DNA from: Novosphingobium aquimarinum
GTDB lineage: Bacteria > Pseudomonadota > Alphaproteobacteria > Sphingomonadales > Sphingomonadaceae
Direction of reading: 5' to 3'
NCBI RefSeq assembly: GCF_009746585.1
Contig: NZ_WRPO01000004.1
Span: 1 to 64,000, forward strand
Length of the DNA: 64,000 nt
Shown here: positions 1-64,000 of the stretch, in pieces
Numbering within the stretch: position 1 is the first letter of the stretch
How the letters are laid out: every line of letters begins with the position of its first letter
Translations under genes and position numbers: made by a program
Notes under the pieces: model-generated
Seen by the model: the letters and a program-made list of their open reading frames with translations, nothing else
What the model was told of the DNA's origin: nothing
Databases searched by the model: none

Positions 1-123
1 AAATGACAATCCGGGTGTTGGCGACCCCCGCTCGGGCTACGCCCTCACGGCGCTCGCCAACACCCGGATCAAGTGGCCTGGTTTTACTCCGCCTAATGGA
101 CGACTTTTACTCCGCCGTTGACA
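1..123. mobile_element. Terminal part of an insertion sequence (IS21-like end)
   Basis: No transposase gene lies inside the window, but the terminal structure is visible. The 12-mer TTTTACTCCGCC occurs at 82-93 and again at 105-116, and the element appears to stop at about 123 with TTGACA. Multiple copies of a short repeat at each end are typical of the IS21 family, whose transposase IstA binds them. The reading frame of the neighbouring desaturase opens exactly here (in-frame stop at 119-121, coding after it), so the element has interrupted that gene. The family assignment is an inference from the end structure alone. Confidence 0.5.
11..67. repeat. 14-bp inverted repeat inside the IS end
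   Basis: CCGGGTGTTGGCGA at 11-24 is perfectly complementary to TCGCCAACACCCGG at 54-67, with 29 nt between the arms. It lies just inside the terminal 12-mer repeats. It may be a transcription terminator for the transposase operon or a site recognised by the transposase. No T-run follows it on the plus strand. Confidence 0.6.
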
Positions 124-169
124 GCTGGCCGCGCTCAAGGACCGTCTCGGCATCACCACGCCATGGGTC

Positions 170-745
170 ATGGAGATGCCGTCCGTGCTGCAAGTGGCTC
201 TCGTGGTTTTCCTTATCGAGTTCGGTCAATACTGGATGCACCGCGCGATGCACGACTGGCTGCCGCTGTGGCTGACCCATGCTCCGCATCATCATCTCAC
301 CCAGCTGAACGCGATGAAGGGTTTCGTCGGCAACCCGATCGAGCTTTTTCTCATCAGCCTGAGCGTCGTGGCCCTGTTCGATGTGGCGACGCCCGCGCTA
401 TTCTGCGGGCTCAACGTACTCGGCGTGATCTCGGGCTATGCCCACGCCAACATCCGCTCCAATCCGCCCCTGTTCTATTCCTACGCCTTCACCACGATCC
501 GCCATCACAGTCTGCACCATACTGCGCTCAGCTACGAGGATACGCGGTGCAACTACGGCAACTCGGTGATCCTGTTCGATCGCCTCTTCGGCACATATCG
601 CGAAGGGGAATCCAGCATCGTCGGCCAGGATGAGCGCAGGCGCTTGTCGATCCGGGAGCAGTTCCTGTTCCCGTTCCAGCCCCTGCTCGAGAAATTCGAG
701 CTTTCAAACGGCATGCTGCGATCCTCATCCGAGACGCGCCGATGA
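170..745 (+). CDS. Sterol desaturase/fatty acid hydroxylase family protein, 5'-truncated
   Basis: This is a membrane di-iron enzyme of the fatty acid hydroxylase superfamily. All three histidine boxes are present: HRAMH, HAPHH and HHSLHH. Family members normally carry one or two more transmembrane segments before the first box (usual length about 260-300 residues). Here the frame opens only at about position 125, directly after the insertion sequence end. The first ATG is at 170 and gives 191 residues. I see it as the surviving C-terminal two-thirds of the gene. The histidine cluster is intact, but the missing N-terminal membrane part makes activity doubtful, so it may be a pseudogene. Confidence 0.72.
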   Translation: MEMPSVLQVALVVFLIEFGQYWMHRAMHDWLPLWLTHAPHHHLTQLNAMKGFVGNPIELFLISLSVVALFDVATPALFCGLNVLGVISGYAHANIRSNPPLFYSYAFTTIRHHSLHHTALSYEDTRCNYGNSVILFDRLFGTYREGESSIVGQDERRRLSIREQFLFPFQPLLEKFELSNGMLRSSSETRR

Positions 746-936
746 CGTCAGGCTGGAGACGAGGAGCCAGCGCCTGCCTTCCGGGCGCTGACACCCTGCC
801 AGCCATCGACCTCGACCGCCGCGACCACCTGCGCGGGCCGCTTCGAGCAAGTTCCAATCGAATAACAGCAAATCCTACACCGGGACCCGTCGCGCTTCTT
901 GCGTGTGCGGAAACTTCATAAATGAGGGGCAACTAC

Positions 937-3378
937 ATGAAAGACCGCATGTCGCTCAAAGTCGCGTTGCTGTCCGCAACGTGCTTTTCCGGCGCAATAC
1001 TTGCCGGTCCTGCGATGGCTCAGGATGCCAGCATGGGACGATCTGCGCAGGCAGGCGATGATCAGTTCGGCGACGATGCGATCATCGTGACCGCCACGCG
1101 TCGCGCCACGACCTTGATGGACACCCCGATCAACATCACCGCGCTCGGCTCCGACGAGCTGGAACGCCAGCGGATCGACGATGTCCGCGACATCGCCGAT
1201 TTCACGCCCGGCGTGACGATTTCCGATACGGGCGGCGGAACGACCGGTTCCATCGTCCTGCGCGGCCTGAATGCCTCTGACGTCGACGACTTCGGAACCA
1301 ACTACGACGATGCTCTGGGCATCTATCTCGGCGAAGTCCCGCTCTATTACGACTTCAAGCTGCTCGACCTCGAGCGCGTCGAAACTCTCCTCGGGCCGCA
1401 AGGCACGCTCTACGGCCTCGGCACGTTGGCGGGTGCCATCCGGTACATTCCCAATCGGCCGAACGTGACCAGTGTGGAAGCCGAGGGTCACGGTCGCTTG
1501 TACGCCCGCTCGCATAGTGACGATTTCGGCGTTCAGGCCGATGGCATGATCAACCTGCCGATCGTTCAGGACCACATCGCGTTTCGCTCGGTCTTCGGCT
1601 ATTATTTCGATCCGGGCTTTATCGACAATCCCTTGCTGGTGCTTGAACCGGGCGTTTCGCTGCCTCAGCCCGATGGCCCCAACCAAGTCACGCAGCAGGG
1701 CTTTGCGGACAATCTCTACCGCGAGAAGGACGTGAACTACGAGCGAACCTGGACGACGCGAAACCAATTGCTGTTCCAGGCGAGCGAGGACCTCAAGCTC
1801 ACGCTGACGTACGCCTATCAGCAGACCAAGACGGGTGGCGCATCCTCGAACAGCTTCGGCGTGCTCGGCACCGGAAGATACGAGAACGCCACGAGGTTCC
1901 CGGAGCCCGCCGACCGCCATGCGCATCTCGGCAGCGCCGAGGTCAACGCCAACATCGCGGACATCTTCGATATCGTCGCGACCGGCGCCTACACCGAGAC
2001 CAAGTATGACGGGCTGGGCGACGTGACCGACCTGCTTCTCGATCTCGATTATGGTTACGAGCTGTTTCCCGCCTTTGCAGGCTACTTTCAGCAGGATACC
2101 AAGCGAAAGCAGAAGAACGCCGAAATCCGCTTCGTCTCACGCCATGGCGGACCATTGAGCTGGGTCGTCGGCGGCTTCTACAACGAAAACAAGTACCGCA
2201 GCGATTATGCCGAACGCTTGCCCAACCATCCCTGGGGTGATCCCGAGAGCAATCCGGAATATCTCGAATACGTCAGCTACATTCAGTCGAAGGTGACGGA
2301 AAAGGCGATCTTCGGTGAAGCCTCGTTCCAGATCATCCCGCAATGGCAGGTCACGGGTGGCGCCCGCTACTTCGACTACGACTCGACGATCGCCGGTGCC
2401 GCGGCGCTGCCGTTCCTGGGCGATCCGATCGATCCGCGCGAGTTGCCCGTCAACGGCGGCGACGCGGGCGACGACGGCTGGGTTTGGAAGATCAATACGT
2501 CCTTCGACGTCACCCCGGGCCTCCTGCTCTACGGCACGTACAGCAAGGGTTATCGCATCGGCGGTCCGAACCGAGTCGCGCCGTGTCCCGAGGGCGTTCC
2601 GACCGATCCGACGCAGTACGAGGGTCCGCAGATCATCTGCGCGCTGCCCAATGAAATTCAGTATGGGCCGGATCGGACGAAGAACATCGAGCTTGGCGTG
2701 CGCGCGCAACTGTTCGACAATATCCTGTCGCTCAACTTGAACGTCTTCCAGATCAAGTGGGACGGGATCCAGGTCGACTCCGCGACGACATACGGCGTCA
2801 CTGGCATTACCGTGAACGGCGGCAAGGCCAAGGCGCAAGGTGTCGAGACATCCTTCACCATCCGGCCGGTACCCGAGCTCACGATCCGGGGCGTCTATTC
2901 CTATCTCGATGCGAAATTGACGCAGGATGTCCCCTCGATCATTCCGGTGAACGACCCGCCCGGCGAATATCCCAGCTCGCCGATTCAGCTCCCCGCACTC
3001 GATGGCGATCGCTTGCCGGGCTCGGCCAAGAATTCCGGCAGCCTCGGCGTGACTTATTCTGCGCCGCTCAGGGTGGGCAATCTGATCGCCAACTGGACCG
3101 CCGTTTATCGCGGAAATGTCGTGTCTCGTTTGGGCTATGATCGCGCATTCGGCGATTTGATCCCAAGCTACACCACGCACCGGGCATCGCTTGGTTACGA
3201 GTGGGACAAGTACAGCATTGGCCTGTGGGCCAACAACATCTTCGACAAGTACGCGATCACCGCAGTGACCAACGACCGCTCCCGCATCGGTCTGAATGAC
3301 GGAGTGGCTTTGCGCTATTATCGTCAGGTGCCGATCGCACCGCGCACCGTCGGGATCGAGGCGCGCATCAAGTACTGA
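937..3378 (+). CDS. TonB-dependent receptor
   Basis: Outer-membrane TonB-gated transporter of 813 residues. A signal peptide ends near residue 28 (AMA|QD). A TonB box-like stretch (DAIIVTATRR) lies at about residues 47-56. The plug domain follows (about 60-170), then a long beta-barrel ending in the aromatic residue Tyr, as expected for BamA recognition. I chose the ATG at 937 because GAGGGG lies 9 nt upstream; the ATG at 922 overlaps this ribosome site. The substrate is not evident. The closest matches in sphingomonads are large paralogous families for plant, aromatic or sterol-like compounds, and the adjacent desaturase gene does not decide it. A strong terminator follows. Confidence 0.92.
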   Translation: MKDRMSLKVALLSATCFSGAILAGPAMAQDASMGRSAQAGDDQFGDDAIIVTATRRATTLMDTPINITALGSDELERQRIDDVRDIADFTPGVTISDTGGGTTGSIVLRGLNASDVDDFGTNYDDALGIYLGEVPLYYDFKLLDLERVETLLGPQGTLYGLGTLAGAIRYIPNRPNVTSVEAEGHGRLYARSHSDDFGVQADGMINLPIVQDHIAFRSVFGYYFDPGFIDNPLLVLEPGVSLPQPDGPNQVTQQGFADNLYREKDVNYERTWTTRNQLLFQASEDLKLTLTYAYQQTKTGGASSNSFGVLGTGRYENATRFPEPADRHAHLGSAEVNANIADIFDIVATGAYTETKYDGLGDVTDLLLDLDYGYELFPAFAGYFQQDTKRKQKNAEIRFVSRHGGPLSWVVGGFYNENKYRSDYAERLPNHPWGDPESNPEYLEYVSYIQSKVTEKAIFGEASFQIIPQWQVTGGARYFDYDSTIAGAAALPFLGDPIDPRELPVNGGDAGDDGWVWKINTSFDVTPGLLLYGTYSKGYRIGGPNRVAPCPEGVPTDPTQYEGPQIICALPNEIQYGPDRTKNIELGVRAQLFDNILSLNLNVFQIKWDGIQVDSATTYGVTGITVNGGKAKAQGVETSFTIRPVPELTIRGVYSYLDAKLTQDVPSIIPVNDPPGEYPSSPIQLPALDGDRLPGSAKNSGSLGVTYSAPLRVGNLIANWTAVYRGNVVSRLGYDRAFGDLIPSYTTHRASLGYEWDKYSIGLWANNIFDKYAITAVTNDRSRIGLNDGVALRYYRQVPIAPRTVGIEARIKY

Positions 3379-3405
3379 TCCGACGACGATGTAACTCGCA
3401 GGGAG

Positions 3406-3443
3406 CGGGGCACTCGCCGCATCATCGGCAAGTGCCCCGTTTT
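3406..3443 (+). terminator. Rho-independent terminator after the TonB receptor
   Basis: The arms at 3406-3419 and 3426-3439 (CGGGGCACTCGCCG / CGGCAAGTGCCCCG) pair over 14 positions with one mismatch and a 6-nt loop, followed by TTTT. It sits between convergent genes and may also stop transcripts coming from the minus strand. Confidence 0.8.
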
Positions 3444-3489
3444 CGATTTGTCGTTTCTGTGGTCTCAAGAAGCCAAAGCTTGGAGACTC

Positions 3490-5091
3490 TCAGTCTGGCG
3501 TAATGCCCTGCTGCTCGAACCACTGGCGCACAGGTTCGAGCTGTCGCGCGTGCCGGCGCCACTGCCCGATCCCGTCGGCGTTGAGCGGGCGACGCACTTG
3601 CGCGGCGCTCGGCGTCGCCACTGCGGACCGGTTTTCGTGAAACGAGAGACAGGCGTCTTCCCAGTCGAGCCCGCAATGATCGAGCAAGCGCTGCGTCTGA
3701 GCTACCTGATCGCCTACCAGTTCTTCGTACGAAAGCTGGAGCACCCTGCCCGGAAACAGCCTATCCCACAGCGCCATCAACTGGTGGAACCGGGCGTAAT
3801 AGCGCGCCGTATCCATGAGGTCGTACGAATAGGCGTAGAACCCCGACTGGCTGGCGAACAGGTTCTTGTAGTTGCTCCAGACCGTGTCCATCGGATTGCG
3901 GCGCAGGCAAACGATGCGCGCATTGGGCAGCGCGCGCGCAATGTGGCCCACGTAGAGGGAATTTGCGGGCAGCTTGTCGGTGAAACGAGGCGTCGCCTTG
4001 GGTCGATGGTGGGCGGCCTCTGCCAGATAGGCGTCACCGATCCGTCTCGGCGTAATCCCACCGCTGGCAGCGACCGTCTCGGGATCGATCACCGTCCGCG
4101 ACGTGGTCCGGGCAAGCCGCTTCACGGCCAGCGGCATGGCCTGCAGCTCGCCGGCCGAGCCCACTTGCGAGTGCGACGACAGGATCCGGTCGACCAGCGT
4201 CGTCCCGGTGCGCGGCATGCCGACTATGAAAATCGGCGATGCTTCGGGATTGCCCGGCCCTGACGCGAGAGCGGGAGGCGAACCGGCGAACAGCGTCTCG
4301 ATCGCGTCGAAGATCGCTGCATCCTGGGCGAATTCGTATTGGATCTTCCGTTTGTGTCGATCGTTCGCGGCCCGAAGATGATCGAAGGCTTCGGGCTCGC
4401 CCAAGTCCTCGAGCTCCTTGGCCAGAGCATAGCGAATCCGCAGCGCGTCGTCCTGCTTATCGGCCCGGACAAGCGCCGCCTTCAGCCGCGGGACGTGGTT
4501 GGCCTGTGGCGTCTGACGAGACAGCAGCGCCAGCCCGTAGTGCGCGCGCGCATTGCACGCGTCAGCCGCGACGATGGCCTCGTACTGCGCCCGGGCTTCC
4601 GCCACGTCGCCGATGAAGCCGCTCGCGGCCGCCAGATTGTAGCGATACTCGAGGTTTTCCGATTTGGCTGCGACGGCCTTGCGAAACAGTCCGGCCGCGC
4701 TCTCGTGATCGCCTAGCCGCGTCAGCACGCAGCCAATGGTGTCCAGCGTGTGCGGATCGTCGGGCTCCAGCGCCAAAGCCTGGCGGGTGGCCTTCGCAGC
4801 CTCGCCATCGCGGCGCAGCAAGCTGAGTACGCGGGCGAGCTGCGCCAAATGCTCGGCCTGCGGCCCACGTTCGACCGCCGCCCCGAGCAAGGGCACTGCC
4901 TTGTCGAACTGACCGATTTCGGCAGCCGCGATGCCAAGAAGGAAATAGCCCCCGGGCCGGTCCCGGTCCTGCAACACGAGCGCTTTTGCCGCAGTGGTCG
5001 CGGTCAGCAGGTCGCCTTGCGCCAGCGCGGCTCTCGCGCTCCGCTCAAGCTCTTCCAGCGAGGCCTGCGACGCGGGGCCTGTATGCTTCAA
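3490..5091 (-). CDS. Tetratricopeptide-repeat sulfotransferase
   Basis: 533 residues in two parts. The first ~280 residues are alpha-helical TPR repeats (for example the stretches around residues 80-180). The rest is a P-loop sulfotransferase domain that begins with FIVGMPRTGTTLV (about 288-300), the loop that binds the 5'-phosphosulfate of PAPS. Such TPR fusions are frequent in alphaproteobacteria, and their acceptor substrates are unknown. The start is a TTG at 5089-5091; no in-frame ATG occurs nearby. It lies 25 nt after the UrcA gene on the same strand, so the two may be cotranscribed and translationally coupled. Confidence 0.87.
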   Translation of the reverse strand: MKHTGPASQASLEELERSARAALAQGDLLTATTAAKALVLQDRDRPGGYFLLGIAAAEIGQFDKAVPLLGAAVERGPQAEHLAQLARVLSLLRRDGEAAKATRQALALEPDDPHTLDTIGCVLTRLGDHESAAGLFRKAVAAKSENLEYRYNLAAASGFIGDVAEARAQYEAIVAADACNARAHYGLALLSRQTPQANHVPRLKAALVRADKQDDALRIRYALAKELEDLGEPEAFDHLRAANDRHKRKIQYEFAQDAAIFDAIETLFAGSPPALASGPGNPEASPIFIVGMPRTGTTLVDRILSSHSQVGSAGELQAMPLAVKRLARTTSRTVIDPETVAASGGITPRRIGDAYLAEAAHHRPKATPRFTDKLPANSLYVGHIARALPNARIVCLRRNPMDTVWSNYKNLFASQSGFYAYSYDLMDTARYYARFHQLMALWDRLFPGRVLQLSYEELVGDQVAQTQRLLDHCGLDWEDACLSFHENRSAVATPSAAQVRRPLNADGIGQWRRHARQLEPVRQWFEQQGITPD

Positions 5092-5116
5092 GCCCGGCCC
5101 CGCATCGCGTGTCGCT

Positions 5117-5446
5117 TCAGTCCCTCATAGCCAAAGTCACGCCGCGATCGCGACTTGCCAGTCTCGCCTGGATCTGGTCGCGGGTTCGTGCCAAAACCTC
5201 GGCACGGCATTCCTGGGCGCGCGCGTTGGCATAAGGATGCACGGTATCCAGGCCATCCCCGCAGACCGCGCGAGCGGCCGCGTCCATCCGGATCGCAAGG
5301 CGCTGTTGGCCGTCCACGGTGGCAAGGTCGAGCCCGTCGAGACGCAGCGTCACTTGCTGCTGAGCGAAAGGATCCTGTGGAGTATCGGCGAGCGCTGGCG
5401 TCGCAAGTGCGCACACGGCCAGGGCTGCAAAGCCGGTTTTGAGCAT
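5117..5446 (-). CDS. UrcA family protein
   Basis: Small exported protein of 109 residues with a Sec signal peptide (about residues 1-20, ending ATPALA) and the UrcA signature: a V.LRLDGLDLAT strand followed by R...AA.AVC. UrcA proteins are common and often multi-copy in sphingomonads; their function is unknown. The start at 5446 (MLKTGF) is favoured over upstream ATGs at 5461 and 5467 because AGGAGAG lies just in front of it. Two cysteines in the mature part could form a disulfide, as is usual for the family. Confidence 0.85.
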   Translation of the reverse strand: MLKTGFAALAVCALATPALADTPQDPFAQQQVTLRLDGLDLATVDGQQRLAIRMDAAARAVCGDGLDTVHPYANARAQECRAEVLARTRDQIQARLASRDRGVTLAMRD

Positions 5447-5548
5447 CGTTCTCTCCTGCATTTTCATCAAACCGCTCTCCGGCGGTTGCACCCGCAAATA
5501 TGCCGGGATCAGCCGACATACAAGGGTCATCAGGAAAGACGCGCTGAA

Positions 5549-5929
5549 TCAGAACGCGGTAATTTCGATGGCCGCGAGCTTGGAGCTATCGCCAAGCAAC
5601 CCGATCGGCAGCCGCGCGCGCGCCAAGCTCTCGCGGCGAGTTTGTGGATCGCGCAGGGTCACTTCGATGGCCTGGGCCCGGGGACCGCACATTTTGCGCA
5701 CGGCATCGATGGGCAGGTCGACACGCCAGTCGTTCTTGCCTTCTGCGGCCACGGGCACGCCGTTGAGGCTGATGACGTGACTTGCTTCTTCGCGATGGCC
5801 CGAGACGCGGAGGCAGTCGTCTTTCCCGCAGCGGACCAATTCGGTCTTGGGTGAGAATTTCGCGTGGGCGGGCACTGACGTGACGAGGCCAATCCCGCAG
5901 ACAAACAACCCCGTCGAACGTCGCCACAT
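5549..5929 (-). CDS. Hypothetical secreted protein
   Basis: 126 residues from the ATG at 5929, which is preceded by GGGAG at good spacing; the longer frame starting at 5956 lacks a ribosome site. There is a signal peptide at residues 1-22 (ending VPAHA) and then a small beta-rich domain with three cysteines (RCGKDDC and KMCGP). I do not recognise a named family. It precedes UrcA on the same strand, about 100 nt away, and both are short exported proteins with conserved cysteines. Confidence 0.6.
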   Translation of the reverse strand: MWRRSTGLFVCGIGLVTSVPAHAKFSPKTELVRCGKDDCLRVSGHREEASHVISLNGVPVAAEGKNDWRVDLPIDAVRKMCGPRAQAIEVTLRDPQTRRESLARARLPIGLLGDSSKLAAIEITAF

Positions 5930-6012
5930 GAACAGTCTCCCGGCCCGCGCCTGCAACAGGCGCGTCGCGATGAAACTCTCCCGGACGTTTGATCATTGCT
6001 TGATTGAAGACG

Positions 6013-6040
6013 ATGCTAGGCGATGCCGAAGCGACGTCAA
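6013..6040 (-). promoter_or_regulatory. Possible sigma-70 promoter of the secreted protein gene
   Basis: Read on the minus strand, TTGACG (6035-6040), a 16-nt spacer and TAGCAT (6013-6018) resemble a housekeeping promoter. It would give a leader of about 75 nt before the start at 5929. The rest of the gap 5930-6236 holds no convincing gene; the lacI-type gene ends at its right edge. Confidence 0.4.
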
Positions 6041-6236
6041 GGTCCTTGTCGCCATTTGGGCCGGCCAGAGGTTGGGCTGCCGCGAAGGCCGAACGATCCT
6101 TGGCGAAAGTCGAGGCTCATCAACTTAAAGAACCACTATTGCAGGTCTGAAGACCAGCGCTTGTCGCACCGTGGAGCGAGAGGCAGAGCAGCGTCGCGGC
6201 ACCGACCGGGGCTGACGATGATTGCACCGCCCCCTG

Positions 6237-7247
6237 TCATCGGGCTTTGGCTTGCGTGCCAGTTTTCCTCATCGCTTGCGCGCCCGACGATCCACGAGCG
6301 ATCAGGCGGCCTTGCAGCACCACTTTGCGCGCAGGACCATCTGGATGCGCGATGCGATCGGTCAGCATCGTCATCGCCGTGCGTCCGATCTCTTCCACAG
6401 GCTGTTCGATGACCGTCAGCCCCTCGCCGACAAATTCCATCCAGTCGATGTTGTCAAAACCAGCCAAAGCAATATCGGCCGGGACTTGCAGACCCAGCGC
6501 CCGCAATTCGCGCAAGACACCCATCAGCATCACGCCATTGCTGGCGACGATGGCATCCGGGCGATCCGCGTGTGCCAGTACGTCGTGCAGCATCTGCGCG
6601 GCTTCGCCTTGGGCATGCGGGACGGCATGGCTGGTGGTGGCGATCCCCAGGCGGGCCGCCGCGTCCTCGAACCCCTTGCGACGTTCCTGCCCCGTATTGC
6701 TTTCAGCGCCGAACAGCCCGGCAATGCGGCGATGGCCGAGATGGGCCAGATGTTGCACGAGCGCATCGGCCATGGCGATATTGTCCAGCACCACGCAGTC
6801 GAACACTTCGCCGGGGATCGTCCGGTCGATCAGCACTGTGGGAAAGTCGCGCGGCTTGCTCCGGCGCGCGCTGCGGGCAGGAGCAAGGATGACACCGGTC
6901 ACCCGCTCCTCCTCCATCAGATCGAGATAGGCGTCCTCCTTCGCCGGGTCCTCGTCCGTGTTGCAAAGGATGATCCGCAGGCCCTGCCGACTGGCCATGT
7001 CCTCGATCGTGCGTGAGACGGCGGTAAAGAACGGGTTGCGTATGTCCGCCACGATCAGACCGATGGTGTTGGTATGCTGTGAACGCAGGCGCCGTGCTGC
7101 CAGATTGGGGCGATAGCCCGTCGTCTCGACCGCTTTCAGCACTGCATCGCGCATCGCGGGATCGACCGATTTGCCGGACAGGACACGCGATACGGTGGCG
7201 GGGGAAACCCCTGCCGCCAGCGCCACGTCGCGAATACCCACTGCCAT
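6237..7247 (-). CDS. LacI-family transcriptional regulator of the fructose operon
   Basis: 336 residues. An N-terminal helix-turn-helix (about residues 5-25, VALAAGVSPATVSRVLSGKS) with the LacI hinge is followed by a periplasmic-binding-protein-like sensor domain (about 60-320). It is divergent from the PTS fusion gene. Two matching palindromes, one touching its own start codon and one in front of the PTS gene, suggest that it represses both itself and the operon. The ligand is probably a fructose phosphate by analogy with Cra/FruR-type regulators; that is inference from context. Confidence 0.88.
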   Translation of the reverse strand: MAVGIRDVALAAGVSPATVSRVLSGKSVDPAMRDAVLKAVETTGYRPNLAARRLRSQHTNTIGLIVADIRNPFFTAVSRTIEDMASRQGLRIILCNTDEDPAKEDAYLDLMEEERVTGVILAPARSARRSKPRDFPTVLIDRTIPGEVFDCVVLDNIAMADALVQHLAHLGHRRIAGLFGAESNTGQERRKGFEDAAARLGIATTSHAVPHAQGEAAQMLHDVLAHADRPDAIVASNGVMLMGVLRELRALGLQVPADIALAGFDNIDWMEFVGEGLTVIEQPVEEIGRTAMTMLTDRIAHPDGPARKVVLQGRLIARGSSGAQAMRKTGTQAKAR

Positions 7248-7259
7248 GAAAACGTTCTC
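7248..7259. promoter_or_regulatory. Putative LacI-type operator at the regulator start
   Basis: GAAAACGTTCTC is a one-mismatch copy of the perfect palindrome at 7345-7358. It abuts the start codon of the regulator gene (ATG at 7245-7247 on the minus strand). Binding there would block transcription or translation of the regulator, so autoregulation is likely. Confidence 0.5.
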
Positions 7260-7329
7260 TCACCGTAAGGCCATCGGCCCTTTATGTCGCGCTACCATTG
7301 CCTGTTCAGGCAGTTTTTCACAAGGGCTC

Positions 7330-7358
7330 TTGACAATTTCGCTCAGAAAACGTTTTCT
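7330..7358 (+). promoter_or_regulatory. Operator with -35 element upstream of the fructose PTS operon
   Basis: AGAAAACGTTTTCT at 7345-7358 is a perfect 14-bp palindrome with a central CG, the hallmark of LacI-family operators. TTGACA at 7330-7335 is a consensus -35 element placed so that the operator covers the -10 region. The site lies 29 nt before the start of the PTS gene. Repression by the divergent LacI-type protein is the simple reading. Confidence 0.7.
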
Positions 7359-7386
7359 CATGGTAGAACGAAGAATGGAGAGAAGG

Positions 7387-9897
7387 ATGTTGGCAGACAC
7401 CGCCCCGAGCGCGGTCGCGCAACCCCATGTCGCGATTGGCGCAACTGCGCTTTCGAAAGAGGATGCGATCCGCCAGGCGGGTCAGTTGCTGGTCGCAGGC
7501 GGCGCGGTCGATCCGGCCTATGTCCAATCGATGCTGTCGCGCGAAGCGGTGGCCAATACTTTCCTCGGTTCCGCCGTCGCGATCCCGCATGGGATGAAGG
7601 AAGACCGCGCCATGGTGCAGCATGACGCGATCGCAGTGCTGCAGTTGCGCGACGGCGTCGAATGGAATCCGGGCCAGAGCGCGCGCCTCGTGGTCGGCAT
7701 CGCCGCGAACTCCGATAGTCACATCGCGATCCTGCGCCGCCTCACTCGCCTGATTCAGGACGAGGAGAAGCTGGAGGCGCTGATTGCCACCGACGATGCG
7801 CAGGCCATCGTGCGTGCGCTGGAGGGAGATGCGCCTGCGCACGACAAGCCCGCCGCCAGCGATCTGGCCCAGACCGCCGAATGGGTCGTCGATTACCCTT
7901 CCGGTCTGCACGCCCGCCCCGGTTCGGCCTGGGTCGACACGGCCAAGGCGCAAAAGGCCCGCCTGCGCGTGCGTCATGGCCGTGACAGCGCCGATCCGCG
8001 CAGCCTGATCTCGCTGCTGCAGCTGGGCCTGAAACAGGGTGATACCGTGGTCTTCAGCGCCGAAGGAGAAGGCGCCCGGTCCGCGCTGGATGCGCTCGTC
8101 AAGACCGCCCGCAACTTGTCGGCCCGCGAGAAGCGCGATGCCGAGCGGGCCGAGCAAAAGGCCGCCGCCCCGATCCGTGGCTGGAAACCGGTCGGCACTC
8201 CTGAAATGGTCACGGGTGTCGCTGCCAGCCCCGGCCTTGCCATCGGTACTGTGCATGTGCTTGCGGCGCAGGAGCTGGACGTGCCGGACGTGCCGGTCGA
8301 TCTGGTCACCGGTGGGGCGCAGTTGAACGAGGCGCTGTCGCGCACCCGCGCCCAGATGAAGGCGCTGATCGACGATACCGCCCGCCGCCTTGGCGCGGGC
8401 GATGCCGCGATCTTCAAGGCGCAGACCGAGCTGCTCGACGATACCGATCTCATCACTCTCACTTGCCAGCTCATGGTCGAAGGGCACGGCGTCGCATGGT
8501 CATGGTACAACGCGGTCGAGCGCGTCGCGGGCCGTCTTTCGGCGCTCGGCAATCCCGTGCTTGCCGCGCGCGCCGCCGATCTTCACGACGTCGGTCGCCG
8601 CGTGCTGGCCGAAATCGATTCCTCGCTTTCCACCGGCTCGCTGGCAGACATGCCCGATGAGCCGACGATCCTCGTCGCCTCCGATCTCTCTCCCTCGGAT
8701 ACCGCGACGCTGGATACGGGCCGCGTAGCCGGTATTGCCACTGCGCTGGGCGGCCCGACCTCTCACAGTGCGATCCTCGCGCGCACGCTGGGCCTGCCCT
8801 CGGTCGTCGCGGGGGGCGCACGCCTTCTGGCCCTGGCGGCGGGCACGACCGCCATCGTCGACGGCGACAGCGGACGGGTCTGGATCGACCCCTCAGCCGA
8901 AGACCTTGCCTCTGCCCGGGCCTGGATCGCGGGCCTGGAACAAAAGCGCGAGGCCGAAGAAGCCGAGCGCGGCCAGCCCGCCATCACCACGGACGGCACT
9001 CGGATCGAGGTTGCCGCCAACGTGAACCGGCCCGATCAGGTGCCGTTCGCCATGGCGCAGGGCGGCGAAGGCGTCGGCCTGATGCGTACCGAATTCCTGT
9101 TTCTCGAAGCGGGCGAGACCCCGGACGAGGATGAGCAATACGCCATCTACCGCGCAATGATCGACGCGCTCAAGGGGCGCCCGCTGATCGTGCGCGCGCT
9201 GGACATCGGCGGCGACAAGCTGGTCCCCCATCTCGACTTGCCGGAAGAGGAAAACCCCTTCCTCGGCGTGCGCGGCGCGCGCCTGTTGCTGCGCCGTCCC
9301 GACTTACTCGACCCGCAACTGCGCGCGCTCTATCGGGCGGCAAAGGGCGGCGGGGATATGAAGATCATGTTCCCCATGATCACTTCGGCCTGGGAATTGA
9401 TTCGCCTCCGCGAACGCTGCGACGAGATCCGGGCCGAGCTGGATGCTCCCGAAATCCCCGTCGGCATCATGATCGAGGTGCCCGCTGCCGCCGTTCAGGC
9501 CCGCGCCCTGGCGCAGCATGCCGATTTCTTCTCCATCGGCACCAATGACCTGACCCAGTATGCGCTCGCGATCGACCGCCAGAACCCGGAGTTGGCGGGT
9601 GAGGCGGATAGCCTGCATCCCGCCGTCCTGAACCTGATCGCCATGTGCGTCGAAGGGGCCAAGGCCCATGGCCGCTGGGTCGGCGTTTGTGGCGGCATCG
9701 CCGGCGATCCGTTCGGCGCGGAACTGCTGACGGGGCTTGGCGTGGCCGAGCTGTCGATGACCCCGCGCGACATTCCGGCGGTCAAGGCGCGCCTGCGCAG
9801 TGCGAGCATGGAGAAACTGAAAGTGCTGGCCGCACGCGCTCTCGCCGCGGCCGGAGCGGACGAAGTTCGCGCCCTCGATACCGGAGCGGGGCAATGA
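7387..9897 (+). CDS. fruB: Fructose PTS multiphosphoryl transfer protein (EIIA-HPr-EI fusion)
   Basis: 836 residues carrying three PTS proteins in one chain. EIIA-Fru (about 1-145) has its phospho-histidine at H68 in AVAIPHG. HPr (about 165-255) has H175 in SGLHARPG. Enzyme I (about 270-830) has H460 in GGPTSHSAI and the C-terminal PEP-binding domain with VCGGIAGDP. It takes phosphate from PEP in the cytoplasm and hands it to the membrane component FruA. The start at 7387 is preceded by GAGAAGG; the frame is open further upstream but crosses the operator. It overlaps fruK by 4 nt (ATGA). Confidence 0.95.
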   Translation: MLADTAPSAVAQPHVAIGATALSKEDAIRQAGQLLVAGGAVDPAYVQSMLSREAVANTFLGSAVAIPHGMKEDRAMVQHDAIAVLQLRDGVEWNPGQSARLVVGIAANSDSHIAILRRLTRLIQDEEKLEALIATDDAQAIVRALEGDAPAHDKPAASDLAQTAEWVVDYPSGLHARPGSAWVDTAKAQKARLRVRHGRDSADPRSLISLLQLGLKQGDTVVFSAEGEGARSALDALVKTARNLSAREKRDAERAEQKAAAPIRGWKPVGTPEMVTGVAASPGLAIGTVHVLAAQELDVPDVPVDLVTGGAQLNEALSRTRAQMKALIDDTARRLGAGDAAIFKAQTELLDDTDLITLTCQLMVEGHGVAWSWYNAVERVAGRLSALGNPVLAARAADLHDVGRRVLAEIDSSLSTGSLADMPDEPTILVASDLSPSDTATLDTGRVAGIATALGGPTSHSAILARTLGLPSVVAGGARLLALAAGTTAIVDGDSGRVWIDPSAEDLASARAWIAGLEQKREAEEAERGQPAITTDGTRIEVAANVNRPDQVPFAMAQGGEGVGLMRTEFLFLEAGETPDEDEQYAIYRAMIDALKGRPLIVRALDIGGDKLVPHLDLPEEENPFLGVRGARLLLRRPDLLDPQLRALYRAAKGGGDMKIMFPMITSAWELIRLRERCDEIRAELDAPEIPVGIMIEVPAAAVQARALAQHADFFSIGTNDLTQYALAIDRQNPELAGEADSLHPAVLNLIAMCVEGAKAHGRWVGVCGGIAGDPFGAELLTGLGVAELSMTPRDIPAVKARLRSASMEKLKVLAARALAAAGADEVRALDTGAGQ

Positions 9898-10868
9898 CCG
9901 TCCTCGCCCTCACTTTCAATCCGGCGATCGATCAGACCGTCGTTCTCGACCGATTGACCGTCGGCGCGGTGCACCGCGCGAGCCATGTACGGCAGGACGC
10001 CGGCGGCAAGGGCGTGAATGTGGCCAGCTGCCTTGCCGACTGGGGCACGCCTGTCGCCGCCTATGGCCTGCTGGGCAGCGACAATGCTGCCAGTTTCGAC
10101 GCGCTGTTTGCCAAGAAAGCGATCCCCGATCGCATGATCCGCATTCCCGGTTCGACGCGCGTGAACCTCAAACTGGTCGATGACGCCGCGACCACCGACA
10201 TCAATCTCGACGGCATCGCGATCGATCGCGAGTGCGCGCAACGTATTGCCGCATCCCTCCAAAGCGCAGCGCAATCCGGTGACTTGGCCGTGCTGTCAGG
10301 CAGCCTTCCACCGGGCTGCCCGGCCGACATCTACGCCACGTTGACCGCCGCGCTGCGCGAGCGAGGCGTCCGGGTTCTGCTGGACACCAGCGGCCTCCCG
10401 CTGGCCTGCGCGTTGGAAGGCGCAGTACTGCCTGACGTCATCAAACCGAACCGCGAGGAACTGGCCGACTGGCTGGGCCGCTCGCTGCCCGATACCGCCG
10501 CCCTGCTGAGTGCCGCGCATGACTTGCGCCGGCGCGGGGTCTGTCTGGTCGTGATCTCAGCTGGCGAGGACGGCGCGCTCTTCGTATCCGACGAAGGCGC
10601 GATCGCCGCGAAGCTGACCCTCGACGAGATCACCAGCACCGTCGGCGCGGGCGATGCCATGGTCGCCGGGATTGGCGCGGCGCTGGCTGAGGGCGCCTCG
10701 CTTGAGCGTATCGCGCGCCTGTCGACCGCCTTCGCCGTCGCCAAGCTGGGCATGGCCGGCCCCAATCTCCCCGCGCCGGCCGAGGTCGAGGCACTGGCCG
10801 AGCGCGTGGCGGTCGACTGGCTGGAAACCCCGACAACCAAAACAAGCATGGCTGGAGAGGCCGAATGA
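9894..10868 (+). CDS. fruK: 1-phosphofructokinase
   Basis: 324 residues, PfkB/ribokinase family. It phosphorylates fructose 1-phosphate, the product of the fructose PTS, to fructose 1,6-bisphosphate. The N-terminal sugar-binding motif (FNPAIDQT, GGKGVN) and the C-terminal signature TVGAGDAMVAG with the catalytic base at about D254 are present. Start and stop codons overlap the genes on both sides by ATGA, so the three genes are translationally coupled. Confidence 0.95.
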   Translation: MTVLALTFNPAIDQTVVLDRLTVGAVHRASHVRQDAGGKGVNVASCLADWGTPVAAYGLLGSDNAASFDALFAKKAIPDRMIRIPGSTRVNLKLVDDAATTDINLDGIAIDRECAQRIAASLQSAAQSGDLAVLSGSLPPGCPADIYATLTAALRERGVRVLLDTSGLPLACALEGAVLPDVIKPNREELADWLGRSLPDTAALLSAAHDLRRRGVCLVVISAGEDGALFVSDEGAIAAKLTLDEITSTVGAGDAMVAGIGAALAEGASLERIARLSTAFAVAKLGMAGPNLPAPAEVEALAERVAVDWLETPTTKTSMAGEAE

Positions 10869-12565
10869 GCAAGTTCTACGCCATCGTCGAGGATACGGAC
10901 GCCGGTGTCCGCGCCCTTCTTGCCGCCGAAGCTTTGCGCAAGGCAGCGGCAACCGCTGGCCGGGCGATCGAGATCGAGGTTCGCACTGAGCACGGCACGG
11001 TCACCCCGCTGCCTGAAGGCGCGCCCGCCGCAGGCGATACGCTGCTGTTGGTGGGCCCCGAACAGGGTGCCGATCCGGCCCTGGCCGCACGCGCGAACAG
11101 CCGCCTCACGCTCGATGCCGTGCTGTCCGATCCTGCCGCCGCACTTGGCGCGAACTTGGGCGCGTCCGCACCGGCAGGCAGCGACAGCAAGCGCATCGTC
11201 GCGGTCACTTCGTGCCCGACCGGTATCGCTCACACGTTCATGGCGGCCGAGGGCCTGCAAGCGGGTGCCGCGCAACTCAACTACGACATCCGAGTGGAAA
11301 CGCAGGGGTCAGTGGGCGCAGGCACTCCGCTGACGGCGGAGGAAATCGCGGCCGCCGATGTCGTCATCATCGCCGCCGACCGCGAAGTCGACCGTGCGCG
11401 TTTCGCCGGCAAGCGCGTCTTTGCGTCCAATACCAAGCCCGCGATTTCGGGTGGTGCCAAGTTGATCGCCCGCGCGCTTGACGAAGCCCAGGTCCAGGGC
11501 GGCGAAGCCACGAGCGGCGCGCCCGACAAGCAGGAGCGCGCCGGCCCCTACAAGCACTTGATGACCGGCGTGTCCTTCATGCTGCCCTTCGTGGTCGCGG
11601 GCGGCTTGCTGATCGCCCTGGCCTTCGCGCTCGGTGGGATTGACGCCAATTCCGACGCTGCCGAAGGAACGCTTGCCCATGCGCTGTTCCAGATCGGTGC
11701 CAACGGCGGCTTTGCCCTGATCGTCCCGGCATTGGCGGGCTACATCGCCTTTTCCACTGCCGATCGGCCGGGCATCGCGCCTGGCATGATCGGCGGCATG
11801 CTCGCCAGTTCCGTCGGCGCGGGCTTCCTGGGCGGTATCGTCGCGGGTTTTGTCGCGGGCTACGGCGTCTACTGGCTGAACCGCTGGATCCAGCTGCCCA
11901 AGAACCTGCAGGGCCTGAAGCCCGTGCTGGTCCTGCCCGTGCTGGGCACGCTGCTGACCGGCCTGCTGATGATTTACGCGATCGGCACGCCCGTGGCCGC
12001 GCTGCTCAATTTCATGACTGAATGGCTGCGATCGATGCAAGGGTCGAGCGCGCTTCTCCTGGGTGCCATCCTCGGCGCAATGATGGCGCTCGACTTGGGA
12101 GGACCTGTCAACAAGGCGGCCTACGCCTTTTCCATCGGCGTTCTGGCGAGCGGCATCTACGGCCCGATGGCCGCCACCATGGCCGCGGGGATGACCCCGC
12201 CGCTGGCGGCCGCGCTGGCCACCCGCCTGTTCAAGTCGCGCTTTTCGTTAGAGGAGCGCGAGGCGGGCGGCGCGGCGGCCGTGCTGGGTTTGGCCTTCGT
12301 GACCGAGGGTGCGATCCCCTTTGCCGCGCGCGATCCGCTGCGCACGATCCCGGCGCTGATGGCCGGATCGGCGCTGACCGGTGCCATATCGATCGCCGTG
12401 GGCGTGGAACTGCGCACCCCGCATGGCGGCATCTTCGTGCTGCCGATCCCGGGCGCGGTCACGCATGTCGGGCTCTATGCCCTCGCCATCCTTGCCGGAA
12501 CGGTACTGTCCGCCGTTCTCGTCGGCCTTTTGAAACGCACGGCGCCCGCCGCCGCTGCCGCCTGA
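10865..12565 (+). CDS. fruA: Fructose-specific PTS permease EIIBC
   Basis: 566 residues. A divergent IIB-like domain (about 1-95) is followed by the active IIB domain, whose phospho-cysteine is C117 in SCPTGIAHTFM. The IIC membrane domain starts around residue 230 (YKHLMTGVSFMLPF) and has about eight to ten hydrophobic segments. It imports fructose and phosphorylates it at carbon 1. It starts by ATGA overlap with fruK and is the third gene of the operon. Confidence 0.95.
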   Translation: MSKFYAIVEDTDAGVRALLAAEALRKAAATAGRAIEIEVRTEHGTVTPLPEGAPAAGDTLLLVGPEQGADPALAARANSRLTLDAVLSDPAAALGANLGASAPAGSDSKRIVAVTSCPTGIAHTFMAAEGLQAGAAQLNYDIRVETQGSVGAGTPLTAEEIAAADVVIIAADREVDRARFAGKRVFASNTKPAISGGAKLIARALDEAQVQGGEATSGAPDKQERAGPYKHLMTGVSFMLPFVVAGGLLIALAFALGGIDANSDAAEGTLAHALFQIGANGGFALIVPALAGYIAFSTADRPGIAPGMIGGMLASSVGAGFLGGIVAGFVAGYGVYWLNRWIQLPKNLQGLKPVLVLPVLGTLLTGLLMIYAIGTPVAALLNFMTEWLRSMQGSSALLLGAILGAMMALDLGGPVNKAAYAFSIGVLASGIYGPMAATMAAGMTPPLAAALATRLFKSRFSLEEREAGGAAAVLGLAFVTEGAIPFAARDPLRTIPALMAGSALTGAISIAVGVELRTPHGGIFVLPIPGAVTHVGLYALAILAGTVLSAVLVGLLKRTAPAAAAA

Positions 12566-12588
12566 AAATTCACGCGAAGGTTCAACTC

Positions 12589-13980
12589 ATGACTGTCACT
12601 ACCCGCCACGGCGCCCGCCGCGCCGATGCTGCCGCGCTCGCACTTTTCACGGCCCTTTCGCTCGCCGCCGTCCCGGCCCTCGCGCAAGAGAGCGGCGCCA
12701 GCGCCGTGACGGACCGGCAGGTTCCGCTGCCGCCCGCACTGCCTGAACCCGCCTCTCCCGAAATCACGCCCCTGCAACCATTCGCAGAAGAAGGCATCAC
12801 GCTTGCACTGAACTACACCGGAGAAGCCGCGGCAAACCTTTCGGGCGGACTGAAGAAGGATGCGGCATATGCCGGGCAGGTCTATGTCGGCGCCGATCTC
12901 GACATGGAGGCGCTTGCCGGGATCGCAGGCGCGACCGTCCATGCCGCCGTCACCAATCGACATGGCAAGAGCCTGTCCGCGGTAGCGCTGGGCAACAACA
13001 CCTCGGTTCAGGAAATCTGGGGCACGCAGAACACCCATCTTGCCATCCTGACCTGGGAGCAGAAGCTGTTCGACGGCGCGCTGACTCTCGAGGCGGGCAA
13101 GAGCCAGGCCAATATCCATTTCCTGAATTCGCAATACTATTGCCACTTCCAGAACAATTCCGTGTGCGGCAATCCCACGTTCGTCTTCAAGAGCAGCAAC
13201 TTCACTTATTTCCCGGCATCGAGCTGGATGGCCCATGCCAAGGCGCAACTCACTCGGGAGATCAGCTTCCATACCGGCGTCTATGAGGTGAACCCGCGCC
13301 GCAAGCGGCCCGATGACGATGGCTTCGCCTTCTCGTTCAAGGGCGGCACAGGCGTGGTCATCCCGTGGGAGCTCGAATATGCGCCATCCGGCGGTCTGCC
13401 GGGCCGCTATATCCTTGGCGGCTGGATCGACAGAGGCGATTATGCCGACCCGCTGCGCGACGCCAATGGCGATATCGCGATCCTGTCAGGCGAAGCGCCC
13501 GCGACCCGCAAGGGACGCTCCGGCCTCTATGTCCGTGCCGAACAGCAGATCACCGGCAATGGCGGATCCCAGCCGCACGGGCTGGCGATCTTCGGTGTGG
13601 TGATGACCAACCTGTCGGGCCGGGTCGAGGAAAGCCGCTTCTTGGATTTCGGGCTGGTCCATACCGGCACGTTCGCGGGGCGCGACAAGGACACGCTCGG
13701 CTTCGTCATTTCCGATCAGCGCTTTTCCGATCTGGCGATGGAGCGCATGCGCGCGGCACGGATCGCCGCGGGCGGTAACGGCAAGATTGCGCGCCACCAG
13801 ACGATGATGGAACTGGCCTATGGCGCGCAACTGAGCCCAGCGATCCGCGTCTCGCCCAACGTCCAGTATATCCTGAACCCCGACCAGACCGGCGCACCGT
13901 TCCGCACCCGCGACATCGACGATGCACTGATCGTGGGCTTCAAGTTCACGATCGACGCGCCAACCTTGCTCGGTCGATGA
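12589..13980 (+). CDS. OprB-type carbohydrate-selective porin
   Basis: 463 residues with a signal peptide (ending PALAQE, about residues 1-28) and an OprB-family beta-barrel. Proline-rich sequence follows the signal peptide, as in many family members. It comes 23 nt after fruA with GAAGG before the ATG, so it belongs to the fructose operon. Its likely job is to let fructose or a related sugar cross the outer membrane. The reading frame is open far upstream, inside fruA, but the signal peptide fixes the start. Confidence 0.88.
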   Translation: MTVTTRHGARRADAAALALFTALSLAAVPALAQESGASAVTDRQVPLPPALPEPASPEITPLQPFAEEGITLALNYTGEAAANLSGGLKKDAAYAGQVYVGADLDMEALAGIAGATVHAAVTNRHGKSLSAVALGNNTSVQEIWGTQNTHLAILTWEQKLFDGALTLEAGKSQANIHFLNSQYYCHFQNNSVCGNPTFVFKSSNFTYFPASSWMAHAKAQLTREISFHTGVYEVNPRRKRPDDDGFAFSFKGGTGVVIPWELEYAPSGGLPGRYILGGWIDRGDYADPLRDANGDIAILSGEAPATRKGRSGLYVRAEQQITGNGGSQPHGLAIFGVVMTNLSGRVEESRFLDFGLVHTGTFAGRDKDTLGFVISDQRFSDLAMERMRAARIAAGGNGKIARHQTMMELAYGAQLSPAIRVSPNVQYILNPDQTGAPFRTRDIDDALIVGFKFTIDAPTLLGR

Positions 13981-14050
13981 CGCTGTCGTTCGACCACAAG
14001 GTCAGTCTGGGCCAGGAAAACTTCCTCGCTTCCGTCCGGTTTGACATTGG

Positions 14051-14923
14051 CTAGCTTGTCGCTTTGAGGTTCCGGTTGCGGATCAGCCCTTCCTGAGCGA
14101 CGCTCGCGATCCGGGCCCCGGCGCGGTCGTAAATGGAGCCGTGCGCCACACCGCGTGCGCTCCCCGACCAGGGGCTGGTCATCGTGTAGAGCAACCATTC
14201 GCCGATCGGCGGCGTGCGGTGAAACCAAACGACATGATCGAGACTGGCGCCCTGAATCTGGGGAGAGAAGAAGTACAGGTCATGCGCGACCATTGCGGTG
14301 GAAATCAGCCCGAAGTCGCTGACATAGGCCAAAGCCACGCGCGGCCCGGTCGCATCCCCGGCAAAGTCTTCGGGAATTCGCAGCCAGCCGGACTGGACCG
14401 CGGTACCCGTATTGCGATCGTACTCGGCGCTGCCGAGGCGAAGATCGAAAGCGGCAAAGCGACTGCGTAGGAAATTCGGCACGGAAGCGCCTTGTCCGCT
14501 CAGAACCTGCTCCATCGTCGGGCATGTCTCGGGATCGCTTGCCTCGGGCATCCTTGCCTGGTGCGACAATCCCTCTTCCGGCAGGTGGAACGAGGCCGTC
14601 AGGTTGAGGATGGCTTTGCCGCCCTGCATCGCGACGACGCGGCGGTTGGCGAAGCTTCCGCCATCGAAATCGCGCGCGACGCGGTAGAGAATGGGACGGG
14701 CCGGGTCGCCCGCGCGCAGGAAATAGGCATGGAGCGAATGGGCCACTTTCTCGCTCTCGACCGATCGGGCAGCAGCGGTCAGCGCCTGCGCAATGACCTG
14801 CCCGCCGAACACGCGGCCGCTGACGCCCAGGGTAGGCTGACTGCGGCACAGATCGGTATCGAGTTCTTCGATTCGCAGGACATCGGCTATTTCGGCCGAA
14901 GCGGCTGCCGCATCATTCATCAT
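14051..14923 (-). CDS. tesB: Acyl-CoA thioesterase II
   Basis: 290 residues, a double hot-dog thioesterase of the TesB family that hydrolyses medium- and long-chain acyl-CoA. FGGQVIAQAL in the first hot dog and the C-terminal SLDHVVWFHR stretch are family hallmarks. The start at 14923 is supported by AAGGGG 8 nt upstream and by a 4-nt ATGA overlap with the MerR gene; the longer frame from 14971 would overlap that gene by 50 nt. It is the last gene of the fadL-fadD-merR-tesB group. Confidence 0.9.
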   Translation of the reverse strand: MMNDAAAASAEIADVLRIEELDTDLCRSQPTLGVSGRVFGGQVIAQALTAAARSVESEKVAHSLHAYFLRAGDPARPILYRVARDFDGGSFANRRVVAMQGGKAILNLTASFHLPEEGLSHQARMPEASDPETCPTMEQVLSGQGASVPNFLRSRFAAFDLRLGSAEYDRNTGTAVQSGWLRIPEDFAGDATGPRVALAYVSDFGLISTAMVAHDLYFFSPQIQGASLDHVVWFHRTPPIGEWLLYTMTSPWSGSARGVAHGSIYDRAGARIASVAQEGLIRNRNLKATS

Positions 14924-15357
14924 GTTTGCGCCCCTTGATCCGCCCCACGTCTGGCGTGTTCGGCGAGCCACTCGTGCGCCTGTTGCTCGATCGCGCGCAG
15001 CTCGGCGATCGTCTGGTCGATCGCCTTGCGCTGATTGCGCAAATCGGCGACCCGTTCGCTGACTCGCTCGATCAGCCGGCGCGCCTGTTCGTTGTGTTCG
15101 GGATCGACTTCGTAGAGGTCGAGAAATTCGCCGATGTCGCGGATGGCGAAGCCCAAAGCCTTGCCGCGCAGAATGAGCCGCATCCGACCCATTTCGCGAC
15201 GGGAATAGATCCGGGTCGTCCCCGCCCGACGCGGTGAGATCAGCCCTTTGTCTTCGTAGAAGCGCAGCGTGCGCATGGTCACGCCGAGGCGCTTCGCCGC
15301 CTCGTGTATGCCGATAAACTCATCGCCTAGATCATCCGCGCCGTCGGTTTGGCTCAT
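14920..15357 (-). CDS. MerR-family transcriptional regulator
   Basis: 145 residues. The N-terminal winged helix-turn-helix (IHEAAKRLGVTMRTLRFYED, about 16-35) is followed by a long dimerisation helix with heptad pattern (about 85-135). There is no cysteine cluster for metal binding. It resembles the LiuR-type regulators that control fatty-acid or branched-chain acyl-CoA catabolism, which fits its place inside a fatty-acid operon, overlapping fadD and tesB by 4 nt on each side. Target sites are not established. Confidence 0.85.
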   Translation of the reverse strand: MSQTDGADDLGDEFIGIHEAAKRLGVTMRTLRFYEDKGLISPRRAGTTRIYSRREMGRMRLILRGKALGFAIRDIGEFLDLYEVDPEHNEQARRLIERVSERVADLRNQRKAIDQTIAELRAIEQQAHEWLAEHARRGADQGAQT

Positions 15358-17048
15358 GAACTCTTGGCTTCGCGCCGAGCCTGTTCTTCGGCCACAAGTT
15401 CCTTCTTGGAGAGCTTGCCGACGAGGGTCTTGGGAAGGCTGTCGCGAAATTCGATAGCGGACGGCATTTCGATCTTGCTGATGCGTTCCTGCAGATGTGC
15501 CATCAATTCCCCTTCAGTGAGCGTTGCGCCTTCGCGCAGGGCGACGAAGGCCTTGGGCGATTGCCCCCGGTATTCGTCAGGGACGCCGATGACAACCGCC
15601 TCCGCTACAGCGGAATGCTCGTAAATCGCATCTTCGATGACCCGCGGATACACGTTGTAGCCGCTGCACAGGATGAGGTCCTTGATGCGATCGACGAGGA
15701 ACAGATAGCCGTCCTCGTCGAGATAGCCGATGTCCCCGGTGCGCACGGCGCCGTAGACGAAAGTGCGCTCGGTGGCGTCCGGTCGATCCCAGTAGCCCTG
15801 CATCACCTGCGGCCCGCGGGCGCACACTTCGCCGCGCTCGCCGGTCTTCATCAGCTTGGAGATGTTCTCCGGATCCCGGATTTCCAGCGCGGTGCCCGGA
15901 AACGCCGGGCCGCACGAGTTGTCCTTCACCAGACCCTCAAGGGGATTGCAGGCGATGATCGGGCTGGCCTCGGTCAGTCCGTAGCCCTCGACCACGCGCA
16001 CGCCCGTGCGCTTCTCGAATGTCTGCCTCGTTTCCAGCGGCAGCGGGGCGCCGCCGGAAATGCACACCCGCACTTCGCCCATCGCGCCATGCATGTCGAC
16101 GCCGTTGAGCGCCGTATAAAGCGTGGGAACGCCGAAGAACTGGGTCGGCCTGGTGCGCTTGGCCGTGTCGAGAAACGACTTCATTTCGAAGCGCGGCAGT
16201 AGAATCATTTCGGCGGCGGTATCGACCGAATAGTTGAGCACGGTCGTCAGCGCGAAGACGTGGAACATCGGCAACACACCCAGCGTGCGCTCCTGCGTTT
16301 CGGGCATGCGACCGACATGTGCGATCATCTGCGCGGAATTGGCCGTGAGGTTGGCGTGGCTGAGCATCGCTCCCTTTGGGCGACCCGTGGTGCCGCCGGT
16401 ATATTGCAACACCGCCAGATCGTTAGGCGACATTTCCACCGGATCGGGATCGGAATCGCGCGCGACGAGGTCCGCGAAGCGCACGAAGCGCAGATCATGC
16501 GGTTCGCGCGCGATCTCCTTGCGCTTGAACAGACGATAGGCCCTGCCCTTCCAGCTCGGGAGTACGTCGGCAATCGGACAGACTACGACGCGGGTCAGCG
16601 AAGTGCGCCCCACCAGCGGTTCGAGTTTGGGCAGCGACATCGCCAGGTCCGTGGCGATAATGACGCTGGCGCCCGAATCCTTGACCAGGTGTTCGAGCTC
16701 GCGCTCGGTATAGAGCGGGTTGAGATTCACCACGACACCGCCGATCCGCAGCACCGCGAAGTAGCAGGCGACGTAGTACGGTGTGTTCGGCAGGCACAGG
16801 CCGACGCGCATACCGGGGCGGACGCCGAGATCCTGCAGCCCGCGCGCTGCCTTTCGCGTCATCTCGCCCAGTTCGGCGTAAGTCCACTTGCGCCCCATGA
16901 AGTCGATCGCGGTCCAATCGCCATGGCGATCGACGGCATGGTCTAACAGTTCGGTGAGAAGCCGCGGCGCGATCGGCGGCATCTCGTCGTGATCGGGCGT
17001 CTTGCCCGCCGCACTGGCCTTTGCTTCGATCTGCGCCGCGGCCGTCAT
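15354..17048 (-). CDS. fadD: Long-chain fatty acid--CoA ligase
   Basis: 564 residues of the ANL adenylating superfamily. The AMP-binding P-loop is YTGGTTGRPKGA (about 216-227), the A5 motif is VVEGYGLTEASP, the hinge region contains RTGDIGY, and the C-terminal domain has the catalytic lysine in LVGKLSKKEL. It activates fatty acids to acyl-CoA in the cytoplasm or at the inner membrane. Its ATG overlaps the fadL stop codon, so import (FadL) and activation are directly coupled. Confidence 0.93.
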   Translation of the reverse strand: MTAAAQIEAKASAAGKTPDHDEMPPIAPRLLTELLDHAVDRHGDWTAIDFMGRKWTYAELGEMTRKAARGLQDLGVRPGMRVGLCLPNTPYYVACYFAVLRIGGVVVNLNPLYTERELEHLVKDSGASVIIATDLAMSLPKLEPLVGRTSLTRVVVCPIADVLPSWKGRAYRLFKRKEIAREPHDLRFVRFADLVARDSDPDPVEMSPNDLAVLQYTGGTTGRPKGAMLSHANLTANSAQMIAHVGRMPETQERTLGVLPMFHVFALTTVLNYSVDTAAEMILLPRFEMKSFLDTAKRTRPTQFFGVPTLYTALNGVDMHGAMGEVRVCISGGAPLPLETRQTFEKRTGVRVVEGYGLTEASPIIACNPLEGLVKDNSCGPAFPGTALEIRDPENISKLMKTGERGEVCARGPQVMQGYWDRPDATERTFVYGAVRTGDIGYLDEDGYLFLVDRIKDLILCSGYNVYPRVIEDAIYEHSAVAEAVVIGVPDEYRGQSPKAFVALREGATLTEGELMAHLQERISKIEMPSAIEFRDSLPKTLVGKLSKKELVAEEQARREAKSS

Positions 17049-18346
17049 CAGAACTTCACCCGAGCGCCGAGCGAGAAGACCAACGCCGAGGCATCGTTCA
17101 GCTCGCCATTGACCAGGATCGGCGTCTGCGCGGGGCTTCCGGCATAAGCCGCCGTGGTACGATCGATCGGAGCATCCTTGAAGCTGATATAGCTCGCTGC
17201 CGCATCGACGGTGAAGGCCTCGCTCAGGCGGTAACTGGTACCGGCCGAGACATTGAAACGGTCGGTGTCGGGAACGCGGGCATCGCGTTCGCCGTCACGC
17301 GTGGGCGTGCCGCCCCACTGCACGCCGCCGCGCACGGTCCAGTCCGGCGAGACGTCGTAATCCGCGCCGAAGGCGACGCTCCAGCTATCCTTGTAGTTTT
17401 CAGGGATCGCAGTGTTGAGCGGGCTGCCGAGGCGGATCGCATCGAACTCGCTCCAGCCGTAGCGGATAGCCTGCGCGTTGAGGGCGAGCTGCGGCGTCGC
17501 TTGCACGCGCACGCTGCCGATCGCCTGCCACGGCGTGCTGAACGTCGCCTTGGTGAAGATCTCACGGTTCTGCGCCGCGAGCGGGCCGAGCAGACCGGCA
17601 GTGGTCACCGAGCCTTTGAGCGTGTGCTCGATCGCCGACTTGTAGGCGACGCCCAGAGTGAACGGACCGCCGCGATACTGCGCACCGACCGACCAGCCCA
17701 GGTCCCAACCATCGCCCTTCAGCGTCTGGCTGCCGTCGGGCAGGCCCGGCGCGAGCTGGGGCAACGCGTTTCCAAGCGTGGCATCTGCGTATTGGATGTT
17801 GAGACCACCACCCACGCTGATCTGGTCCGTCAGCATGACCGCGACCGTAGGCTGAATATCGAACGTGCGCAGCTTCGTCTTGTCGGCCGTGTAGCGGACC
17901 CAACTGTCTTCGGCATAATTGGTGGTGAAGTTGAACGGCGCGCTCACTGCCAGACCGACCGCGATCCTGCCGAAGCCGTAGGACACCGCGCCCGACGGGA
18001 CGACACCCTTGTCGATCGGGTTCTTCGCGACCGGATCGCCGCCGACGGGCGCCGGAGACTGGCCGGGACGGACGATGATCGTGCCCTTGTCCACGACCTT
18101 GCCGCGCGGGATGATGGCGCTGGCATGGATCGACGCTTCACCGCCCTGCGTGCCGCCGATCGAGGCCGGGTTCCACCAGATCGAATCGATCCCGGTGTCG
18201 GCCGCCTCGCCCGAGAACGCACGGCCCTGTGCGCGGACCGATTGCTCCTGCAGATAAAAGGCCTGCGCATGCGCCACACCGGCGAATGCCGATCCGGCTG
18301 CGATCACGGCGCCACCGGCAAGGATACGACCCTTCAAGTTCGTCAT
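17048..18346 (-). CDS. fadL: Outer-membrane fatty acid transporter, FadL/OmpP1/TodX family
   Basis: 432 residues. A signal peptide ends at AHAQA (about residue 27). After it come the N-terminal hatch region, with WWNPAS characteristic of the FadL family, and then a beta-barrel ending in phenylalanine (RVKF). It lets hydrophobic compounds such as long-chain fatty acids diffuse across the outer membrane. GGAGAG precedes the ATG. It is the first gene of the minus-strand fatty-acid operon; the AT-rich 60 nt upstream probably hold the promoter. Confidence 0.93.
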   Translation of the reverse strand: MTNLKGRILAGGAVIAAGSAFAGVAHAQAFYLQEQSVRAQGRAFSGEAADTGIDSIWWNPASIGGTQGGEASIHASAIIPRGKVVDKGTIIVRPGQSPAPVGGDPVAKNPIDKGVVPSGAVSYGFGRIAVGLAVSAPFNFTTNYAEDSWVRYTADKTKLRTFDIQPTVAVMLTDQISVGGGLNIQYADATLGNALPQLAPGLPDGSQTLKGDGWDLGWSVGAQYRGGPFTLGVAYKSAIEHTLKGSVTTAGLLGPLAAQNREIFTKATFSTPWQAIGSVRVQATPQLALNAQAIRYGWSEFDAIRLGSPLNTAIPENYKDSWSVAFGADYDVSPDWTVRGGVQWGGTPTRDGERDARVPDTDRFNVSAGTSYRLSEAFTVDAAASYISFKDAPIDRTTAAYAGSPAQTPILVNGELNDASALVFSLGARVKF

Positions 18347-18409
18347 TTCTGTTCTCTCCGCTGTGTTATTTTATATATTTGAGGTCACTAAAGGTTTCTG
18401 ATCCGTCAA

Positions 18410-18844
18410 TTAGCGTACGCGCTTCCACGTCTGCGTCTTGCACAAGGGCCATACGATGCAGCCCTTCAGCTTGAGGGTGTCGGCGTCGACCGGAGTGACG
18501 GTGCCTTTGTAGGTTCCGCCATCTTCGGGATTGTAAACCGCGCCATCGGTCCATTTCGCACCATCCTGACGGAACCCGCCAAGCAGCTGCAGCCCCTTCA
18601 TCCGCCGGCTGCGCTTGCTTTCGTCCTTGTTCTGGCTGTCGAGCGCATTGGGGTTCTTGCGCAGCGTATCGGAATCGACGAGCCGTCCGCAGATCGAGCT
18701 GCCGCACCGGCTGATTTCGACCACGCCATTGCGCGTTGGCGTACGCCATTTGCCGATGACCGAGCCGGCGTCCGCGGCCATAGCCGAAGGAACCGCCAGC
18801 GACGCGGCAACCAATACCGCCCACGCCGTGTTGAACACTCGCAT
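18410..18844 (-). CDS. DUF2147 domain exported protein
   Basis: 144 residues with a signal peptide (ending SAMAAD, about 1-24) and a complete DUF2147 domain: GKWRTP near the start, a CG.SICGRL segment, GGFR, and the closing KGCIVWPLCKTQTWKR. Cysteines around residues 47, 52, 128 and 134 may form disulfides. The function of the family is unknown; it has a lipocalin-like beta-barrel look. It lies upstream of fadL on the same strand with 63 nt between them. Confidence 0.85.
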   Translation of the reverse strand: MRVFNTAWAVLVAASLAVPSAMAADAGSVIGKWRTPTRNGVVEISRCGSSICGRLVDSDTLRKNPNALDSQNKDESKRSRRMKGLQLLGGFRQDGAKWTDGAVYNPEDGGTYKGTVTPVDADTLKLKGCIVWPLCKTQTWKRVR

Positions 18845-19036
18845 GCTTATCCTTTCCCATCTCTCCGGTTGGGCATGTGCCCCGATCGCTTCACGGCGAG
18901 CGGCGTCACGTGCCCCACGATGAATCGGGGTCTAGCGCAAAATTTGCTTGACGTATAGGGAAAGAATAGCACCTTAAGGGAAGAAATTTAACGGCCGGGA
19001 GTCACCGTGCCGTAAAACGCGCTTGGAGAGATTTGC

Positions 19037-20173
19037 ATGGACAGCGTTGTCATCGCCGGGTTCGCCCGTTCCCCGTTTCATCCCGCCAACAAGGGCGCGT
19101 TGGCCAAGGTCCGTCCTGACGATCTGGCCGCGCAAGTCATTCGCGGGTTGATCGAACGCACGGGCGTCGACGCGGCGGACATTGAAGACCTGATCGTCGG
19201 GTGCGCCTTTCCCGAAGGCGAGCAGGGTCTCAACGTGGCGCGTTTGATCGGCCTCTTGTCCGACTTGCCGCTTTCGGTTGGTGGGATGACGGTCAACCGC
19301 TTCTGCGGTTCGTCGATGAGTGCTATCCATTACGCGATGGGGCAAATCGCGATCGGTTCGGGCGAAGCCTTTATCTGCGCTGGCGTCGAATCGATGAGCC
19401 GGGTGCCGATGATGGGTTTCAATCCGATGCCCAATCCCGCGCTAGCGAAGTCGAGCGGCGTCTACATGTCGATGGGCGAGACCGCCGAAAACGTCGCCAC
19501 CAAGTATCAGATCCCGCGCGGCGATCAGGAATCGCTGGCGGTCGAAAGCCACAAGCGCGCCGCCGCGGCGCGCGATGCAGGCAAATTTTCCGACGAGATC
19601 GTACCGATCCAGACTGCGGCTGGCATGGTGGATCAAGACGGTACGATCCGCGCGGGCACGAGCGAGGCGGACCTCGCCGCGCTCAAACCCGCGTTCGACA
19701 AGGACGGCTCTGTGACTGCCGGAACCTCCTCTCCCCTCACTGACGGCGCCAGTGCCGTCCTTGTCGTTACGGAACGCTACGCCAAGGCCAAGGGCCTGCC
19801 GATCCTGGCCCGGATCAAGTCGGTCGCCATCTCGGGCTGCGATCCCGCGACGATGGGCCTCGGCCCGATCGCGTCGAGCCGCAAGGCGATGGAACGAGCC
19901 GGCATTGCCGCGAACGATCTTTCGGTGGTCGAACTCAACGAGGCCTTCGCCAGCCAGGCCATCGCCTGCATGCGCGACCTCGGCCTCGATACCGCGAAGA
20001 CCAACATCGACGGCGGCGCGATCGCGCTCGGTCACCCGCTGGGTGCGACCGGCGCGCGGATCGTCGGCAAGGCGGCCTCGCTGCTCAAGCGCGAAGGCGG
20101 CAAGTACGCGCTGGCCACTCAATGCATCGGCGGCGGTCAGGGCATTGCCACGGTTCTGGAGGCCGCGGAATGA
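19037..20173 (+). CDS. fadA: Acetyl-CoA C-acyltransferase (thiolase)
   Basis: 378 residues. It catalyses the last step of beta-oxidation, CoA-dependent cleavage of 3-ketoacyl-CoA. The nucleophilic cysteine is C90 in NRFCGSSM; the GHPLGATGAR histidine motif and the second cysteine in CIGGGQG near the C-terminus are present. GGAGAG precedes the start. It overlaps the next gene by ATGA, the usual fadAB coupling. Confidence 0.93.
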   Translation: MDSVVIAGFARSPFHPANKGALAKVRPDDLAAQVIRGLIERTGVDAADIEDLIVGCAFPEGEQGLNVARLIGLLSDLPLSVGGMTVNRFCGSSMSAIHYAMGQIAIGSGEAFICAGVESMSRVPMMGFNPMPNPALAKSSGVYMSMGETAENVATKYQIPRGDQESLAVESHKRAAAARDAGKFSDEIVPIQTAAGMVDQDGTIRAGTSEADLAALKPAFDKDGSVTAGTSSPLTDGASAVLVVTERYAKAKGLPILARIKSVAISGCDPATMGLGPIASSRKAMERAGIAANDLSVVELNEAFASQAIACMRDLGLDTAKTNIDGGAIALGHPLGATGARIVGKAASLLKREGGKYALATQCIGGGQGIATVLEAAE

Positions 20174-22500
20174 GCGATCTTGCCATCAAGAAAGTCTGCG
20201 TGATCGGTGCCGGCACGATGGGTGCCGGGATCGCCGCGCAAGTCGCCAACGCCGGCGTGCCGGTGCTGCTGCTCGATATCGTCCCCAAGGACGGCGATAA
20301 CCGGAACGCCATCGCCGAAGGCGCCGTGGCGAAAATGCTCAAGACCGAGCCAGCGCCGTTCATGTCGAAGCGTGCGGCCAAGCTCGTTGAGACGGGCAAT
20401 ATCGAGGATCACCTCGACAAGGTCGCCGAATGCGATTGGGTGGTCGAAGCGATCATCGAACGCCTCGACATCAAGCAGGGCCTTTATGAAAAGCTCGAGA
20501 AGGTGAAGCGCGACGGCTGCGCGATATCCTCGAACACTTCGACGATTCCGCTGGCGAACCTCGTCGAAGGACGCTCGGACGCGTTCAAGCGCGATTTTCT
20601 GATCACGCACTTCTTCAATCCGCCGCGTTACATGCGCCTGCTCGAGATCGTCACCAGCCCGGACACCGACGCCGCGCTGGCGGACAAGGTCGAACGCTTC
20701 GCCGATATCGCGATGGGCAAGACCGTGGTCCGCGCCAAGGACACGCCCGGCTTCATCGCCAACCGCATCGGCACCTACTGGATTCAGCTCGGCATCAATG
20801 CCGCGATGGATCAGGGCCTGACCGTCGAGGAAGCCGACGCCATCGCCGGCAAGCCGATGGGCGTGCCCAAGACCGGCATCTTCGGGCTGGTCGATCTGGT
20901 CGGCATCGACCTGATGCCGCACCTCAAGCAGAGCCTCACCTCGACGCTCGCCAAGGACGATCCCTATCACGCGATCGCGCGCGACATTCCGCTGATCGAG
21001 ACGATGATCTCCGAAGGCAACACTGGCCGCAAGGGCAAGGGCGGGTTCTACCGACTCAACAAGGACATGGGCCGACGCAAGGAATCGATCGACCTCGATT
21101 CGGGCCACTATCGCGAGAAGATCAAGCCGCGCAACGTGCCTTCCGGCCCGGCTGCTCGCGGTGACTTGCGAGCGCTGGTGAGTTACAAGGGCAAGGTCGG
21201 AGACTATGCCTGGGCCGTGCTGGGCGGCACGCTGGCCTATGCCGCGAGCCTGCTTCCGGCCGCCGCCGAGACCGTCGTCGCGATCGACGATGCGATGAAG
21301 CTCGGCTACAACTGGAAGGCTGGCCCCTTCGAGATGATCGACAAGCTGGGCGCTGCCTGGCTGGCGGAAAAGCTCGAAAGCGAAGGCAAGCCGGTCCCGG
21401 AAATCCTGCGCACCGCGGGCGATCGCAGCTTCTACCGCGTCGAGAACGGCAAGCGCCAGTATCTCGGCACTGACGGCGATTATCACGACATCGTGCGCCC
21501 CCAAGGCGTGCTGCGCCTCGCCGACATCAAGCTCACCGCAAAGCCCCTGCGCAAGAACGCGTCCGCCGCGCTGTGGGACGTGGGCGACGGCGTCGTCTGC
21601 CTCGAATTCACCGGCAAGATGAATGCGCTCGATGGCGAAGTGATGAAGCTGATCATCGACGCGCTGCCGCTGGTGAAGGAGAAGTTCAAGGCGCTGGTCG
21701 TCTACAACGATGCCGACAGCTTCTCCGCCGGTGCGAACCTCGGCCTTGCCATGTTCGGCGTAAACATCGCCGCCTGGGGGGAGATCGAGAAGCTCGTGAT
21801 GGGCGGGCAGATGGCCTACAAGGGCCTCAAGTACGCCCCCTTCCCCGTGGTTGGCGCGCCCGCCGGCCTCGCCGTGGGCGGCGGCTGCGAGATCCTTCTG
21901 CATTGCGACGCGATCCAGGCCCATGCGGAGCTTTACACCGGGCTTGTCGAATGCGGTGTCGGCCTGATCCCCGGATGGGGCGGCAATGGCGAGATGATCG
22001 ACCGTGCCCGCCACGCGAAGGGCATGCCGCAAGGCCCGATGCCCGCGGTCGCCAAGGTGTTCGAGATGGTCTCGACTGCGAGTGTCTCGAAATCGGCGGC
22101 GCAGGCCAAGGAAATGATGTTCCTGCGCCCCGACGACGGCATCACCATGAACCGCGACCGACTGCTGCACGATGCCAAGCAGAAGGCGCTGTCGCTTGTC
22201 GAGGGCTACCAACCGCCCTCCCCGCCCGAATTCCAATTGCCGGGCGAAAGCGGGCACGTTGCGCTCAAGATGGCGGCCGAGGGCTTCCACAAGCGGGGCA
22301 TGGCGACCGACTACGATGTGGTGGTCTCCGGTTCGCTGGCGAAAGTCCTCAGCGGCGGCGACGCCGATCTGACGGACACCGTCAGCGAACAGGATCTGCT
22401 CAAGCTGGAGCGCGAGGCTTTCATGCAACGGGTTCGCGATACCCGCACGATGGCCCGGGTCGAGCACATGCTCGATACCGGCAAGCCGCTGAGGAACTGA
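20170..22500 (+). CDS. fadB: Fused 3-hydroxyacyl-CoA dehydrogenase / enoyl-CoA hydratase
   Basis: 776 residues. The NAD-binding dehydrogenase domain comes first (GAGTMGAGIA at about 13-22, with the HFFNPP motif), and the hydratase/isomerase (crotonase) domain comes last (about 470-690, with SAGANLG and GGGCEILLHC). This order is the reverse of E. coli FadB, where the hydratase is N-terminal. The enzyme performs the two middle steps of beta-oxidation and probably forms a complex with the thiolase encoded just upstream. Confidence 0.93.
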   Translation: MSDLAIKKVCVIGAGTMGAGIAAQVANAGVPVLLLDIVPKDGDNRNAIAEGAVAKMLKTEPAPFMSKRAAKLVETGNIEDHLDKVAECDWVVEAIIERLDIKQGLYEKLEKVKRDGCAISSNTSTIPLANLVEGRSDAFKRDFLITHFFNPPRYMRLLEIVTSPDTDAALADKVERFADIAMGKTVVRAKDTPGFIANRIGTYWIQLGINAAMDQGLTVEEADAIAGKPMGVPKTGIFGLVDLVGIDLMPHLKQSLTSTLAKDDPYHAIARDIPLIETMISEGNTGRKGKGGFYRLNKDMGRRKESIDLDSGHYREKIKPRNVPSGPAARGDLRALVSYKGKVGDYAWAVLGGTLAYAASLLPAAAETVVAIDDAMKLGYNWKAGPFEMIDKLGAAWLAEKLESEGKPVPEILRTAGDRSFYRVENGKRQYLGTDGDYHDIVRPQGVLRLADIKLTAKPLRKNASAALWDVGDGVVCLEFTGKMNALDGEVMKLIIDALPLVKEKFKALVVYNDADSFSAGANLGLAMFGVNIAAWGEIEKLVMGGQMAYKGLKYAPFPVVGAPAGLAVGGGCEILLHCDAIQAHAELYTGLVECGVGLIPGWGGNGEMIDRARHAKGMPQGPMPAVAKVFEMVSTASVSKSAAQAKEMMFLRPDDGITMNRDRLLHDAKQKALSLVEGYQPPSPPEFQLPGESGHVALKMAAEGFHKRGMATDYDVVVSGSLAKVLSGGDADLTDTVSEQDLLKLEREAFMQRVRDTRTMARVEHMLDTGKPLRN

Positions 22501-22530
22501 AGAAAGGCCGCGACAGGATCCCTTCCACAT

Positions 22531-22605
22531 CGTCATCCCCGCGAACGCGGGGATCCAGCGAGTGCCGACGTGGCAGAATGGATTCCCGCCTTCGCGGGAA
22601 TGACG
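22531..22605. repeat. REP-like paired palindromes
   Basis: Two hairpins lie head to head. The first arm starts CGTCATCCCCGCG at 22531, and its inverted near-copy ends CGCGGGAATGACG at 22605. The whole unit is an imperfect inverted repeat with a ~23-nt spacer between the two small palindromes. This kind of dispersed repeat, with the CGTCAT...ATGACG ends, is well known between genes of sphingomonads. It may affect mRNA stability between fadB and the acyl-CoA dehydrogenase gene. Confidence 0.75.
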
Positions 22606-22644
22606 AAGAAAGGGGCCGGAGTGTGGCACTGAGGAGAGAACGAC

Positions 22645-24435
22645 ATGCAAGTCTATGAAGCCCCCTTACGCGATATGAAGTTCGTCATTCACGAACTCCA
22701 TGCCGACGACGGATTCGGCGGCCTCGAGGCCTTGTCCGAGTTCACCCCCGACCTCATCGATGCCGTTCTCGAAGAAGCGGCGAAAGTCTCGCAGGAAGTG
22801 TTGCTGCCGCTGAACCGCTCGGGCGACATCGAAGGCTGCACGCTGGAAAACGGCGTCGTGCGCACGCCCGAAGGCTTCAAGGAAGCCTACGAGATGTTCC
22901 GCGAAGGCGGATGGTGCGCGCTTGCGTCGGACCCGGAATGGGGCGGCCAGGGCCTGCCCGAGGTCGTCAACAAGATGACCGAGGAAATGATCTGCGCGGC
23001 GAACTTGTCGTTCAGCCTCTACCCCGGCCTTACGCATGGTGGCACCACGGCGATCGAGGCCTATGCCTCTGAGGACCTGAAGCAGAAGTATCTGCCCAAG
23101 ATGGTCGAAGGCACGTGGTCGGGCACGATGTGTCTGACCGAAGCGCATTGCGGCACCGACCTCGGCATGCTGCGGAGCAAAGCGGTCCCGCAGGATGACG
23201 GCAGTTACAAGGTCACAGGCTCCAAAATCTTCATCTCCGCCGGCGAGCACGACCTCACCGAGAACATCATTCACCTCGTCCTTGCACGCCTTCCCGATGC
23301 GCCTGCCGGGGTGAAGGGCATCAGCCTGTTCCTGGTGCCTAAGTACCTGCCCAAGGACGATGGCACGCCGGGGCCCTCCAATGGCGTCGCGGTTCAGGCG
23401 ATCGAGCACAAGATGGGCCTGAAGGCGTCGGCCACCTGCCAGCTCAACTTCGAGGAATCGACGGGGTGGCTTGTCGGCCAGCCGAACAAGGGCCTCGAGG
23501 CGATGTTCACGATGATGAACACCGAGCGCGTCTCTGTCGGCGTGCAGGGTCTCGGCGTCGGCGAAGCGGCCTATCAGTCGGCGGTGTGGTACGCGAAGGA
23601 TCGTGTCCAGGGCCGTTCGCTGTCGGGCGTGAAGAACCCGGACGGCCCCGCCGATCCGATCATCGTCCACCCCGACGTGCGGCGCATGTTGATGACGATG
23701 CGTGCCTACAATGAGGGCTGCCGCGCGGTGTGCGCGTGGGTCAGCCGGGCGCTCGATGCCGAAAAGCATTCGACCGATCCCGAAGTGAAGCAGCGCGCCA
23801 CCGACTTCGTCGCGCTGATGACTCCGATCGTCAAAGGCCTGTTCACCGATCTCGCCTTCGAAAGCGCCAGCCTTGGCGTGCAGGTCTATGGCGGCCACGG
23901 CTACATCGCCGAAAGCGGGGTGGAGCAGTACGTGCGCGACGCCCGGATCGCGATGATCTACGAAGGTACCAACGGCATTCAGGCGCTGGACCTTGTCGGT
24001 CGCAAGCTGCCAGCGCACACTGGGCGCTATCTGCGCAGCTTCTTCCACCCGGTCGCCAATTTCATCGCTGCGAACAAGGAAGACGAAACGTTCGGCAAGA
24101 TGATCGAGGGGCTGGAAAAGGCCTTTGGCGCGCTGCAGCTTTCGACCGCGACGATCGCGCAGAAGGGCATCGCCGATCCCGAGGAAGCCGCCGCCGCCGC
24201 GACCGACTACATGCGCCTGATGGGCCTGGTCGCGATGGGTTACTGCTTCGCCAAGTCCGCGATCCTGGCCAAGAGCAAACTGGCGGAAGGCGCGGAGGAT
24301 GCCGCGTTCTACAAGGCCAAGATCACCACCGCGCGCTTCTTCTTCGATCGCATCCTGCCGCAGGCGACGACCGCGTTCCTCGCGATCAAGTCGGGCAAAG
24401 CCTCGATGATGGAGCTGGAAGCCGCCGCGTTCTGA
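22645..24435 (+). CDS. Acyl-CoA dehydrogenase, C-terminally extended type
   Basis: 596 residues, FAD-dependent first step of beta-oxidation. The FAD- and substrate-binding segment around CLTEAHCGTDLG, the catalytic region YEGTNGIQALDLVGRK (glutamate base) and a C-terminal extension of the ~590-residue subfamily are present. GAGGAGAG precedes the ATG. The gap to fadB is occupied only by the REP-like element, so the three genes probably form one unit, possibly with altered expression of this last gene. Confidence 0.93.
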   Translation: MQVYEAPLRDMKFVIHELHADDGFGGLEALSEFTPDLIDAVLEEAAKVSQEVLLPLNRSGDIEGCTLENGVVRTPEGFKEAYEMFREGGWCALASDPEWGGQGLPEVVNKMTEEMICAANLSFSLYPGLTHGGTTAIEAYASEDLKQKYLPKMVEGTWSGTMCLTEAHCGTDLGMLRSKAVPQDDGSYKVTGSKIFISAGEHDLTENIIHLVLARLPDAPAGVKGISLFLVPKYLPKDDGTPGPSNGVAVQAIEHKMGLKASATCQLNFEESTGWLVGQPNKGLEAMFTMMNTERVSVGVQGLGVGEAAYQSAVWYAKDRVQGRSLSGVKNPDGPADPIIVHPDVRRMLMTMRAYNEGCRAVCAWVSRALDAEKHSTDPEVKQRATDFVALMTPIVKGLFTDLAFESASLGVQVYGGHGYIAESGVEQYVRDARIAMIYEGTNGIQALDLVGRKLPAHTGRYLRSFFHPVANFIAANKEDETFGKMIEGLEKAFGALQLSTATIAQKGIADPEEAAAAATDYMRLMGLVAMGYCFAKSAILAKSKLAEGAEDAAFYKAKITTARFFFDRILPQATTAFLAIKSGKASMMELEAAAF

Positions 24436-24659
24436 CCGGTCAGAGGCGTCCGCCGTCAACGCTGGGGCACTCGGCAGAGACGAAGGACGCCTCGTCCGAT
24501 AACGGAGGGACCATCGCTCCTCCCGCTGAATCGCCGCTTGGGATGATCCGATTCCGCATCGCAACAACGCCCCTGCGTTCTTCAACTTATGGTTTGTTGT
24601 CGGGTTGCTAACGTTTCCCGACTATCATTTGTTATAGGCAGCGAGCGAAGAGGCACTTA

Positions 24660-25115
24660 ATGGCAGTCAGATTGCAACGAGGGATGGAACGCGCAGATTG
24701 GATCGACCGATTGTCGGCCCTCTCCTTCGCTTGCATCGGAACAACCATCGAACAGCAAGCGAACCGGCTGCGTGAGTTCAACGATTTGCTGATCCGGGCG
24801 CCCGAGGTGCACCTGGTCGATGGCCTCCGGCCGGTCCAGCCCGACGTACTCGAAAGCCTGATCCGCGTGGATGCGCTGGAAAGCGCCATTCTTTCGATGC
24901 TCGACGATGCCGCTTACATGATCTCTCGCGGCTGCGGCGGTCACATGGTCACCGTCTTGCTTCCAGGAAGCGAAGACGAGCGCACCGTCACGGGGGACAC
25001 GCTGTCCCTGGCTTTGCTGACGGCGACCGCGCAAGCGCTGATTGATTCGGCACGCGACAGTGGCGCCCCGACGACCTTCTCCGAGTTCGAGCACCGATCC
25101 CGGCAGCTGCATTGA
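24660..25115 (+). CDS. Hypothetical protein
   Basis: 151 residues, mostly helical and acidic, without signal peptide or membrane segment. I recognise no domain. AGAGG sits before the ATG at 24660. The upstream 220 nt contain AT-rich stretches (around 24600-24640) that could be a promoter. An antisense frame of similar length covers the same stretch but has arginine-rich, low-complexity composition, so I prefer this strand. A role in signalling is possible because the following genes are regulators, but nothing in the sequence shows it. Confidence 0.5.
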   Translation: MAVRLQRGMERADWIDRLSALSFACIGTTIEQQANRLREFNDLLIRAPEVHLVDGLRPVQPDVLESLIRVDALESAILSMLDDAAYMISRGCGGHMVTVLLPGSEDERTVTGDTLSLALLTATAQALIDSARDSGAPTTFSEFEHRSRQLH

Positions 25116-25287
25116 GCGAGACGTCTCGAAGCCCCCGGCTCTCTCAAGATCTAAAAGCCGCGCCGCGCTGTCCCGTCCGGGACGTTCGTGAGTTTGGTCG
25201 CATCCGACTCGCTCGACCATTTATGTAGAGCAAGAAACTCAAGAGTGCATCGATCAACGGCGGACTGAAGTTGGCGACCGAAGGGCC

Positions 25288-25995
25288 TCAGTCTGGATAG
25301 ACCCCGGCGAGCACCGTGTCGAAATGATGGCGCACTCTGCGATGACAATTACAGGCCCGGGCCTCAAGCCCGTCACTGTCGATCACGACGATGCCGCCGC
25401 GACGCGTGCGTAGCAGACCATCACGCTTGAAGCGCTGCACCACCCGGCTGGCGTAGCTGCGACCGATGCCCATCATCGACGCGAGTTGTTCCTGGGTCAT
25501 GGAGATGTCGTTCTGCCCTGTGCGCTCCAGCGCCGCACCAATCCACTTCGCCGCCCGCTGCTCGATCGAATGCGTGGCGTTACACCCGATCGATTGGAAG
25601 ACCTGGGCCATCAGACAGTCGGCATATCGCGCCAACAGTTCGGCAATGGCGGGCGACTGCTGCTTCGCGCGGTCCAGATCGTTGACGCTTATCCGGAAAA
25701 ACCGGCCTTTGTTCATCACGATCGCGCGCGCGAAGGCCGGATTGTTTCCATGACTGACGACGCCGCCGACGGCCCCTTCTCGGCCGATCAGTGTCGTTTC
25801 GACGATCTGGCTGTCCTCGAGCAACACGAAGAAGGATCCGATCGCAGCTCCCTGGGGAAAGTAACAGTATTCAACGACGTCTCCGGGCTCCATGAAAATA
25901 GTCCCGGCCGGAAAAGCACATTCCGTCAAGTATGCGTCGATGATGCTGCGATCGCCTTCGCTTAAAGTGTCCAGAAGATTGCTGCCTTCGTTCAT
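25288..25995 (-). CDS. Crp/Fnr-family transcriptional regulator
   Basis: 235 residues. A cyclic-nucleotide-binding-like beta-barrel (about 20-130) is followed by a C-terminal winged helix with TQEQLASMMGIGRSYASRV as the recognition motif (about 168-187). The Fnr iron-sulfur cysteines are missing, and the CAP cAMP-binding arginine/serine pattern is not evident, so the signal is unknown. I place the start at 25995, where AGAGG precedes the ATG; the frame is open to 26040 without a ribosome site. A perfect palindrome lies 36 nt upstream. Confidence 0.85.
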   Translation of the reverse strand: MNEGSNLLDTLSEGDRSIIDAYLTECAFPAGTIFMEPGDVVEYCYFPQGAAIGSFFVLLEDSQIVETTLIGREGAVGGVVSHGNNPAFARAIVMNKGRFFRISVNDLDRAKQQSPAIAELLARYADCLMAQVFQSIGCNATHSIEQRAAKWIGAALERTGQNDISMTQEQLASMMGIGRSYASRVVQRFKRDGLLRTRRGGIVVIDSDGLEARACNCHRRVRHHFDTVLAGVYPD

Positions 25996-26030
25996 GCTTA
26001 CCTCTACAGCAACCCTGCAACCCGGCTTAA

Positions 26031-26050
26031 AAATCGTCACAGGACGATTT
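26031..26050. promoter_or_regulatory. Perfect 8-bp palindrome, putative operator
   Basis: AAATCGTC (26031-26038), acag, GACGATTT (26043-26050). It lies between the Crp/Fnr gene and the heme oxygenase gene, which are divergent. The size and 4-nt centre fit a dimeric Crp/Fnr-type site, though the half-site differs from the classical TTGAT. Autoregulation is the simplest guess. Confidence 0.45.
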
Positions 26051-26137
26051 GTTCCGAATATCTTGCTGCGAACCCACGGCTTTTGGGGAAGCGAGTGACC
26101 GCATTACGAAGGCGCGCTCCGTAAATCCACGGGGTCC

Positions 26138-26163
26138 GGAACCAATCGGGTGGTACCAGCGTT
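26138..26163 (+). promoter_or_regulatory. EcfG-type promoter of bphO-bphP
   Basis: GGAAC (26138-26142), 17 nt, CGTT (26160-26163): a perfect match to the general stress sigma factor consensus. The start codon of the heme oxygenase gene is 74 nt downstream, so this promoter would drive the heme oxygenase-phytochrome operon. Confidence 0.7.
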
Positions 26164-26236
26164 GTGCTTTGACGCGGGGTGTTCGCCGGATACCGATCTT
26201 GTATTCAAATGGGTCGCGGGCTAAAGCTGGGGTGAC

Positions 26237-26803
26237 GTGAATCAGATTGATATTGGGACAATGCTTCCCGCTCTTCGCATCGCAACGGGGCCTGCGCATT
26301 CGGCGCTAGACAAGTCGTTCGGCTCGCTCGACCTCGACGATCGGGGCGATTACGCACGCTTCCTGCTGGCGCACGCAATCGGACTGATGCCGCTTTTCAG
26401 CACGTACCGTGAATTCGTGACCCAGGAACTCCGCATGCCGACGCCGGATTTCACCGGCATGCTTGCCGCGGATTTGGGCGATCTCGGCCTCGAGACTCCG
26501 AGCATCCCCGAAGTTTCCCTCGACGATGATCTCTCGGCCCCCGGCATAGCTTATGTCGTCAGCGGGTCTCGGCTTGGCCTGACCATGATCCGGCGCAACG
26601 GGTACTGGGGTCGGGCTCACGGGCAGCCGTCGCGCTACATGGAAGACGATAGCGGTCTCGAAGTCTGGAAGTCCCTCGTCGGTTGGATGAAGCAGAAGGC
26701 TGCAAGCGAGCAGGATGAAGAGCGCGCCTCGCGCGCCGCCCTGACGGCGTTCGATGTTTTCGGCTGTGCTTTCGAAGCCAGCGCGCCAGCTTGCGTGCAG
26801 TGA
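26237..26803 (+). CDS. bphO: Biliverdin-forming heme oxygenase
   Basis: 188 residues. It opens heme to biliverdin, the chromophore of the phytochrome encoded 5 nt downstream. The proximal heme ligand region is TGPAHSALDKSF (His about 21), and the distal helix contains YVVSGSRLGLTMI, as in HemO/BphO. The start codon is GTG at 26237, preceded by GCTGGGG; the first ATG would remove part of helix 1. The leader sequence UGGGGUG (26228-26234) is complementary to the loop of the candidate small RNA at 37.5 kb. Confidence 0.88.
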   Translation: MNQIDIGTMLPALRIATGPAHSALDKSFGSLDLDDRGDYARFLLAHAIGLMPLFSTYREFVTQELRMPTPDFTGMLAADLGDLGLETPSIPEVSLDDDLSAPGIAYVVSGSRLGLTMIRRNGYWGRAHGQPSRYMEDDSGLEVWKSLVGWMKQKAASEQDEERASRAALTAFDVFGCAFEASAPACVQ

Positions 26804-26808
26804 CCTGA

Positions 26809-29376
26809 ATGGCAGACATGTCCCATCAGGTCGATCTTTCGACGTGCGACCTCGAACCGATCCACATCATCGGCCGCATCCAGAGTTTTGGATGGCTGAT
26901 TTCTTGCTCCAGTGATTGGATCGTCAATCACGTCTCCGCCAATTGTCCCGACTTGCTCGGTATCGACATCGGCGAAATCGTCGGCAGTCCGGTAACGCGC
27001 TTCATCAGCGCCAGTGCGATCCACGACATTCGCACACGCTTGCAAGTCTTGAGCGATGGCGATTCGGTCGAACGGCTGTTCGAAGTCGATCTGCACGACG
27101 ACGGACGCTTGTTCGACATTGCCATCCATGCCTCCGGTCGATCCTTCGTGCTCGAGATCGAGCAAAGCGAGGGGGGCCGCCGTCGCGACTACGTCAGTTA
27201 CGTCCGGCCCATGATCAACCGGATGCGCAGCACCGATTCGGTCGAGGAACTGTGCAAGAGCGCGGCGCGGCATTTGCGCGGATTGACCGGGTTCGACCGC
27301 GTGATGGTCTATCGCTTCGAGCAAAGCGGCGCGGGCGAAGTCATCGCCGAGAGCCTCAATGGAGGCGTGGACAGCTTTCACGGGTTGCACTTTCCCGCAT
27401 CGGACATCCCGGCGCAGGCGCGCCGGCTCTATGCGCGCAACATACTGCGGATCATCACCGATATCGACGATCCGACCGTTCCGATCGTTCCGGCGACCAA
27501 TCCCGACGGCGTGCCGCTCGATCTGTCGATGAGCGGGCTTCGCGCGGTATCGCCGATCCACATCGAATACTTGCGCAATATGGGCGTGAAAGCCTCGATG
27601 TCGGTTTCGATCATGCGACGTGGCAAGCTGTGGGGGCTGATGGCCTGCCACCATTATGCGCCGCTGACACTTTCGTTTTCGGTCCGGACTGCGTCCGAGC
27701 TTTTCGGGGAGTTTTTCTCCTACCTGCTCGAGCAGAAGGAGAGCGATTACGTCTACGCAACCCGCGAGCGCTCGCTGCGCGTCCATGACGAAATCATGGC
27801 GCGCGTCGCCGGCGGCGGCGAACTGCTGGATACCTTCGGCGAATTCGGAGAATCGATCGACAGCGTCGTGCCGTTCGATGGCATCGTCGGCTGGGTCGAC
27901 GGCCAATTCGTCCAGCAAGGCTCGACGCCCAATCGCGAGCAATTCGAAAAACTTGCGCGCTTTCTCAACACCGCGGGTGCGAGCACGGTGTGGTCCACGG
28001 ACAACATCGGCGCGCTGCACGAACCGGCGAAGGAATGGATCGACAAGGCCGCCGGTCTGCTGGCCCTGCCCGTTTCACGATCGCCACGAGATTACATCGT
28101 CCTGTTCCGCAAGGAACTGCTGCAGGAAGTCGCCTGGGCGGGCAATCCGGAAAAGTCGGTAGAGCTCGGTCCCAACGGTGCGCGCCTCACCCCACGCAAG
28201 AGCTTCGAAATCTGGAAGGAAGAGCGCCGGGGCTATTCGAAGCCTTGGACAACTGAGGAAATCCAGACCGCCGAATCCTTGCGAGTCACTTTGCTCGAAG
28301 TCGTGCTGAGGCTCGCCGACGCGGCCAACAACGAACGCGAGGAAGCCGCGAAGCGCCAGGATACCCTGATCGCGGAGCTCAATCACCGCGTCCGCAATAT
28401 CCTGAACCTGATCCGGGGGCTCGTTTCGCAAAGCAAGGATGGCGCGAGCACGATCGACGAGTTCGCCGAGCTCATCGGCAGCCGCATCTACGCGCTGGCA
28501 CGCGCGCATGACCAAGTAACACGCACGGACTGGTCGCCGTCTTCGCTCTATCAGCTCATTCGCACCGAAACCGAAGCTTACGCCAACGAGAGCATCGATC
28601 GGGTGCAGATCAACGGGCCCGATGCGATGATCGCGCCGACGGCTTTCACCACGCTGGCCCTGGTCGTGCATGAGCTGATGACGAACTCCTGCAAATACGG
28701 CGCGCTGTCGGATTCGAGCGGCAAGGTCCACGTCACGATCAGTCACGATAGCGACGGCGCGCTCGACATCGACTGGCACGAGAGCGACGGGCCGACCGTT
28801 CGGGCGCCCACCCATCGCGGGTTCGGATCGACGATCATCGAACGGACGATCCCGCATGAGTTGGGCGGTCGTGCCGACGTCAGCTATGCGCCAGCGGGCC
28901 TCCACGCCGCGTTCCACCTCCCCGGCCGACATGTCGCTGCCTACGATTCGCCGACACCATCGCCATCGAACACCACCGTCCAGGACGCGGAGACGCGCGC
29001 GCACGAACTCGATCTGTTCGGTGGCATCGCGCTGATCGTCGAGGACAACGTGATCATCGCCATGGAAGCCGAAGACCTCTTGCGCGAATATGGATTTCGC
29101 GATTGCCAGATCGTCGGCTCGGTTCAGTCCGCGCGCTCGATCATAGACACGGGCAAAGTGAGCTTTGCCATGCTCGACATCAATCTGGGCAAGGAAACCA
29201 GCGAGGACATTGCCGAACTGCTGACCGAAAAAGGCACCCCGTTCATCTTGGCGAGCGGCTACGGCGATCGCTCGACGACGGCGAACCGTTTTCCGAGCGT
29301 TCCGGTCATCACCAAGCCCTACTCGCTACGCGACGTCCGCAGTGCGATCGTGCGACTCCCTGGCGTCAAGACCTGA
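26809..29376 (+). CDS. bphP: Bacteriophytochrome hybrid histidine kinase (PAS-GAF-PHY-HWE-REC)
   Basis: 855 residues. The biliverdin-binding cysteine is C13 in STCDLEPIHIIG. The GAF domain has ASDIPAQARRLY and SPIHIEYLRNMG, both chromophore-pocket motifs, and PHY follows to about 500. The kinase is of the HWE type (H526 in ELNHRVRN, N box HELMTNSCKYG, and WHE). A receiver domain closes the protein with D790 in MLDINLG and a lysine in ITKPYS. It senses red/far-red light in the cytoplasm. The stress promoter in front of bphO and its HWE kinase suggest a link to PhyR signalling, though the receiver domain may keep it in its own circuit. Confidence 0.94.
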   Translation: MADMSHQVDLSTCDLEPIHIIGRIQSFGWLISCSSDWIVNHVSANCPDLLGIDIGEIVGSPVTRFISASAIHDIRTRLQVLSDGDSVERLFEVDLHDDGRLFDIAIHASGRSFVLEIEQSEGGRRRDYVSYVRPMINRMRSTDSVEELCKSAARHLRGLTGFDRVMVYRFEQSGAGEVIAESLNGGVDSFHGLHFPASDIPAQARRLYARNILRIITDIDDPTVPIVPATNPDGVPLDLSMSGLRAVSPIHIEYLRNMGVKASMSVSIMRRGKLWGLMACHHYAPLTLSFSVRTASELFGEFFSYLLEQKESDYVYATRERSLRVHDEIMARVAGGGELLDTFGEFGESIDSVVPFDGIVGWVDGQFVQQGSTPNREQFEKLARFLNTAGASTVWSTDNIGALHEPAKEWIDKAAGLLALPVSRSPRDYIVLFRKELLQEVAWAGNPEKSVELGPNGARLTPRKSFEIWKEERRGYSKPWTTEEIQTAESLRVTLLEVVLRLADAANNEREEAAKRQDTLIAELNHRVRNILNLIRGLVSQSKDGASTIDEFAELIGSRIYALARAHDQVTRTDWSPSSLYQLIRTETEAYANESIDRVQINGPDAMIAPTAFTTLALVVHELMTNSCKYGALSDSSGKVHVTISHDSDGALDIDWHESDGPTVRAPTHRGFGSTIIERTIPHELGGRADVSYAPAGLHAAFHLPGRHVAAYDSPTPSPSNTTVQDAETRAHELDLFGGIALIVEDNVIIAMEAEDLLREYGFRDCQIVGSVQSARSIIDTGKVSFAMLDINLGKETSEDIAELLTEKGTPFILASGYGDRSTTANRFPSVPVITKPYSLRDVRSAIVRLPGVKT

Positions 29377-29389
29377 GCTTCTAGCCGAG

Positions 29390-30406
29390 TCACGCCGCTA
29401 GCGGCAGTTTGGCCCCGGTTCCTTCCAGGAACACCAGCAAACCGCGCTCTTCTCGCGAGAGCCAGCGCGTGCGGCGCGGCAGGCGCTCGGGCAGCATCAG
29501 CCTTTCGTCGGCGCCACCTTTCACTGCGGCGATCACATAAGGGTGGACATAGGATTTGCGCGCAATCGCGGGGGTGTTTCCCAGTTGCGCCGACACTTCG
29601 GCCATGAGCGCTTTCAAGGTCATCAGCGGATCCTCGCAAAGCCGGCCGAACGCGATCACACTGGCCGCCCAGGTGCGGAAGTTCTTCGCCGTGAATTCGT
29701 CGCCCATTGTCTCGTGCAGGTAATCGTTGACGTCGTGCGAGTGGACCGGGGTCGGCGTGCCCTCGTCATCCAGATACTGGAACAAGTGCTGCCCCGGCAG
29801 ATCCTGCATCTGCCGCACACAACGCACCAGTGCGGCATCGTCACTATCGATCTCATGCAGTTTTCCGGATTTGCCTTTGAAGCGCAGCTTCAGCGTCTTT
29901 CCGGTGATGTCGGCGTGCCGAGTGCGTAAAGTCGTCGCGCCAAAACTGCGATTGCGCTTGGCGTAGCATTCGTTGCCCACGCGGATAGCGCCGGTATCGA
30001 GCAGCGTGACGATCGAGGCGATGGCGCGCTCGCGTGTCAGGCCACGGCCGGTCAGGTCGTCGGCCACGCGCTTGCGCAATTCGGGCAGGCTGGAGCCGAA
30101 CTGAGGGCACAGTTCGAACTTGTACGCCTCGCGTTCCGAGCGGAAATCCGGGTGGTAGCGATACTGCTTACGGCCCTTCGCGTCGTAACCGTAGGCTAGC
30201 AGATGCGCATCGGGGTTCGCGCAGAACCAGCAGTTTTCATAAGCCGGCGGGAGGCCGATCTTGTTCAGCCGGTCGATCTCGTCGCGATCGGTGATGCGCG
30301 CGCCTTCGGCCGAATAGTAAGCCCACTTCCCGCCACGCGTCTTGCGGCGAGTGATCCCGGGCGTGCCGTCGTCGATGAATTGCAGCGTCTTTCCAGCTTT
30401 GCGCAT
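29390..30406 (-). CDS. DNA topoisomerase IB
   Basis: 338 residues, a poxvirus-like type IB topoisomerase. It has the N-terminal beta-rich domain and the catalytic C-terminal domain, with RVGNE and KGKSGK segments and the nucleophile Y286 in ARKSYVHP. It relaxes supercoils by transient 3'-phosphotyrosine cleavage. It is often found with stress and repair genes in alphaproteobacteria. It converges on bphP with 13 nt between stops. A near-consensus EcfG promoter lies about 50 nt upstream. Confidence 0.92.
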   Translation of the reverse strand: MRKAGKTLQFIDDGTPGITRRKTRGGKWAYYSAEGARITDRDEIDRLNKIGLPPAYENCWFCANPDAHLLAYGYDAKGRKQYRYHPDFRSEREAYKFELCPQFGSSLPELRKRVADDLTGRGLTRERAIASIVTLLDTGAIRVGNECYAKRNRSFGATTLRTRHADITGKTLKLRFKGKSGKLHEIDSDDAALVRCVRQMQDLPGQHLFQYLDDEGTPTPVHSHDVNDYLHETMGDEFTAKNFRTWAASVIAFGRLCEDPLMTLKALMAEVSAQLGNTPAIARKSYVHPYVIAAVKGGADERLMLPERLPRRTRWLSREERGLLVFLEGTGAKLPLAA

Positions 30407-30453
30407 GTCTGCCTTTTCTCATCTTGCATGCCGATCTTCGGCTCAGGATCGTA

Positions 30454-30478
30454 AACGCCTGAGAAACGGTGAGGTTCT
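30454..30478 (-). promoter_or_regulatory. Near-consensus EcfG promoter of topoisomerase IB
   Basis: Read on the minus strand: AGAAC (30474-30478), 16 nt, CGTT (30454-30457). It differs from the consensus only at the first -35 base. The topoisomerase start is 47 nt downstream of the -10. Confidence 0.45.
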
Positions 30479-30580
30479 CAAGCGCATGGCTGCCCGAACG
30501 GGAAACGCTTTCCCCACCATTCGATCTCCCAAGACCCTCCCGCGGGTTTCCCCATGGTGCACTGGACGCCCGCACGATGC

Positions 30581-30595
30581 GAACATAGATAGAAC
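30581..30595. promoter_or_regulatory. LexA (SOS) box before the radical SAM-hemerythrin-udgX operon
   Basis: GAAC (30581-30584), 7 nt, GAAC (30592-30595): the direct-repeat SOS box known from alphaproteobacterial LexA. It ends 2 nt before the start codon at 30598, so LexA would sit on the transcription start region of this DNA-repair operon. Confidence 0.68.
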
Positions 30596-30597
30596 AT

Positions 30598-31836
30598 ATG
30601 GCGCGTCTGACCCTTAGTGAGAAGCTCGGCATCCTTGCGGATGCGGCTAAGTACGATGCGTCCTGCGCCTCGTCGGGAACCGCCAAGCGGGATAGTCGCA
30701 AGGGCGGCCTGGGATCGACGGAAGGCATGGGCATTTGCCATGCGTACGCGCCGGATGGGCGCTGCATTTCGTTGCTGAAGATCCTGCTGACCAACTACTG
30801 TCAGTTCGATTGTCACTACTGCATCAATCGCAAGAGTTCGAACGTCCGGCGTGCCGCTTTCACGGTGAAGGAAGTGGTCGACCTCACGATCGGGTTTTAT
30901 CGCCGCAATTATATCGAGGGACTGTTCCTCTCCTCCGGGATCATCCGCAGCCCCGACCATACGATGAGCGAACTGGTCGAAGTCGCGCGACAGCTGCGCG
31001 AAGACCATGAGTTCAAGGGCTATATCCACCTCAAGACCATACCCGATGCCGATCCGGAACTCATCGCGCAGGCGGGAATGTGGGCGGACCGCGTCTCGAT
31101 CAATATCGAGCTTCCGACCAGCCACGCGCTGGCAAGGCTGGCGCCGGACAAATCCGAGACGCGCATAACCGGCGCAATGGCGGGGATGAAAGACTCGATT
31201 ACTGCGGCAAAGGATGCGTCTCGGCGATTCCGCTCGGCCCCCAAATATGCCCCTGCCGGACAGTCGACGCAGATGATCGTCGGTGCCGATGCCGCAACCG
31301 ACAGCCAGATCATCGATCGCGCCGCCGGGCTTTATCACCAGTATGGCATGCGACGCGTCTACTATTCGGCCTTTTCCCCAATTCCCGACGCCAGCGCGGT
31401 GCTCCCGCTCAAGCGACCGCCGCTGATGCGCGAACATCGGCTTTATCAGTCCGACTGGTTGATCCGCTTCTACGGCTTCGATCCGCACGAAATCAACGAT
31501 GCCGGGGAGAACGGCATGCTTCCGCTCGATATCGATCCCAAGCTGGCGTGGGCATTGAAATTCCGCGAATCCTTTCCCGTGGATGTGAATCGGGCGGAAC
31601 GCGAGCGCCTGCTCCGCGTGCCGGGGCTCGGCACGAAAGCGGTCAAGACGATCCTGCAAACGCGCCGTTATCGCCGCCTGCGGCTCGACGATGTGGGTCG
31701 ACTGACGCAGTCGATCGCCAAAGTGCGCCCCTTCATCGTCGCAGCGGATTGGCGACCGACCTTGCTGACCGATCTTGCCGATCTTCGCGGCCGCTTGGCA
31801 CCCCGCTCCGAGCAACTCGAGTTGTTCGCCGCGTGA
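30598..31836 (+). CDS. Putative DNA modification/repair radical SAM protein
   Basis: 412 residues. The 4Fe-4S cluster motif is C68-C72-C75 in NYCQFDCHYCIN, within a radical SAM barrel. A helix-hairpin-helix DNA-binding segment (RVPGLGTKAVKTIL, about 341-354) lies near the C-terminus. This family is regularly encoded next to a protein combining an uncharacterised DNA-metabolism domain with UdgX, and that is the case here (32370). The chemistry is unknown; repair or modification of a nucleobase is inferred from the partners and from the LexA box. The ATG is 2 nt after the box. Confidence 0.9.
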   Translation: MARLTLSEKLGILADAAKYDASCASSGTAKRDSRKGGLGSTEGMGICHAYAPDGRCISLLKILLTNYCQFDCHYCINRKSSNVRRAAFTVKEVVDLTIGFYRRNYIEGLFLSSGIIRSPDHTMSELVEVARQLREDHEFKGYIHLKTIPDADPELIAQAGMWADRVSINIELPTSHALARLAPDKSETRITGAMAGMKDSITAAKDASRRFRSAPKYAPAGQSTQMIVGADAATDSQIIDRAAGLYHQYGMRRVYYSAFSPIPDASAVLPLKRPPLMREHRLYQSDWLIRFYGFDPHEINDAGENGMLPLDIDPKLAWALKFRESFPVDVNRAERERLLRVPGLGTKAVKTILQTRRYRRLRLDDVGRLTQSIAKVRPFIVAADWRPTLLTDLADLRGRLAPRSEQLELFAA

Positions 31837-31903
31837 ACCTTGGGGCGAACGCGGAACCACGCCTGACTTGGGCGGTTTCGGTGTCAACCAAGGAGATATC
31901 GAC

Positions 31904-32386
31904 ATGGCAGAAGCACGGATTTTTGCAGACCTGAAAGCGGATCACGACCGTCATCGCGAGATGCTGGAGAAGATTGGCGAAACGCAAGGCGCGAGCGACG
32001 AGCGCAAATCGCTGTTCAAGGACTTGCGAGAAGAATTGCAGGCGCATGCCGCAGCCGAAGAGGAATCGCTCTATTCGACGATGCTTGCGGACCCCGAACT
32101 GCGCGACGAAGCGCGTCACTCGGTTTCCGAGCACAAGGAGATCGACGATTTCCTGGGCGAACTGATGGACATCGATCTGAGCTCGAGCGCCTGGCTCACC
32201 AAGTTCAAGGAAATGCGCCATCGCTATCTCCATCATATCGATGAAGAAGAAGAAGAAATGTTCCCCGAAGCAGCCAAGAAGCTGAGCGGCGACACGGAAA
32301 ACAAGATCGCCGACGTGTTCGAGGACCGCAAGCCGCAGGAACTCGAGATGGCCAAAGAAGACAAGCCGGGTGACGATCGCGACTGA
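31904..32386 (+). CDS. Hemerythrin-like domain protein
   Basis: 160 residues forming a four-helix bundle with the spaced metal-ligand pattern expected for an HHE/hemerythrin domain: H in LKADHDRHREM, H.AAEEE, EHKEIDDFL and HHIDEEEEEMFP. It may bind oxygen, nitric oxide or iron through a di-iron centre. AAGGAG precedes the ATG at 31904. It is placed between two DNA-repair genes and overlaps udgX by 17 nt, so it is part of that operon. A role in protecting or supplying the iron-sulfur enzyme is possible but unproven. Confidence 0.87.
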   Translation: MAEARIFADLKADHDRHREMLEKIGETQGASDERKSLFKDLREELQAHAAAEEESLYSTMLADPELRDEARHSVSEHKEIDDFLGELMDIDLSSSAWLTKFKEMRHRYLHHIDEEEEEMFPEAAKKLSGDTENKIADVFEDRKPQELEMAKEDKPGDDRD

Positions 32387-33800
32387 CCCCGCATCCCAGG
32401 CAGCGGCGCATTCGGCAGGTCCGACGCGCGCCGTTCGCCTCTTGGGAGAGGATGACTGGGATGGCTGGCGCGATGCCGCGCGTCGCCTGCTTGCCGCCGG
32501 CATCGATCCAGACGCGATAATCTGGACTGTCGGCGGGAAAGCGGACGACCTGTTTGCCATCGAGAACGAGCTGCCGCCGCAGCCCCGCGTGCCGCCCCGC
32601 GTGCCACGATCCTTTCTGCCATTGGCGCAAAGTGCGATCCTCCATTCGGATCCAGAGCGGTTTGCGCTGCTTAATCGGCTGCTGGTCAAGGTATCGCGCT
32701 ATCCCGACTTGATGTCGGATCGCGCCGATCCCTTGCTTCGCCGGATCGACTTGCTGGCAAAAGCGGTGCGCCGCGACATCCATAAGATGCATGCCTTCGT
32801 GCGTTTCCGCGAATTGGATAACGGGGATGGCTCGCAGCGCTTCGTCGCCTGGTTCGAGCCCGATCATCATATCGTGCGGGCGACGTCCGGGTTCTTCGTG
32901 CGGCGTTTTGCGCAGATGCAATGGTCGATCCTGACGCCCGAACTGTGCATTCATTGGGATGGGGAAGCGCTGACCGAAAGCCCGGGCGCCGAACGGCCCG
33001 ATGCCCCGGCCGACGATGCCTTCGAGCAGGCGTGGAAGACCTATTATGGGGCCATCTTCAATCCCGCGCGGCTCAAGATCAAAGCCATGTTGAAGGAAAT
33101 GCCACGCAAGTATTGGAAGAACCTTCCGGAAGCGGACTTGATCGCCCCGCTCGTTGCCTCCGCGCAGGCGCGGGAAAGCAGCATGGTCGAGCAAGTCATT
33201 CCGAGCGGGAACCGTGCGCGGACACTCGAAGCGCTCGCCGAGGAAGCGCAGGGCTGCCGGCGCTGTCCCTTGTGGAAAGGCACCAGCGGGTGCGTTTTCG
33301 GGGAAGGGCCCGGCGATGCGGCGATGATGATTGTCGGCGAACAGCCCGGCGACGAAGAAGACCGCGGCGGGCGCCCCTTTATCGGCCCGGCGGGGCAAGT
33401 GCTCGACCGGGCGCTGAGCGAAGCCGGAATCGATCGCCGCGAGGTCTACCTGACCAACGCGGTCAAGCACTTCAAATACGTCATGCGCGGCAAGCGAAGG
33501 TTGCATCAGAAGCCCGACGCGGCCGAAATCGACATGTGTCGCTGGTGGCTGGATCAGGAAGCCTCGCTGATCCGCCCGCGTTCGACGGTGATGCTCGGCG
33601 CAACCGCAGTGCGCGGCATCACGGGCAAAACGGGCGCGGTGGGAAAAATGCGCGAGACCGCCCTGCCCCTGCAGCATGGGAGCGGAACCGTATCCTGGCA
33701 TCCTTCCTACGTGCTGCGCTTGCCGGATCGCGAGGCCGCCGATCGCGCCTACGATCAATTGGTCCAGGACTTGCGGCTCGCCGCCGAACGGACCGGTTAG
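32370..33800 (+). CDS. udgX: UdgX-type uracil-DNA glycosylase with N-terminal DNA-metabolism domain
   Basis: 476 residues in two domains. The first ~280 residues belong to the 'probable DNA metabolism protein' family (DUF4130). The rest is a family 4-like uracil-DNA glycosylase with GEQPGDEEDRGGRPFIGPAG and the UdgX-specific loop KRRLHQKP. In mycobacterial UdgX the corresponding histidine (here H379) becomes covalently linked to the abasic site, so this protein probably captures uracil-containing DNA irreversibly. A cysteine cluster (C.RCP and two others) should hold a 4Fe-4S cluster. The start is GTG inside the hemerythrin gene. Confidence 0.92.
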   Translation: MTIATDPASQAAAHSAGPTRAVRLLGEDDWDGWRDAARRLLAAGIDPDAIIWTVGGKADDLFAIENELPPQPRVPPRVPRSFLPLAQSAILHSDPERFALLNRLLVKVSRYPDLMSDRADPLLRRIDLLAKAVRRDIHKMHAFVRFRELDNGDGSQRFVAWFEPDHHIVRATSGFFVRRFAQMQWSILTPELCIHWDGEALTESPGAERPDAPADDAFEQAWKTYYGAIFNPARLKIKAMLKEMPRKYWKNLPEADLIAPLVASAQARESSMVEQVIPSGNRARTLEALAEEAQGCRRCPLWKGTSGCVFGEGPGDAAMMIVGEQPGDEEDRGGRPFIGPAGQVLDRALSEAGIDRREVYLTNAVKHFKYVMRGKRRLHQKPDAAEIDMCRWWLDQEASLIRPRSTVMLGATAVRGITGKTGAVGKMRETALPLQHGSGTVSWHPSYVLRLPDREAADRAYDQLVQDLRLAAERTG

Positions 33801-33824
33801 CTCGACGTATGGGCTAAGGGGCAT

Positions 33825-33849
33825 GGAACGACCCTGGGTTCGAGACGTT
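33825..33849 (+). promoter_or_regulatory. EcfG-type promoter of the pyridoxamine-oxidase-like gene
   Basis: GGAAC (33825-33829), 16 nt, CGTT (33846-33849). The start codon at 33887 is 38 nt downstream, a normal leader length. Confidence 0.7.
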
Positions 33850-33886
33850 GGAAAACTAAGCAATGCGATTGAAAGGAGAGAAATTC

Positions 33887-34351
33887 ATGGACACCGATAC
33901 ACGCGAGACTTTTTGGAAGGCCTTCGAAGACAGCCCCTTCATCATGATGAAGCTCGATAACGACACCGGCCATTCGGAACCGATGACCGCGCAGCTCGAC
34001 AAGGACGCGCATCACGCGATCTGGTTTTTCTGCAAGCGCGACAATCGGATCGCCAACGGCGGCCGTGCGATGGGTCAGGTCGCCACGAAGGGCCACGATG
34101 TCTTCGCATGCATCTCGGGCAACCTCACTGAAGAGATGGACCGTTCGAAGCGCGAAGAGCATTGGAACCGGATCGTGGAAAGCTGGTTCCCCAACGGCAA
34201 GGATGACTCCAGCGTCCTGATGCTACGCTTCGACATTCAGGATTCGGAAGTCTGGGTTGCGGACATGTCGATCAAGGGCAAGCTCAAGATGCTCACCGGC
34301 CAACCCATCCATTCCGACGAAGCGGGCGAACACGCTGTTGGCGCAGTCTGA
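33887..34351 (+). CDS. Pyridoxamine 5'-phosphate oxidase-like (general stress protein 26 type)
   Basis: 154 residues with the split-barrel flavin-binding fold typical of general stress protein 26: FEDSPFIMMKLDN near the start, WFFCKRDNRIA, and W..RIVESWFPNGKDDSSVLMLR. Such proteins bind FMN or F420-like cofactors; the reaction is unknown. The ATG at 33887 is preceded by AAGGAGAG. An exact EcfG promoter upstream makes it a probable member of the general stress regulon. Confidence 0.86.
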   Translation: MDTDTRETFWKAFEDSPFIMMKLDNDTGHSEPMTAQLDKDAHHAIWFFCKRDNRIANGGRAMGQVATKGHDVFACISGNLTEEMDRSKREEHWNRIVESWFPNGKDDSSVLMLRFDIQDSEVWVADMSIKGKLKMLTGQPIHSDEAGEHAVGAV

Positions 34352-34361
34352 CGCTTAAGGT

Positions 34362-34403
34362 ACGTGCATCACGTCATGATCTCTCATATGGCGTGATGCA
34401 CGT
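34362..34403 (+). promoter_or_regulatory. 12-bp inverted repeat over a start codon
   Basis: ACGTGCATCACG (34362-34373) and CGTGATGCACGT (34392-34403) are perfectly complementary with an 18-nt loop, which itself contains ATGA/TCAT. The right arm contains the start ATG (34396-34398) of the following kinase. In RNA this would form a 12-bp stem hiding the start codon; as DNA it could be a dimer-binding operator. There is no T-run, so it is not a classical terminator. Confidence 0.6.
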
Positions 34404-35931
34404 GACCGCATCATCGAAAAATCTTGATTGTCCAGCAGACGATCCGTCACGCCTCGGCGTGATTTCGCAATTCCCGAACAACGACCCCGAGCTGCGCGAT
34501 CAGCTTGATAGGCTTGCTGGCTTGGCTGCGCGCATTTGCGATGCGCCCGTCGGACTGGTTTCCATCGTCACCCGAGATGAGCAGGTTTTCTTCGGTCGTT
34601 TCGGAACCGAAATGACCCAGACACCGCGCGATTGGTCGTTCTGCGCGCATGCCATGCACGAGAAACAGTGCATGGTGGTGCCGGACGCCACTGCCGATCC
34701 GCGGTTCATGGAAAACCCGCTGGTGACCGGCGAAGCCGGCATTCGCTTCTATGCGGGCTATCCGTTATTGACGGCCGAAGGGGCGCCGCTCGGCAGCTTA
34801 TGCGTGATCGATACCAAGCCACGCACAGACCTCTCGGACGATCAGCACGACACGCTCAAGACTCTCGGACTTGCCGCGATGGGCTTGCTCGAGAAGGCGC
34901 GCAACGACAGTCGGCACGCATCCGTCCAGCGCCTGTCCGACGCGCAGATCGCAAAACTTGAACACAAATTCGAGTTGCTCAGCGACGCCATGCCCCAACT
35001 GGTATGGATGACGGACGCGGAAGGCCAGGTTGAATATCTCAATCGCGGATGGATCGAGTTCGTCGGCCGCCCCGAAGGGGAAAGCATGGGGCACGGCTGG
35101 CTGGCAATGCTTCATCCCGACGATCGAATTCTCGCGCAGAATGTCTGGGCCAAGTCCGTCGAATCGGGAACGCCCTATGACATCGAGTATCGGCTGACGC
35201 ACTATTCCGGCGGCTACCGCTGGGTCCTGACCAGAGGTTTGCCGATTTTCGACGACCAAGGGCAAGTGGATGGTTGGATCGGTACCTGCACGGATGTGAA
35301 CGCGCAGCGCGATGCCGTGGATCGGCTGGATATCCTGTCGCGCGAGCTCAACCACCGGATCAAGAACATCTTCGCCATCATCAGCGGCCTGATCTCGATG
35401 ACATTCCGCGGCGAGGCCCCTGCATCGCGCGAACGTGCGATGGCGTTGCAGGCCCGCGTCCTGGCGCTCGGCCGCGCGCACGATTTCGTGCGTACGCATG
35501 CCGGCAGCGACATCCTGCAACATCCCCACACCAGTCTTCAGGCCATGCTGAGGGCTCTGCTCGAGCCTTACCAGAACGATTCCGGCGACCGCATCGGCAT
35601 CAGTGGCGAGGATCCCGTGATCGACGATCGCTCGGCAACGCCGTTGGCTCTGTACTTCCATGAATTGGCGACCAACGCCGCGAAGTACGGCGCGCTGTCG
35701 GACGATGCCGGAAAGGTGGTCATTACGGTTGCACGCGAAGGCGACAATGTCACAATGGAGTGGGCGGAACAGGATGGTCCGCCTGTGATCCCCAGCAGCG
35801 AAAATGGCTTCGGCGCCCGCCTCATCGAGATGAGCATCGTGCGGCAATTGAGTGGATCGCTGACTTACGATTGGGAGCGCTGCGGCGTCAGGGTCACGGC
35901 CAGCGTACCGCTACGCGCGATGGCGCGCTGA
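34396..35931 (+). CDS. GAF-PAS HWE-family histidine kinase
   Basis: 511 residues. A GAF domain (about 25-165, with WSFCAHAMHE and VVPDATADPRF) precedes a PAS domain (about 195-305, with WMTDAEGQVEYLN). An HWE kinase core follows: H320 in ELNHRIKN, N box HELATNAAKYG and WAEQDGPP. There are no membrane segments, so it acts in the cytoplasm. Kinases of this type feed PhyR in sphingomonads (the Pak kinases). The start is uncertain: ATG 34396 lies in a hairpin and has no clear ribosome site; GTG at 34393 or 34405 are alternatives. Confidence 0.9.
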   Translation: MHVTASSKNLDCPADDPSRLGVISQFPNNDPELRDQLDRLAGLAARICDAPVGLVSIVTRDEQVFFGRFGTEMTQTPRDWSFCAHAMHEKQCMVVPDATADPRFMENPLVTGEAGIRFYAGYPLLTAEGAPLGSLCVIDTKPRTDLSDDQHDTLKTLGLAAMGLLEKARNDSRHASVQRLSDAQIAKLEHKFELLSDAMPQLVWMTDAEGQVEYLNRGWIEFVGRPEGESMGHGWLAMLHPDDRILAQNVWAKSVESGTPYDIEYRLTHYSGGYRWVLTRGLPIFDDQGQVDGWIGTCTDVNAQRDAVDRLDILSRELNHRIKNIFAIISGLISMTFRGEAPASRERAMALQARVLALGRAHDFVRTHAGSDILQHPHTSLQAMLRALLEPYQNDSGDRIGISGEDPVIDDRSATPLALYFHELATNAAKYGALSDDAGKVVITVAREGDNVTMEWAEQDGPPVIPSSENGFGARLIEMSIVRQLSGSLTYDWERCGVRVTASVPLRAMAR

Positions 35932-35933
35932 GG

Positions 35934-36209
35934 TCAGGCCTTTGCGGGATCGCTGTCGGACTTTCCGGCGATCAGATACCGGTAAACGCCGACGCAATTG
36001 ATAACCAGCAGGACGATGTTCTGAACGCCAATGCCTTCGGCGTCGTCGTCGAGAAACCCCCACGCGATGAGCGCAATGGAGCTTGTCACGAAAATCACGA
36101 AGGCCCAGCCGCTCCAGATCCGCCCGACATTGAGGGATAGGATAAGAGCGGCGAAGGCAGCAGCGCCAGCGCCATAATATTGCAGAGCGGTGAGGACGAA
36201 ATCATTCAT
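35934..36209 (-). CDS. Small three-segment membrane protein
   Basis: 91 residues with three hydrophobic segments (about 5-27, 31-53 and 60-80) and a charged C-terminal tail. I recognise no family. The frame is open to 36428, but the upstream part is arginine-rich and overlaps the response-regulator gene. The ATG at 36209 follows an exact EcfG promoter whose -10 ends only 9 nt away, so the message probably has no leader. It is therefore a likely stress-induced inner-membrane protein. Confidence 0.7.
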   Translation of the reverse strand: MNDFVLTALQYYGAGAAAFAALILSLNVGRIWSGWAFVIFVTSSIALIAWGFLDDDAEGIGVQNIVLLVINCVGVYRYLIAGKSDSDPAKA

Positions 36210-36218
36210 GTGCGAAAA

Positions 36219-36243
36219 AACGCGCCGTACGTCGGCACGTTCC
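36219..36243 (-). promoter_or_regulatory. EcfG-type promoter of the small membrane protein (leaderless)
   Basis: Read on the minus strand: GGAAC (36239-36243), 16 nt, CGTT (36219-36222) followed by a run of Ts. The downstream ATG is at 36209, so transcription would start at or within a few bases of the initiation codon. Confidence 0.7.
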
Positions 36244-36279
36244 CGCATCGATCGAATTGATTTTAGATCAAGTGAAGGA

Positions 36280-36705
36280 TCAGTGTCCGGTGGCAGGCGG
36301 CGTTTCGAGCGCGATCGGTCGTTGGCCTTCGTGAGCCCCCATGGACGCGTAAGCGATCGCATCCAGCACGGTGCGATCGCAGAACGGCTTGCGCAAGACC
36401 CCGATCGTGGTCGCGACCGGCAGTCCAATCTGCGAGGGGTTGGCTGTGGCGTAGATCACCCTCGTTGCGTAGCGATCCGCCAAAAGGCGCGCGATCTTGG
36501 GGCCGGTCAGTCCGTCCCGCAGATTGAGATCGACAAACGCGACATCCGGCGCATCCTGAAGCGACTCGAGCGAGTCCAGGTCGACCACCGTACCGACGAC
36601 GGTATAGCCGCCGTCGGTCAGAATATCCTCGAGCTGCAAGGCCACAAGGAACTCGTCCTCGACGACAAGGACCTTGCAGCCCGGGGTACTAAACGATTCC
36701 CCCAA
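36280..36705 (-). CDS. Single-domain response regulator
   Basis: 141 residues, a lone receiver domain. Acidic residues in VVEDEFLV, the phosphorylation aspartate in AFVDLNLRDG, threonine in YATANP and lysine in VLRKPF are all present. No output domain follows. The FATGUY signature of SdrG-type regulators is absent. It starts 12 nt after the sigma factor gene on the same strand, so both come from the EcfG promoter at 37.4 kb. It may be a phosphate sink or an accessory to the HWE kinases. Confidence 0.9.
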   Translation of the reverse strand: MGESFSTPGCKVLVVEDEFLVALQLEDILTDGGYTVVGTVVDLDSLESLQDAPDVAFVDLNLRDGLTGPKIARLLADRYATRVIYATANPSQIGLPVATTIGVLRKPFCDRTVLDAIAYASMGAHEGQRPIALETPPATGH

Positions 36706-36717
36706 CGTTCGCCTCCG

Positions 36718-37356
36718 TCAAGCAACCAACAGAGTGCGATCGTCGGAATTCGCGATCTTGGTCAACTCGGCAAAGAAGGCATCGATGGCATCGCCGGTCA
36801 GCACGAAGTCGTGGCGGGAGTCGGGCAGCTGGCCGGACTCGATGACTTTGCTGAGCATGGAGCGCGCGCGGCAAATCCGGCTCTTCACGGTTCCGAGCGC
36901 GATGCCGCAGATTTCCGCGATCTCTTCGTAAGACAGGTTGCCGGCCGCTACGAGAATGAGCGCTTCGCGGTAGCTTGCCGGAATGGCCGCCAGGGCGCGC
37001 AGCACGTCACCGAGTTCGACCGAGCTATCCTGACTGGCAGGGGCGCACAAAATGCGCTCGGCGGTCAGCTCGTCATATTCGCCATGAAAGCGCGCGCGGC
37101 GCGCTTCGCTGTAGAAGTGGTTGCGCAGAATGGTGAAAGTCCACGCTTTGAAATTGGTGCCTGCGGCGTAGCGGTCACGCGCAGCCCAGGCCCGCAGCAT
37201 GGCTTCTTGCGCGAGGTCGTCGGCGCGGTCACGACACCCGCACAGCCCCCGTGCAAAAGCACGAAGATGCGATGCAACCTCCGTCAGCGCCCGCTTGAAA
37301 TCCTTGTCGCTAAGTGCCTGGACCGTCTCTGTCTCAGTTTCGACTGTTGCCGGCAT
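36718..37356 (-). CDS. EcfG-family RNA polymerase sigma factor (second copy)
   Basis: 212 residues. Region 2 (LRAFARGLCGCRDRADDLAQEAMLRAW at about 31-57, split by family-typical residues) and region 4 (YEEIAEICGIALGTVKSR) match EcfG. It lacks a neighbouring nepR but has its own exact EcfG promoter and a receiver-domain gene behind it. It is a paralogue of the sigma factor at 40740; the C-terminal ~40 residues are longer than in that copy. Both would recognise the same promoters, with this one acting as an amplifier. Confidence 0.92.
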   Translation of the reverse strand: MPATVETETETVQALSDKDFKRALTEVASHLRAFARGLCGCRDRADDLAQEAMLRAWAARDRYAAGTNFKAWTFTILRNHFYSEARRARFHGEYDELTAERILCAPASQDSSVELGDVLRALAAIPASYREALILVAAGNLSYEEIAEICGIALGTVKSRICRARSMLSKVIESGQLPDSRHDFVLTGDAIDAFFAELTKIANSDDRTLLVA

Positions 37357-37391
37357 AGCTTGTCCCTCGCTTTAAATTCCGATGCACCCTT

Positions 37392-37417
37392 AACGCGGCG
37401 CGACGTCGAAAGGTTCC
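37392..37417 (-). promoter_or_regulatory. EcfG-type promoter of the second ecfG
   Basis: Read on the minus strand: GGAAC (37413-37417), 17 nt, CGTT (37392-37395), with the start codon 36 nt downstream. It makes the second sigma factor part of its own regulon. Confidence 0.72.
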
Positions 37418-37503
37418 CGCGATATGTACAATTGTACTCACTTCGCTGGATTTCGGCTCCATGAAGGGTGCGCCCACCCTGCTCGGCCCCTATCCTTAAC
37501 CCG

Positions 37504-37547
37504 AAAAAAATGAGGCCCCTGCACTCGGGGGGAGCGGCAGGGGCCTC
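37504..37547 (-). terminator. Rho-independent terminator of the candidate small RNA
   Basis: Perfect 11-bp stem (GAGGCCCCTGC at 37512-37522 with GCAGGGGCCTC at 37537-37547), 14-nt loop, followed on the minus strand by seven Ts (37504-37510). No protein gene on the minus strand ends nearby, so it must serve a noncoding transcript. Confidence 0.82.
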
Positions 37548-37606
37548 GGGGATCGGATCACCACCGGAGCGGGGGGGGGGGTGGGGTGGGGTACCAGCGG
37601 TGATAT
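37504..37606 (-). ncRNA. Candidate EcfG-dependent small RNA with a C-rich loop (GsrN-like)
   Basis: An exact EcfG promoter (37613-37638) points into this stretch, and no credible protein is encoded. The predicted ~100-nt transcript starts near 37606. Positions 604-594 pair with 567-557 (two G-U pairs included) to form an 11-bp stem closing a 26-nt loop. The loop holds CCCC, ACCCC and a run of eleven Cs. A terminator hairpin (arms 37537-37547 and 37512-37522) and seven Us end it. This is the build of Caulobacter GsrN: stress-sigma promoter, 5' C-rich loop that pairs with G-rich leaders, 3' terminator. Homology itself has not been tested. Confidence 0.62.
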
Positions 37607-37612
37607 TCGAGG

Positions 37613-37638
37613 AACGCCGCACCGGGAGATTTGGTTCC
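37613..37638 (-). promoter_or_regulatory. EcfG-type promoter of the candidate small RNA
   Basis: Read on the minus strand: GGAAC (37634-37638), 17 nt, CGTT (37613-37616). The distance from the -10 to the terminator U-run is about 110 nt. Confidence 0.68.
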
Positions 37639-37850
37639 TGACCACAGCGAAAAAATCAAAAATTGCGCAAAGCCCTGATTCATAGTGCACTTGGGGCTTC
37701 CAAATCCCAGCCAATCATGCTCTGCGCTAGGCCTGAGTACGAGACCGTTGGCGGATCGCCTCGTGTCCCCATGGGAACAGCGGTTGGCTTTGAGGTTGGT
37801 TTCCTTCAGATTGAGCATACAGCTCGCCCCATTGCGTTCGAGGTTCCTGC

Positions 37851-38642
37851 ATGTCCGTATCCGATCAGATCAGTGTCCAGCTGCCCTATTTGCGCCGGTA
37901 TGCGCGCGCGCTAACCGGGTCGCAACACTCAGGCGACGCTTATGTTCGCGCAACACTTGAAGCCGCGCTTGCGGACAAGGAATTGCGGAACGCGATCGCC
38001 GGTAGCCGGGCGGCGTTGTATGCTGCCTTCACTCGCATTTGGTCGACGGGCCATGTCGAAGAGCTGGGCGCGACCAACGAGATCGGCACGCACGAAACCG
38101 CGGCGCAATCCCGCCTCGCCAACGTGGCGCCGACACACCGTCAGGCGCTCCTGTTGACGACGGTCGAAGAATTCTCGCACGAAGAGGCCGGAGAGATCCT
38201 CGACGTTTCCGCCGGCGATGTCGATGATCTGGTCGCTCAGGCGATCGAGGAAATCGAGAGCGAGTCGACCACCGACGTCCTCATCATCGAAGACGAGCCC
38301 TTGATCTCGATGCAACTGGAAGGTCTCGTGTCCGATCTCGGGCACAATGTGGTCGGCACCGCGGCCACGCACGCCCAGGCAGTCGAATTGTTCGAGCGTC
38401 AGCGCGCCGGTCTGGTCCTAGCCGATATCCAGCTGGCCGACGGCAGCTCCGGCATCGAGGCGGTGGAGGATCTTCTCAAGTTCGGGGATGTCCCGGTGAT
38501 CTTCATCACCGCCTATCCCGAGCGCCTGCTCACCGGCCAGCGCCCGGAGCCGACGTATCTGGTCACCAAGCCGTTCCAGGAAGCCACCGTCCGCGCCGCG
38601 ATCAGTCAGGCGCTGTTCTTCGGTTCCAGCCGCCCGCTCTGA
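37851..38642 (+). CDS. phyR: Response regulator PhyR (sigma-like anti-anti-sigma factor)
   Basis: 263 residues. The first ~135 residues mimic an ECF sigma factor (regions 2- and 4-like) and the rest is a receiver domain with D192 in LADIQLADG and the ITAYPE and TKPF motifs. Once phosphorylated, the sigma-like part binds NepR and releases EcfG. GAGG precedes the ATG. Upstream, GGAAC at 37774 followed by GGTT with a 15-nt gap is only a poor EcfG match. The rest of 37639-37850 shows nothing else. Confidence 0.95.
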   Translation: MSVSDQISVQLPYLRRYARALTGSQHSGDAYVRATLEAALADKELRNAIAGSRAALYAAFTRIWSTGHVEELGATNEIGTHETAAQSRLANVAPTHRQALLLTTVEEFSHEEAGEILDVSAGDVDDLVAQAIEEIESESTTDVLIIEDEPLISMQLEGLVSDLGHNVVGTAATHAQAVELFERQRAGLVLADIQLADGSSGIEAVEDLLKFGDVPVIFITAYPERLLTGQRPEPTYLVTKPFQEATVRAAISQALFFGSSRPL

Positions 38643-38672
38643 TAGCGGGCTTTGCGGCTGAAAATGACGTGG

Positions 38673-40340
38673 TCAGGAGGGCTCGGGAGCCCTCCGGCGT
38701 AGCTCGAATTCGCGAGTGGAGCGCACGGGAACCCGCAGGCGACATTCCACTCCGCCGGGCAGGAACTGCAGATTCACTTCCGAACGCAATTCGTGGGCGA
38801 CGATCTTCTCGATAAGGTCGCGCCCGAAGCCGCGCTTGGTCGGCGCGATCACTTCGGGTCCGCCCGACTCGCGCCAATGAATCTCGGCAAGATCCGCAGT
38901 CAGCAATTTCCAGTGCACGTGGATGCGCCCTTCGATCGTGCTCAGAGCGCCGTATTTCGCCGCGTTGGTGGATAGCTCGTGGATCGCGAGGCCCACCGAC
39001 ATCGCGTCGTTGGGCGCGAGCCGAATGTCGGGGCCGGACATCTCCACATGGCTCTCGTTGCCTTCCATGTACGGCGCCAGTTCGCTCTTCACCACGTCTC
39101 CCAAAGGAGCGTTCGACCAATCGCTTTGCGACAGCAGATCGTGCGTGGCGGAAAGCGCCCGGATCCGTGCCGTCAGGCTCTCGGTGAAGTCGTCGATGTC
39201 GGTCGCCCGGCGGCGAGTCAGCGCCGCGATCGACAGCACGTTGGCCAAGGTGTTCTTCACCCGATGATTAAGCTCCCGCGTCAACGAGTTACGGATCGAT
39301 GATTCGTTGGTGAGCCACTCGAGCACGCGCCGATCTTCGGCCGCGCGCTTGGTGATCAACCGCCCGATCGCCATGACCAGCAAGGAGGCGACGAAGCCGA
39401 AAAACAGCGTAATCTTCGAAAGCGTCGACAAGCTATCGGTCTGTTTGTCGCGCACGACGATGGTCCAGGTATGGTTGCCGACGTCAAGGCTGCGTTCGGT
39501 GGCACTGCCCAAGGTTCCGGGCAGTTCCCGCTGCGCGATGAGATTGCCTGGTTCCGCGACCCCATCGTAGATCGCCATCTCGATGTCGTCGTTGCCGAAC
39601 AATTCCGCGGCCGATGCGAGGAACTCGTCAGCTCGGAAAGGGCTGTAGACGAATCCTTTAACGGTCTCATTGCGCCCCGGAGCGACGATGACGGGCATGT
39701 AGATCAAGAATCCGTTCGCTTGTGCCGTCTTGTCCTGGACGAGACGCACCTTTCCCGACGTGACCGGCTTGCGAAGCTCTGCAGCCTTGATCATCGCTTC
39801 GCGGCGCACGGGATCGGAATACATGTCGAAACCGACGGCCCGCCGATTGGCGACGCTCATCGGCTGTAGGAAGAAAACGGGAGTCGAGAAGCCGAGGTCC
39901 GGATCGGGCCGCGGATGCACGTAGAACCCTTCCAGGCCCGTCTGGCGCAGGTTGTATTCGAACATCGGGACGTCATTGGCGCGCAGCAGCGGAGCCCAGC
40001 CCATTCCGAGCGAGCCATAGAGGTTGCCGTTGGACTGCAAATCGGAAACGAAGTCGGAAAAATCGCTCGCCGAAACCTGATCGCGGGTTGCGAACAGCGC
40101 GGCCGCGGCTCTCAGCAAGGCGATGTTCTCCGTCACTCTGCGCTGCAAGGCCGAAGAGACTTCTATGATGTTGCGATCGAGCTCGGACTGGCGGGACAAG
40201 CGATCCGCCCGCTCGATCGCAATGACGCTGACGATCGTCCCCAGGCTTGCGACCAGGAACAACAGGAAAGGCCAACCGCGTGGGTAAGTATGAAACCACG
40301 CCTGTCTGCGCACCCGTTCGAGAAGGGCGTCGTCAACCAA
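38673..40340 (-). CDS. CHASE-domain HWE-family sensor kinase of the PhyR pathway (PhyK/PhyP type)
   Basis: 555 residues. Two membrane segments (about 23-43 and 308-330) flank a periplasmic CHASE-type sensor. The cytoplasmic kinase core has H359 in ELNHRVKN, N box HELSTNAAKYG and the WRE signature. A kinase or phosphatase in this position, between phyR and nepR-ecfG, is the usual cognate partner of PhyR; in Sphingomonas the equivalent (PhyP) acts mainly as a phosphatase. Which activity dominates cannot be read from sequence. It converges with phyR and is divergent from nepR. Confidence 0.9.
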   Translation of the reverse strand: MVDDALLERVRRQAWFHTYPRGWPFLLFLVASLGTIVSVIAIERADRLSRQSELDRNIIEVSSALQRRVTENIALLRAAAALFATRDQVSASDFSDFVSDLQSNGNLYGSLGMGWAPLLRANDVPMFEYNLRQTGLEGFYVHPRPDPDLGFSTPVFFLQPMSVANRRAVGFDMYSDPVRREAMIKAAELRKPVTSGKVRLVQDKTAQANGFLIYMPVIVAPGRNETVKGFVYSPFRADEFLASAAELFGNDDIEMAIYDGVAEPGNLIAQRELPGTLGSATERSLDVGNHTWTIVVRDKQTDSLSTLSKITLFFGFVASLLVMAIGRLITKRAAEDRRVLEWLTNESSIRNSLTRELNHRVKNTLANVLSIAALTRRRATDIDDFTESLTARIRALSATHDLLSQSDWSNAPLGDVVKSELAPYMEGNESHVEMSGPDIRLAPNDAMSVGLAIHELSTNAAKYGALSTIEGRIHVHWKLLTADLAEIHWRESGGPEVIAPTKRGFGRDLIEKIVAHELRSEVNLQFLPGGVECRLRVPVRSTREFELRRRAPEPS

Positions 40341-40418
40341 TCGAGGTCATCCTGCTAATCATTAACCCCACCCGGCACCGACACATCTGTGTGCCGATAT
40401 GACAGCACGTCGTGGACA

Positions 40419-40449
40419 GGGGAACCTTGAGCGCGATCATATGTTCCCC
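40419..40449. promoter_or_regulatory. Back-to-back EcfG-like promoters between the kinase gene and nepR-ecfG
   Basis: GGGGAAC (40419-40425) and GTTCCCC (40443-40449) form an inverted repeat. On the plus strand, GGAAC is followed after 16 nt by TGTT (nepR-ecfG direction). On the minus strand, GGAAC is followed after 16 nt by GGTT (kinase direction). Each -10 differs from CGTT by one base, and each overlaps the other promoter's -35. Confidence 0.5.
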
Positions 40450-40558
40450 GTTATGTGTCGTTCGATGTTTCTGGACTTTGTGTTAGTCAGCCGGAAACAG
40501 CGTCGGAAATGCTTGACCGTTTTTGGGACAAGCGCAACGATGTTGCGAAAGGGAGTCC

Positions 40559-40747
40559 GTGTTGAGTCAGCAAAAGCCGCCCAAGGGGCCCGAGCGGATG
40601 CCCGGTTTGCCTCCTGAAACCCTTCGAGATGGCGAACCGGGTTGGGCAGTCGGCTTGCGCAAACTTTATAACTCGGTCGTGGACGAACCCCTTCCCACCA
40701 GCTTCGACGATTTGCTCAAGAAGCTGGATGATGGCGAAGATGGCTGA
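40559..40747 (+). CDS. nepR: Anti-sigma factor NepR
   Basis: 62 residues. The conserved core GLRKLYNSVVDEPLPTSF, two amphipathic helices that clamp EcfG or PhyR, is unmistakable. There is no in-frame ATG close to the core; the start is GTG at 40559 or TTG at 40562, with GGGAG at 40551-40555 fitting the TTG spacing better. The stop codon overlaps the ATG of ecfG (ATGGCTGA), so sigma and anti-sigma are made in a coupled ratio. Confidence 0.9.
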   Translation: MLSQQKPPKGPERMPGLPPETLRDGEPGWAVGLRKLYNSVVDEPLPTSFDDLLKKLDDGEDG

Positions 40748-41318
40748 GTCCGACGCAGCCCCGCCGATAGCCAACTATAGCGATGAGGATTTCCGAGACG
40801 AGCTGCTTGCGACTCTGCCGCATCTTCGTGCCTTCGCGCGCGGCTTGTGCGGTCGTCCCGATTATGCGGACGATCTGACTCAGGAAGCGGCGATCAAGGC
40901 ATGGACGGCGCGTGACCGGTATCAGCCGGGGACGAACTTGCGCGCGTGGACCTTTGCTATTCTGCGCAATCATTTCCTTAGCGAGTTGCGAAAGACCCGG
41001 CGTCAGACCGATCTCGATGATGGCGCGGTCGAACGCATGCTGGTGATGGAGGCCGACCAGGAAGGCGGTCTGCACCTTTCGGATATGGAAGATGCGCTGC
41101 GGCAACTCAATCCGGAGCGGCGCGAGGCAGTGCTCCTCGTTGGCGCAGGCGGTTTCACATACGAAGAAGCCGCTGCGATCGCGGACTGTGCCGTGGGCAC
41201 GATGAAAAGCCGCGTCGCTCGCGCCCGCACCGATCTGGCTAGAATTCTGGATACCGAGCCGGGCGAGATTGCCGCAGAAACCAACCGAAAGAGGCCCGGC
41301 CTCACCAAGCGGCGCTAA
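40740..41318 (+). CDS. ecfG: RNA polymerase sigma factor EcfG
   Basis: 192 residues. Region 2 (LRAFARGLCG, DDLTQEAAIKAW, AWTFAILRNHF) and region 4 (YEEAAAIADCAVGTMKSRVAR) are of the EcfG family. It is the general stress sigma factor held inactive by NepR. The ATG overlaps the nepR stop; longer frames upstream lie within nepR. A strong terminator follows. It and the sigma factor at 36718 would read the same GGAAC...CGTT promoters. Confidence 0.94.
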   Translation: MAESDAAPPIANYSDEDFRDELLATLPHLRAFARGLCGRPDYADDLTQEAAIKAWTARDRYQPGTNLRAWTFAILRNHFLSELRKTRRQTDLDDGAVERMLVMEADQEGGLHLSDMEDALRQLNPERREAVLLVGAGGFTYEEAAAIADCAVGTMKSRVARARTDLARILDTEPGEIAAETNRKRPGLTKRR

Positions 41319-41389
41319 GCCCGAACCCCATCCATCGGATCGGATCGCTTCGCCCCAGTCTGGGCCCGGCAAGAGGCGAGCCGAACAAA

Positions 41390-41421
41390 AAAAAGCCCCA
41401 CTCTCGCGAGCGGGGCTTTTT
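41390..41421. terminator. Bidirectional terminator between ecfG and sodB
   Basis: AAAAAGCCCC with inner CTC pairs to GAG and GGGGCTTTTT around a TCGC loop. A-run on one side and T-run on the other serve both the plus-strand ecfG and the minus-strand sodB transcripts. Confidence 0.85.
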
Positions 41422-41440
41422 CGATTTAGGCTTCTGCCAC

Positions 41441-42043
41441 TCAGGCCGGATAGACCCAGGGCGTTCCGCGGTCGAAGTTGTCCGAAGCAAACTTCCAGTT
41501 GAGCAGGTTCTCAAGCACCGCCTTCACATAGGCCGGGCGCTTGTTCTTCTGGTCGAGATAATAGGCATGCTCCCAGACGTCGATGGTGAGCAGCGGGTTG
41601 ACGTTTTCGGTGATCGCCGTCCCCGCGTCATGCGTCGACATGACCTTCAGCTTGTCGCCATCGACGACCAGCCAGGCCCAACCGCTTGCGAAGTGGTTGA
41701 CGGCCTCGTCGGTGAGCGCTTCGAGCAGCGCATCCATCGAACCGAAATCGTTCTTGATCGCGGTGGCAAGGCTCTCGCTCGGCTCGGACTTTTCCGGAGC
41801 CATCGAGTGCCAGTAGAAACCGTGATTGTAGACTTGCGCCGAGTTGTTGAAGAGACCGCCCGAGGCGCTCTTCACGATTTCCTCGAGCGACTTGCCGGCC
41901 TTGTCGGTTCCCTCGATCGCCGCATTGGTCTTGTCGACGTAGGCCTTGTGGTGAGCGCCGTGGTGAACCTCGAGCGTATCGCTCGAAATGTGGGGGGCCA
42001 ACGCATCCTTGGCGTAGGGCAGCGGCATCAGCGAAATGGTCAT
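41441..42043 (-). CDS. sodB: Superoxide dismutase, Fe/Mn type
   Basis: 200 residues. Metal ligands sit in EVHHGAHHKAYV, NHGFYWHSM and DVWEHAYYLD. The segment AQVYNHGFYWHSM points to the iron form. It removes superoxide in the cytoplasm. AGGACC lies before the ATG. No EcfG motif is visible in the 260 nt upstream; that stretch also holds the terminator of the lipoprotein gene. Confidence 0.95.
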   Translation of the reverse strand: MTISLMPLPYAKDALAPHISSDTLEVHHGAHHKAYVDKTNAAIEGTDKAGKSLEEIVKSASGGLFNNSAQVYNHGFYWHSMAPEKSEPSESLATAIKNDFGSMDALLEALTDEAVNHFASGWAWLVVDGDKLKVMSTHDAGTAITENVNPLLTIDVWEHAYYLDQKNKRPAYVKAVLENLLNWKFASDNFDRGTPWVYPA

Positions 42044-42215
42044 GGTGAGGTCCTATTTACTTGTGGAAAAAGCGAGAGCGGGCCGGGGCGCATGCAGCCT
42101 CGAGCACGATCGCGGCGAAGAAGGCACAGCCTATGTTTGGACTGAACGGTTAGAATTCAACCCGCGATTCAGCCTGAATTCACAAACCGATTTTCATGCG
42201 CAGCTAGCACGCAGC

Positions 42216-42246
42216 AAAAAGGGCGGCGAGTGGCTCGCCGCCCTTT
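42216..42246 (-). terminator. Terminator of the glsB-lipoprotein unit
   Basis: AAAGGGCGGCGAG (42218-42230) pairs perfectly with CTCGCCGCCCTTT (42234-42246) around a 3-nt loop, followed on the minus strand by a T-run. It lies 60 nt after the lipoprotein gene. Confidence 0.82.
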
Positions 42247-42306
42247 CAACTTGGCCAGTATCGCAGTGATAGACTGTGGCCAGTCCACCGCGATAACTAC
42301 CCGTGA

Positions 42307-42591
42307 TTACGGATGACCGGCGACGTCGTCGGCCTTTTCCTCGATCATGTCGGCCTTGTCTTCGCCAGCCTGGCGCAAAGCTTCAGCCTGATCTTCAACG
42401 GCTTCACCCGTGGCGCCGCCCATCTCCTCGCCGCGATTCTCCATCATGTCCGCAGCAGCGTCAGACGAGTCTTCGACGTAGTCCGCCTTCTCTTCGAGCG
42501 CGTCGTCCTGCGGGTTGTTGCAAGCCGCGAGGCCGAGAGTCGTGGCGGCAAGCGCAACGGCGGCAAGGCGAGGGGTGGTGATGAACTTCAT
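42307..42591 (-). CDS. Small acidic lipoprotein
   Basis: 94 residues. A lipoprotein signal peptide ends in LGLAAC (Cys about 24). The mature part is strongly acidic and helical, with repeated E/D/A-rich heptads that look like a coiled coil. I do not recognise a named family. It lies 50 nt after the GlsB-type gene on the same strand and before a terminator, so it probably shares the stress promoter. Confidence 0.7.
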   Translation of the reverse strand: MKFITTPRLAAVALAATTLGLAACNNPQDDALEEKADYVEDSSDAAADMMENRGEEMGGATGEAVEDQAEALRQAGEDKADMIEEKADDVAGHP

Positions 42592-42641
42592 AGGAATTTC
42601 CTTTTCCCTGTTGCTGAAAAATCAGGCTTTGGAGTCCCGCC

Positions 42642-42911
42642 TTAGCGCATCGAACCGCGACGGAAAAGATTGACAATCGCAAGCAGGATAACGGCGCCGA
42701 GGAACGAGGCGAACAGCGAGAGGATATCGAACGAACCGCTCGTAATCGGGGCTCCACCGATCAGCGGCGTGATGATCACACCCGCAATCAGCGCGCCGAT
42801 GATGCCGACGACGATGTTCAGAAAAATTCCCTGCTGCGCATCGGTGCGCATAAGAATGCTGGCGAGCCAGCCGATGATGCCACCGACCAGAAGAATGAGA
42901 ATGAGCGTCAT
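42642..42911 (-). CDS. GlsB/YeaQ/YmgE-family stress membrane protein
   Basis: 89 residues with three glycine-rich hydrophobic segments (GGIIGWLASILM, IVVGIIGALIAGVII, LFASFLGAVILLAIV), the transglycosylase-associated protein family. Members are induced by stress in many bacteria; their mechanism is unknown. The ATG at 42911 has TGGAG 9 nt upstream; a TTG at 42920 is less likely. An exact EcfG promoter lies 36 nt upstream. Confidence 0.88.
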   Translation of the reverse strand: MTLILILLVGGIIGWLASILMRTDAQQGIFLNIVVGIIGALIAGVIITPLIGGAPITSGSFDILSLFASFLGAVILLAIVNLFRRGSMR

Positions 42912-42946
42912 AGTGTGCAACTCCAGTGTTCGTACCTGGAAGCGTA

Positions 42947-42971
42947 AACGGTCCGTTGAGACGTTGGTTCC
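42947..42971 (-). promoter_or_regulatory. EcfG-type promoter of the glsB-lipoprotein unit
   Basis: Read on the minus strand: GGAAC (42967-42971), 16 nt, CGTT (42947-42950) followed by T. The start codon is 36 nt downstream. Confidence 0.72.
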
Positions 42972-43212
42972 ATCGGCCGAAGCACAAAGGTTTGGTTACA
43001 AGATGCACCTTCGGGTCCAGAAAAGCGGGAAATCTAGGCGCAGGGGCCCTTCCCCCGACGCGATTTTCCCACGAAAAAATTCGGTCGTGCCACCGCTTTG
43101 ACCCAAAACTCAGCATCGAACGCGTCCAAGGGTGAGCGCATTCGCGCCAACGCACGGCTCGTGCTTCGGCGCGATCGTGACGATTTTCAGCGCCGACGGA
43201 GTGTGCTTGCGT

Positions 43213-46200
43213 TCAGCCGATCATCATCAAGCTGGCATTGCCGCCCGCCGCAGTGGTGTTGATCGAGGTCGAGACCTCCTCGAGCAACCAGCGCGGGTCG
43301 CATCCTTCTCGCGTCCATACCGGCACCAGCGGCCCTTCCCACTCGGCCACTTCGGCGAGCGTTGCCAGCAACGATTCGCTATTGCCCTCGAACAGCACGA
43401 CCGCTGCCTCTCCGACGGAAACCGGATGAACGCGCGCCGTTACAGCTGTCGGCAGTCCGTGCGGCGGGGCCCAGCCCTCGATCATGGCGTCGCAACCGGC
43501 CGAGAAGGTCATCGCCAGCAGATCGTGCAGGCCCTCTTCGGTGGCCGCGCGGATGAAGACACGCCCGCGTGGTTCAAGCCCGTAGAGGTTACGCTCGCCC
43601 ACCGGGCCCGGCAGCTCGGTTACGAACCCCAGCAAGGAGTCCCGGCCGAATTGGCGTGCCCGCTCGGCTTGGTCCGGCTTGTCTTGCTTGGTCAGCCACT
43701 GGGCATAGGCGGTGAGCGCGGGATCCATCGGGCCATCGTTTCCGGCCAGCGCCAACGGCGCATGGCGGACGAGCCGTCCGAGATAGAGCGGGCCACCCGC
43801 CTTTGGGCCCGTCCCCGAAAGGCCGCGACCGCCGAACGGCTGAACGCCGACCACCGCGCCGATCTGGTTGCGATTGACATAGAGGTTGCCCGCCTCGATC
43901 CGCTGCGCGACATGCGCGACCGTCGCATCCAGCCGCGTGTGCAGGCCGAAGGTCAGACCGTATCCGGTCGCATTGATATCCGCGATCAGAGCATCGAGCC
44001 GGTCGCGGCGGTAACGCAGGACATGGAGAACCGGACCGAACACCTCGCGGTCCAGCTCTGCGATGCTGGCGATCTCGATAATCGTCGGCGCCACGAAAGT
44101 GCCGAGCGCCGCTTCCGGATCGACTTGTGCCTGGGTGATCTTTTTGCCTGCCGCGCGCATCGCCTCGATATGCGCGACGATACCCTGCTGCGCGTCTTCG
44201 TCGATCACCGGCCCGATATCGACCGCAAGCCGGTCGGTCTTGCCGATGCGCAGTTCCGCAAGAGCGCCGCGCAGCATCGCGAGCGTGCTGTCGGCGATCT
44301 CGTCCTGCAGGCACAGCACGCGAAGGGCGGAGCAACGCTGGCCGGCACTGTCGAACGCCGAGGCGATGACATCCGCCACGACTTGTTCGGGAAGCGCGGA
44401 AGAATCGACGATCATCGCGTTCTGCCCGCCCGTCTCCGCAACCAGCGGGATGGGCTGGCCATCCCGGGAAAGCCGCGTCGAGATTTGCTCGCGGATCAGC
44501 CGGGCGACATCGGTCGAGCCGGTGAACATGACGCCCGCCACCTCCGGCGCGGCGACCAGTGCCGCTCCGATCACGCCATCGCCGGGAAGCAGTTGCAGCG
44601 CGTCTTCCGGCACCCCTGCTTCGCGCAAGATGGCAAAGCCTGCCGCCGCGGTGAGCGGCGTTTGCTCGGCAGGCTTGGCCAGCACCGGGTTTCCCGCGAC
44701 CAGGGCGGCCGCGATCTGTCCGGTGAAAATCGCCAGCGGAAAGTTCCACGGACTGATGCAGACGATCGGCCCAAGCGGCACCGTATCCGCAAGCGTCGCG
44801 CGCGCCTGTGCTGCATAGTAGCGCAGGAAATCGACCGCCTCGCGAACTTCGGCCACGGCATTCGCCGCCGACTTGCCCGCCTCGCGCATGGCAAAGGCCA
44901 TCAGCTCGGGCATCCGCATCGTCATCAGGTCGGCCGCGCGTTCGAGGATCGCGGCGCGCCCGGCGACGGGTACCAGCGGCCACTGGCTGTTCGCAGCCCG
45001 GCGAGCCGCATCGGCGGCGTCGCTTTCGCTCGCCTCGACGATGGCACCGACGCGTTCGCGCCTGTCCGCAGGGTTGAAGAGGATTCGGGTCGCGCCGGAG
45101 AGGCCGTCTTCCGATGGCTCGAATGGTGCCGAGGCCGCCTCGCCCAGCGTCTGGGAAAGCCACGCCAAGACGGCTTCGTCGCTCAGATCGATCCCGGCGG
45201 AATTGACCCGGTCAGGGAAAATGTCCCGCGGTAGGGCGATCCGCTGGTTACGCGCGCCGGGCACCGGCATCGCCCGCACCACATCGGCTGGGTCGGTCAG
45301 CAGGTCCTCGACCGGGATGTCGGGATCGGCGATCCGATTGACGAAGGAGGAATTCGCTCCGTTTTCCAGCAGCCGGCGCACAAGGTAGGCCAGCAGCGTG
45401 CGATGCGAGCCGACGGGCGCGTAGATCCGGCAAGGTCGTTCCAACCGCGAAACGACTTCTTCGTAGAGCGCCTCGCCCATGCCGTGAAGGCACTGGAACT
45501 CATAGTCGCCTTCCTGAAACTCGGGGCCGGCGAGCGCCATCACGCTGGCCAGGGTCTGCGCGTTGTGAGTCGCGAACTGCGGGAACAGCGAATCCCTGTT
45601 GTCGAGGAGCTTCCTTGCGCAGGCCACGTAAGCCAGGTCGCTATGCACTTTGCGCGTATAGACGGGATAGTCGGCCAGCCCATCGACTTGCGCGCGCTTG
45701 ATCTCGGCATCCCAGTAGGCACCCTTCACCAGCCGCACCATGATCCGGCGATCGGAGCGCCGCGCCAGATCGGCCAGCCAATCGATCACGAACGGACAGC
45801 GCTTGCCGTAGGCCTGGACCACGAAGCCGAGCCCGTCCCACCCGGCCAGCTCCGGATCGAGCGCGAGCGCCTCGAGCAGGTCCAGCGAGATTTCGAGCCG
45901 ATCGGCTTCCTCGGCATCGATGTTGAAGCCGATCCCGAAGCGAGAGGCCTGCACCGCCAGTTCGCGCAAGCGGGGAAGCAGTTCGCCCATCACCCGATCG
46001 AGCTGCGCCCGGCCGTAACGCGGATGAAGCGCGGATAGCTTGATGGAAATGCCCGCGCCTTCGTAGACGCCGCGCCCTCCCGCAGTCATGCCGATGGCGT
46101 GAATCGCGCGCATGTAATCGGCGTAATAGCGGCGTGCATCGTCCGCCGTCGCTGCCGCTTCGCCCAGCATGTCGTAGCTATAGCGAAACCCGCGCGCCTC

Positions 46201-46797
46201 CTTCTCCCGCGCGCGCTTGAGCGCCTCGGCGATGGTCTCGCCCATCACGAACTGCTCGCCCATCAGCCGCATCGCCACTTCGACGCCGCTGCGAATCACT
46301 GGCTCTCCGGCGCGCCGCAGCAGCCGAGTGAGCGCGGCGGAAAGACCGTCGTCATCGACCGTCGAGACGACTCGCCGCGTAACGACGAGACCCCAGGTCG
46401 CAGCGTTGAGAAACAGCGAGCGGCCGCTGCCGAGATGCGACTGCCAGTCGCCCGGCGCGATCTTGTCGCGGATCAACGCATCGCGCGTGCCGTCGTCGGG
46501 AATGCGCAGCAGCGCCTCGGCGAGACACATCAGTGCGACGCCTTCCTGGCTCGACAGCGAATATTCCTGAACCAGCGCCTCCATCCCGCCGCGCCGATCC
46601 TTGCCGCGCACGGCGAGGACGAGATCCCTAGCCACCGATCTCGTCTGCTCGCGCTGTTCGGGCGACAGGGTCGCCGCGTCGAGCAGCGGCAGGATGCAGG
46701 CGGATTCTTCGCGACGCGTTGCTGCCGTGATCGCCTTGCGAAGCGGCGTGGGGTTGGCGGCGGCGGGCGCAAATGCGCCGAAGGCGGAAGCGTTCAT
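43213..46797 (-). CDS. putA: Bifunctional proline dehydrogenase / glutamate semialdehyde dehydrogenase
   Basis: 1194 residues. A flavin-dependent proline dehydrogenase barrel (about 150-480) is joined to an NAD-dependent aldehyde dehydrogenase (about 560-1010; catalytic cysteine in QRCSALRV, glutamate in ETGGQNA) and a further C-terminal domain (about 1050-1194). There is no N-terminal ribbon-helix-helix domain, so unlike E. coli PutA it is not its own repressor; the divergent Lrp-type gene takes that role. It oxidises proline to glutamate, with the intermediate channelled between the sites. Confidence 0.95.
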   Translation of the reverse strand: MNASAFGAFAPAAANPTPLRKAITAATRREESACILPLLDAATLSPEQREQTRSVARDLVLAVRGKDRRGGMEALVQEYSLSSQEGVALMCLAEALLRIPDDGTRDALIRDKIAPGDWQSHLGSGRSLFLNAATWGLVVTRRVVSTVDDDGLSAALTRLLRRAGEPVIRSGVEVAMRLMGEQFVMGETIAEALKRAREKEARGFRYSYDMLGEAAATADDARRYYADYMRAIHAIGMTAGGRGVYEGAGISIKLSALHPRYGRAQLDRVMGELLPRLRELAVQASRFGIGFNIDAEEADRLEISLDLLEALALDPELAGWDGLGFVVQAYGKRCPFVIDWLADLARRSDRRIMVRLVKGAYWDAEIKRAQVDGLADYPVYTRKVHSDLAYVACARKLLDNRDSLFPQFATHNAQTLASVMALAGPEFQEGDYEFQCLHGMGEALYEEVVSRLERPCRIYAPVGSHRTLLAYLVRRLLENGANSSFVNRIADPDIPVEDLLTDPADVVRAMPVPGARNQRIALPRDIFPDRVNSAGIDLSDEAVLAWLSQTLGEAASAPFEPSEDGLSGATRILFNPADRRERVGAIVEASESDAADAARRAANSQWPLVPVAGRAAILERAADLMTMRMPELMAFAMREAGKSAANAVAEVREAVDFLRYYAAQARATLADTVPLGPIVCISPWNFPLAIFTGQIAAALVAGNPVLAKPAEQTPLTAAAGFAILREAGVPEDALQLLPGDGVIGAALVAAPEVAGVMFTGSTDVARLIREQISTRLSRDGQPIPLVAETGGQNAMIVDSSALPEQVVADVIASAFDSAGQRCSALRVLCLQDEIADSTLAMLRGALAELRIGKTDRLAVDIGPVIDEDAQQGIVAHIEAMRAAGKKITQAQVDPEAALGTFVAPTIIEIASIAELDREVFGPVLHVLRYRRDRLDALIADINATGYGLTFGLHTRLDATVAHVAQRIEAGNLYVNRNQIGAVVGVQPFGGRGLSGTGPKAGGPLYLGRLVRHAPLALAGNDGPMDPALTAYAQWLTKQDKPDQAERARQFGRDSLLGFVTELPGPVGERNLYGLEPRGRVFIRAATEEGLHDLLAMTFSAGCDAMIEGWAPPHGLPTAVTARVHPVSVGEAAVVLFEGNSESLLATLAEVAEWEGPLVPVWTREGCDPRWLLEEVSTSINTTAAGGNASLMMIG

Positions 46798-46896
46798 GGC
46801 GACACTATAATCCGTCCCGATTGAGCGGTCCGACTTGCTTTGCGCACTCAGAGAGGCAAATTGCCCTCATTAGCTTGGCTTAATAGTGAGAATGGT

Positions 46897-47367
46897 GTGA
46901 GAAATCCTCCCAAGGCAGCCGATCTGGATGAGTTCGACCGCAAGATGCTCAAGGTGCTCGCGCACGATGGCCGTATCACCGTCACAGCGCTCGCGGAGAG
47001 AATCGGACTTTCCAAAACGCCTTGCCAGCAGAGGCTTAAACGCATGATCAGCCAGGGCGTGATCCGGGGATTTCGCGCCGTCATCGACCCCACCCGGCTC
47101 GGAACGGACCATGTCGCGTTCACCGAGGTCAAACTTTCCGACACCCGCCAAGCCGCGCTAACCGCTTTTAACGATGCTGTACGGGCAATTCCCGAGGTCG
47201 AGGAATGCCATATGATCGCCAGTCATTTCGATTATCTGCTCAAGGTTCGCACTCGGGACATCCGCCGTTACCGGGAGGTTTTGGGCGAAAGGATCGGCAG
47301 CCTGCCGCATGTCGCGAGCACCTCCACTTTCGTCGCGATGGAGACGGTCATCGATAAGGCGCATTAG
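46897..47367 (+). CDS. putR: Lrp/AsnC-family regulator, probable putA activator
   Basis: 156 residues. The N-terminal helix-turn-helix (ITVTALAERIGLSKTPCQQR, about 23-42) is followed by the RAM ligand-binding domain. It is divergent from putA, the usual arrangement of PutR, which activates putA when proline is present. The start is chosen at GTG 46897 because family members begin about seven residues before DLDEFDRKML; the frame is open to a TTG at 46840. The name rests on position as much as sequence. Confidence 0.88.
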   Translation: MRNPPKAADLDEFDRKMLKVLAHDGRITVTALAERIGLSKTPCQQRLKRMISQGVIRGFRAVIDPTRLGTDHVAFTEVKLSDTRQAALTAFNDAVRAIPEVEECHMIASHFDYLLKVRTRDIRRYREVLGERIGSLPHVASTSTFVAMETVIDKAH

Positions 47368-47425
47368 TCTGCGCAGTTAACCAAACTTGACTTAAATCTA
47401 GTCGTCATCTGCCGTTCAGACAGGC

Positions 47426-48577
47426 ATGAAAGCGATCGATACCAGCGCGCCGGCGGGCGGCTTCTTGAGCTGGCTCGGGATCGGACCGGGCCGGACTGGG
47501 GCGGAAGATGTGGCACCTGCGGCAGAGCGACCTACGCTCGAGGTCGTCGAAAGCCCCGTGGACAGGCGACGGCGCCTGCTGTTGGAGGACATTCGCAGCT
47601 TTCTGCTCGCCCACGGTCTCGAAATCAGTCCGTGGACCCTCATGGTTGCCTACGAGATCATGACCGGAGGCAACCCGGACCTGAGCAAGGCGATCGAGAA
47701 CCAGGTTTCCACGCGGCGACCGGTCACGGTCGAATGGCTCAAGGAGGTGTACGCTCAAAGCGACGAGGGAGACGCCGTCGAAGGGCTCACCACGATGATG
47801 GGCAAGCTCGAGAGCGCGATCGAGGAATTTTCCAAAACCGCCAGTGCCGCCAAATCCGCGACCAGCGAATACAACATCGCGTTGGAAGCCAGTGTCTCCG
47901 ATCTGCGGCAAGCTTCCGAGGCGGGCAATGTCCTCAATCAGCTGGCGACGATCGCGCGCGACATGCTTGCGCGAACCCAACAGATCGAAGTCGAGCTGGC
48001 CCGCAGCGAAAAGGAAACGCGTTCGCTCCAGGAGTGTTTGGCTGAGGCTCGCAAAGAGGCCGAGATCGACCATCTGACCGGGCTGCCCAATCGCCGCGCT
48101 TTCGAGACGGTCTTTAAGATGGAAATCGAAACCGCTCGCGAGACCGGTGAACCGTTGTGCGTCGCCTTCTGCGACATCGATCACTTCAAACGGATCAACG
48201 ATACGCACGGCCATGACGCGGGCGATCGAGTGCTGCGCATGATTGCCCAGACGCTGGCCAAGATTTCCAAGGACAAGTGCCACGTCGCACGACATGGCGG
48301 CGAAGAATTCGTCATTCTGATGCGCGGTCGAACGCTGGATAAGGCTTGGGAAATGCTCGACGATGCGCGCGAGGGTCTTGCCTCGCGGCGGCTCGTCAAC
48401 CGCTCCACCGACATTCCATTCGGCCAGATCACGTTCTCGGCCGGTATCGCGGAAGTGCAGGCCCGTGAGCGGCCACGCGACGCGCTCAAATGCGCCGACG
48501 AGGCTCTCTACGCCGCAAAGGAAAGAGGCCGTAACTGCATCCTGCGAGCGGATCAGATCCAATCGAACGCCGCCTGA
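47426..48577 (+). CDS. Diguanylate cyclase without I-site
   Basis: 383 residues. An N-terminal helical region (about 40-210, coiled-coil-like) precedes a GGDEF domain with GGEEF as active motif and DIDHFKRINDTHGH. It makes cyclic di-GMP. The RxxD inhibitory site expected nine residues before GGEEF reads KDKC, so product inhibition is probably absent. No membrane segment is seen. The start at 47426 has no strong ribosome site. Confidence 0.88.
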   Translation: MKAIDTSAPAGGFLSWLGIGPGRTGAEDVAPAAERPTLEVVESPVDRRRRLLLEDIRSFLLAHGLEISPWTLMVAYEIMTGGNPDLSKAIENQVSTRRPVTVEWLKEVYAQSDEGDAVEGLTTMMGKLESAIEEFSKTASAAKSATSEYNIALEASVSDLRQASEAGNVLNQLATIARDMLARTQQIEVELARSEKETRSLQECLAEARKEAEIDHLTGLPNRRAFETVFKMEIETARETGEPLCVAFCDIDHFKRINDTHGHDAGDRVLRMIAQTLAKISKDKCHVARHGGEEFVILMRGRTLDKAWEMLDDAREGLASRRLVNRSTDIPFGQITFSAGIAEVQARERPRDALKCADEALYAAKERGRNCILRADQIQSNAA

Positions 48578-48739
48578 CGGGATCCTTAGAATAAGCCTCG
48601 CCTGCCAGTGGCCGGTAAGCTTCGCCCTTTTTCCTACGGGGGCGGAGCGTTCAGGCGTTCTCGCACGAATACGTCAACCGGGCGGGTCGCCATCGCGGCA
48701 CCGCCCCGGTTGGCATGCGAGGGTCACACCCAGGTGGCC

Positions 48740-49171
48740 TCAGTGCGCGGTCGTCAGCTGCCCGCGAATGGCGCCCTTGGGATAGTCCCCGGTATGCACG
48801 TTGGCATAGTAGCCGGCGGGATTGGCAAGGATCGCTTTCAGCAGATCGGGCTCGACCGCGACACATTCGTCGCTGTCGGTCCCGGTCACGCTGATGGTGA
48901 TGACCGGCGGCCCGTCGCTGCCCGCCGCGCCTTCGTGAATGTGCGCGGCCACGGGCGATGCAATCTGCTTCGCAGCGAGCGAGAAGCAGAAATCGCCGGT
49001 ATCGGCGTCGACATCCGCTTTCAATTCGCCCGTTCCGTCGGAATCGCCGCCGCCGGTTTCCTCCGCGCCCTTGAGCATGGCGTGAAGTTCGGTCGCTGCG
49101 GCAAGAGCCGGCGTAAGCGCGAGGCCAACGGCAGCGGCGCCGGCCAGCAGTGTGCGATACCTGGTGATCAT
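48740..49171 (-). CDS. CHRD domain exported protein
   Basis: 143 residues with a signal peptide (ending ALAAA, about 1-24) and one CHRD domain: HIHEGAAGSDGPPVI in the middle and NPAGYYANVHTGDYPKGAIRGQ at the end. CHRD was first described in chordin; the function in bacteria is unknown. AGGAGAGG precedes the ATG at 49171, which excludes the longer frame from 49252. A GC-rich hairpin at 48675-48712 lies beyond its stop. Confidence 0.88.
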   Translation of the reverse strand: MITRYRTLLAGAAAVGLALTPALAAATELHAMLKGAEETGGGDSDGTGELKADVDADTGDFCFSLAAKQIASPVAAHIHEGAAGSDGPPVITISVTGTDSDECVAVEPDLLKAILANPAGYYANVHTGDYPKGAIRGQLTTAH

Positions 49172-49316
49172 GTCCGATCCTCTCCTGTCTTGCAGCGCCG
49201 CTTTTGCTTGCGGGCTTTCCGATCTTGGATGCAGCAGCTTACCGCGCCCCACGCGAAACGAGAATGCAGAATCGTACTCGTGTGGGCGCTAAAATTAAGG
49301 AGCGCGACCCGTCCGG

Positions 49317-50222
49317 TCAGCCGTAGCCAAACCGCTCCATGAAGCCGACGATTTCGGGATCATCATAGATGCGGTCGAGCTGCTCGGGTGTCAGATCCTC
49401 ATCCTCGATCTGCGCGCGAGAAGGATCGAAATCCTTGCTGGCGCCCGTCTTCCAGTCGACCGCAGTATCCCACAGGAAGCGACGGGCATGCAGCCGCTCG
49501 AACGGCTCGAGAAACCGGGTCGATGGTTCGAGACCGAGGAAGGCGTAAACTCGCGTCATCGTCGGCACCGGATCGCGCACGAGGTCCTCGTAGCGCGAGA
49601 CCAGCACGTTGCTTCGATCCCAGTGCGGCCGCCAGCCGGCAATGTTGCGCTTGAGCAGCGCCCACCGGCTTTCTTTCTCAGCAGGCTTCACATTCTGCCG
49701 CCAGATCGAGCGCAGAATCGCCTTCGGATTGCGTGGCGTATAAATGGCGCGACCTTGACGCGAAATCAGATCGACGATCTCAGGCGCATCGACATAGTCC
49801 GGGCTCTTGTCGCCGAACGCCAGCACCTCGGGCTTGCCGTACTTCTTCTTGAACAACCGCAAGGCGTCGACGTGCCAGCGAAGCCAGCTGTCGACGGAAA
49901 GCGGCGCTCGCCCGTCGATCAGGCGCAGCACTTCCGCCACCGTAGCGCCATGACCGAGCATGCGCTGGAAATGCAGTTGCCACATGTGCGGCGCGAACAG
50001 CGCGCGATTGATTTCGCTCTCGCACAGGCAAATCGCCTGGGGATGATCGTCGATGCAGCGCGAAAGCAGTGACGTTCCGGTCCTGAGGGGCCCGACGATG
50101 AAGAACAGCGCGGTGTTGCGCGGAACTCTTACGTTCTGGCGGCGAGGCACGGTAATGGTCTGGCCCGCGATGGGGTCTCTCCTGCGGCGGAATCCTTTCG
50201 CGCCAAGTCCTAGCGCCGCCAT
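49317..50222 (-). CDS. Sulfotransferase family protein
   Basis: 301 residues. The PAPS-binding loop is FIVGPLRTGTSLLSR (about 41-55), and the 3'-phosphate-binding region includes TPRNPKAILRS. There is no TPR part, unlike the sulfotransferase at 3.5-5.1 kb. The acceptor is unknown; candidates are surface glycans or lipids. It lies 28 nt downstream of uvrA on the same strand, probably by chance rather than function. Confidence 0.88.
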   Translation of the reverse strand: MAALGLGAKGFRRRRDPIAGQTITVPRRQNVRVPRNTALFFIVGPLRTGTSLLSRCIDDHPQAICLCESEINRALFAPHMWQLHFQRMLGHGATVAEVLRLIDGRAPLSVDSWLRWHVDALRLFKKKYGKPEVLAFGDKSPDYVDAPEIVDLISRQGRAIYTPRNPKAILRSIWRQNVKPAEKESRWALLKRNIAGWRPHWDRSNVLVSRYEDLVRDPVPTMTRVYAFLGLEPSTRFLEPFERLHARRFLWDTAVDWKTGASKDFDPSRAQIEDEDLTPEQLDRIYDDPEIVGFMERFGYG

Positions 50223-50249
50223 CGCGTCAGTTGAAGAGCGCGGCGCGCG

Positions 50250-53138
<2,889 letters not shown>

Positions 53139-53149
53139 GAAAAGGGCGT

Positions 53150-53164
53150 GTTCCGGAAATGTTC
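53150..53164. promoter_or_regulatory. LexA (SOS) box of uvrA
   Basis: GTTC (53150-53153), 7 nt, GTTC (53161-53164), that is GAAC-N7-GAAC on the gene's strand. It begins 12 nt upstream of the uvrA start codon. Same motif and placement as the box at 30581. Confidence 0.7.
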
Positions 53165-53327
53165 GCGCAGGTCAAGCCGGCAGGCGGGGTTGATCGCCTA
53201 GATGGCATCGGCAAGGCGCGGTGCAAGGGCGGCATGCCACGGGCAGTGGCGGGCTGACGATCAGCGGGCGGCGACAATCCGATCTCGTGGCTGGACCGCA
53301 AGCTGCGCCCGCCCCTATGCCTCGGCC

Positions 53328-53912
53328 ATGGCGATGAGTATCGGAAAAGCGATGCGTGGCGCTGGTGGGGCGCTGCTGATCTCCGCATTGGCGGCTTGCG
53401 GCGGCGGCACCAAGTTCCGGCCGGTCAGCGATACGCCGGTGCGCATCGGCCCACCCTACAAGATCCGCGGCACCACTTACACGCCCGCCGCCGACCCGAC
53501 CTATGACTTTCTGGGCTATGCCACCTGGTACGGCAACGAAAGCGGCAACCAGACTGCGAATGGCGAACGCTTCCGCCCCGATTGGGTCACCGCCGCGCAT
53601 CGCACTTTGCCGCTGCCGAGCTATGTCGAAGTGACATCGCTGGAGACGGGGCGACGCGTCCTCGTGCGCATCAACGATCGCGGGCCGTTCACCGAGCAGA
53701 CTCGAATCATCGATTTGTCGAAGGGCGCGGCCGAATTGTTGGGAATTCGGGACAGGGGCAAGTCCGGCGTTCGCGTGCGCCTCGTCTCGCCAGTCGAGAA
53801 CGATCGGGCGGCTCTCCGGAAAGGCAAGGCCGCTCGCGCCCTTCCCCCGGTCGAGCCGCGCGCGCTCGCCAATCTGCGCGCCCAGTTCGAACGAGGTGTC
53901 GGCGACTGGTGA
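53328..53912 (+). CDS. rlpA: RlpA-family septal ring lytic transglycosylase, lipoprotein
   Basis: 194 residues. A lipoprotein signal ends in SALAAC (Cys about 24). The double-psi beta-barrel domain is complete: ATWYGNE.SGN.TANGERF, HRTLPLPS and RINDRGPF, the last holding the catalytic aspartate. The C-terminal SPOR domain that brings E. coli RlpA to the septum is missing. It cleaves or binds peptidoglycan at division sites. ATG 53328 or 53334 are both possible; neither has a clear ribosome site. Confidence 0.87.
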   Translation: MAMSIGKAMRGAGGALLISALAACGGGTKFRPVSDTPVRIGPPYKIRGTTYTPAADPTYDFLGYATWYGNESGNQTANGERFRPDWVTAAHRTLPLPSYVEVTSLETGRRVLVRINDRGPFTEQTRIIDLSKGAAELLGIRDRGKSGVRVRLVSPVENDRAALRKGKAARALPPVEPRALANLRAQFERGVGDW

Positions 53913-54020
53913 GCGGAAGCCGCTCGATCGCGCTTCGAGGGTAGATTAAAGCGGCAATCGTCCCCATGTCGATGGCAGAGGCGGCAAAGAAGCCGTCCGC
54001 AACGACAGGAGAGCAACGCC

Positions 54021-54164
54021 ATGGAAAAACTCGGCAATGAAATCCCCTTCCGCCGCGCGCACGATCCGCGCCGCACCGGTTCGCTGGTGCTCGACCAGCA
54101 TCGCGAGGAAGCGGTGCGCGAAATGCGCGAAGCCGCCAGGAAGGATGCGAAGTCCGGCCGTTAA
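54021..54164 (+). CDS. Small basic protein, 47 residues
   Basis: A short frame with a very good ribosome site (AGGAGAG, 7 nt before the ATG). The product begins MEKLGNEIPFRRAHDPRR and is highly charged, mostly helical in its second half (EEAVREMREAARKDAK). I know of no characterised homologue. It lies 4 nt from the convergent cytidine deaminase stop and 108 nt after rlpA. Codon use matches the neighbours. Confidence 0.6.
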   Translation: MEKLGNEIPFRRAHDPRRTGSLVLDQHREEAVREMREAARKDAKSGR

Positions 54165-54168
54165 GCGG

Positions 54169-54612
54169 TTACAGTACGAGGTTGGCGGGGCCGAATGCAT
54201 GGGGCAGCAGCGCTGACAGGCGTGTCTCCATCACCGCCTCGCCGCCCGCGCACCACACGACGGGATCGGTTTCGCCGAGTTGGGCCAGTTCGTTGAGGAC
54301 TTGCCTGCACCGGCCACAGGGCGTGACCGTGTCACGCGGTTCGCCCTCGATCCCGCCGATCACGGCCACCGCAACCAGCCCTCCGCGACGCCCCGCCGCC
54401 ATCGCGGCCGAGATTGCGACCGTCTCCGCGCACAGCGCCAGGCCGTAACTGGCATTCTCGACATTGGCACCACTCACGACGGTGCCGTCCTCGAACAGCA
54501 GAGCCGCGCCCACATGAAACCCCGAATAGGGGGCGTAGGCCTGCGCCATCGCCGTCCGCGCGTGGCGCACGAGTTCATCGCGCGTATCCGCTGAGGCTGT
54601 GGCATCGGTCAT
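54169..54612 (-). CDS. cdd: Cytidine deaminase
   Basis: 147 residues. The zinc site is formed by CAET (with the catalytic glutamate) and PCGRCRQ; the N-terminal PYSGFHVGAAL stretch binds the nucleoside. It converts cytidine and deoxycytidine to uridine forms in pyrimidine salvage. It overlaps the GH25-like gene by 4 nt, so it is translated as the second gene of that unit. Confidence 0.95.
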   Translation of the reverse strand: MTDATASADTRDELVRHARTAMAQAYAPYSGFHVGAALLFEDGTVVSGANVENASYGLALCAETVAISAAMAAGRRGGLVAVAVIGGIEGEPRDTVTPCGRCRQVLNELAQLGETDPVVWCAGGEAVMETRLSALLPHAFGPANLVL

Positions 54613-55307
54613 GGCCGCACCACCACCCAGCGAAGGTCGGTCTCGCCGACTTCATTGGCGAGATGCTTGTTGGCAGTCCACATCGTCCAGTGCCTCCCGG
54701 CATAGTCCGGCTGAAAGCGATCGCTCACCAGCCAGAGATTGCGATCGATCCGCGCGGCGACACCATACGTGTCTTCGAACGTCTCGGTCAGCTTGAGGAT
54801 GGTCGGCCGGCCAGTATGGGTCTCGACCTGGTTGAGAAAGGTCATCAGCTCGCTCTCCACTTTGGCATCGCTGACGGCGACGAGGCAACCTTCCGCCGTC
54901 GTATCGAGCTCAACCGCAGGCGGTAGCAATTTCGGATCGCGCGGCACCGTCGTCACGAAATTGGCGGCTTGTGCATCGGCTGGCTGGCACGGATCGTAGC
55001 GATGGAGCGCCCCGACTTGCATCCCCGCCTTGAGGGCACCGCGAAGGTTCTCGGTAAAACGCGGATCGCGCGCCGACGCGCTGGCGCTGGCATCGATATA
55101 AGCGAAGTTCGCACCGATCCCCTTGATCGTGCCCCAATCGATCGGGCCGTCCATGGCGCCGATTTCGACGCCCTGCAGCGGATACTCCTCGCGTGTGGGC
55201 TGCCAGTGCCGCAAATGCCACCAGACCCACCCGCCCGCAATGAGCGTGACGAGCGCGAGCGCGCCCAGGACGCGCGCCAAAACGGCACTGCCTTTCCGTT
55301 TCGCCAT
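54609..55307 (-). CDS. GH25-like (lysozyme-type) membrane-anchored protein
   Basis: 232 residues. A signal anchor (about 11-31) precedes a fold resembling glycoside hydrolase family 25: GVEIGAMDGPIDWGTIKGIG, FAYIDAS, then RFTENLRGALKAGMQVGALHRYDPC. The first aspartate of the usual GIDVS is replaced by glutamate, and the D-x-E pair expected in the middle reads ELDTTAE. It may thus be weakly active, inactive, or a binding protein for peptidoglycan. It overlaps cdd by ATGA. Confidence 0.78.
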   Translation of the reverse strand: MAKRKGSAVLARVLGALALVTLIAGGWVWWHLRHWQPTREEYPLQGVEIGAMDGPIDWGTIKGIGANFAYIDASASASARDPRFTENLRGALKAGMQVGALHRYDPCQPADAQAANFVTTVPRDPKLLPPAVELDTTAEGCLVAVSDAKVESELMTFLNQVETHTGRPTILKLTETFEDTYGVAARIDRNLWLVSDRFQPDYAGRHWTMWTANKHLANEVGETDLRWVVVRP

Positions 55308-55332
55308 CTCAAGCGTTCCCCGTGCCCGGCCC

Positions 55333-55815
55333 TCAGCCCCTGATATGCAGCACGCAGATCAGGGTAAAGAGCCTGCGGGCGGTATCGAAATCCGTTTCGA
55401 TCTTGCCTTCCAGGCGTTCGACCAGCATCTCGGATGCCTCGTTGTGGATGCCGCGGCGCGCCATGTCGATCGTCTCGATCTCGCGCGCGGTCGCCTTGCG
55501 CACGGCTTGATAATAGCTCTCGCAGATCGCGAAGTACTCGCGGATCGGGCGGCGGAAGCGACCCATGCCGAGGCCCAGCGTCTCCAGCTTGGTGCCCGCT
55601 TCATCGGATATCACCATCATCAGCCGGCCGTCCTGAACCGAGAGATGCAAGCGGTAGGGGCCGTGATGCCCCGCCTCGTAGGATCGGGTCGGCTTGAACG
55701 TGTTGTCCTCGATCAGATCGAACATGGCCACGCGCCGCTCTTGCTCGATGTCGGCATTGCGCGACAGAATCGTCGCTTCGTCCAGTTCTATGTGCGAAAT
55801 TCGCGGATCCGCCAT
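55333..55815 (-). CDS. UPF0262 family protein
   Basis: 160 residues, complete. RISHIELDE near the start, RLHLSVQDGRLMMVISDE in the middle and the RGIHNEASEMLVERLEGKIE region mark this alphaproteobacterial family of unknown function. It is cytoplasmic by composition. It stands 25 nt upstream of the GH25-like gene on the same strand. Confidence 0.9.
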   Translation of the reverse strand: MADPRISHIELDEATILSRNADIEQERRVAMFDLIEDNTFKPTRSYEAGHHGPYRLHLSVQDGRLMMVISDEAGTKLETLGLGMGRFRRPIREYFAICESYYQAVRKATAREIETIDMARRGIHNEASEMLVERLEGKIETDFDTARRLFTLICVLHIRG

Positions 55816-55971
55816 GGTCTTTGCGCCTTAGGCAATTGCGGCATGTCGGGGCAAGGGGCGAAGCTCTCGCGGTGAGCGATCCAGCCACCGCGCTCTTCCA
55901 CATGCTGTGGATTACTTTGCCGGGCCGCTGCGCTTGCGGCGACTCGTCCGCACGCGCATTGTCGTTCGCTT

Positions 55972-57489
55972 ATGGCCGAGCCCGAACTCCTGTTTCACAC
56001 CGCCAGTGTGCCCGAAGCACGCACCCTTCCCTCCAACGTCGAGGCCGAGGCTGCGTTTCTCGGCGCCGTGCTGATCGACAACCGCGTGCTGGAGGAACTT
56101 CAGACCCAGCTTGCGCCCGCGCACTTCTTCGAACCCGTGCACGCGCGGATCTACGAACGCATCGTTCAGTTGCTGGACCGCAAGGCGGTGGTCACCCCCG
56201 TGACGCTGCGCCCATATTTCGAAGCCGACGAAGCGCTCAAGCAACTGGGCGGCGTCGCCTATCTCGCGCGCCTCACCGCCGATGGCCAGGGCTTGCTCGC
56301 GCCGCGCGAACTCGCCGAGCAGATCTACGACTTGGCGCTGTTGCGCGAGCTGGTTTCCGTCGGCCGTGGACTGGTCGAAGGAGCGATGGATACGTCCGAA
56401 GCGGTCGAGCCGATGGAGCAGATCCAGCAGGCCGAAGCCGCGCTCTACAAGGTCGCCGAAGGCGCTGGCCCGAACAATGAGGCGCAAAGTTTTGGCGTCG
56501 CCACCCGCACCGCGATCCAGGCGATCGAAAAGGCGTTCAATTCGGGCGGCCATATTTCGGGCAAGACGACCGGGCTGACTTCGGTCAACGAGAAGATCGG
56601 CGGCTTGCACGATTCCGATTTGGTGATTCTCGCCGGGCGTCCGGGCATGGGTAAGACCTCGCTCGTCACCAACATCGCGTTCAATGCCGCGGATCGCTTG
56701 CTGCGCGACATCGCCGACGGCATTCCCGAAGAGAAATCGGTGGGCGCGGCAACCGCCTTCTTCAGTCTGGAAATGAGCGCCGACCAGCTGGCGACCCGTA
56801 TCCTCGCGGAGCAATCCGGGATCAGTTCGGAATCGCTGCGCATGGGCAAAATCAGCCGCGAGGATTTCCATTCGCTGTCCTTCGCCAGCCAGCGGCTTGC
56901 CGAACTGCCGCTCTACATCGATGACACGCCCGGTCTGACGATCGCCGCGCTGCGCGCGCGCGCGCGGCGGTTGAAGCGGCGGCACAATATCGGCCTGATC
57001 GTCATCGACTACCTGCAGCTGCTGCAGGGCTCGGGGCGCGCGCAGGACAACCGCGTCAACGAAATCAGTGAGATCAGCCGCGGTCTTAAGACTTTGGCGA
57101 AAGAGCTGCAGGTCCCCGTGATCGCGCTGTCGCAGCTCAGCCGCGCGGTCGAAAGCCGCGACGACAAACGCCCGATGCTTTCGGACTTGCGCGAGTCGGG
57201 CTCGATCGAGCAGGACGCGGACATGGTGTGGTTCGTCTTCCGCGAAGACTACTACCACAAGGCTTCCGAGCCCAAATATCCGACCGACACCGATCCGCCC
57301 GAAGTCGTCGCCAAGTTCGATGCCTGGCGCGAAAAGATGGAACAGATCATGGGTCTGTCCGAGCTCATCATCGCCAAGCAGCGCCATGGTGCGACCGGGA
57401 AGGTCCGCCTCAAGTTCGAGGCGCGGATTACCAAGTTCTCCGATCTCGCGCCCGAGGATATGCGCGCCGCGATGTACGGCGATGATTGA
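55972..57489 (+). CDS. dnaB: Replicative DNA helicase
   Basis: 505 residues. The N-terminal primase-interacting domain (about 15-120) and the RecA-like hexameric ATPase with Walker A GRPGMGKTS (about 222-230), LIVIDYLQLL and the SRAVESRDDKRP segment are present. It unwinds the chromosome at the fork. No intein interrupts it. It is divergent from the UPF0262 gene. Confidence 0.97.
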   Translation: MAEPELLFHTASVPEARTLPSNVEAEAAFLGAVLIDNRVLEELQTQLAPAHFFEPVHARIYERIVQLLDRKAVVTPVTLRPYFEADEALKQLGGVAYLARLTADGQGLLAPRELAEQIYDLALLRELVSVGRGLVEGAMDTSEAVEPMEQIQQAEAALYKVAEGAGPNNEAQSFGVATRTAIQAIEKAFNSGGHISGKTTGLTSVNEKIGGLHDSDLVILAGRPGMGKTSLVTNIAFNAADRLLRDIADGIPEEKSVGAATAFFSLEMSADQLATRILAEQSGISSESLRMGKISREDFHSLSFASQRLAELPLYIDDTPGLTIAALRARARRLKRRHNIGLIVIDYLQLLQGSGRAQDNRVNEISEISRGLKTLAKELQVPVIALSQLSRAVESRDDKRPMLSDLRESGSIEQDADMVWFVFREDYYHKASEPKYPTDTDPPEVVAKFDAWREKMEQIMGLSELIIAKQRHGATGKVRLKFEARITKFSDLAPEDMRAAMYGDD

Positions 57490-57558
57490 CGGCGTGAAGA
57501 TCGCCGCGTGCTGCGTAGCAAACAGAGCCGGCTGCACTGGCCGCAAGTAAAGAATGTC

Positions 57559-57630
57559 ATGCTCCTTGCCGGCGGCAGCGGGTCGATCGGCGCGGCGATC
57601 GCGTGCGGAGCGGGTGGCTCGAACCTCTGA
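57559..57630 (+). pseudogene. Possible remnant of a short-chain dehydrogenase gene
   Basis: The 23-codon frame reads MLLAGGSGSIGAAIACGAGG, the Rossmann-fold start of a short-chain dehydrogenase with its TGxxxGIG-like glycine pattern, and then stops at 57628-57630. Nothing recognisable follows in any frame. The remaining part of the 300-nt gap between dnaB and ftsH holds only the ftsH promoter. The stretch is too short to be certain that it is not chance. Confidence 0.3.
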
Positions 57631-57734
57631 CAGATCCTGCGTTGCGCGGGCTGTTTGATACCCCCTTACCCGGGTCGCAAAGGGTGCGTTTCAGGATCGC
57701 CGCCAAAACGGTCAATCACTGGGTTCGCGCTAAC

Positions 57735-57762
57735 TTGCCATTCAGGCCCGCGCGCCTACATT
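57735..57762 (+). promoter_or_regulatory. Probable housekeeping promoter of ftsH
   Basis: TTGCCA (57735-57740), 16 nt, CATTAT (57757-57762), close to the sigma-70 consensus. The expected start near 57769 leaves a ~22-nt leader before the ATG. Confidence 0.5.
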
Positions 57763-57790
57763 ATCCCTGCGAAAGGATGGCGCACAAAAG

Positions 57791-59725
<1,935 letters not shown>

Positions 59726-59746
59726 ACACTCCAGACGCGATAAATC

Positions 59747-59776
59747 CGGGGCCACGAGACAATTCTCGTGGCCCCG
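59747..59776 (+). terminator. Terminator after ftsH
   Basis: CGGGGCCACGAGA (59747-59759) pairs with TCTCGTGGCCCCG (59764-59776), a perfect 13-bp stem with a 4-nt loop, then TTCG. The T-run is short, but the stem is very strong. Confidence 0.72.
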
Positions 59777-59885
59777 TTCGTAACGAGGTTGTTTCGGGGC
59801 ATCGCGTTATCTCGAATTTAACCATCAGCTGACAATTTCGGTACCAGGATGCTCGCACTGCATCCACGCGACCGGATTGACTTTG

Positions 59886-60935
59886 ATGATGCACATGAAG
59901 CTCGACGACGAGGCCGGGCGGCAAGCCGCCCTCGATCGCTACGACCTGGCGGAAAAGCGCATCGAGCCGTTCGAACGGATCACGGCGCTGGTCAAGACGG
60001 TCCTTGGCGTACCCATGGCCGCGGTCACCTTCATCGACGGCGACCGGCAGCGCATCCACACCCGCCAGGGTTTCGATCTCGAAGAAACGTCGCGATCGGA
60101 TTCGTTCTGTACGCACACCATCGCCATGTCGGACCCGCTGGTCGTGCCCGATGCCACGATCGATCCGCGCTTCAGTGAGAACCCGTTGGTTCTGGACGGC
60201 ACGCTGGCGAGCTACCTTGGCGTGCCGCTCACGACACCTGACGGATATAATCTCGGGGCGCTCTGCGCGCTCGACACCGTCGTGCGAACGTTCCGCCACC
60301 AAGACGTGGAAATCCTGTCGCGTTTCGCGGCCCTGGTCGTCGACGAGCTCGAGCTCCGCACGATCGCCCGGCAGGATGCTCTGACCGGGGTGCTGACGCG
60401 GCGCGCGTTTGTCGAGGGAGTCACGCGCGCGATCGATCGCTTCGGCCGCTACGGCCGCCCAGCCGCGCTGGTGCTGTTCGACATCGACCATTTCAAGTCG
60501 ATCAACGATAACTTTGGCCATCCGGTAGGGGACGAAGTGCTGCGGCAAGTCGCGAGTGCAGCCCGAGCCATGCTTCGTCCATCCGACATCCTCGGACGCC
60601 TCGGGGGCGAAGAATTCGGCGTGCTATTGCCCGAAACTGATCGCGCATCGTCGCTTGCTTGCGCCGAGCGCCTGCGCGGCGCCATCGGTTCGCTCGAGCT
60701 GCCGCAGTTGAACGGCGGCATGGTTTCAGCCAGTTTCGGAACTTCCAGCCTGTCGGGGCTGGTGCGACGCGCGGAGGCCTGGCTAGCCGAAGCCGATGCG
60801 GCGCTTTACATCGCCAAGCGTTCGGGTCGCAATCGCTGCATCGATGCCGATGACGCCGCCGATGCTGCCAGGGCTGCCGACGCCTCGATGCAGCTTTCGC
60901 AGACCGAAACCGACGCGCTCCAATTCGAGATCTGA
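59886..60935 (+). CDS. GAF-GGDEF diguanylate cyclase
   Basis: 349 residues. A GAF domain (about 20-160, with FCTHTIAM and VVPDATIDPRF, the same subtype as in the kinase at 34.4 kb) is followed by a GGDEF domain with GGEEF and an intact RxxD inhibitory site (RPSD nine residues before it). Soluble. It should be a product-inhibited cyclic di-GMP synthase sensing a small ligand. Several in-frame starts exist (TTG 59877, ATG 59886, 59889, 59895) without a clear ribosome site. Confidence 0.9.
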   Translation: MMHMKLDDEAGRQAALDRYDLAEKRIEPFERITALVKTVLGVPMAAVTFIDGDRQRIHTRQGFDLEETSRSDSFCTHTIAMSDPLVVPDATIDPRFSENPLVLDGTLASYLGVPLTTPDGYNLGALCALDTVVRTFRHQDVEILSRFAALVVDELELRTIARQDALTGVLTRRAFVEGVTRAIDRFGRYGRPAALVLFDIDHFKSINDNFGHPVGDEVLRQVASAARAMLRPSDILGRLGGEEFGVLLPETDRASSLACAERLRGAIGSLELPQLNGGMVSASFGTSSLSGLVRRAEAWLAEADAALYIAKRSGRNRCIDADDAADAARAADASMQLSQTETDALQFEI

Positions 60936-60941
60936 CGGCAC

Positions 60942-62015
60942 CTAGCCGACCAGTCCCAGCGTAAACAGCACCGTCACGAAGAGCGCCAGCACGAAACTCG
61001 GGATCATCACGGCCAGAAAGATCGTCCGCCACAGCGTCGAGAAATGCGAAAGCTCGTAAGTGCCTTTAAGGTGGCGATAGATGTGCAGGAAAGCGATGGC
61101 GGAAAATGCCGTCAATAGCCATTCCGAGCTCACGCCGAAGCCGCCGATGATGGTGGCCACGATCCCCATCAGCGACATGAAGGCGATCGAATAGGTCACG
61201 AAGATCGAGTGATCGTAGAGTCCGAACCGCCTGCGCCAAAGGAACACGAGCGCCACGACGGGCACAGAGATCGGGATCAGCAGCCAGGAAAATTTATAGG
61301 CATTGGTCTGGAGCTTGTAGAGCATCAGCCCCGGGTTCTCTCGCCACTTCTCGATGCCTTTGTCGAGACGCTTCCAGCCCGACTGCCAAGATCGCTCTTT
61401 TTCGGGCTTGAAGTCCTTGACCAACGGCAAACTGCGTAGCGAAGCGATGTCCTTGTCCAGCGTCGCGACCCGATCTCGGATCCTGCCGCGCCGTCCCTCC
61501 GATGTATCCGGATCGTTCAGTTCCTCGGCCAGTTCCTTGCGCTGATCGACGAGTTTCTTCTCGGCTTCCTGGACTTGTTCGGCTCCGGAGATGCCGCTTA
61601 TGTCAGTCGGGGCGGAAATCCCCATGATCTGGAACACCGCGAACATCACGAAGACCGAAAACAGGAACATCGCCATCGGCGAGACGAATTTACGCCGCTC
61701 GCCATCGATGTAGCGGCGAGTCAGTTCGCCGGGCTTCCAGGCGAGCATCGGCAGCGTGCTCCAGGTCCGTCCCTCGAGATGGAGCACGCCATGGAGGATA
61801 TCGTGAAACACGGCCCCGATGGTTTTGTGAAGATGCGCATGCTGGCCGCAGCTATGGCAATGCGGGCCGACTAGGACCGCGCCACAATTCAGACAGGCGG
61901 TCTCATGGGTATGGCCATCCCGACTGACTGCAATTCCATCACGCTCGCGCTCGACCGCACCGCCCATGAGCGCGCCTTCGATCACGCCGCCGAATCCCTC
62001 ACCGATGTCGCTCAT
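60942..62015 (-). CDS. DUF3667 zinc-ribbon membrane protein
   Basis: 357 residues. A CxxC...CxxC zinc ribbon (CLNCGAVLVGPHCHSCGQ, about 41-58) with surrounding histidines precedes the DUF3667 region (ILHGVLHLEGRTWSTLPMLAWKPGELTRRYIDG in fragments). After it come four to five hydrophobic segments. A charged helical stretch lies between the first and second (about 143-215). The role is unknown. It converges with the cyclase gene. Confidence 0.88.
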   Translation of the reverse strand: MSDIGEGFGGVIEGALMGGAVERERDGIAVSRDGHTHETACLNCGAVLVGPHCHSCGQHAHLHKTIGAVFHDILHGVLHLEGRTWSTLPMLAWKPGELTRRYIDGERRKFVSPMAMFLFSVFVMFAVFQIMGISAPTDISGISGAEQVQEAEKKLVDQRKELAEELNDPDTSEGRRGRIRDRVATLDKDIASLRSLPLVKDFKPEKERSWQSGWKRLDKGIEKWRENPGLMLYKLQTNAYKFSWLLIPISVPVVALVFLWRRRFGLYDHSIFVTYSIAFMSLMGIVATIIGGFGVSSEWLLTAFSAIAFLHIYRHLKGTYELSHFSTLWRTIFLAVMIPSFVLALFVTVLFTLGLVG

Positions 62016-62090
62016 CGCCCATAAACTAGCGGCGGATCACCCGATTGGATAGCGTCTCAGCAATACTGCGAAACGGCCCCGAAAGGCTCG

Positions 62091-62900
62091 CTAAGCCGCA
62101 CCGAGTTTTCGCTCGATCGCCTGCCACAAGCCGATGAAGCCGCGCGCAGCCGAGCTTTGCGGCGCCAGCGCGCCGACCGGCCGTTGCTGCGCCGCGCATT
62201 GTTCGACTGCGCTGGCATAAGGGATCGCGGGCCAGTCCGGATGCTCCTCGCGCGCGGTTCGGTGCAAGGTGCGGCGCATGTCGAGCATCGAGAACACCGG
62301 GAGGATCGGCGGGTGGCGCTTGCCGGTCCCGGTCACTTCGCTCACCACGATATCGAACGCCCGGCTGGAAAGCGGAGATGGGGGCAGCGGCACGATGATG
62401 AGATCGGCGGCACGGATCACTTGCGCGCTCAGCTCGTTCATCACCGGCGGACAATCGAGCACGATCCGCTCATAGCGGTCGGTCAGCCCCGAGGTCAGCT
62501 TGGCCAGCCGCTTGCGTTTGCCGATCTGCATCAGCTGGGCATCCAGCGCGCGGATCGATTCGTCCGCAGGCAGAACGTCGAGCCCTTCGTAGCCAGTCTT
62601 GCGGATCAGGCTTCGGGCGGCGCGCTCTTTCGAAAACACGTCTTCCGCCGGCTTGGCCGACTTGGCATCGAGCCCGTACAGGAAGCCGGAACCGCCAGCG
62701 GCATCGAGATCCCAAAGAAGCGTGGGATGCGCGGAAAGCTCGGCCGAACACCAGGCCAGATTCGCCGCGATGGTCGTTTTGCCAACGCCGCCCTTTACAC
62801 TGTAAACCGCGATCGTCGCTCCGCCGTCGGCTTTGACACGCGGAGCTTTCGACAACACCTTACCTGCCAACCGCGGGAGCGTACGGGCTTGCTTAGCCAA
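62091..62900 (-). CDS. ParA-family ATPase
   Basis: 269 residues. The deviant Walker A is YSVKGGVGKTTIAANLAW (about 33-50), followed by DLDAAGGSGF and LDCPPVM. No ParB gene or DNA-binding N-terminus is near, so a chromosomal orphan ParA/MinD-like role (placement of a cellular cargo, or regulation) is more likely than plasmid partition. The start codon is TTG at 62898-62900 behind a G-rich stretch; no suitable ATG is in frame. Confidence 0.88.
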   Translation of the reverse strand: MAKQARTLPRLAGKVLSKAPRVKADGGATIAVYSVKGGVGKTTIAANLAWCSAELSAHPTLLWDLDAAGGSGFLYGLDAKSAKPAEDVFSKERAARSLIRKTGYEGLDVLPADESIRALDAQLMQIGKRKRLAKLTSGLTDRYERIVLDCPPVMNELSAQVIRAADLIIVPLPPSPLSSRAFDIVVSEVTGTGKRHPPILPVFSMLDMRRTLHRTAREEHPDWPAIPYASAVEQCAAQQRPVGALAPQSSAARGFIGLWQAIERKLGAA

Positions 62901-62923
62901 TTGTACCGCCCCCCGGCGACGTA

Positions 62924-63268
62924 TCAGCCGTCGTAGTCGGAGCCGATCGACGAGTTGCGGGTGGGAGCGGAAGCCGTGATCCGCAGCGCTTCAGCCGACT
63001 GGCTGAGCGAGCCGATCTCGTCCATCTCGTCGTCGTCTTCGGGAAGCACTCGCTGCAGCGACGTGACCAGCGATTCCTTCAGTTCGGTCGGCTTGACGGT
63101 CGTCTCGGCGATCTCGCGCAGGGCCACGACCGGGTTCTTGTCGCGGTCGCGATCGATCGTCAGTTCCGCACCGCCCGCGATCTCCCGCGCACGCTGGGCG
63201 GCCAGCAGGACGAGATCGAAACGATTGGAAACCTTGTCGACGCAATCTTCGACGGTAACGCGCGCCAT
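62924..63268 (-). CDS. rpoZ: DNA-directed RNA polymerase subunit omega
   Basis: 114 residues. [20 protein letters not shown] and RAREIAGGA are the omega signatures. The C-terminal part is an acidic, variable tail. Omega stabilises the beta' subunit. The ATG at 63268 follows GGAG at 5-nt spacing; the GTG two codons upstream lies in that ribosome site. Confidence 0.95.
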
Positions 63269-63415
63269 GGGCACTCCGATAAACTGAAGGTGTTATGGAA
63301 ACTCGCGCCTTAGTCGCGCCGCCGCCGGAAGTCAAGAAATGCAGGGTCGTGCCCCCCACACAGCCATGCGTCACCCCTCTGACAGCGTAAGCTCCGACAG
63401 CGGCGGCCGACGTCC

Positions 63416-64000
63416 TCATTCGATCGGCCGGTCGTTATCGAGAAGATCCGTCTTGCCCTCGCTAGCATTCGCCGCCGCGCGTTCCGCCTCGACCATGCCG
63501 CGCAAGTCATCTGTCGGTTTGACGTCTTCGCTCTCGGCTTCCAGCTTCGCGACCGGCCGCGCCGTGCTCGGCGCCTTGTCGGTTTCCTGTACCGCGTTTT
63601 CCAGCGACTGCGACGCCTCGCGGGAATCGAAGCGCAGCCGGTAGATGGGCTCGGGCAGCCCGAAGCCCGCGTCCTCCAGCGCCGCCTTCACGGCAACGAC
63701 CGCAAGGCTGCGGGCCTTGAACCAGTCCGTATGCTCCTGATCGATCCAGGCGAGGAACCGGATCAGGACGTTCGAATCGCCGACCTCGACCACTCGCGCC
63801 TCGGGGGCAGGATCGTCGAGAATGAAGGCTAGGTCCTTCATCGTGTCGCGGCCAAGCCGGCGTGCGGCCAGCGCATCGTCGTCGGCATCGATGCCGAGAT
63901 CGAACTGGAAACGCCGCTGCGGATTGCGCGTGTAGTTCAGGATGACCGCCTTGAAGACCTGTGAGTTGGGAACGCGCAGGTTGTTGCCATCGAGTGTCAT
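63416..64000 (-). CDS. Mechanosensitive ion channel MscS family, C-terminal part
   Basis: 194 residues visible; the gene continues beyond the right edge. The frame opens with TLDGNNLRVPNSQVFKAVI, the conserved beta-domain strand of MscS, followed by the alpha/beta C-terminal vestibule domain and a long charged tail (about 135-194). The transmembrane segments must lie outside the window. The ATG at the very edge is an internal codon, not the start. Confidence 0.85.
   Translation of the reverse strand: MTLDGNNLRVPNSQVFKAVILNYTRNPQRRFQFDLGIDADDDALAARRLGRDTMKDLAFILDDPAPEARVVEVGDSNVLIRFLAWIDQEHTDWFKARSLAVVAVKAALEDAGFGLPEPIYRLRFDSREASQSLENAVQETDKAPSTARPVAKLEAESEDVKPTDDLRGMVEAERAAANASEGKTDLLDNDRPIE

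Follow-up and report, generated by a model that had tools for sequence, protein, structure and literature searches.

The phyR locus of Novosphingobium aquimarinum

The window, meaning the whole stretch of DNA analysed, comprises 64,000 nucleotides of N. aquimarinum contig NZ_WRPO01000004.1. It contains phyR, nepR and two ecfG-like sigma factor genes. In the established pathway, PhyR takes NepR from EcfG under stress. Between phyR and the second ecfG copy lies an interval for which a small RNA of the general stress response had been predicted, and the features of this region are as follows.

36718..37356, minus strand, ecfG2, a second ecfG-like sigma factor gene downstream of the RNA (Pfam Sigma70_r2 and r4_2)
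37392..37417, minus strand, EcfG-type promoter motif belonging to ecfG2, GGAAC-N17-CGTT (read directly)
37504..37607, minus strand, predicted small RNA of ~100 nt (5' end deduced from the promoter)
37504..37547, minus strand, intrinsic terminator (hairpin 37547-37512, its 11 outer pairs perfect, followed by A and then by seven T at 37510-37504)
37548..37556, minus strand, unpaired linker of 9 nt, CCGATCCCC in the window
37557..37567, minus strand, 3' arm of the hairpin, CCGGUGGUGAU (from sequence, fold and alignment)
37568..37593, minus strand, C-rich loop of 26 nt with 20 C and one run of 11 C, poly-C type, the proposed pairing region
37594..37604, minus strand, 5' arm of the 11-bp hairpin, AUCACCGCUGG (from sequence and fold)
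37613..37638, minus strand, EcfG-type promoter of the small RNA, GGAAC-N17-CGTT (read directly)
37851..38642, plus strand, phyR, response regulator with sigma-like domain, the divergent neighbour (Pfam PhyR_sigma2, PhyR_sigma-like and Response_reg)
40523..40747, plus strand, nepR, anti-sigma factor (Pfam NepR, 41.8 bits)
40629..41318, plus strand, ecfG1, the copy beside nepR, with an uncertain start codon and overlapping nepR as listed (Pfam Sigma70_r2 and r4_2)

The original prediction described an exact EcfG promoter, an 11-bp hairpin with a 26-nt loop, and a perfect terminator with seven Us, and all three can be read in the sequence. On the minus strand GGAAC occupies 37638-37634 and is followed by a 17-nt spacer and CGTT at 37616-37613. 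The 11 pairs of the hairpin include G-U, and its loop, said to be almost all C, is certainly C-rich, although at 77% the wording was slightly strong. The interval 37606-37509 folds at -46.1 kcal/mol (z = -7.3), a stability that none of 200 dinucleotide shuffles equalled. Two covariance models, R1 built from five sequences and R2 from 32, both match 37508-37609, the R2 score being 62.4 bits, and the divergent phyR lies 242 nt from the R2 model start.

Three open reading frames of at least 60 aa cross the RNA, all on the minus strand (112, 72 and 86 aa), and the two searched against Pfam, those of 112 and 86 aa, had no match. Loop lengths among 100 relatives fall into every modulo-3 class (45, 42 and 13), so the interval does not behave as coding; conservation of a coding type, which the original prediction had named as evidence against itself, was not seen.

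The placement next to a second ecfG also holds. EcfG2 is 50% identical to EcfG1 over 159 aa and has no NepR match in the ~1.5 kb searched on either side, the nepR-ecfG1 pair being separate, 3 kb away from the RNA at 40523-41318. Beside ecfG1 is a gene for an Fe/Mn superoxide dismutase (41441-42043), a neighbourhood that recurs at two loci considered below (L343 and L344).

Distribution of the family

By blastn, the RNA was found in four of 60 relatives, always between phyR and ecfG2. The covariance models reached considerably further. With R1, matches came from 152 of the 397 genomes searched in the window's family, spread over 40 of 96 genera. For the order, R2 at E values up to 0.01 picked out 96 of 296 genomes; every one belongs to that family, three of them solely by matches below 40 bits. 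Across the class, R2 matched nine of 385 genomes at E values up to 0.1, four belonging to the window's family and five outside it with 25.8 to 34.5 bits. On reading, four of these five look like chance, and the other (L040) is hairpin-like and lacks the promoter. This last sequence, L040:1501-1574, from another alphaproteobacterial family (G682), has a hairpin with the loop CCCCCCCUCCCUGCA and a terminator and scores 34.5 bits with R2; the EcfG motif is absent from the 60 nt upstream.

A pattern scan of named genomes gave at least 118 loci. Eighty of these were scored with R2, of which 52 reached at least 62 bits, all in Sphingomonadales according to their titles, and 28 had no R2 match. The genera represented among the 52 include Novosphingobium, Erythrobacter, Qipengyuania, Porphyrobacter, Croceibacterium, Tsuneonella, Pelagerythrobacter, Citromicrobium and others. 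Within Novosphingobium itself, 72 of 100 genomes carry the RNA at 50 bits or more. Second, weak matches in three genomes (G964, G901 and G032) were rejected on reading, as they share neither the promoter nor the loop, as was a weak match in G977, where no C-run follows a promoter motif.

The search with Rfam covariance models that the original prediction proposed returned no family at the curated gathering score, either in the window or in 15 homologous loci. The 6C RNA (RF01066), which is C-rich as is the window's RNA, scored 27.1 bits where 47 are required (E = 0.16), over only the linker and terminator stretch 37562-37507, and this was taken as chance. In the open literature on sphingomonad small RNAs linked to EcfG, PhyR or general stress, the top-ranked titles and abstracts do not describe the family, and six small-RNA terms are all absent from the S. 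melonis general stress response transcriptome paper (PMC6599016). Judged by sequence comparison, the window's feature is a member of a real, conserved family of predicted RNAs that is absent from Rfam.

Structure and covariation

For the analysis of covariation, 100 sequences selected from the loci on hand (65 from Novosphingobium and 35 from other genera) were aligned by fitting them to the structure (alignment A3). In this selection 93.7% of cells are paired and 24 of 27 pairs have changed in both partners; none of 500 shuffles was as high on any of five measures, and structures slid by 1 to 3 columns gave only 30-48% paired. The compensatory changes that had been suggested as a check on the 5' hairpin are present in sphingomonads, with 8 of the 11 model pairs of this helix changed on both sides among the 100 sequences. 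In the terminator helix the same is true of all 16 pairs. Because A3 was fitted to a structure, the same 100 sequences were also aligned by sequence alone, and here double changes were found in 16 of 20 predicted pairs, including five of eight in the first hairpin. The linker is also well-conserved, each position of GATCCC being retained at 95% or above in the A3 consensus. The element thus behaves as a structured RNA, both of its predicted stems covarying.

Promoter motif and EcfG control

A relaxed form of the promoter motif, GGAAC-N15-18-[CGT][AG]TT, precedes 98 of the 100 homologues, compared with 42 of 2000 stretches taken at random from these loci, and lies 3 or 4 nt ahead of the point where the model begins. 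Loss of promoter and stem in relatives, which had been named as grounds for abandoning the proposal, is therefore not seen: the motif is retained and the stems covary. The -10 element of the 98 matches reads CGTT in 45, CATT in 43, TGTT in eight and GGTT in two. The EcfG consensus of R. etli is given as GGAAC-N16-CGTT in the part of PMC3892343 consulted, and EcfG control is therefore less certain for the 43 members with CATT. As far as the promoter motif can tell, the RNA looks EcfG-controlled.

Linkage with phyR

In all 69 strong Novosphingobium matches that share a contig with phyR, the RNA is divergent from it, with its 5' end either 148-264 nt or 1428-1570 nt from the phyR start; in the remaining three genomes with a strong match, the contig bearing the RNA has no phyR. 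RNA and PhyR also tend to occur together. Among 100 Novosphingobium genomes, 71 have both, one has the RNA only, eight have PhyR only and 20 have neither (Fisher p = 1e-13, kinship ignored and the RNA cut-off set at 50 bits).

Two of the genomes with PhyR only, G919 (L343:6212, minus strand) and G008 (L344:6066, minus strand), contain diverged copies of the RNA at 33-34 bits. These have the promoter motif, the loop AUCCCCCUCCCCCCGAACCC and a terminator; phyR is 5.8 kb away, with a superoxide dismutase gene in between. In G987 the RNA is absent from the 3.5 kb read, although the genome has both PhyR (66% identical) and an ecfG2-like gene. PhyR was present in 18 of 30 genomes without a good model match (19 loci), and in a crude, unvalidated scan of these 19 phyR loci none combined the promoter motif, a run of at least four C and a terminator.

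A separate observation concerns PhyR itself. It is absent, at E 1e-30, from 21 of the 100 Novosphingobium genomes, 20 of which also have no strong RNA match, so that loss of the general stress switch seems to be common in the genus.

Two loop types and the second ecfG

The larger family contains two types of loop, something that could not be seen from the window alone, where only the poly-C type is represented. The common type was defined by a loop containing CCTCCCGTCC; its core, CCUCCCGUCC, is present in 62 of the 100 aligned members, its usual form is GAGACCCCCC(C)UCCCGUCCAAGC and the common loop reads CCCCCCUCCCGUCC. It is found in all 35 members from other genera and in 27 of the 65 from Novosphingobium. 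Retention of the unpaired 10-mer CCTCCCGTCC by every one of the 35 non-Novosphingobium members is what would be expected of a binding site, and the persistence of this unpaired sequence from genus to genus is the best sign that the loop serves for pairing. The other 38 members, the window's among them, are of the poly-C type; all are from Novosphingobium, and their longest C-run varies from 5 to 17.

An ecfG2 homologue of more than 60% identity lies downstream at 36 of the 38 poly-C-type loci and at none of the 62 common-loop loci. The flanks examined varied from ~500 to 1400 nt, and ecfG2 starts 143-764 nt downstream where it is seen, so that a few of the absences may be artefacts of unequal flank length. 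The association between poly-C loop and ecfG2 may represent a single evolutionary event in one clade.

Two further observations were made in passing. At 37611-37638 the RNA promoter also reads EcfG-like on the opposite strand, as GGAAC...GGTT directed toward phyR, and overlapping divergent EcfG-like promoters of this kind occur at 11 of 38 poly-C-type loci and at none of the 62 others. Elsewhere in the same genome, on contig C4 (L006:1501-1527), a run of about thirty C lies just past an apparent reading-frame end.

Proposed function and the search for targets

We consider it probable that the conserved element in this interval is the gene of a non-coding RNA, made by EcfG RNA polymerase in general stress, and that this RNA works in trans, its exposed C-rich loop base-pairing with G-rich stretches of mRNA at Shine-Dalgarno sequences or in leaders. 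The first part of this proposal, that of a general-stress small RNA, was also that of the original prediction, and comparison of promoter motif, compensatory stem changes and position beside phyR strongly supports it as a candidate. In the sequence of events envisaged, stress would cause PhyR to bind NepR, freeing EcfG; EcfG1, EcfG2 or both would then transcribe the RNA, the 5' hairpin of which would present the C-rich loop for base pairing. By analogy with GsrN of Caulobacter, pairing may alter the translation or stability of stress mRNAs.

Attempts to find the targets by pattern searches (loop complements, and GGGAGGGG or GGGGTGGGG before ATG, with one of the sites listed in the multi-genome search followed up) gave nothing convincing. 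In G152 a 17-base complement of the common loop precedes an ATG, but it lies on the opposite strand to two minus-strand genes and no gene starts there. Upstream of ATG in 12 genomes, the sequence GGGAGGGG has 209 occurrences and its reversed control 59, a difference of 2.2 to 7.5 fold depending on the genome; this excess can be accounted for by ordinary Shine-Dalgarno sites. In the organism's own genome GGGGTGGGG precedes ATG at eight sites, against one in the control, and the two of these with open frames of more than 200 aa were discarded as both lie inside longer frames.

A different mode of action should be considered here, namely that of a global anti-Shine-Dalgarno RNA. A CUCCC core in the loop would mimic the tail of 16S rRNA and repress many mRNAs at their ribosome-binding sites, rather than activating specific mRNAs through G-rich leaders as GsrN does. 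It would in this resemble the alphaproteobacterial RNAs with CCUCCUCCC (the ar14/cuckoo type), which have a C-rich unpaired loop with an anti-Shine-Dalgarno core. They share the C-rich unpaired loop with the window's RNA, which differs in having neither CCUCCUCCC nor an Rfam match and in its location at another locus. CUCC is found in 92 of the 100 loops, comprising all 62 of the common type (in part a consequence of how the class was defined) and 30 of the 38 of the poly-C type, and the common loop makes six contiguous pairs with a typed GGGAGG test site. Pairing with Shine-Dalgarno sequences is thus possible for most members. It is not the rule for all, since eight poly-C-type loops have no CUCC, and as the window's loop is one of the eight, pairing with G-tracts is more likely in its case. 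That no Rfam family of this kind matches, and that the excess of GGGAGGGG is equally given by ordinary Shine-Dalgarno sites, also tell against global repression, which we regard as possible and rather less probable than the targeted trans-action proposed above.

Relationship to GsrN

According to the passages of PMC5869019 available to us, GsrN is the sole EcfG-dependent small RNA with demonstrated action, and its C-rich loop pairs with katG (Tien et al. 2018, PMC5869019). Its expression is sigma-dependent, and it is processed to a 5' isoform of 51-54 nt. The original prediction saw the plan of GsrN in the window's RNA, and as an analogy this stands. Both have an EcfG/sigma-T-type promoter, which here lies directly upstream, and both are ~100 nt in length with an exposed C-rich loop toward the 5' end and an intrinsic terminator, features that are predicted for the sphingomonad RNA. 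In the same passages, gsrN genes are typically near regulators of the general stress response, C. crescentus itself being the exception, and the present RNA is close to phyR, nepR and ecfG. The differences lie in the loop of the sphingomonad RNA, which is GAGACCCCCC(C)UCCCGUCCAAGC or poly-C, in its divergent orientation from phyR, and in the katG site, which was not seen.

The agreement in promoter class, length, 5' C-rich loop, terminator and genomic setting could also be read as common descent, in which case the RNA would be a true orthologue of Caulobacter GsrN, inherited from a shared ancestor and with katG as its main target. A search for GsrN-like genes, using the promoter together with CCCCCCGA (deduced from the target motifs given in the part of PMC5869019 seen), found nine places in eight of 385 genomes. 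All nine were folded and phyR was sought beside four; one alone, L216, has a hairpin, a terminator and a nearby phyR. Belonging to a further family (G728), L216 combines the EcfG promoter motif and terminator with a hairpin bearing CGCCCCCCCGAC, and appears to be a GsrN-like RNA near phyR, which speaks for common ancestry. However, R2 found nothing above 12 bits in L216 with filters off, in a comparison that used this GsrN-like sequence in place of Caulobacter GsrN itself, and its maximum outside the window's family among the 385 class genomes was 34.5 bits. Nor is the proposed pairing with katG borne out. The gene is present in 30 of 41 genomes of the genus, but inspection of the 200 nt before the katG profile match in the window's organism revealed no G-run of five or more, leaving katG unsupported as a target. 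Orthology is accordingly improbable in our view. In the sections of PMC5869019 consulted, BLASTn relatives of GsrN are confined to Caulobacteraceae and Erythrobacter litoralis has no apparent gsrN-like gene; other Erythrobacter records carry the present RNA, E. litoralis itself not being among those examined. The GsrN-like RNAs of Rhizobiaceae, as described there, are defined by transcript evidence, promoter and position, and are likened to the present RNA by description and not by sequence. What we retain is the inference, drawn by analogy, that the family may work like GsrN.

Two readings dispense with a trans-acting RNA altogether. The position of ecfG2 downstream on the same strand, in the window as at the 36 poly-C-type loci, might suggest a cis-acting leader or attenuator of that gene, but a strong terminator precedes ecfG2, which has its own promoter motif, and at all 62 common-loop loci the RNA stands without an ecfG2 of more than 60% identity in the examined flank, making such a role very unlikely. 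Equally hard to credit is a DNA-level element, in which a quadruplex in the G-rich complementary strand (G11-T-G4-T-G4 on the plus strand of the window, with C-runs of up to 17 in poly-C-type members) controls the phyR and ecfG2 promoters and the RNA is a by-product, as the common loop has no such repeated tracts and stems, promoter motif and terminator are all conserved.

Implications

An evolutionary scenario can be put forward tentatively. A large sphingomonad lineage, the one examined relative of which, E. litoralis, is reported to have no gsrN-like gene, would have its own small RNA of the general stress response, unrelated in sequence to GsrN. In one group of Novosphingobium the arrival of a second ecfG would have gone together with the exchange of a nearly invariant seed loop for a poly-C loop of variable length, the duplicated stress sigma factor perhaps evolving as a pair with a small RNA that had acquired new targets.

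If a second, separately recognisable family of RNAs with EcfG promoters does adjoin phyR, this would point to post-transcriptional output as a general part of how alphaproteobacteria respond to stress. With a loop that hardly varies in most aligned members, the targets are testable, and the change of loop that accompanies the second ecfG would be a natural experiment in how regulatory RNAs switch targets. For Novosphingobium and Erythrobacter, the family provides a concrete gene to delete.
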